Positions 1 to 20,410 of a stretch of DNA of 20,410 bases are shown piece by piece. The notes below the pieces were generated by a model. That model saw nothing but the letters and a program-made list of their open reading frames with translations. It made no database searches and was not told the origin of the DNA. Both the position numbers and the translations under genes were made by a program. Positions within the stretch are counted from its first letter, which is position 1. Every line of letters starts with the position of its first letter. The stretch is from IMG/VR virus record IMGVR_UViG_3300019487_000967, positions 1 through 20,410 of that record; one strand, given 5' to 3'. Origin of the DNA: a virus.

Positions 1-699
1 ATGAGCAACGGATTGTCTGGCGATTATCATCTAGTAGGTGGACTTTCAACATCTAGTGGTAATTATACTACTACAACAAATGGTAATGTCACCTACACGT
101 TTCCGACATATACCTATCCAAATTATACAGTTACTCTTATAGGCCCGCCTGATATTACAAAACAATTAGAATTAGAGAAGGCTAACGAAGATCTTAAAAG
201 ATTGAATCAAATATTAGAGACTGCCATAGAGGGCTATGAGATGACTGTCTCTAAATTAGAAAAGAAGCTTGAAAATCAAAAGGGCACTATCGAAGGACTG
301 ATGGAAGAGAAGACACCACTTTCAGAAATTAAATTTGATGATATATTTGAAACTATGAACACAGAGGAAAAGTTCTGGGCCTTAGAATCTAGCACTAAAG
401 TTTGGCAACGTTCTACCAATAAAGGGCCTTTTATAACTATTGAACAAGTGTATGGAAAAGTTGCTGATAAATATAATCGAACTTTTGCCTGGTTAGTCAG
501 AGACCAAGAAGGTAAAGACTTAATTTTACCAATTGCTGATATTGTATTAAAAGAGCCGAAACTAGAACCTAAAGTAAAGGGTAATAGTTCGGCCCTAATT
601 TATACTATTATAGTAGTTAGTCTTTTATTTAATTTCTTCTGCTTAACTAACTATATATTTAGAAACTCTGCAATTATATCTACGCTCCATAAGCAGTAG
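1..699 (+). CDS. Hypothetical coiled-coil protein with C-terminal membrane anchor
   Basis: 232 aa; I do not recognise a family. The first 45 residues are Thr/Tyr/Asn-rich and low in charge. Residues about 52-105 are rich in Leu, Glu and Lys with heptad-like spacing and look like a coiled coil. A compact middle part (about 112-185) follows. Residues about 197-220 are a hydrophobic stretch (core ALIYTIIVVSLLFNFF) that would make a single membrane anchor with a short basic tail. The gene begins with ATG at the first base of the window, so its ribosome binding site is not visible and an earlier start cannot be excluded. Its 3' end overlaps the convergent membrane-protein gene by 20 bases. A membrane-tethered accessory or virion-associated role is possible but not supported further. 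Confidence 0.8.
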   Translation: MSNGLSGDYHLVGGLSTSSGNYTTTTNGNVTYTFPTYTYPNYTVTLIGPPDITKQLELEKANEDLKRLNQILETAIEGYEMTVSKLEKKLENQKGTIEGLMEEKTPLSEIKFDDIFETMNTEEKFWALESSTKVWQRSTNKGPFITIEQVYGKVADKYNRTFAWLVRDQEGKDLILPIADIVLKEPKLEPKVKGNSSALIYTIIVVSLLFNFFCLTNYIFRNSAIISTLHKQ

Positions 700-1228
700 T
701 TAAAATAATATATCTAGTAATTAAGACTCCCAAGGATACTGCACCTAAAGCTAAAACTATTGCAGCTACTAAGGATTTCGAGTCTTTTTCGGAACTAGTG
801 CTAGCTTTAAGTACATCTTTAAAGATATCTGGGAGAAATGTCACAGCATTGTAAGTATTGTGGACTTGGGCATAAGTATTCCAACCTGCTACTAAACCAT
901 CACCCAGACTCTTACTTTGAAAAAACATTCTCCAAGAGTTCAGTGTAATTATAATTCCAGTCAATACCACCAATGGTATAAAAATTAAAGCACCATAGCC
1001 CAGTGCCAAGGCTGCTGTTCCTTCTGCTAGCAATCCAAATTTTGATCCCAAGAAGGCTGCTGGCATTAAGAAGCACCAACTAAATCCTACCGCCGACATA
1101 GTAGCAACAGACCATTTAACTAACCATTGAAATCCATTAACTGCGTCTTTCCATATTTGTCCACAGAAAAATGCATTACAAATACTAAAGACTAAATTTA
1201 ATATATAAATAAAAATCATTGTAAACAT
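680..1228 (-). CDS. Polytopic membrane protein, unknown function
   Basis: 182 aa with about four hydrophobic segments: residues 3-24, 34-60, 66-97 and 150-178. A short amphipathic region (about 100-148) lies between the third and fourth. No holin or transporter signature is recognised. The ATG overlaps the stop codon of the upstream nucleotidyltransferase gene by one base (TAATG), and a GGCAGGG-type purine stretch lies upstream, so the two genes are probably translationally coupled. A holin-like or superinfection-exclusion role would be guesswork; four segments is more than most holins have. Confidence 0.8.
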   Translation of the reverse strand: MFTMIFIYILNLVFSICNAFFCGQIWKDAVNGFQWLVKWSVATMSAVGFSWCFLMPAAFLGSKFGLLAEGTAALALGYGALIFIPLVVLTGIIITLNSWRMFFQSKSLGDGLVAGWNTYAQVHNTYNAVTFLPDIFKDVLKASTSSEKDSKSLVAAIVLALGAVSLGVLITRYIILTTAYGA

Positions 1229-2196
1229 TATAATTGCCCTGCCTTTCTCAAAGAGTTTTCAATTATTTCCATTTGAAGTTGTTCAACTCTGCCAAAATTT
1301 GGTAGCTCTGGCAAACTACTTTTTTCGTAAGCTTGTTCTATTTTTTCTTCCATTTCTTTTACGTATTCTACAAGTTCTTCATAACTATACTTTTCACCAT
1401 TTCTAATTGCTAGTAATTCCGCAGCGTCAGGTCTTTTAACTCTTAAAACACCCTCAGTTAAAATTTCGTAACATTGTCGTAATAATCTTACGAGGTGAAG
1501 CGAAAATTTTCCGTCTCTTCCGTGTTTATCCTCCATCTCTTTACGAACAGGATTTCTATTCTGTCTCCAAGTTTTGAAGTTATTATAATCCAACTTGGCC
1601 TTTTCATAGCTGCCTTTATCAAAATTCTCTACAGTTACTTCCATCCATTTTCCACTTGCTTCCTCCCAAGTTCTATTAATCTCGACCAATTTGGAAGTTT
1701 CTGAAAATGTATGTCCCATCGGACCAACCAATATTGTCTTTCTATGGGTAAAAGCTGCACGTTCTGGTGCCTCTTGCACTGTTAGGCTCCATCTTTTCTT
1801 TGCCTCAAGACTTTTCATTTGAGAAATAGCATAGCCTAAATACTTATTTTTAACCTTTTTAGATAAGAATAAATATTTATTATTTCTTAATAATCTACCT
1901 TCATCTGTTATTTTAAGTAGACTAGAATCATCAGAAAATAATAGCTCCAATGAATTAGGATTTCCTTGTAAAAATAAAGATATAGCAAATGGCAGGTGAT
2001 AAACTATTTTATCTTCTCCCTCATTCCATCCTTTATCTTTTTGTTCAAATTTATCAAAACCAAAGAATAGTCGTTTATCTGGTATTAAACAAATACCACG
2101 ATAATCTTTATCACTTGTTTCAATATTTGTTCCATAACTCCATGAACCAGCAAGGGTTAAGAGAATGGTATTTTGTTCTATTAATTCTTTTTCCAT
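1228..2196 (-). CDS. Predicted nucleotidyltransferase, RlaP/YcgL type (DNA polymerase beta superfamily)
   Basis: 322 aa. Residues 17-33 carry the family signature GSWSYGTNIETSDKDYRG, with D29 and D31 as the expected metal-binding aspartates of a polymerase-beta-fold nucleotidyltransferase. A second conserved patch, GNPNSLELLF, follows around residue 80. The C-terminal half is long, helical and rich in Lys and Glu. Members of this family (RlaP, RNA-ligase-associated) occur in bacteria and large phages and are thought to act in RNA repair or nucleotide transfer; the substrate here is unknown. The start is well supported by AAAGGAG eight bases before the ATG. It is the first gene of a two-gene leftward unit with the membrane protein. 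No RNA ligase is visible, but a 2H phosphoesterase lies about 1.2 kb away. Confidence 0.85.
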   Translation of the reverse strand: MEKELIEQNTILLTLAGSWSYGTNIETSDKDYRGICLIPDKRLFFGFDKFEQKDKGWNEGEDKIVYHLPFAISLFLQGNPNSLELLFSDDSSLLKITDEGRLLRNNKYLFLSKKVKNKYLGYAISQMKSLEAKKRWSLTVQEAPERAAFTHRKTILVGPMGHTFSETSKLVEINRTWEEASGKWMEVTVENFDKGSYEKAKLDYNNFKTWRQNRNPVRKEMEDKHGRDGKFSLHLVRLLRQCYEILTEGVLRVKRPDAAELLAIRNGEKYSYEELVEYVKEMEEKIEQAYEKSSLPELPNFGRVEQLQMEIIENSLRKAGQL

Positions 2197-2230
2197 TGTA
2201 ACGCTCCTTTAGGTAGAAACACGTAACCAT

Positions 2231-2271
2231 AACTGTTTCATCAGAGTGACTGATGAAGTTGTTAGAGTCAC
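2231..2271 (+). promoter_or_regulatory. Hairpin with possible pseudoknot in the dNMP kinase leader
   Basis: A perfect 7-bp stem (TTCATCA at 2237-2243, TGATGAA at 2251-2257) is extended by two wobble pairs and, after one mismatch, by AAC/GTT. It encloses the 7-nt loop GAGTGAC. The loop bases GTGAC can also pair with GTCAC at 2267-2271, which would form an H-type pseudoknot. There is no U-tract, so it is not a simple terminator. It lies between divergent genes, in the leader of the kinase gene if the TTG start at 2318 is correct. Function is inferred only. Confidence 0.4.
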
Positions 2272-2317
2272 GTCTCATCCTTATAAATTAGTAATACCCA
2301 GAAATGGAGAATTCAGT

Positions 2318-2968
2318 TTGAAGACTGTCATTGTTATTTTTGGTCGCGCGGGGCATGGAAAAGATACCTTTGCTAATTATTTAGTTAAATATTTACCAAA
2401 AGAAAGTGTAACCACTATGTCTTTTGCCGATCCAATTAAAGATACTACCTGTTTATTATTAGGAATCCCAAAAGAAGTAGCTTATGGTACAAAAGCAGTT
2501 AAAGAATCTTACAAAGTTTATGGGAAGACCTGCCGCCACTGGTTTCAATGGTTCGGTACAGAAATAGCTAAAAAGTTAATATCTGATAATATTTGGATTG
2601 ATAGGGTTGAAGATCGTATTAGACAATCAAAAACTAGATATGTAATGGTCACTGATGGTCGATTTGAAAACGAAAGAACATTTTTAAAAGATAAAGATGA
2701 GAATATTAAAGTTATCAATATTTTAATACATAGACCTGATACTAGTATCAATCTTCCTAATTATGGTTACTTTAAATATCTGTGGAAATTCTTAGCTCTT
2801 TTCTCTAATAATATTAAACTTCTTCATGCAAGTGAATATGAGGTTTTAAAGATGCAAAGATTGGCTCGTCGCGGTGAACAAATTTTTGATATAATAGTAA
2901 AAAATGATACAACCCTAGAAGAATTGCAACAAAAAGCTTTTAGCACTGCTCAACTAATAATGAAGTGA
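2318..2968 (+). CDS. Deoxynucleoside monophosphate kinase (P-loop NMP kinase)
   Basis: 216 aa from the proposed TTG start. The protein opens with a beta strand and a P-loop (MKTVIVIFGRAGHGKDTFANYL), where GRAGHGKDT binds ATP. The GKDT form, the SFADPIK segment and the later VTDGRFENE segment resemble phage dNMP kinases such as T4 gp1, which phosphorylate dNMPs to supply phage DNA synthesis. T4 gp1 is about 240 aa, so the length fits. I prefer TTG at 2318 because GGAG lies 8 bases upstream and the P-loop strand then begins the protein. The longer frame would start with GTG at 2246, inside a hairpin loop and without a ribosome binding site, and would add 24 residues unlike this family. Confidence 0.85.
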   Translation: MKTVIVIFGRAGHGKDTFANYLVKYLPKESVTTMSFADPIKDTTCLLLGIPKEVAYGTKAVKESYKVYGKTCRHWFQWFGTEIAKKLISDNIWIDRVEDRIRQSKTRYVMVTDGRFENERTFLKDKDENIKVINILIHRPDTSINLPNYGYFKYLWKFLALFSNNIKLLHASEYEVLKMQRLARRGEQIFDIIVKNDTTLEELQQKAFSTAQLIMK

Positions 2969-2972
2969 TATC

Positions 2973-3137
2973 ATTAGCGAAAGAATAAATATAATCTCAT
3001 TATTAGGTAATTTATTAATAGGAATTGTATTAGTTCCTATTTTAGTTTATGTTTTTATTAAACTTTTAGTAGATATAGTAATAATAAGAAAATCTACAGA
3101 TATGGAGGATAATCTGGATAGTTTGGATAACTTTTAG
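2973..3137 (+). CDS. Possible tiny single-pass membrane protein without a standard start codon
   Basis: The reading frame between the kinase stop and the next gene encodes one hydrophobic segment (core NLLIGIVLVPILVYVFIKLL) followed by an acidic, Asn/Asp-rich tail ending in DNLDSLDNF. That composition looks coding, yet no ATG, GTG or TTG occurs between the upstream in-frame stop (2961) and the hydrophobic segment. An ATT (2973) or ATA (2985) start would be needed, and the upstream purines (GAAGTGAT, GCGAAAGA) are weak ribosome binding sites. It may be real with a rare start, a decayed gene, or a chance frame in AT-rich DNA. Confidence 0.35.
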   Translation: MSERINIISLLGNLLIGIVLVPILVYVFIKLLVDIVIIRKSTDMEDNLDSLDNF

Positions 3138-3176
3138 TATCATAGTATTAAATTCTTTATTAAGGAAAGGTGTAAA

Positions 3177-3425
3177 ATGGCTAGAAAAAAAGAGCAACCA
3201 CCTAAAGATCCAGAAGATGAATTAACACTTCCAAATTCACCGCCAATTACGCCGTGGGCTTGTGAAGTGGAATTTTTTAATAAACCAAGTTTTATGTCAT
3301 CTATTATAGATATACAAATCGATAAAGAACATGTATCTTTAACACGAGAGGATGGCAGCGTTATAGCTTTTCCTTACGAGACAGTATCAAAAGTATTAGT
3401 AATGCACACAAAGAAAAGACAATAA
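3177..3425 (+). CDS. Hypothetical 82-aa protein
   Basis: Small soluble protein. It has a basic and then proline-rich N-terminus (about 1-27), followed by what looks like a compact beta domain (about 28-78; segments IIDIQIDKEHVSL and SVIAFPYETVSKVLV) and a basic tail KKRQ. No family is recognised. The start has a strong AAGGAAAGG ribosome binding site. It is followed after three bases by the 2H phosphoesterase gene, which lacks an equally strong site, so the two are probably cotranscribed and perhaps coupled. Confidence 0.75.
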   Translation: MARKKEQPPKDPEDELTLPNSPPITPWACEVEFFNKPSFMSSIIDIQIDKEHVSLTREDGSVIAFPYETVSKVLVMHTKKRQ

Positions 3426-3428
3426 ACT

Positions 3429-3971
3429 ATGTTAAATGCAATTAAATGGGATTACGCCACAACACAAGTTGATTTACCAGAATTGGAGAATCCAATAAAG
3501 AGTTGGGTAAAGAAAAATCTTAAAAGAGACTGGTTAGCTCCGGATGGTCTAGAAAAAAATCCTCATGTAACGTTACTTTATGGACTATTAAGTGATAATC
3601 CAGGGCAAACTAAACCAATAGCTAAACAATTTGGAAAAACTATAACACTTACATTAGATGAACTTGACTTTTTCTCAAAACCAGATCATGATGTTCTCTT
3701 TATCTCAGTAGCTAGTAAGGACTTACATAAATTACAGCAAGCATTAGATAAATTACCTAATGAAACTGATTATAAATTATATAAGCCACATGTTACAATA
3801 GCTTATCTTAAGAAGGGTTACGCTAAACAATTTAAAGGACAAAAACCATTCAAAGAAATAATTACTAAAAATGGATTCACTTTTGGTAAAAGAGATGATA
3901 CTAAAGAATTTATACCAACAATAGAAAGATCACCACTTTTTGGCGACCTTCAAAATCAAAATCCCCTATAA
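3429..3971 (+). CDS. 2H phosphoesterase superfamily protein (2'-5' RNA ligase / cyclic phosphodiesterase-like)
   Basis: 180 aa with the two HxT motifs that define the 2H superfamily: PHVTLLYG (H46, T48) and PHVTIAYL (H121, T123). The two His/Thr pairs form the symmetric active site that cleaves 2',3'-cyclic or 2'-5' phosphodiester bonds. Known members include CPDases, 2'-5' RNA ligases, viral 2'-5' phosphodiesterases and the phage anti-CBASS nuclease Acb1. The histidines of T4 Acb1 (about residues 44 and 113) have comparable placement, so counter-defence against cyclic oligonucleotide signals is an attractive alternative to RNA repair, but sequence alone does not decide. It sits three bases after the 82-aa gene in the rightward cluster. 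Confidence 0.85.
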   Translation: MLNAIKWDYATTQVDLPELENPIKSWVKKNLKRDWLAPDGLEKNPHVTLLYGLLSDNPGQTKPIAKQFGKTITLTLDELDFFSKPDHDVLFISVASKDLHKLQQALDKLPNETDYKLYKPHVTIAYLKKGYAKQFKGQKPFKEIITKNGFTFGKRDDTKEFIPTIERSPLFGDLQNQNPL

Positions 3972-3983
3972 TGGATTGTCTTA

Positions 3984-4787
3984 ATGAGTAGAAAAAATCT
4001 TAAATCTTTTAATTTTAATTCTAATAGGACTCCGCTTTTTATTAAGGAGCAGGATAAAGACTACGTATCTAAAGATAATACAACAGAGCCACTTGATCCA
4101 AAAATGGTTAATTCAGAAACAGAACCGAAATCAAATGTAAAGCCAGAAAAAATCTTAGAAGGCCATTTAATTATTCCTGTTAAATATTTAACAGAAGTCT
4201 CAGAAGATTTTAAACAAGCAATAACAAAAGGTCTTATCGAGGTTCCAGATACCATTAGAACGATTCTTAAAGATAATGATTTAGAAATACTTGTTTCTCA
4301 TTCTATCGATGAAGTCCACGAAACTAAAGATCCAATAGCTCATCTAACTTCGTCCTCATATTTAAAAGATTCTAATAAAATAGTATTGGTCGAAACTGTT
4401 GATGGTCCAAAAGGCGATCAAATACCTTCATTAAACCCACTAGGTCTTCTATGCCACTCTCTGGGTCATGCGTTTGACTCATTAGCACCTAAATATACTT
4501 CTAAAGAACATTTACATAATTTATTTTCTGATTTAGAAGCTTTTAGATACGCACATGTTTCTGATATTGGTCGTTTATCACAAGATAAAAAGAAACTTCT
4601 TTCTATCTATGTAGAAGACGGCGATTACGCGCGTTCTGAATGCTTTGCTGAATGTTTTGCGGCACTTCATGGTGTTGGTTCAGTTTATACTATCGATGTT
4701 ATGAATTCTGTTTTCCCAGCAGTTATGAAACAGATAAAAGATATTATTAATTCAGTGACTAAAGATAGTAACGAGATATCTCAATGA
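3984..4787 (+). CDS. ATLF-like (anthrax lethal factor type) metalloprotease homolog lacking the catalytic Glu
   Basis: 267 aa. Residues 1-55 are polar and probably disordered. From about 58 the pattern resembles the ATLF-like peptidase domain: the start of the domain at LEGHLIIP, a helix with LLCHSLGHAFDSL (H158, H162), and SECFAECFAALHG (E219), which matches the lethal factor segment holding its third zinc ligand. Zinc ligands H158, H162 and E219 are retained, but the catalytic Glu of HExxH is Ser (HSLGH). As written the protein could bind zinc but should be a poor or dead protease. It has no signal peptide. Family assignment is by motif only. The stop overlaps the next gene's ATG (ATGA). 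It lies upstream of the portal gene, so a virion-internal or assembly role is conceivable. Confidence 0.65.
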   Translation: MSRKNLKSFNFNSNRTPLFIKEQDKDYVSKDNTTEPLDPKMVNSETEPKSNVKPEKILEGHLIIPVKYLTEVSEDFKQAITKGLIEVPDTIRTILKDNDLEILVSHSIDEVHETKDPIAHLTSSSYLKDSNKIVLVETVDGPKGDQIPSLNPLGLLCHSLGHAFDSLAPKYTSKEHLHNLFSDLEAFRYAHVSDIGRLSQDKKKLLSIYVEDGDYARSECFAECFAALHGVGSVYTIDVMNSVFPAVMKQIKDIINSVTKDSNEISQ

Positions 4788-5023
4788 AAGTCTTTTTATC
4801 ATTTAGTAAAGATGGCAAGCTACTTATACAATCTCGCATTGAATCAGATAATTCAATCGATGAAATTCTTTATTATATATCTCCTGGTGAATCTTTTATG
4901 AATGTTCCATACGAACAATTAGCTCAATCATCACCAGGATCGGTAGAAATCCCGGATTCACCGGATTCATCTCAAATTGACCCTGATTTAGAGCAATTAA
5001 AGGCTATTTTAGAACCAAAGTAA
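4784..5023 (+). CDS. Hypothetical 79-aa protein with acidic Ser/Pro-rich tail
   Basis: It overlaps the preceding gene by four bases (ATGA), so it is probably translated by coupling. The N-terminal half (MKVFLSFSKDGKLLIQ...) looks like a small beta domain. The C-terminal half is rich in Ser, Pro and Asp (repeated PDSPDSS) and ends in a short helix. Unrecognised. Its position just before the portal gene leaves open a head-assembly role but gives no direct support. Confidence 0.7.
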   Translation: MKVFLSFSKDGKLLIQSRIESDNSIDEILYYISPGESFMNVPYEQLAQSSPGSVEIPDSPDSSQIDPDLEQLKAILEPK

Positions 5024-5052
5024 TAGGATTATATAGCTGGAAAACCACCTAA

Positions 5053-5121
5053 ATGTAGCTATAATGGTATTGTAAACTAGTTTATACAACCATTATTTGA
5101 AAGGTAATTTAAAGCTACATG
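5053..5121 (+). promoter_or_regulatory. Long bulged stem over the portal ribosome binding site and start codon
   Basis: In the 95-base gap before the portal gene, ATGTAGCT (5053-5060) pairs perfectly with AGCTACAT (5113-5120), and the adjoining ATAATGGT (5061-5068) pairs perfectly with ACCATTAT (5089-5096). The apical part holds the palindrome AAACTAGTTT. The 16 bases between the two 3' strands (5097-5112) contain the Shine-Dalgarno GAAAGG and would bulge out. The first two bases of the portal ATG (5119-5121) are in the outer stem. The structure could therefore modulate portal translation. Pairing is seen; regulation is inferred. Confidence 0.55.
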
Positions 5122-7428
5122 GGATTACGTGACGAAGCTATTAATGCACTTCGTAGAGTATTTGGCCGTAAAAGAGATGAAATAGATAAAGCTCTTTCGC
5201 CATCTCTAGAAGCAGAAAGAAATCTACCGTCTTCTCTTACTTCAATGTGGGGCAGAGATGATATTGGTGGCCTTCTTACGCTTTCACAAAATTTGATGGA
5301 TAGATACGCTGACGCGGAGTCCATGAAAGAATACCCTGACATCGCGTGCTTTGCAGGTGACTCAATAGTTTATACTACAGATGGTTCAATGGTAAAACCA
5401 GTTACAATTGAATCACTCGCTTTTGATGATGCCGCTGTTTCAATTTTAGTTTACGATAGAGAATCTTGTAGAATAACGAAGGCACCAGCTATTGCACCAA
5501 GATTAACTGGTATAAATCAAACTATATATAAGATACCACTTTCTAATGGATCTAAACTTCGTGTCACCAAAGATCACAAAATTCTTCATAGAGAAAAAGG
5601 TTATGTAAACGCAGAGACATTACAACCCGGCGACGAAGTAGTTAGTATGTATCCTGGCTTTAATGTTAACTCTATGAGTTTCTTAATGCATCATCGTTGT
5701 GGCTATACTACAGTTTTAGCTGCACCAGAAGAAGATGGAACTTCGCGTGTTTTTGATGTTACAACTGAAACACATAACTTAATTGTTAACGGTGTAGTCT
5801 GTCATAATTCTGCATTCTTTTATTTTGCTAATGATTCTACGCAACCAGATATAGATACTGGTCGAACTATTTGGGTCACTTCGCAAGATGAATCAACTAA
5901 AAATGCAGCCGATATTTTAATTAAAAAGAAACTTCGTTTAGAAGAAGAGTTATTTCCGATAGCATATGAATTAAGTTGTTACGGAAATTCATTTTCCGAG
6001 GTATTAATTAATGAGAATGGTGTAGTTGCACTCAATGCGTTACCCCCACCCACAGTGCGTAGAATCGAAAGAGCAGATGGTGCGCTTATTGGTTATATCC
6101 AAGATGTTACTGGAAAATTTACTGAAGACACCAAGAATATGAAAGCAGCTCTTGCCGGAAAAGGTGTAGTTCCAGAGCATGTTGCTATGTTTGAAGACTG
6201 GCAAGTAATACATATGCGTTTAAGAGGTACAGAACGCAAGAGTACTTACGGGCGCGGTATAGGAGATAACGCAAGATGGATATGGAAACGATTAGTATTA
6301 CTTGAAGACGCCGTGATGATTCATCGGCTTTTACGAAGTCCTAGCCGTTTTGTTTACACCGTCGATGTAACAGATGTTCCCCCTGATAAAGTTGATTCTT
6401 TTTTAAGAAAAACTAAAATGGAAATTAACAAAAAACCGCTCGTTAATCCAACAAAGAATCAATTAGATTTAAGATTTAATCCTTTGTCCAACGATGAGAA
6501 CGTGCTACTTGCAAGTAGAGATGGAAAGCCTTTAGCAACTGTTCAAACTCTTCAGGGACCAATCTATTCTCACATGGAAGATATTAATTACTTTAAGAGA
6601 ATGCTGCATGGTTGCTTAATGGTTCCGAGGAATTATTTAGGTCAAGAGGGTGCAATACCACAAAAGTCTATTTTGTCATCTGAAGATGTACGGGCGGCAA
6701 AAACTACTTTAACCATTCAAAAAGAAATTAAATTAGGTATCGAACAATTAATTCTAATTGATAAAGCTGCTAGACAAAAAAATCCGTATGAAGTTGATTT
6801 TACAGTTCATATGACAGTGCCATCTGGTATCTATGAACTTGCTCAAATGGAATTAAGAAACGCTAGAGCTGATTTTGCTAGTAGAGTAATGCCACATATG
6901 AGTCAAGAGTGGGTTCGTAGATTCGTATTTAAGCTATCTGATGAAGAGATCGCGGCACTCGATAAACAAACAGATAAAGAGTTCAAAATTCAGTTAGATA
7001 GACAAATGCAACAAATGAAAGCGCAAGCAGAAATTCAGCAATCTATGGCAATGCAACAGCAACAATTAGCTATGCAACAGCAGTCAGAATTACAAGGAAA
7101 TGCACCTCCTGGTAGCACACCAGACGGTCCTATGCCTTTAATGCCAGGAAATGATTTACCAAGGACAGCATTAGAGATGAAAATAATTGACAATCAAAAA
7201 CGTATTGAAGAAAAACGCCGCAAAGAGACAGATTCTAGGTTGGCTGAACTAGAAGATAAGTATAATGATTTATTAGTTACCGATCGCGCGTTCGCTAAGA
7301 AACTAGCTGAACGTCAAGATTTTATACAAGAAGTAAAAGATGCTGCTTTATATAAGAGTAATGGTGTGATACATGCTGTGCCATCACATAACGGTCACAG
7401 CAATGGTATTCCAAGATATGAACTTTAA
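5119..7428 (+). CDS. Portal vertex protein (T4 gp20-like) containing an in-frame intein
   Basis: 769 aa precursor. The exteins (1-76 and 231-769, 615 aa after splicing) match the T4 gp20 portal family: the YPDIA...SAFFYFANDST segment (T4-like YPEI..AL..YADEAT), LLEDAVMIHRLLRSPSRFVYTVDV, a segment with DINYFKRMLHGCLMVPRNYL, and SSEDVRAAKTTLTIQKEI. The portal forms the dodecameric ring at one capsid vertex, through which DNA is packaged and to which the tail attaches. A Gln/Met-rich stretch (about 630-665) and a helical, charged C-terminal region follow. An intein occupies 77-230 and must be removed to restore the conserved segment. GAAAGG lies upstream of the ATG within a bulged stem. The stop overlaps the next gene (TAATG). 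Confidence 0.93.
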   Translation: MGLRDEAINALRRVFGRKRDEIDKALSPSLEAERNLPSSLTSMWGRDDIGGLLTLSQNLMDRYADAESMKEYPDIACFAGDSIVYTTDGSMVKPVTIESLAFDDAAVSILVYDRESCRITKAPAIAPRLTGINQTIYKIPLSNGSKLRVTKDHKILHREKGYVNAETLQPGDEVVSMYPGFNVNSMSFLMHHRCGYTTVLAAPEEDGTSRVFDVTTETHNLIVNGVVCHNSAFFYFANDSTQPDIDTGRTIWVTSQDESTKNAADILIKKKLRLEEELFPIAYELSCYGNSFSEVLINENGVVALNALPPPTVRRIERADGALIGYIQDVTGKFTEDTKNMKAALAGKGVVPEHVAMFEDWQVIHMRLRGTERKSTYGRGIGDNARWIWKRLVLLEDAVMIHRLLRSPSRFVYTVDVTDVPPDKVDSFLRKTKMEINKKPLVNPTKNQLDLRFNPLSNDENVLLASRDGKPLATVQTLQGPIYSHMEDINYFKRMLHGCLMVPRNYLGQEGAIPQKSILSSEDVRAAKTTLTIQKEIKLGIEQLILIDKAARQKNPYEVDFTVHMTVPSGIYELAQMELRNARADFASRVMPHMSQEWVRRFVFKLSDEEIAALDKQTDKEFKIQLDRQMQQMKAQAEIQQSMAMQQQQLAMQQQSELQGNAPPGSTPDGPMPLMPGNDLPRTALEMKIIDNQKRIEEKRRKETDSRLAELEDKYNDLLVTDRAFAKKLAERQDFIQEVKDAALYKSNGVIHAVPSHNGHSNGIPRYEL
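5347..5808 (+). other. Mini-intein in the portal protein (154 aa, no endonuclease domain)
   Basis: Residues 77-230 of the portal precursor. The intein starts with C77 (CFAGDSIV, block A). It has a block B pattern RVTKDHKIL with T150 and H153, a block F segment (FDVTTETHNLIVNGV) and ends with VVCHN before S231, giving penultimate His, terminal Asn and a +1 Ser nucleophile. All residues needed for standard class 1 protein splicing are present. The short distance between blocks B and F leaves no room for a LAGLIDADG or HNH homing domain, so it is a mini-intein. Removal joins ...YPDIA to SAFFYF..., restoring a conserved gp20 helix. Activity is inferred from intact motifs. Confidence 0.93.
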
Positions 7429-7781
7429 TGTTACCAGATGATCCGAAACTCAAAGAGTTGATTCATCGTTATGATATGGCTTTTAGGAGCCACAGAAAAT
7501 TTCTATTAGAATTATTTAAATTATATTTAAAAGATAATGTACCAGACACTGTAAGGACAGCAATATTACAACAAGCCGCGCATGAATCTGAAACAAAAGT
7601 TAAAGATATGTGCGCTGAATTAAGTGAATATTGTTGGTCTGTAGTTCCTTATTCTAAGGATCCAGAACATTTAGAACAAATAAATAAATTACGTGACGAG
7701 ATAAATAAAAGAATTTTAAATAATCAAAAAGAAGAAAGAATAATTATTACAAGGATGGATGGAAGAACGCATGTTAAATAA
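7428..7781 (+). CDS. Hypothetical helical protein, 117 aa
   Basis: The ATG overlaps the portal stop codon (TAATG), so coupled translation with the portal is likely. The protein is almost wholly helical, with charged amphipathic stretches (LKELIHRYDMAFRSHRKFLL, EQINKLRDEINKRIL). No family is recognised. T4-type phages carry small prohead core genes after the portal gene, so a head-core or chaperone role would fit the position, but this protein does not visibly resemble gp67 or gp68. Confidence 0.75.
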   Translation: MLPDDPKLKELIHRYDMAFRSHRKFLLELFKLYLKDNVPDTVRTAILQQAAHESETKVKDMCAELSEYCWSVVPYSKDPEHLEQINKLRDEINKRILNNQKEERIIITRMDGRTHVK

Positions 7782-7950
7782 TATGGATATTAGACAATTA
7801 TGTCCTGATTGTGCTAAGAGGAATACTACAACTATTGGTGAACTCTCGTCATTAGTTGGTAAAAATGAAAGTGACAAGAATATAGCAATATTTCTATACT
7901 CTTGTCGCTTTAATCATAAGTGGGAGAAAAGACTAGAAAATAAAGTCTAA
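7771..7950 (+). CDS. Small zinc-ribbon-like protein
   Basis: About 59 aa. Two metal-ligand pairs are visible: CPDC near the N-terminus and CRFNHKW near the C-terminus (C-x2-C and C-x3-H), typical of a small zinc knuckle or ribbon. The start is uncertain. ATG at 7759 has a ribosome binding site too close to it. ATG at 7771 has AAGGATGGAAG at suitable distance and is preferred. ATG at 7783, just past the upstream stop, is also possible. The ligand-bearing part is the same in each case. It overlaps the end of the preceding gene and is the last gene of the rightward cluster. Function unknown. Confidence 0.65.
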   Translation: MLNNMDIRQLCPDCAKRNTTTIGELSSLVGKNESDKNIAIFLYSCRFNHKWEKRLENKV

Positions 7951-7961
7951 TCTGTTCCGGG

Positions 7962-8309
7962 TTAAGGTAGTGGTAATACACTCTTAACTAGTTTAGCTAT
8001 GAATACAGCAAAAATTTCCGCTGATGTTTCTAATACTTTCTTAACAGATTTTGAGAAGTTTTCGGCAACAATTGACATGCCCATTACTTTTAGAGATGCT
8101 ACTTGGGCTTTAATATGGTCTTCAAGATTACCAACGTCTTCATTTTTTAGCTTTCTAATAGTTAGCTTACTAAACATTTTTGCACAGTCTTTAAGACCAT
8201 CAACTACCTGTGGTTGTAGTTGATCCCAAGTTGAGTCTAAGTCTGCTTTTACCTGATTAAGAATTTTATCTTCTAATTCTTTTTGTAGAGCTTCAAAATC
8301 AAATTCCAT
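7962..8309 (-). CDS. Hypothetical helical protein, 115 aa
   Basis: The N-terminal half is acidic and helical (FEALQKELEDKIL...). The C-terminal half is helical with a moderately hydrophobic last segment (AEIFAVFIAKLVKSVLPLP) that might associate with membrane. It lies two bases after the lipoprotein gene and is probably cotranscribed with it. The pair is placed like a small lysis or envelope cassette, but this protein lacks the N-terminal anchor expected of an inner-membrane spanin. The family is unrecognised. Confidence 0.7.
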   Translation of the reverse strand: MEFDFEALQKELEDKILNQVKADLDSTWDQLQPQVVDGLKDCAKMFSKLTIRKLKNEDVGNLEDHIKAQVASLKVMGMSIVAENFSKSVKKVLETSAEIFAVFIAKLVKSVLPLP

Positions 8310-8311
8310 AA

Positions 8312-8557
8312 TTATTTGTTACCTTCTTTATCTAGTTTTTCAAAGTATTCTAATCTATCTTGCCAGCGTTTTAGAGTCTTTAATTTAATATCGCGGTCCT
8401 CACTAGATAACGCAGGATCATGTAGATAATACCCAGTAAGATCGGGATTAACTGCGTCAAAAGTTTTTCTATCTGCTTCGAGATAAGCAGTTGAAATATT
8501 AGTTGCCGAGCATCCCATTGGTAAAGATAAGAGAATAATCAATAGTAATTTCTTCAT
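8312..8557 (-). CDS. Small predicted lipoprotein, 81 aa
   Basis: The N-terminus MKKLLLIILLSLPMGCS is a lipoprotein signal peptide with lipobox LPMGC, so C16 should be lipidated after cleavage. The mature part contains the pattern ADRKTFDAV..DLTGYYLHDPALS.......LKTLKRWQDRL, which recalls small phage proteins found near lysis genes. I cannot name the family with certainty. The start has AAAGGAG upstream. It could be an outer-membrane spanin subunit, but mature o-spanins are usually proline-rich and this one is not, so the role remains open. Confidence 0.75.
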   Translation of the reverse strand: MKKLLLIILLSLPMGCSATNISTAYLEADRKTFDAVNPDLTGYYLHDPALSSEDRDIKLKTLKRWQDRLEYFEKLDKEGNK

Positions 8558-8676
8558 ATGTTGTATCTCCTTTAATACTATAGTAACAAAATAATAACGA
8601 AAAATAAAGCTTTAATGTGGTTATTTTGCTAGAATTAAATAGTTACTTATGAGTTATTAATTAGGAGAAAAACAGA
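8558..8676. promoter_or_regulatory. Divergent intergenic region, probable promoters for the lipoprotein and protease genes
   Basis: This 119-base, very AT-rich gap separates two outward-facing genes and must supply transcription starts for at least one. Facing each gene is a copy of a GTTACT-type element: GTTACTATAGTAT on the minus strand (8587-8575) and GTTACTTATGAGT on the plus strand (8642-8654), both about 20-25 bases before the start codon. A related GTTACTATATCTAA precedes the second tail tube gene. No convincing sigma70 -35/-10 pair is seen. The element is a candidate only. Confidence 0.4.
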
Positions 8677-9648
8677 ATGAATCGCTCTTACGTTGCATTA
8701 TCCCTTAGTCTGGTCTCCTCAATATTAACATGGCTTTGTTTAGGTTTAGTATTTAATAAAAATAATCAGAATATTAATCAATCAGTTGCTGTAGCACATG
8801 TTGATAGCAATTCAATTGTAGAAGAAAAATTAGAAAATTATCCATCAGACGAAATTGCTTTAAAAGCACTTAAGACAGTTGTACGTATAAGAAAGATTAG
8901 ATCTCCAATGGAAGGTAATAGCGGCGGTTCAGGTGTCATAATTCATAGTCAACCGTACGCAGAACAAAATAATAAAATATTATACTATAATTATATATTA
9001 ACTTGTGCTCATGTAATGGAAGACGATAAGAATTGTTTTATTGATAGATTTAAATATTATGATAATAAATATATAGTAGCAGTTTCTTCACATCCTGCCC
9101 AACTAGTAATGATAGATTTTGTAGAAGATATTGCCATGCTAGAGGTTAAAACTACTGAGGCGATTAACGAAGTAGCGCCACTTATTAAAAATCTAGAGGA
9201 CATGAGAATATTTGATCCTGTATATACTATTGGCTGTCCAATGCTTGAGCCTCCAATTATAACATTAGGAAATATTGGTAGTCTAGATGTCAGAGGGAAT
9301 ATATCTTCAACTGCGCCAGCCTATTTTGGAAACTCAGGTGGTGGTTTGTTTAATAAAAGAGGTGAATTATTAGGTTTACTTTCGAGAATAAGCGGAAGAT
9401 CGCCTTCAAGTCTTTATACTAATTTAACACTTAGTGTTTCAATAAATAAGATTAAAACATTATTAGATCTTAATGGGTTTGGTTATGTAATGGACCTAAA
9501 AGATGGGTCATCGATAAAAGATCAATTAAAAGTAAGAGAATTAGCCAAACAATTACTGGATATTGAAGAAAAAGCTAAAGCTCAGAAAGAAGCTGTTGAA
9601 AGAATGAAGGAACTACTCAAGCCCGGAACAGAGAAGAAACAATACTAA
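8677..9648 (+). CDS. Membrane-anchored trypsin-like serine protease
   Basis: 323 aa. An N-terminal hydrophobic segment (about 5-26) acts as a signal peptide or anchor. Then comes a chymotrypsin/Deg-type peptidase domain with a complete triad: H112 in LTCAHVM, D151 in EDIAMLEVK and S220 in GNSGGGLF. GSGVIIHS begins the barrel as in Deg proteases. There is no PDZ domain. Instead, the C-terminus (about 268-315) is a charged helix rich in Lys, Glu and Leu. The enzyme should act outside the cytoplasmic membrane. Substrates are unknown; processing of envelope proteins, or host envelope modification late in infection, is possible. GGAG ten bases before the ATG supports the start. Its stop codon abuts the convergent oxygenase gene with no space between. 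Confidence 0.9.
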   Translation: MNRSYVALSLSLVSSILTWLCLGLVFNKNNQNINQSVAVAHVDSNSIVEEKLENYPSDEIALKALKTVVRIRKIRSPMEGNSGGSGVIIHSQPYAEQNNKILYYNYILTCAHVMEDDKNCFIDRFKYYDNKYIVAVSSHPAQLVMIDFVEDIAMLEVKTTEAINEVAPLIKNLEDMRIFDPVYTIGCPMLEPPIITLGNIGSLDVRGNISSTAPAYFGNSGGGLFNKRGELLGLLSRISGRSPSSLYTNLTLSVSINKIKTLLDLNGFGYVMDLKDGSSIKDQLKVRELAKQLLDIEEKAKAQKEAVERMKELLKPGTEKKQY

Positions 9649-10293
9649 TCAAACCAACCAAGTAACTACAGCATATTTTGTGCCTGAAAGAATTGGCAGA
9701 GATTCGTGTGGGTACATAAATTCTGATGGAAACATTAGAATATCGCCCACATCTGGTTTAAGCATCATACCGTGTCTTGGGAAGTTTAATTCACCGCCAG
9801 TGTAATTATTGTTTAGATAAATTAGCATAGAAAGTCTTCTTCTATTAAACTTATCTGAGTTGTAAATGATGTCCACATGGGGGCCAAAGAATTGCCCCGC
9901 TTCATATTTTAAAAGCTCATAACCTGTATCGTGCGATAGCACACAATCTTTATTAATTTGTCGATATAATTGAGATGCATTAGCAACAAAGGACGCTATA
10001 CAATTTTGAAATCTCTCCAAGCTTGGATCTCTCGAAGAGTGAATAAACATATTTTGACTTGATCTAAAATTAGTATCTTGATAAGCATTATTGCCATTAA
10101 CAACGGTTGCTTGAAAAAATAGATCTGGTCTTTGCTTAGAAAATTCTATTAATTCTTCTCCAAATGGAAACATTCGATTAAGAACGATAATAAATCCTTT
10201 ATCTTCAAGAAAATAATCAACTGTCTTAGAGAACTCTTTACCCTCTAAATCTAATAAACTAGAAAATGAAGCTTTTTGTTCTAAGACAGCCAT
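9649..10293 (-). CDS. 2-oxoglutarate/Fe(II)-dependent oxygenase (prolyl hydroxylase-like), copy 2
   Basis: 214 aa. The double-stranded beta-helix signature is complete: H139 and D141 in FGPHVDII and H196 in YPHESLPI as the iron triad, with K206 in GTKYAVVTW as the expected 2-oxoglutarate carboxylate ligand. YTGGELNFP and GDILMFPS are typical of the P4H/2OG-FeII_Oxy family. These enzymes hydroxylate protein side chains or nucleic acid bases; the form here is closest to prolyl hydroxylase-like phage enzymes. It is a tandem paralog of the next upstream gene, with equal length and identical catalytic positions, and overlaps it by 13 bases. It is last in the leftward tail cluster. Confidence 0.9.
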   Translation of the reverse strand: MAVLEQKASFSSLLDLEGKEFSKTVDYFLEDKGFIIVLNRMFPFGEELIEFSKQRPDLFFQATVVNGNNAYQDTNFRSSQNMFIHSSRDPSLERFQNCIASFVANASQLYRQINKDCVLSHDTGYELLKYEAGQFFGPHVDIIYNSDKFNRRRLSMLIYLNNNYTGGELNFPRHGMMLKPDVGDILMFPSEFMYPHESLPILSGTKYAVVTWLV

Positions 10294-10925
10294 GATACCG
10301 CACTATATTTAGTTCCTTTAGTGACTGGAAGAGAGGCGTGGGGATAACAAAAGTTAGATGGAAACATTAATATTGTTCCAGCTTTTGGTTTTAACTTAAC
10401 ATTTTGTTTACTAAATAGTAATTCGCCACCCTCATAGTTATCATTAATATAAAATATAATAGAAAGAACACGCTTACTAAATTCAGCATGGCCTTTTATG
10501 GTATCAACATGCATTTTAAATTCTTGCCCAACTTCATAACGAAGTAAATCAAGTGAAGACATCTCATCTACTACTATAAAATCATTATGTGTTCTATAAA
10601 CTTTTAAAGTGATATCTACCAAACCACGCAATATTTCTTCAAATTTTGCATAATTTTCATCTAAACCACCAAGAAGTGGTAAACCGCTGTTTGAGCGAAT
10701 ATTTTGGTCAATAAATGCTTCATGCTTATAATTATTTGCTATTGTAGCATCTTTCCAATGATCTTTTGAGGAAGTTACTTCAATAAGCTTATCGCCAAAA
10801 TTAAATGCATCTTCTATTAATAAGATAGTATCATTACAAAGAAATCTTACTCTTGCTTCTTTATCATATACTATATCATCTATTTTATAATTTAATCCCA
10901 GCTTTCCTTCTCTTTCTAAATTCAT
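10281..10925 (-). CDS. 2-oxoglutarate/Fe(II)-dependent oxygenase (prolyl hydroxylase-like), copy 1
   Basis: 214 aa, with iron ligands H139 and D141 (FKMHVDTI) and H196 (YPHASLPV) and the 2-oxoglutarate ligand K206 (GTKYSAVSW), at exactly the residue numbers of its downstream paralog. NYEGGELLF and GTILMFPS are family hallmarks. Outside the catalytic core the two copies have diverged strongly, which suggests an old duplication with separate substrates, or one enzyme for each of two sites. The ATG overlaps the stop of the Cys-cluster gene (ATGA), placing it in the same translational unit as the virion genes upstream. A virion protein is therefore a plausible substrate (inference). Confidence 0.9.
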   Translation of the reverse strand: MNLEREGKLGLNYKIDDIVYDKEARVRFLCNDTILLIEDAFNFGDKLIEVTSSKDHWKDATIANNYKHEAFIDQNIRSNSGLPLLGGLDENYAKFEEILRGLVDITLKVYRTHNDFIVVDEMSSLDLLRYEVGQEFKMHVDTIKGHAEFSKRVLSIIFYINDNYEGGELLFSKQNVKLKPKAGTILMFPSNFCYPHASLPVTKGTKYSAVSWLS

Positions 10926-11503
10926 TCAGCGAATCCTTTAACATATAATTTTAAGCGTTTAAATTTTGCGCTATTAAATACAACAGTTCCTGTAAGACCT
11001 TGCCCTGGTGCAACTAGGGTTAAGCCCTCCGTTATTCCACCAGTCATTGATAAACTTACAATATCAGGAAATAGTTTATAAACAGAAATACTGCCAACCA
11101 TAGACATAACAATCGAATCATCTGTATTTCCCGTAAGTTTTAGTATTAATTTCTCACCAGGATTCTTATAAACTGTGGCTTCTCCATTTTTATATGCAAT
11201 TTCTTTTCCATCAACTAGGACACCTAAATCTGATTTTTCTACTAATTTATTATCCACTGCTAAAGAATTAAATTTCTTTTTAACGTGACAATCACAACCT
11301 GGCCCACCTTGTGGGCACTGGCAATCATAGCAGATAAAACCGATTATTTCTGGATCGCTTTTTTCCCTTTCTTTTCTTATCCATACTGCATGAGGATGTT
11401 TACTGTCGGGATTTTCTAAATCACATTCTACGGGAAAACCACCACCAACCATTTCCATGGAATAAAGTGTTCCGTCTTCTTTATAACCAAAATATTGTCT
11501 CAT
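10922..11503 (-). CDS. Hypothetical protein with a Cys cluster, 193 aa, in the tail cluster
   Basis: The N-terminal part (about 1-57) is followed by a tight cysteine cluster, C58-x2-C61-x-C63-x6-C70-x-C72-H73, within CYDCQCPQGGPGCDCH. It could bind a metal or be disulfide cross-linked. The C-terminal part (about 80-190) appears to be all-beta, with short Gly- and Thr-containing strands. The ATG overlaps the stop of the 820-aa virion protein gene (TAATG), and its own stop overlaps the first oxygenase gene. Position suggests a tail, fibre or fibre-assembly protein. No family is recognised. Confidence 0.75.
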   Translation of the reverse strand: MRQYFGYKEDGTLYSMEMVGGGFPVECDLENPDSKHPHAVWIRKEREKSDPEIIGFICYDCQCPQGGPGCDCHVKKKFNSLAVDNKLVEKSDLGVLVDGKEIAYKNGEATVYKNPGEKLILKLTGNTDDSIVMSMVGSISVYKLFPDIVSLSMTGGITEGLTLVAPGQGLTGTVVFNSAKFKRLKLYVKGFAE

Positions 11504-13965
11504 TAACCTGCGGCTCCTAACATTAATTTAATATTTGTATCTGCCGAACCTGGAACACTGAATGAACCGATAACTGATGCAGAGTTGCCAGGACCGTGTG
11601 TAATTCCTGTGATATCTAAGATATCTGAGGCCGCACCACCATCTGGGCCTGGAAATTGAAAATATGATATACTTACGAATGCAAATCTTGGTGCAAAGCT
11701 TGTTGATATACTATAACTAATAGGTCCGGCTGATAGTATAGGACTTACAGGGCCATACTGGAAATTATTAAATCCGGGACCTGGAGGACCAGTTGGACCT
11801 GTGCCACCTGTACCACCAGTTGGAACATTTATTATTAAATTAGATCCAGAAGGTGAAAAAACTACATTTGTTCCAGCCTGTACGTGTGTAAATCTACCAG
11901 GTATCGTTACACCCTGTATTGGCGAATTAACTCGATCATCATTTCCTTGGACAACGACGTTGGCAGCGTTTTCTAGGTTCGCTGCTAGTTCTACTTTACC
12001 TTTAATTGTAGTAGTAGCATCAGGGAGAATAGGATCTCCAGCCGCAAATTTTTGTAATTCAGAATTATATACAGATCTTTCTAATGAGAACCAAACTGGA
12101 TAGAAGAATTGTAGGCTTAGAGCTGTTGCTCCTGAAAATCCAACGAATTCTTCAGTGGATCCATTTTTTCTTACTAATCTAACCCAAATTGAACGTCGCG
12201 GCGTATTGGTAGTCGCTAATGCCGTAGTTCCTAAGTAATTTTGATGAATTACAAACTGTTGAAGAGTCTCTGATATCGAAGTAATTTCGTAATAACGACC
12301 ATCTGGGGCTAAAACTATATCTCCAGCGCCCAGTTTTTTCTTTAAAGATGTCCAATCAGAAGTAGAAGGAATCGCAACAGTGTTAGTTCCTTGTACGAAA
12401 TTTATAGATTCTGGAAGTAAGTCATTACTTTTTAATTCAAGTCTACCCCAAACTGGGATACCCAATATGGTTGGAGAGAATCCATTTGCATAATTAATAC
12501 CCGCGTCGATTAGTCTTTCACCAGTATCGAATTTATTTATATAGCAAACATTTCTAACAGTATCATTAACACTTGGAATAACCGCCGCAGTTACAGTTGC
12601 AGTTGCTCCGCTTAATGCACCAGTTATAGTTTCAGAATTAGTAAATGTGCCTGATAACATAGTTCCAGAGAATGTAGGATAATTAGTATCGTGTAACAAA
12701 CCAACTGGTGGTCCTGCTGATGTTCCTGTTATTTTTTCTCCAGGGATAAATGTTCCTGTAATAGCAGATAATGTAAGAACGAATCCATTTACTGATGTAG
12801 ATACGATAGCGCCAGTAATTGGTTTAACGCCTGTTAAAGTTGGATCATAGTCTTCTGTACCACCAGTAGGTATGCCAATTGGTTTATCAGTTCCCAAAGT
12901 AGTTCCACCACTTCCATCAATCACTGGAAAATTACTACTAAGTGAGAATCTACGTTTGGCTGAAAATGAACCCGAGATATTAATTCTACTAACTGTTATG
13001 CCCGCAATATTACCGCTTGAGCCGACATCTGGGGATATTGGTGCAAACGTATCACCTGAGTTTAAAACTCCGGTATGTAATGAAATAGTTAAAACGGCGC
13101 CAACTATATCTCTTACAGTACCTAATCCCGCACCACTATTAATAGTAACTCTACTACCAATATTATAACCAGATGCTGGGGGTGTGAGCGTTACATCGTA
13201 TAATGGTCCGGGAGTTGGATAACTATTAGATCGAACATTTACTAACTGATTCCCCAACCTTCCTGCAACAGCTTGGGCGCTTAAATCATCTGCTAATCTC
13301 TTAGGTAAACCAGTAGTTTGTGGAAATCCTATATCGAATGTCGGCGCAATTATACCATTTAGTTTTTGTCTCGCAGCAATAACTTCATTAGCAGTCAATA
13401 ATGCAGTATCTAAGTTCTCTTTTGAACCAGAAGGCATGAAACCAAAAGTTTGACCAGTGAAAGCATAAGGTTCTTGCCGTGCAGTTATATCGTTAGTCGG
13501 AAAGACAGTGCTGGGTGTTATTACTATATTACCTGTATTTCCTGGTCTATCTACTTTACAAACATTCACCTCTTTCGGCCCACTGGCTGGGGTTGTTCTT
13601 GTAATAAGTTGACCTGAACTTGTATCTCCAACCAAGAATGAGGCAGTTGCGATAACATAAACAGGCCACGTAGAATGTCCTGAAAAATCCAACGTTACAT
13701 CAGAAGTAGTTATAATATCAACCATAGCTGGAGCGGCAGGATTAGATACTAAATCACCACCTTCGACTCGAATCAGCGATACTTTTTGATTTGCGTCTCT
13801 TTGTAATACTAAAGTAGTTGGGGGAGTAACTACAGGAATAAATCCAAGATAAACACCACGTGGAATACCTAAGAATTTCTTATTAATTCCTTCTGATGTA
13901 TATCTTTCTTCCCATCTAAACTTTATGTCCTCTTTAACAAAGACTTTATTAGGAAATACGGCCAT
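11503..13965 (-). CDS. Large tail fibre or baseplate-associated virion protein with collagen-like triplets
   Basis: 820 aa. The N-terminal region (about 1-230) is beta-rich and resembles fibre attachment domains. The middle (about 265-460) carries copies of a Gly/Thr-rich beta module such as GTFIPGEKITGTSAG and GTFTNSETITGALSGATATV. Around 650 a segment ATTTIKGKVELAANLENA is typical of tail fibres. Around 720 lie five G-X-Y triplets (GGTGGTGPTGPPGPG), followed by a C-terminal beta domain of about 85 residues, probably the trimeric tip. The ribosome binding site AGAGGATT supports the start. Fibre versus baseplate spike assignment is uncertain. The two oxygenase genes in the same cluster could modify its Pro residues (inference). 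Confidence 0.8.
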   Translation of the reverse strand: MAVFPNKVFVKEDIKFRWEERYTSEGINKKFLGIPRGVYLGFIPVVTPPTTLVLQRDANQKVSLIRVEGGDLVSNPAAPAMVDIITTSDVTLDFSGHSTWPVYVIATASFLVGDTSSGQLITRTTPASGPKEVNVCKVDRPGNTGNIVITPSTVFPTNDITARQEPYAFTGQTFGFMPSGSKENLDTALLTANEVIAARQKLNGIIAPTFDIGFPQTTGLPKRLADDLSAQAVAGRLGNQLVNVRSNSYPTPGPLYDVTLTPPASGYNIGSRVTINSGAGLGTVRDIVGAVLTISLHTGVLNSGDTFAPISPDVGSSGNIAGITVSRINISGSFSAKRRFSLSSNFPVIDGSGGTTLGTDKPIGIPTGGTEDYDPTLTGVKPITGAIVSTSVNGFVLTLSAITGTFIPGEKITGTSAGPPVGLLHDTNYPTFSGTMLSGTFTNSETITGALSGATATVTAAVIPSVNDTVRNVCYINKFDTGERLIDAGINYANGFSPTILGIPVWGRLELKSNDLLPESINFVQGTNTVAIPSTSDWTSLKKKLGAGDIVLAPDGRYYEITSISETLQQFVIHQNYLGTTALATTNTPRRSIWVRLVRKNGSTEEFVGFSGATALSLQFFYPVWFSLERSVYNSELQKFAAGDPILPDATTTIKGKVELAANLENAANVVVQGNDDRVNSPIQGVTIPGRFTHVQAGTNVVFSPSGSNLIINVPTGGTGGTGPTGPPGPGFNNFQYGPVSPILSAGPISYSISTSFAPRFAFVSISYFQFPGPDGGAASDILDITGITHGPGNSASVIGSFSVPGSADTNIKLMLGAAG

Positions 13966-13997
13966 TGATAATCCTCTTGCTATTACTCATTTTACTA

Positions 13998-16751
13998 TTA
14001 CTCATGTCGGAAGTAAGGGTTGCCGCAAACTATTAAATCACCATTATCAAGCTCTAAGTCTACAACTAGCGAATATTTCTTTCCAGTGCTGCTGGGTTGA
14101 TTTAGTAAATCTAGATCCTGAACTAATAATTCTGTATCTGCCAACGGAGCGGTTGAAAGATTGTAATAAGTTGATGATGTTTTATATTGATTTAACGCAC
14201 CCTGTCCAGCTACGAAAGCGGATAACTTAAACTGTCTTAGTGTCCCAGCACCGTGCAATATAGTTTTCAAAAATCTTACTTTAGTTTGATTAGTGCTCAA
14301 TCTTCCCTGAAATACTAAGGAACAACGTGCTCGATTTGCTATTGATGTTACTTGTGTGAAATCTTCCAAACTTGTTGTCTCGTCCGCAGGTATAGATTCT
14401 ACAACTACGGCTCTGGAATCAACAAGATTTATTTTACCGCTTGCTGCACCGGAAGTTGTAAATGATGTACCCGCACTGAATGTTCCTGCTGTTTTGTCTA
14501 CAACTAATGAAGTTGAAGTGACAGAAATTATAGTTGCGGTGGCACCACCCGATGTAATAGTATGACCAGCAGAGATTACACCACTTACATTGCTAATTCC
14601 TAATTTTTGTCTGAGTTTATTAGATGAACCTGCCGCTGTACTTACTCCACCAGTTATTGTTTCTGATAATATAAATTCTCCAGTTAAGGCTGTTACTGTT
14701 AAGTCAGCACTGGTTGGACCACCAGATGTATTGGCGGTCGCCCCAGATGTAGTATCTGTAATAGTGCCGTTTGTTGGTACATATGCCGTAACAGATTGAA
14801 TATCTAATGTTAATATAGGGCTTCCTACTGTACCAGCAACCGTTAAAATTTTTCCACTTGCTGCTTGTCCAGCAGGTGAACTTACCATTGAAAAAGAGTT
14901 ACCTGCTACGAATGTGCCAACGCCACCGGAAAATGTTTTCGTCATAATTGAAGTTTGTATAGTTGCTGTAGCTCCAGAAGTTCCACCTAATATTGGTTCG
15001 CCCGGCGTATATCCCCTAGTCGGGGCATTCACAGATAATTGTCTCTCAGATACACCTCTATTTACTGGGTTTCTTAAATAATCTTCTTGTATTATAGCAA
15101 TAAATGGTGTGCTAGGACTTTCATCCGTTGCAACAGAGATTTTTGCAATAATTCTCATATGTATTTGATTATAAGTACCATCTAAATCAGCAAAGGCATC
15201 CCAATAAAAAGTATGTGTAGTGCCACCAGGAGAAGTAGTTAAAGCTAAACTACCATCATCTCCACCACCTTCTGTCATTGGCAACCATTGATCGCCGTCA
15301 ATGGAATACTCGCCTAATATATCTACATTTCTAGATAAAGTATCTTTAACAACGTAAGTAATAACAGCTCTACCTGGAAAAGAGGGGCTAGTTAATGTGT
15401 TAACACCTGTAATATAACAGGCCGGTTGTATATTTGTAAATGTGCGGGCATCTCCAGTTCTTACGGAGTTTACTAATAAATCACTCGTATTGAAGATAGT
15501 TTGTGCCACAAATGCACTTAAACCATCCCATTTTAGTAATGTAGTAATATTGTTAGTTGAATCTCTAAATAAGAACCATTGTAATTCATTTAAACGGCGT
15601 CTTGGATCAATATATATTGAAATACCGAGATTAAGGTCAGTTACTAAATCAGATGGTATTAAATCTGTAGATACATCCGTAAAAGCTGGGTATGCAGAAG
15701 CTGTGGTTTTTGCTAATTTAGTTCCGGCAGGGCCAGAATGCAGCAAGCATAGCTGATCCTGCTTACTAACAAATAAACAATAATTACCGATATCATTACC
15801 TACTACCATAATACCTGATGTAGTTAAGCCACTTGTGGTAACACTATTCCATTGAGGCGCGGCGGGTGCTGGAGGACTTGACCACGTAGAATTTAATAAG
15901 AATAATTTAATACCATTACTATCATCTGGTCTTACATAATAAAGATTATTGTTCCAATATGCAAAAGAACCTTGGGGCACTCTGCTGTTAATTAAAGGAT
16001 TAGAGATTACGGAATCAAAGCCTTGATCGAAAACACCAAATCCGTTTGTATAAGTTACTCCACTTATTGTTGTTGAAGCACCAGTATCTCTATTGGCAAG
16101 ATTTCCACTTCCTGGGAATACGCCTGATTGAACTTCTACCGTAATTTGACCAACCGCCGTAGCAGAAACAAATCCTACACCGGAACCGGCTTCTACTCTG
16201 TGTCCAACTAAATAACCAGTAGAAGACGCAACTGATAATTGTTGTTTAGGAACAAAGTAAGAAATTCCGGCTGTTGTAGCAATCCAAATTACATTTTTCC
16301 AAACTACAGTGGCCCCACCAATATGTGCAGCCAAACTTGCATTCGTACTTGAGGTTAAACGACCACTCCAAGTTGTATTATTTAATATTACTGCCGATAA
16401 TGCAGAATTACCACTTGCGCTCTCTGACCAAATAGCGACTAAGTTATCATTAATAATTTGTAGAGCTATAGGTAATTGTGTTCCGCCACTTAATGGAGTG
16501 TATGTTCCAGAGCTTAAAACCCAATTAGTTCCATCATATTTTCTTACTTCGATATTTCCACCTACAGTAACCACTAATATGTAGGGATCACCAAGATAAT
16601 CAATAGTTAAATTTTGTATTTTTCCAGGAAATGCGGCTGCACTCGTAGGTAAACTTCCTAATACTGGACCTAGTGGCGATACCAGATTATTGATAGTATC
16701 AATGGTTACTACTTGACTTGTTCCGCGTTGAAAAGAAAACGTTTTAGCCAT
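13998..16751 (-). CDS. Large virion structural protein, beta-rich with repeat modules
   Basis: 917 aa. Residues about 1-420 contain recurrent short strands with Trp/Tyr-Gly turns (NIEVRKYDGTNWVL, VAIWSES, WKNVIWIATTAGISYFV, FAYWNNNLYYV, LQWFLFRD), suggestive of a beta-propeller. A conserved-looking beta domain follows (about 440-560). Residues about 575-775 hold several degenerate copies of a Gly/Thr/Ser-rich module (GYTPGEPILGGTSGATATI, TGEFILSETITGG, AGTFSAGTSFTTSG). The final 140 residues form another globular domain. Position between baseplate and fibre genes suggests a baseplate-proximal or fibre protein. AAGAGG before the ATG supports the start. No specific function can be named. Confidence 0.78.
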   Translation of the reverse strand: MAKTFSFQRGTSQVVTIDTINNLVSPLGPVLGSLPTSAAAFPGKIQNLTIDYLGDPYILVVTVGGNIEVRKYDGTNWVLSSGTYTPLSGGTQLPIALQIINDNLVAIWSESASGNSALSAVILNNTTWSGRLTSSTNASLAAHIGGATVVWKNVIWIATTAGISYFVPKQQLSVASSTGYLVGHRVEAGSGVGFVSATAVGQITVEVQSGVFPGSGNLANRDTGASTTISGVTYTNGFGVFDQGFDSVISNPLINSRVPQGSFAYWNNNLYYVRPDDSNGIKLFLLNSTWSSPPAPAAPQWNSVTTSGLTTSGIMVVGNDIGNYCLFVSKQDQLCLLHSGPAGTKLAKTTASAYPAFTDVSTDLIPSDLVTDLNLGISIYIDPRRRLNELQWFLFRDSTNNITTLLKWDGLSAFVAQTIFNTSDLLVNSVRTGDARTFTNIQPACYITGVNTLTSPSFPGRAVITYVVKDTLSRNVDILGEYSIDGDQWLPMTEGGGDDGSLALTTSPGGTTHTFYWDAFADLDGTYNQIHMRIIAKISVATDESPSTPFIAIIQEDYLRNPVNRGVSERQLSVNAPTRGYTPGEPILGGTSGATATIQTSIMTKTFSGGVGTFVAGNSFSMVSSPAGQAASGKILTVAGTVGSPILTLDIQSVTAYVPTNGTITDTTSGATANTSGGPTSADLTVTALTGEFILSETITGGVSTAAGSSNKLRQKLGISNVSGVISAGHTITSGGATATIISVTSTSLVVDKTAGTFSAGTSFTTSGAASGKINLVDSRAVVVESIPADETTSLEDFTQVTSIANRARCSLVFQGRLSTNQTKVRFLKTILHGAGTLRQFKLSAFVAGQGALNQYKTSSTYYNLSTAPLADTELLVQDLDLLNQPSSTGKKYSLVVDLELDNGDLIVCGNPYFRHE

Positions 16752-16799
16752 TTATTACCTCTTACTCTATACTCAGTATATCCTACTCATCTTCTATAA

Positions 16800-18146
16800 T
16801 CAACTCTCTGATGTAGCATTAAAATTTGTTATAGACCACGCGGACGAAGAATCTCTTAGATCACCAATAACAGACGTAGTAAATATGGCAGTATCATTAT
16901 TTTCTGCTATTACTGGCCCTGTTAACCAATCACCACTAGAATCACTTGGTCCATCAAACCTGATACTATCAAAGCGAACATGTATTGGTCTAAAACGTTC
17001 TAAATTTCTTTTAACACGTAATGATACTGAATCGTAATCTTCTATTTCTGTATTATCAGGAGTTCTAAAATACAAGCGTAAACTGTAACTTCTGCAACGA
17101 CCGCCCGGCAAATCAGGTCTAATTTGAACAGATTCTACTTTTCTAGGCCATGCATCAAAAGGATCTATATAAAATTTATCAGCACTAACCATATCAGAAG
17201 CTATGTGATCATAATAAGTTATATAACTTGACCCATCTGGGTCCTCTATGGTCAGTAATCTTTTTAAAGGATCAGGTCCACAATCTTCTGCCCATAATGG
17301 GGTGATATCTACTATTAAACCTTCAAAGGCGGCGGCAATTTTATAACCCTTATCTGTTCCTTTATTTAAAAACAATTGTGGTGCATTAAGCACTTGGCTT
17401 CTTAAGAAACTCTCACTTTTTCCATCTATTGTAATACCATTTACTACTGCCGAAGCTTCACTTGTTAAACCACTTAGTGTCTCACCGTTTAAAAATCCGC
17501 TTCCAGTTATACTATCAATAGTGATAATATCTGTGGAGACAGATCCAATTACTCCTCTACTACTGGTCGTTAATCCTTTAACAGTTTCTCCAACTTGAAA
17601 CGTTTTAACTCTTAATACTTTTGATGTTCCGGCGTCAGTGATAGAAATAATTTCAGCACTTTTACCACTACTGGCACCTACTATTTTTTCACCAATCTGA
17701 AAACCATTTCCAACGACATTAATTATTGTAAAGTTATCACTATTAATAGTTGAAATATTACCGGTCGTTAATGAGATACTTCCACGGACTACTTCACTAA
17801 TTGTAAAAGGTGCTGTTACTATATTTTTTAATTCAATAGTCTGTGTTGAAGATATGTCTATTCCAATATTATAAGCCAATGCTGGTAATTGAGGCAGTGG
17901 GCATTTAATAGAATCCCATAGTGTTGGAAATCTATATAGTTTAATTCTTAATTCTTGAAATAATGGTTTAATAGAATCAATAAATTTTCTAAGTGGCTTA
18001 TCTACTAAACTTCCTAAATTATTATTATCTAATTCTTTGTAAAAATCTGGAATAATCTTCCAAGTAACCTGTTCGGCCCAATCGCCCATTCCAAATTGGC
18101 CCGAGCCAAAAGGGTCTACTCCAAATCCAATACTACTTAAGGGCAT
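16800..18146 (-). CDS. Baseplate protein resembling phage tail protein I, with an inserted repeat domain
   Basis: 448 aa. Residues about 50-110 fit the tail protein I (P2 gpI-like) pattern: a helix (PLRKFIDSIKPLFQELRIKL), then LWDSIKCP (76-83), LPALAYNIGID (87-97). The usual later element, a helix followed by a KGT segment, is found at about 246-275 (LNKGTDKGYKIAAAFEGL). Between them, about 115-245, sit three copies of a beta module with F..GE...G.(T/S)S (GFQIGEKIVGASSG, TFQVGETVKGLTTS, GFLNGETLSGLTSE). In the family the two parts are normally adjacent, so this looks like a domain insertion. The C-terminal 170 residues are an extra beta domain. The start overlaps the tail tube paralog stop (TAATG). 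Confidence 0.75.
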   Translation of the reverse strand: MPLSSIGFGVDPFGSGQFGMGDWAEQVTWKIIPDFYKELDNNNLGSLVDKPLRKFIDSIKPLFQELRIKLYRFPTLWDSIKCPLPQLPALAYNIGIDISSTQTIELKNIVTAPFTISEVVRGSISLTTGNISTINSDNFTIINVVGNGFQIGEKIVGASSGKSAEIISITDAGTSKVLRVKTFQVGETVKGLTTSSRGVIGSVSTDIITIDSITGSGFLNGETLSGLTSEASAVVNGITIDGKSESFLRSQVLNAPQLFLNKGTDKGYKIAAAFEGLIVDITPLWAEDCGPDPLKRLLTIEDPDGSSYITYYDHIASDMVSADKFYIDPFDAWPRKVESVQIRPDLPGGRCRSYSLRLYFRTPDNTEIEDYDSVSLRVKRNLERFRPIHVRFDSIRFDGPSDSSGDWLTGPVIAENNDTAIFTTSVIGDLRDSSSAWSITNFNATSES

Positions 18147-18679
18147 TAGTCACTCACTATTCCAGGTAATACTTCCACTCTATTACATTCTAATACTAAT
18201 TCTTCAATACATACTTCTGAACTATTGGCGTTTAATTCACTACTTGGTAACCAACCAACAGGTACACAATCCCATAAGAATATTTCTCTTCTTGGTATTA
18301 ATTTGTCTTGTCGTGTATGTACAACTATAAAGTTTCTTCGCGGCGCCCCAACACTAATGCCACTTATTGCCTGCGTAAACCATAAATAAAAATCAACATT
18401 TAAAGGTGTTACAGCTTGTCTTATTCTAACTTGTCCAGTTTGACTTGCACTCATTAATAAAGTGTGACTGAAAGGATTATTACCTTCCTGCAACCGTCTT
18501 GTCTGGATTGTCATATCTGGGATTTGAATACTTTGAAAAGATACTAAATTTTTATCACCAATTGAAAAACCAGTTTTAATAGGAAAAGCAACAGGAGCTA
18601 ATGATGGAACAGGTATCTCAATTAACGCAAAGTTAAAAGAGCTTAATGGTTCTTGTAAATCATCATGTGCTCTTGCCAT
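18146..18679 (-). CDS. Second tail tube-like protein (gp19/TIGR02241-type paralog)
   Basis: 177 aa. It has the tube-protein layout: MAR start, a PLSSFNFALIEIP first strand, an internal strand pair ending in TRRLQEGNNPFSH, VRIRQAVTPLNVDFYLWF before the central helix, a strand preceding the helix region, and a C-terminal strand ...SEVCIEELVLECNRVEVL. This matches the spliced product of the upstream tube gene in order and motif (EYREG / RLQEG; VSVQSMKLVCEEFDI / VCIEELVLECNRVEV). Contractile systems often have a major tube protein and a minor paralog at the baseplate end; the position next to the tail-protein-I gene suggests this is the minor one. Confidence 0.8.
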   Translation of the reverse strand: MARAHDDLQEPLSSFNFALIEIPVPSLAPVAFPIKTGFSIGDKNLVSFQSIQIPDMTIQTRRLQEGNNPFSHTLLMSASQTGQVRIRQAVTPLNVDFYLWFTQAISGISVGAPRRNFIVVHTRQDKLIPRREIFLWDCVPVGWLPSSELNANSSEVCIEELVLECNRVEVLPGIVSD

Positions 18680-18714
18680 TTTTCACCATTTTCATTAGAT
18701 ATAGTAACACCACT

Positions 18715-18749
18715 AAGAGTATTTTATTACTCTTTTCTTCTTTTTATTT
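18715..18749 (+). terminator. Hairpin followed by U-rich run, reading on the plus strand
   Basis: AAGAGTA (18715-18721) pairs with TACTCTT (18728-18734) around a six-base loop, followed by TTCTTCTTTTTATTT on the plus strand, as in an intrinsic terminator. It lies in the 78-base gap between the two tail tube genes, which are both on the minus strand, where no U-tract follows the hairpin. It may stop antisense transcription, or serve the leftward mRNA as a stability or processing hairpin. The stem is short and A/T-rich, so confidence is low. Confidence 0.3.
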
Positions 18750-18757
18750 AATTAAAC

Positions 18758-19550
18758 TTACTGAGCTTCGATTACTTCGATATCGAATTCTTCACAAACT
18801 AATTTCATGCTTTGTACGCTAACTTCTGATGAACTAGCGTCATGATCATTAGTTGGTTTAAAATTCATAGCAAAAGCTTCTTTAAGTCTAATTAATCTAC
18901 TTGGTGCTCCGTTAATACCTAATTCATCACCAATATGATATTCGACAATCGTAACATCTGAACGATATGTCTCACCACCATCAATACACTTAAGTACCCA
19001 AACGAAGAAGTCACTAGCTTTCTTAATGACACCCTTCGTTAATTCAATATCACCAATTTTTGGTATACCCGGATACTTTCGAGTGTATTTGAATACACCT
19101 TCGCGATATTCAGCTACAGCTACATCGACATCTGGTACAGAGATCTTGCTAAATCCTGCATTTATATCGAGGAAATTTTGTCCTTCGATGAAATGAAATC
19201 TAAAGCTCATTAATCTTACAAATAAGTCGTTTCCACTTATTTTCTGCAACTTTCGAGGCAGATGAGACTATATCATAATCTTATATTTAAGATTCCTCAC
19301 CTTTCGAACTTACTTAAGTTCTACTTCCTTACGGAATAGTCGTTGAACCTTTCGCTATTTAATAGCAACTTGGCTGCTGATTGTCTAATTCTAGAATTTC
19401 TTAAAGCTTTCACACTTAACATTTGCAGTTTATGTTGTAGCATTCTAGACTCTAAAGATTTTCCAGCAGTTAGTGAGATTTTCACTAAGATCATAAGTCT
19501 TAGTGCCACATTTATTTATGGTAAAGATCAGATTCTATGGACCTCGCCAT
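18758..19550 (-). CDS. Tail tube protein (T4 gp19-like), split by a group I intron
   Basis: Proposed join of exon 1 (19550-19518, 11 codons, MARSIESDLYH) and exon 2 (19207-18758), giving 160 aa, close to T4 gp19 (163 aa). Exon 1 has an excellent ribosome binding site (AAAGGAG, eight bases before ATG). The joined N-terminus MARSIESDLYHSFRFHF parallels the adjacent paralog (MAR...PLSSFNF) and the DPYxxFxF start usual for tube proteins. Downstream are EYREGVFKYTRKYPGIPK, a central helix (ASDFFVWVLKC) and a C-terminal strand SSSEVSVQSMKLVCEEFDI, all family hallmarks. The tube is the inner channel of the contractile tail. The unspliced reading frame before SFRF has only a TTG or a poor ATG and runs through intron structure, so it is not the true N-terminus. 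The exact splice sites are inferred. Confidence 0.88.
19208..19517 (-). ncRNA. ORF-less group I self-splicing intron (about 310 nt, IA-like) in the tail tube gene
   Basis: On the minus strand the whole core can be traced. P1: exon end CCAT pairs with GTGG (19504-19501 region), with a U-G pair at the splice site. P2: CACTAAG/CTTAGTG. P3: CTCAC (19477-19473) with GTGAG (19300-19296). P4: CTGCTG (19469-19464) with CAGCAG (19379-19374). P5: TCTAGAAT/ATTCTAGA. The Q-like segment reads AATCAGCAGCCAAG. P6: GCTAT/ATAGC. The R-like segment reads GGTTCAACGACTAT. P7: GACTAT (19341-19336) with ATAGTC (19271-19266) in ATGATATAGTC. P7.1: TTCC-GTAA-GGAA. P7.2: AACTT/AAGTT. P8: ATCTTA/TAAGAT (19293-19278). 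P9: AAATAAGT/ACTTATTT. The last intron base is G (19208). The extra P7.1/P7.2 stems suggest subgroup IA. No ORF of its own. Confidence 0.93.
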
Positions 19551-19552
19551 AT

Positions 19553-20410
19553 TTATTTCTCCTTTAATTTTGATTTACCCGGCAATATATTAAGTTCCCT
19601 CATATCCTTATAATGCCATATTTGAAGATTTAAGTCCTTTCTATTCTCTTTTAGGTAGTTTATTTTTAAAAATTGTTTTTCATTAATTTTTCCTTTAATA
19701 TCTATTATAACATTTTTACCATTATAATTGTATAACCAAAAATCTGGAGTGTAACGTTTTATTTCATTACCTAAAGGAATATAATAAGTTTCTTTTTCGT
19801 AATCCCATTGGATATTATTCTTATCTAGCCACTTTGCCATTGCTAATTCCCAGAAAGATCTAAATTTAAAACTTCTACCTCTGGAATCCGTATAAGTTGG
19901 TCGTAATTTGGGGCCACCATAAGCTGGATTCCTTGTTTCAACTTTTCTTCTTCTTAAAATTAAGAGGATAGCAGATACAGAAGTTTGTTCTTGAAAAGCA
20001 AGATCAATAATATCTTTTCCATTTAGATAATCGGAAGCAATTTTTTCTTCCTCCTCATCAGTGCGCAAACGGCACCTATTTCCAGTTTTTCCAACTTTAA
20101 TGTTATTTTCTCTTAAAACATCATAAATGGCGTCGAGACCTGTGTTTATATTTAATTTCTGCTTTATTTTGGAAACAGATAAATTTGTTGTATTGTATAA
20201 ATTTAAAATTTCTTTTTCTTGTTCAATGTTTAATTTTTTATGTGTTGAATTTTTATGTTCAAGACCTATTCCAAGTTTAAAAGCACGTTGCATTATACTT
20301 TTATATTTTCTATTTGATAATTTCTTCGCAACACCTCTACTCCCTAAAGTTGGATAGAGTTCTTTTATTATTGCGTCTTCTGCTGTTGTCCATTGATTTT
20401 CCCAGCCCAT
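19553..20410 (-). CDS. Free-standing homing endonuclease, PD-(D/E)XK nuclease domain
   Basis: 285 aa. The N-terminal 110 residues contain DNA-binding helices: a SANT/Myb-like segment (WTTAEDAIIKELYPTLG...VAKKLSNRKYKSIMQRAFKLGI) and a helix-turn-helix-like part (LSVSKIKQKLNI). Another helical unit follows (about 118-158). The C-terminal nuclease domain starts with FRSFWELAMAKWLD (E188) and has RYTPDFWL (P222-D223) and VIIDIKGK (D237, K239), a PD-(D/E)XK catalytic set. This layout is seen in phage homing endonucleases related to the EDxHD/PD-(D/E)XK group. The stop codon ends two bases before the tail tube ATG, and the last codons supply its ribosome binding site. The ATG is at the window edge, so its own leader is not visible. 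Likely target: intronless tail tube genes. Confidence 0.85.
   Translation of the reverse strand: MGWENQWTTAEDAIIKELYPTLGSRGVAKKLSNRKYKSIMQRAFKLGIGLEHKNSTHKKLNIEQEKEILNLYNTTNLSVSKIKQKLNINTGLDAIYDVLRENNIKVGKTGNRCRLRTDEEEEKIASDYLNGKDIIDLAFQEQTSVSAILLILRRRKVETRNPAYGGPKLRPTYTDSRGRSFKFRSFWELAMAKWLDKNNIQWDYEKETYYIPLGNEIKRYTPDFWLYNYNGKNVIIDIKGKINEKQFLKINYLKENRKDLNLQIWHYKDMRELNILPGKSKLKEK

Follow-up and report, generated by a model that had tools for sequence, protein, structure and literature searches.

What interrupts the portal gene of this phage, can a working portal be made from it, and how did the interruption come to lie there? The window, which is the whole stretch of DNA analysed here, corresponds to an entire IMG/VR virus record of 20,410 bp. 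Its 769-aa portal ORF encodes a T4-type (gp20) portal protein, the kind that forms the ring by which DNA passes into the virus head, as judged by matches to Portal_T4 (PF07230, E 4.9e-42) and to the phrog_213 portal family (E 1.8e-39). The Portal_T4 match spans profile positions 33-433 of 433, taking in most of the C-extein, and the C-extein by itself matches the solved structure of T4 gp20 (3ja7, E 1.2e-12). The same single open frame also contains a match to the splicing domain of inteins.

A complete class 1 mini-intein

The Pfam family Intein_splicing (PF14890) matches precursor residues 77-230 with 43.9 bits (E 2.7e-11), exceeding the curated gathering cut-off of 35.8 bits. The residues that define a class 1 intein are all present, namely C1, T74 and H77, D137 and H143, the terminal pair H153-N154 and a +1 Ser (Table 1). 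Block B reads T74-K-D-H77, and its Thr and His are invariant in intein alignments A2 and A3. A domain search of the 154 aa detected no endonuclease domain, whether HNH, LAGLIDADG or other. With splicing blocks that lack an intervening homing endonuclease domain, the element is a mini-intein; it is not a mobile (homing) intein, as its own homing endonuclease is absent.

The original prediction, made from the sequence, was of an endonuclease-free mini-intein starting at C77 (codon 5347-5349) and ending at 5808, with T150, H153, H229, N230 and the +1 residue S231 as its splicing residues. These coordinates and residues proved exact, and the description was borne out by the complete set of splicing residues and the undetected endonuclease domain. 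D137 and H143 of block F, which had not been listed, are likewise present, and the arithmetic of the proposed 615-aa ligated product is right (769-154).

Table 1. Coordinates in the window of the interrupted portal gene and of the parts of its intein
Feature	Position	Strand	Basis or remark
Interrupted portal gene, T4 gp20-like	5119-7428	+	Precursor of 769 aa; 615 aa predicted after ligation
N-extein, 76 aa, C-terminal end ...EYPDIA	5119-5346	+	Alignment to DYExMDxDPIIA in relatives with an empty site
Class 1 mini-intein, 154 aa, CFAGDS...VVCHN	5347-5808	+	Intein_splicing; AlphaFold; Foldseek
Block A nucleophile Cys1 (precursor C77)	5347-5349	+	Sequence; invariant in intein alignments
Block B Thr-x-x-His, T74/H77 (precursor T150/H153)	5566-5577	+	Sequence; invariant columns
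Low-confidence linker, intein residues 101-118	5647-5700	+	pLDDT; HNH insertion point in alignment A2
Block F VFDVTTETH (V135-H143), D137 and H143	5749-5775	+	D137 invariant in alignments; sequence
Block G His153-Asn154 and +1 Ser (C-extein residue 1)	5803-5811	+	Sequence
C-extein, N-terminal start SAFFYFANDSTQ, portal body	5809-7425	+	Portal_T4; 3ja7 match

Assignment to class 3 was rejected, since C1 is present and the WCT triad (B:12, F:4, G:5) is absent; position F:4 is D137, and the residue preceding the penultimate His is C152. A search at the DNA level of viral contigs, species genomes and plasmids returned no close relatives of the intein itself. GC3 is 0.18 in the intein versus 0.23-0.31 in C-extein windows of equal length. 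The intein is slightly AT-richer than the C-extein, a signal too weak for dating the insertion.

An AlphaFold2 model of the intein, built with eight intein relatives, reached a pLDDT of 88 and a pTM of 0.83, with only residues 101-120 in doubt (pLDDT 56-65), and confidently predicts a Hint (HINT) fold. For this model Foldseek returned 60 PDB matches at E <= 0.001, of which the inteins NrdJ-1, Npu DnaB and Mtu RecA rank best, with TM 0.80-0.82 and E values as low as 6.9e-10. Where its matches to predicted viral proteins had names, most were terminases, polymerases, helicases and Hint proteins of phages. The AlphaFold model of the full precursor, made with 32 portals, is of low confidence (pLDDT 65, pTM 0.49) and places the intein between helix halves 47-70 and 229-240. 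The Pfam score, the Hint fold and the boundaries confirm, well past chance, that the insert is an intein.

The insertion site is empty in most relatives

The joined exteins read ...YADAESMKEYPDIA/SAFFYFANDSTQPD... (the slash marks the junction) and align to insert-free phages without a gap at the junction; examples aligned across it are immuto (DYEAMDTDPLIA/STLDILADEST) and SP-15 (EYENMANDVFIA/SALELYADDAV). Removal of the intein restores PDIA/SAFFYFAND, the equivalent of PIIA/SALDIYADES in one of the best conserved portal helices, and few stretches of the portal are as well conserved as DYExMDxDxIIxSALDIYADES. Both intein boundaries fall in a stretch that is uninterrupted in about 75 aligned portal homologues, and the +1 residue (Ser, Thr or Ala) is native to the site in empty-site relatives. 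A profile scan of IMG/VR yielded 80 portal loci, and at the 78 where the site could be read it was empty in 75 and occupied in three. The empty site that the original prediction had proposed to seek in portal relatives does exist, and the portal alignments agree with its placement of the insert in a highly conserved gp20-type helix. A bacterial intein-like or free Hint domain was considered and rejected on account of the +1 Ser and because the gene is conserved and its empty site exact.

Proposed splicing of the precursor

Class 1 chemistry leads us to expect that the precursor would splice itself (PMC7765530). In the proposed reaction, Cys1 would attack the Ala(-1)-Cys1 bond, aided by Thr74 and His77 of block B and Asp137 of block F, and the N-extein would be transferred onto the side chain of the +1 Ser. 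Asn154 would then cyclise with the help of His153, and an O-N acyl shift would join PDIA to SAFF. The expected products are a portal of 615 aa and an excised intein of 154 aa. It can soundly be inferred that splicing is required for a working portal and for head assembly.

Splicing of the window's intein is a prediction from sequence and the contig is a 20-kb fragment, so one might picture a decayed or intein-like Hint domain, dead for splicing, in a broken portal gene or in an assembly artefact. We find this scarcely credible: all 769 codons are open, the splicing residues are all intact, the +1 Ser is native to the site, the fold is confident and the portal C-extein is conserved, while allelic inteins at the same bond occur in several independent assemblies. 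It is highly probable, from the sequence evidence assembled here, that the T4-type portal carries a cis-splicing class 1 mini-intein, which would most likely derive from a mobile element, as its fixed remnant or as a cargo allele.

Other inteins in the portal helix

Full-length inteins occupy the identical bond (site a) in six related IMG/VR contigs, with lengths of 359 aa in L013 and L090, 351 in L018, 355 in L091, 469 in L092 and 432 in L082. Their junctions read [EI]IA/[ST]ALD or SAID, and the alleles scanned contain Intein_splicing and HNH_3 domains, some of them slightly below the curated cut-off. These inteins share gene family, bond and Hint domain with the window's intein, and both have junctions of the type C...HN (or SN) followed by a +1 S or T. 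They differ in that the same-bond inteins are 351-469 aa long and carry HNH_3, with HTH matches also in L013, L018 and L091, whereas the window's intein has neither in its 154 aa; the splicing domains are 25-33% identical. In alignment A2 the HNH domain of the alleles falls at the short linker of the 154-aa intein. The LMHHR of this linker recalls the VHH of HNH inteins over a few residues only, and we do not claim it as an HNH relic.

L011 is an empty sister of L013, with flanks of 87% DNA identity and the 1077-nt intein cleanly absent. Between L013 and L090, dN/dS is about 0.08 in the intein and about 0.03 in the C-extein, and this intein is under strong purifying selection. The site-a intein of L082 (L082:3705-5000, +) ends in SN rather than HN (MIVSN/S); a non-canonical penultimate residue has been reported for some mycobacteriophage inteins. 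Each of L018 and L091 has a second, LAGLIDADG intein at another portal site, and the portals of L091 and L092 run into a further intein at the contig end. HNH and LAGLIDADG inteins are thus mixed in single portals, two in L018 (L018:1878-6026) and three in L091 (L091:3-4616, -).

The huge phage LR756511 (595 kb) also has a class 1 intein in the same conserved helix of a T4-type portal, and this is the best BLAST match of the window's intein (34.6% over 104 aa). It differs in its site (ADEA/C, about ten residues downstream), in its +1 Cys and in its 232-aa length; its insert is degraded and yields no match to HNH. Because of the same-bond HNH inteins and the LR756511 intein nearby, the conserved helix can be called a recurrent intein target, of which the window's portal holds what reads as an endonuclease-free form.

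Endonuclease loss or separate invasion

Mini-inteins as such are well established, and loss of the endonuclease is their usual explanation (PMC7765530); we infer that the window's intein may have descended in this way. The trees, built from two splicing-domain alignments of about 140 columns, do not support an origin from the HNH alleles. In both, the 154-aa intein forms a long, poorly placed branch. Its weakly supported neighbours (bootstrap 78-80) are LAGLIDADG portal inteins of other sites along with the ME3 TerL mini-intein, apart from the HNH inteins of site a.

The alternative is that a different intein, perhaps one already free of endonuclease or of the LAGLIDADG type, entered the same hotspot, in which case the window's intein would not be an HNH allele stripped of its endonuclease. 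We give this nearly even chances. Besides its nearer placement to the LAGLIDADG and ME3 inteins, uniting all site-a inteins in one clade is weakly rejected (p-AU 0.009 and 0.036 in the two alignments), and the best pairwise BLAST scores go to inteins of other sites or other genes (LR756511 site b, SP-15). However, the trees are built on about 140 columns at 25-33% identity and have long branches, with no starred placement; the tests do not reject a group of the 154-aa intein with the four HNH alleles nearest to it (p-AU 0.36 and 0.21), and the linker coincides with the HNH position of the alleles. A single origin of all site-a inteins is unsupported in these poorly resolved trees.

Persistence of the intein

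In the absence of an endonuclease, the window's intein would be unable to home by itself. It would persist because an essential, highly conserved helix tolerates only its precise removal. The presence of HNH inteins at this bond in relatives speaks more for ordinary homing with later loss of the endonuclease (or for separate invasion) than for a regulatory device.

The window's intein has four cysteines (1, 41, 118 and 152), of which C152 adjoins the HN terminus, and they could in principle form a redox trap; conditional inteins are on record. A regulatory role has been proposed in similar form for the Mic1 TerL inteins (PMC7156551), and by analogy slow or conditional splicing, responding to redox state, temperature or infection stage, could time portal maturation and head assembly. 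We regard such a role as very unlikely, as the catalytic residues are all canonical, the alleles sharing the site bear homing endonucleases, as is characteristic of selfish elements, most relatives are intein-free and the site-a alleles do not conserve C152. A redox switch via the cysteines is possible, with nothing that favours it. Also very improbable would be a once-homing HNH intein, domesticated at a repeatedly invaded helix, whose splicing rate or condition (for example a C1/C152 redox trap) times portal maturation and the start of head assembly.

Other elements on the record

A tail-tube-like gene is interrupted after its eighth codon by a group I intron at 19526-19244 (-), which matches RF00028 with 71.5 bits (E 1e-16). 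Exon 1 occupies 19550-19527 (MARSIESD) and exon 2 (18758-19243) starts from 19243 with KISGNDLFV...; the boundaries were inferred from the Rfam match, and the reading frame is kept across the exons. Directly upstream of exon 1 and outside the intron is an endonuclease-like ORF at 19553-20410 (-), with DNA-binding-protein matches in its N-terminal part and a Phage_endo_I/DUF1064-like nuclease in its C-terminal part. Relatives of this ORF are almost lacking in annotated phages, with one weak match. The layout is like one that has been described as collaborative homing (PMC10448857). The phage carries two kinds of putative self-splicing element, both without an internal endonuclease.

A 2H phosphoesterase (3429-3971, +), encoded two genes upstream of the portal, matches an anti-CBASS Acb1 profile (E 8.5e-08); LR756511 has a 2H phosphoesterase-like ORF between terminase and portal (L003 1544-2116). 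Adjacent 2OG-Fe(II) oxygenase genes at 9649-10293 and 10281-10925 (-), beside the tail genes (PF13640, E 6e-17 and 2e-19), are likely tandem duplicates. An RlaP-like nucleotidyltransferase of the RNA repair pathway polymerase-beta family is found at 1228-2196 (-; E 1e-12).

Relation to known inteins

Inteins in phage packaging genes have mostly been reported from terminases. Terminase inteins are common (PMC7886860, PMC3556154, PMC8228797), and portal-protein inteins (PORT) have been described in mycobacteriophage cluster C1 (PMC5050341); the latter also lie in a phage portal, of another portal group and phage lineage. Our search of the open-access literature brought up no earlier account of inteins in portals of the gp20 type. 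The TerL mini-intein of Acinetobacter phage ME3 is similarly endonuclease-free (137 aa), in a packaging protein and with an IVCHN-type C terminus, but its host is the terminase rather than the portal and its match to the window's intein is partial (residues 58-154). The NrdJ-1 (8ubs), Npu DnaB (4o1r) and Mtu RecA (2imz) inteins share the Hint fold, the class 1 residues and splicing domains of about 140-150 aa without endonuclease, in the case of Mtu RecA only as an engineered construct; they differ in their host proteins and are 19-23% identical.

As both portal inteins and mini-inteins were already known, the window's intein is a new example and not a new mechanism. The modest added value lies in a recurrent portal target site with both endonuclease-bearing and endonuclease-free alleles. 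HNH-positive and HNH-negative alleles at one bond, together with near-identical empty sites, make up a compact set for the study of homing, endonuclease loss and reinvasion, and the 154-aa element is a small intein with a +1 Ser and a candidate for splicing in cis. Portal genes that serve as phage markers may be interrupted, which calls for caution, and several portals hold two or three inteins. The conserved wing-domain helix of T4-type portals emerges as a recurrent target of inteins.
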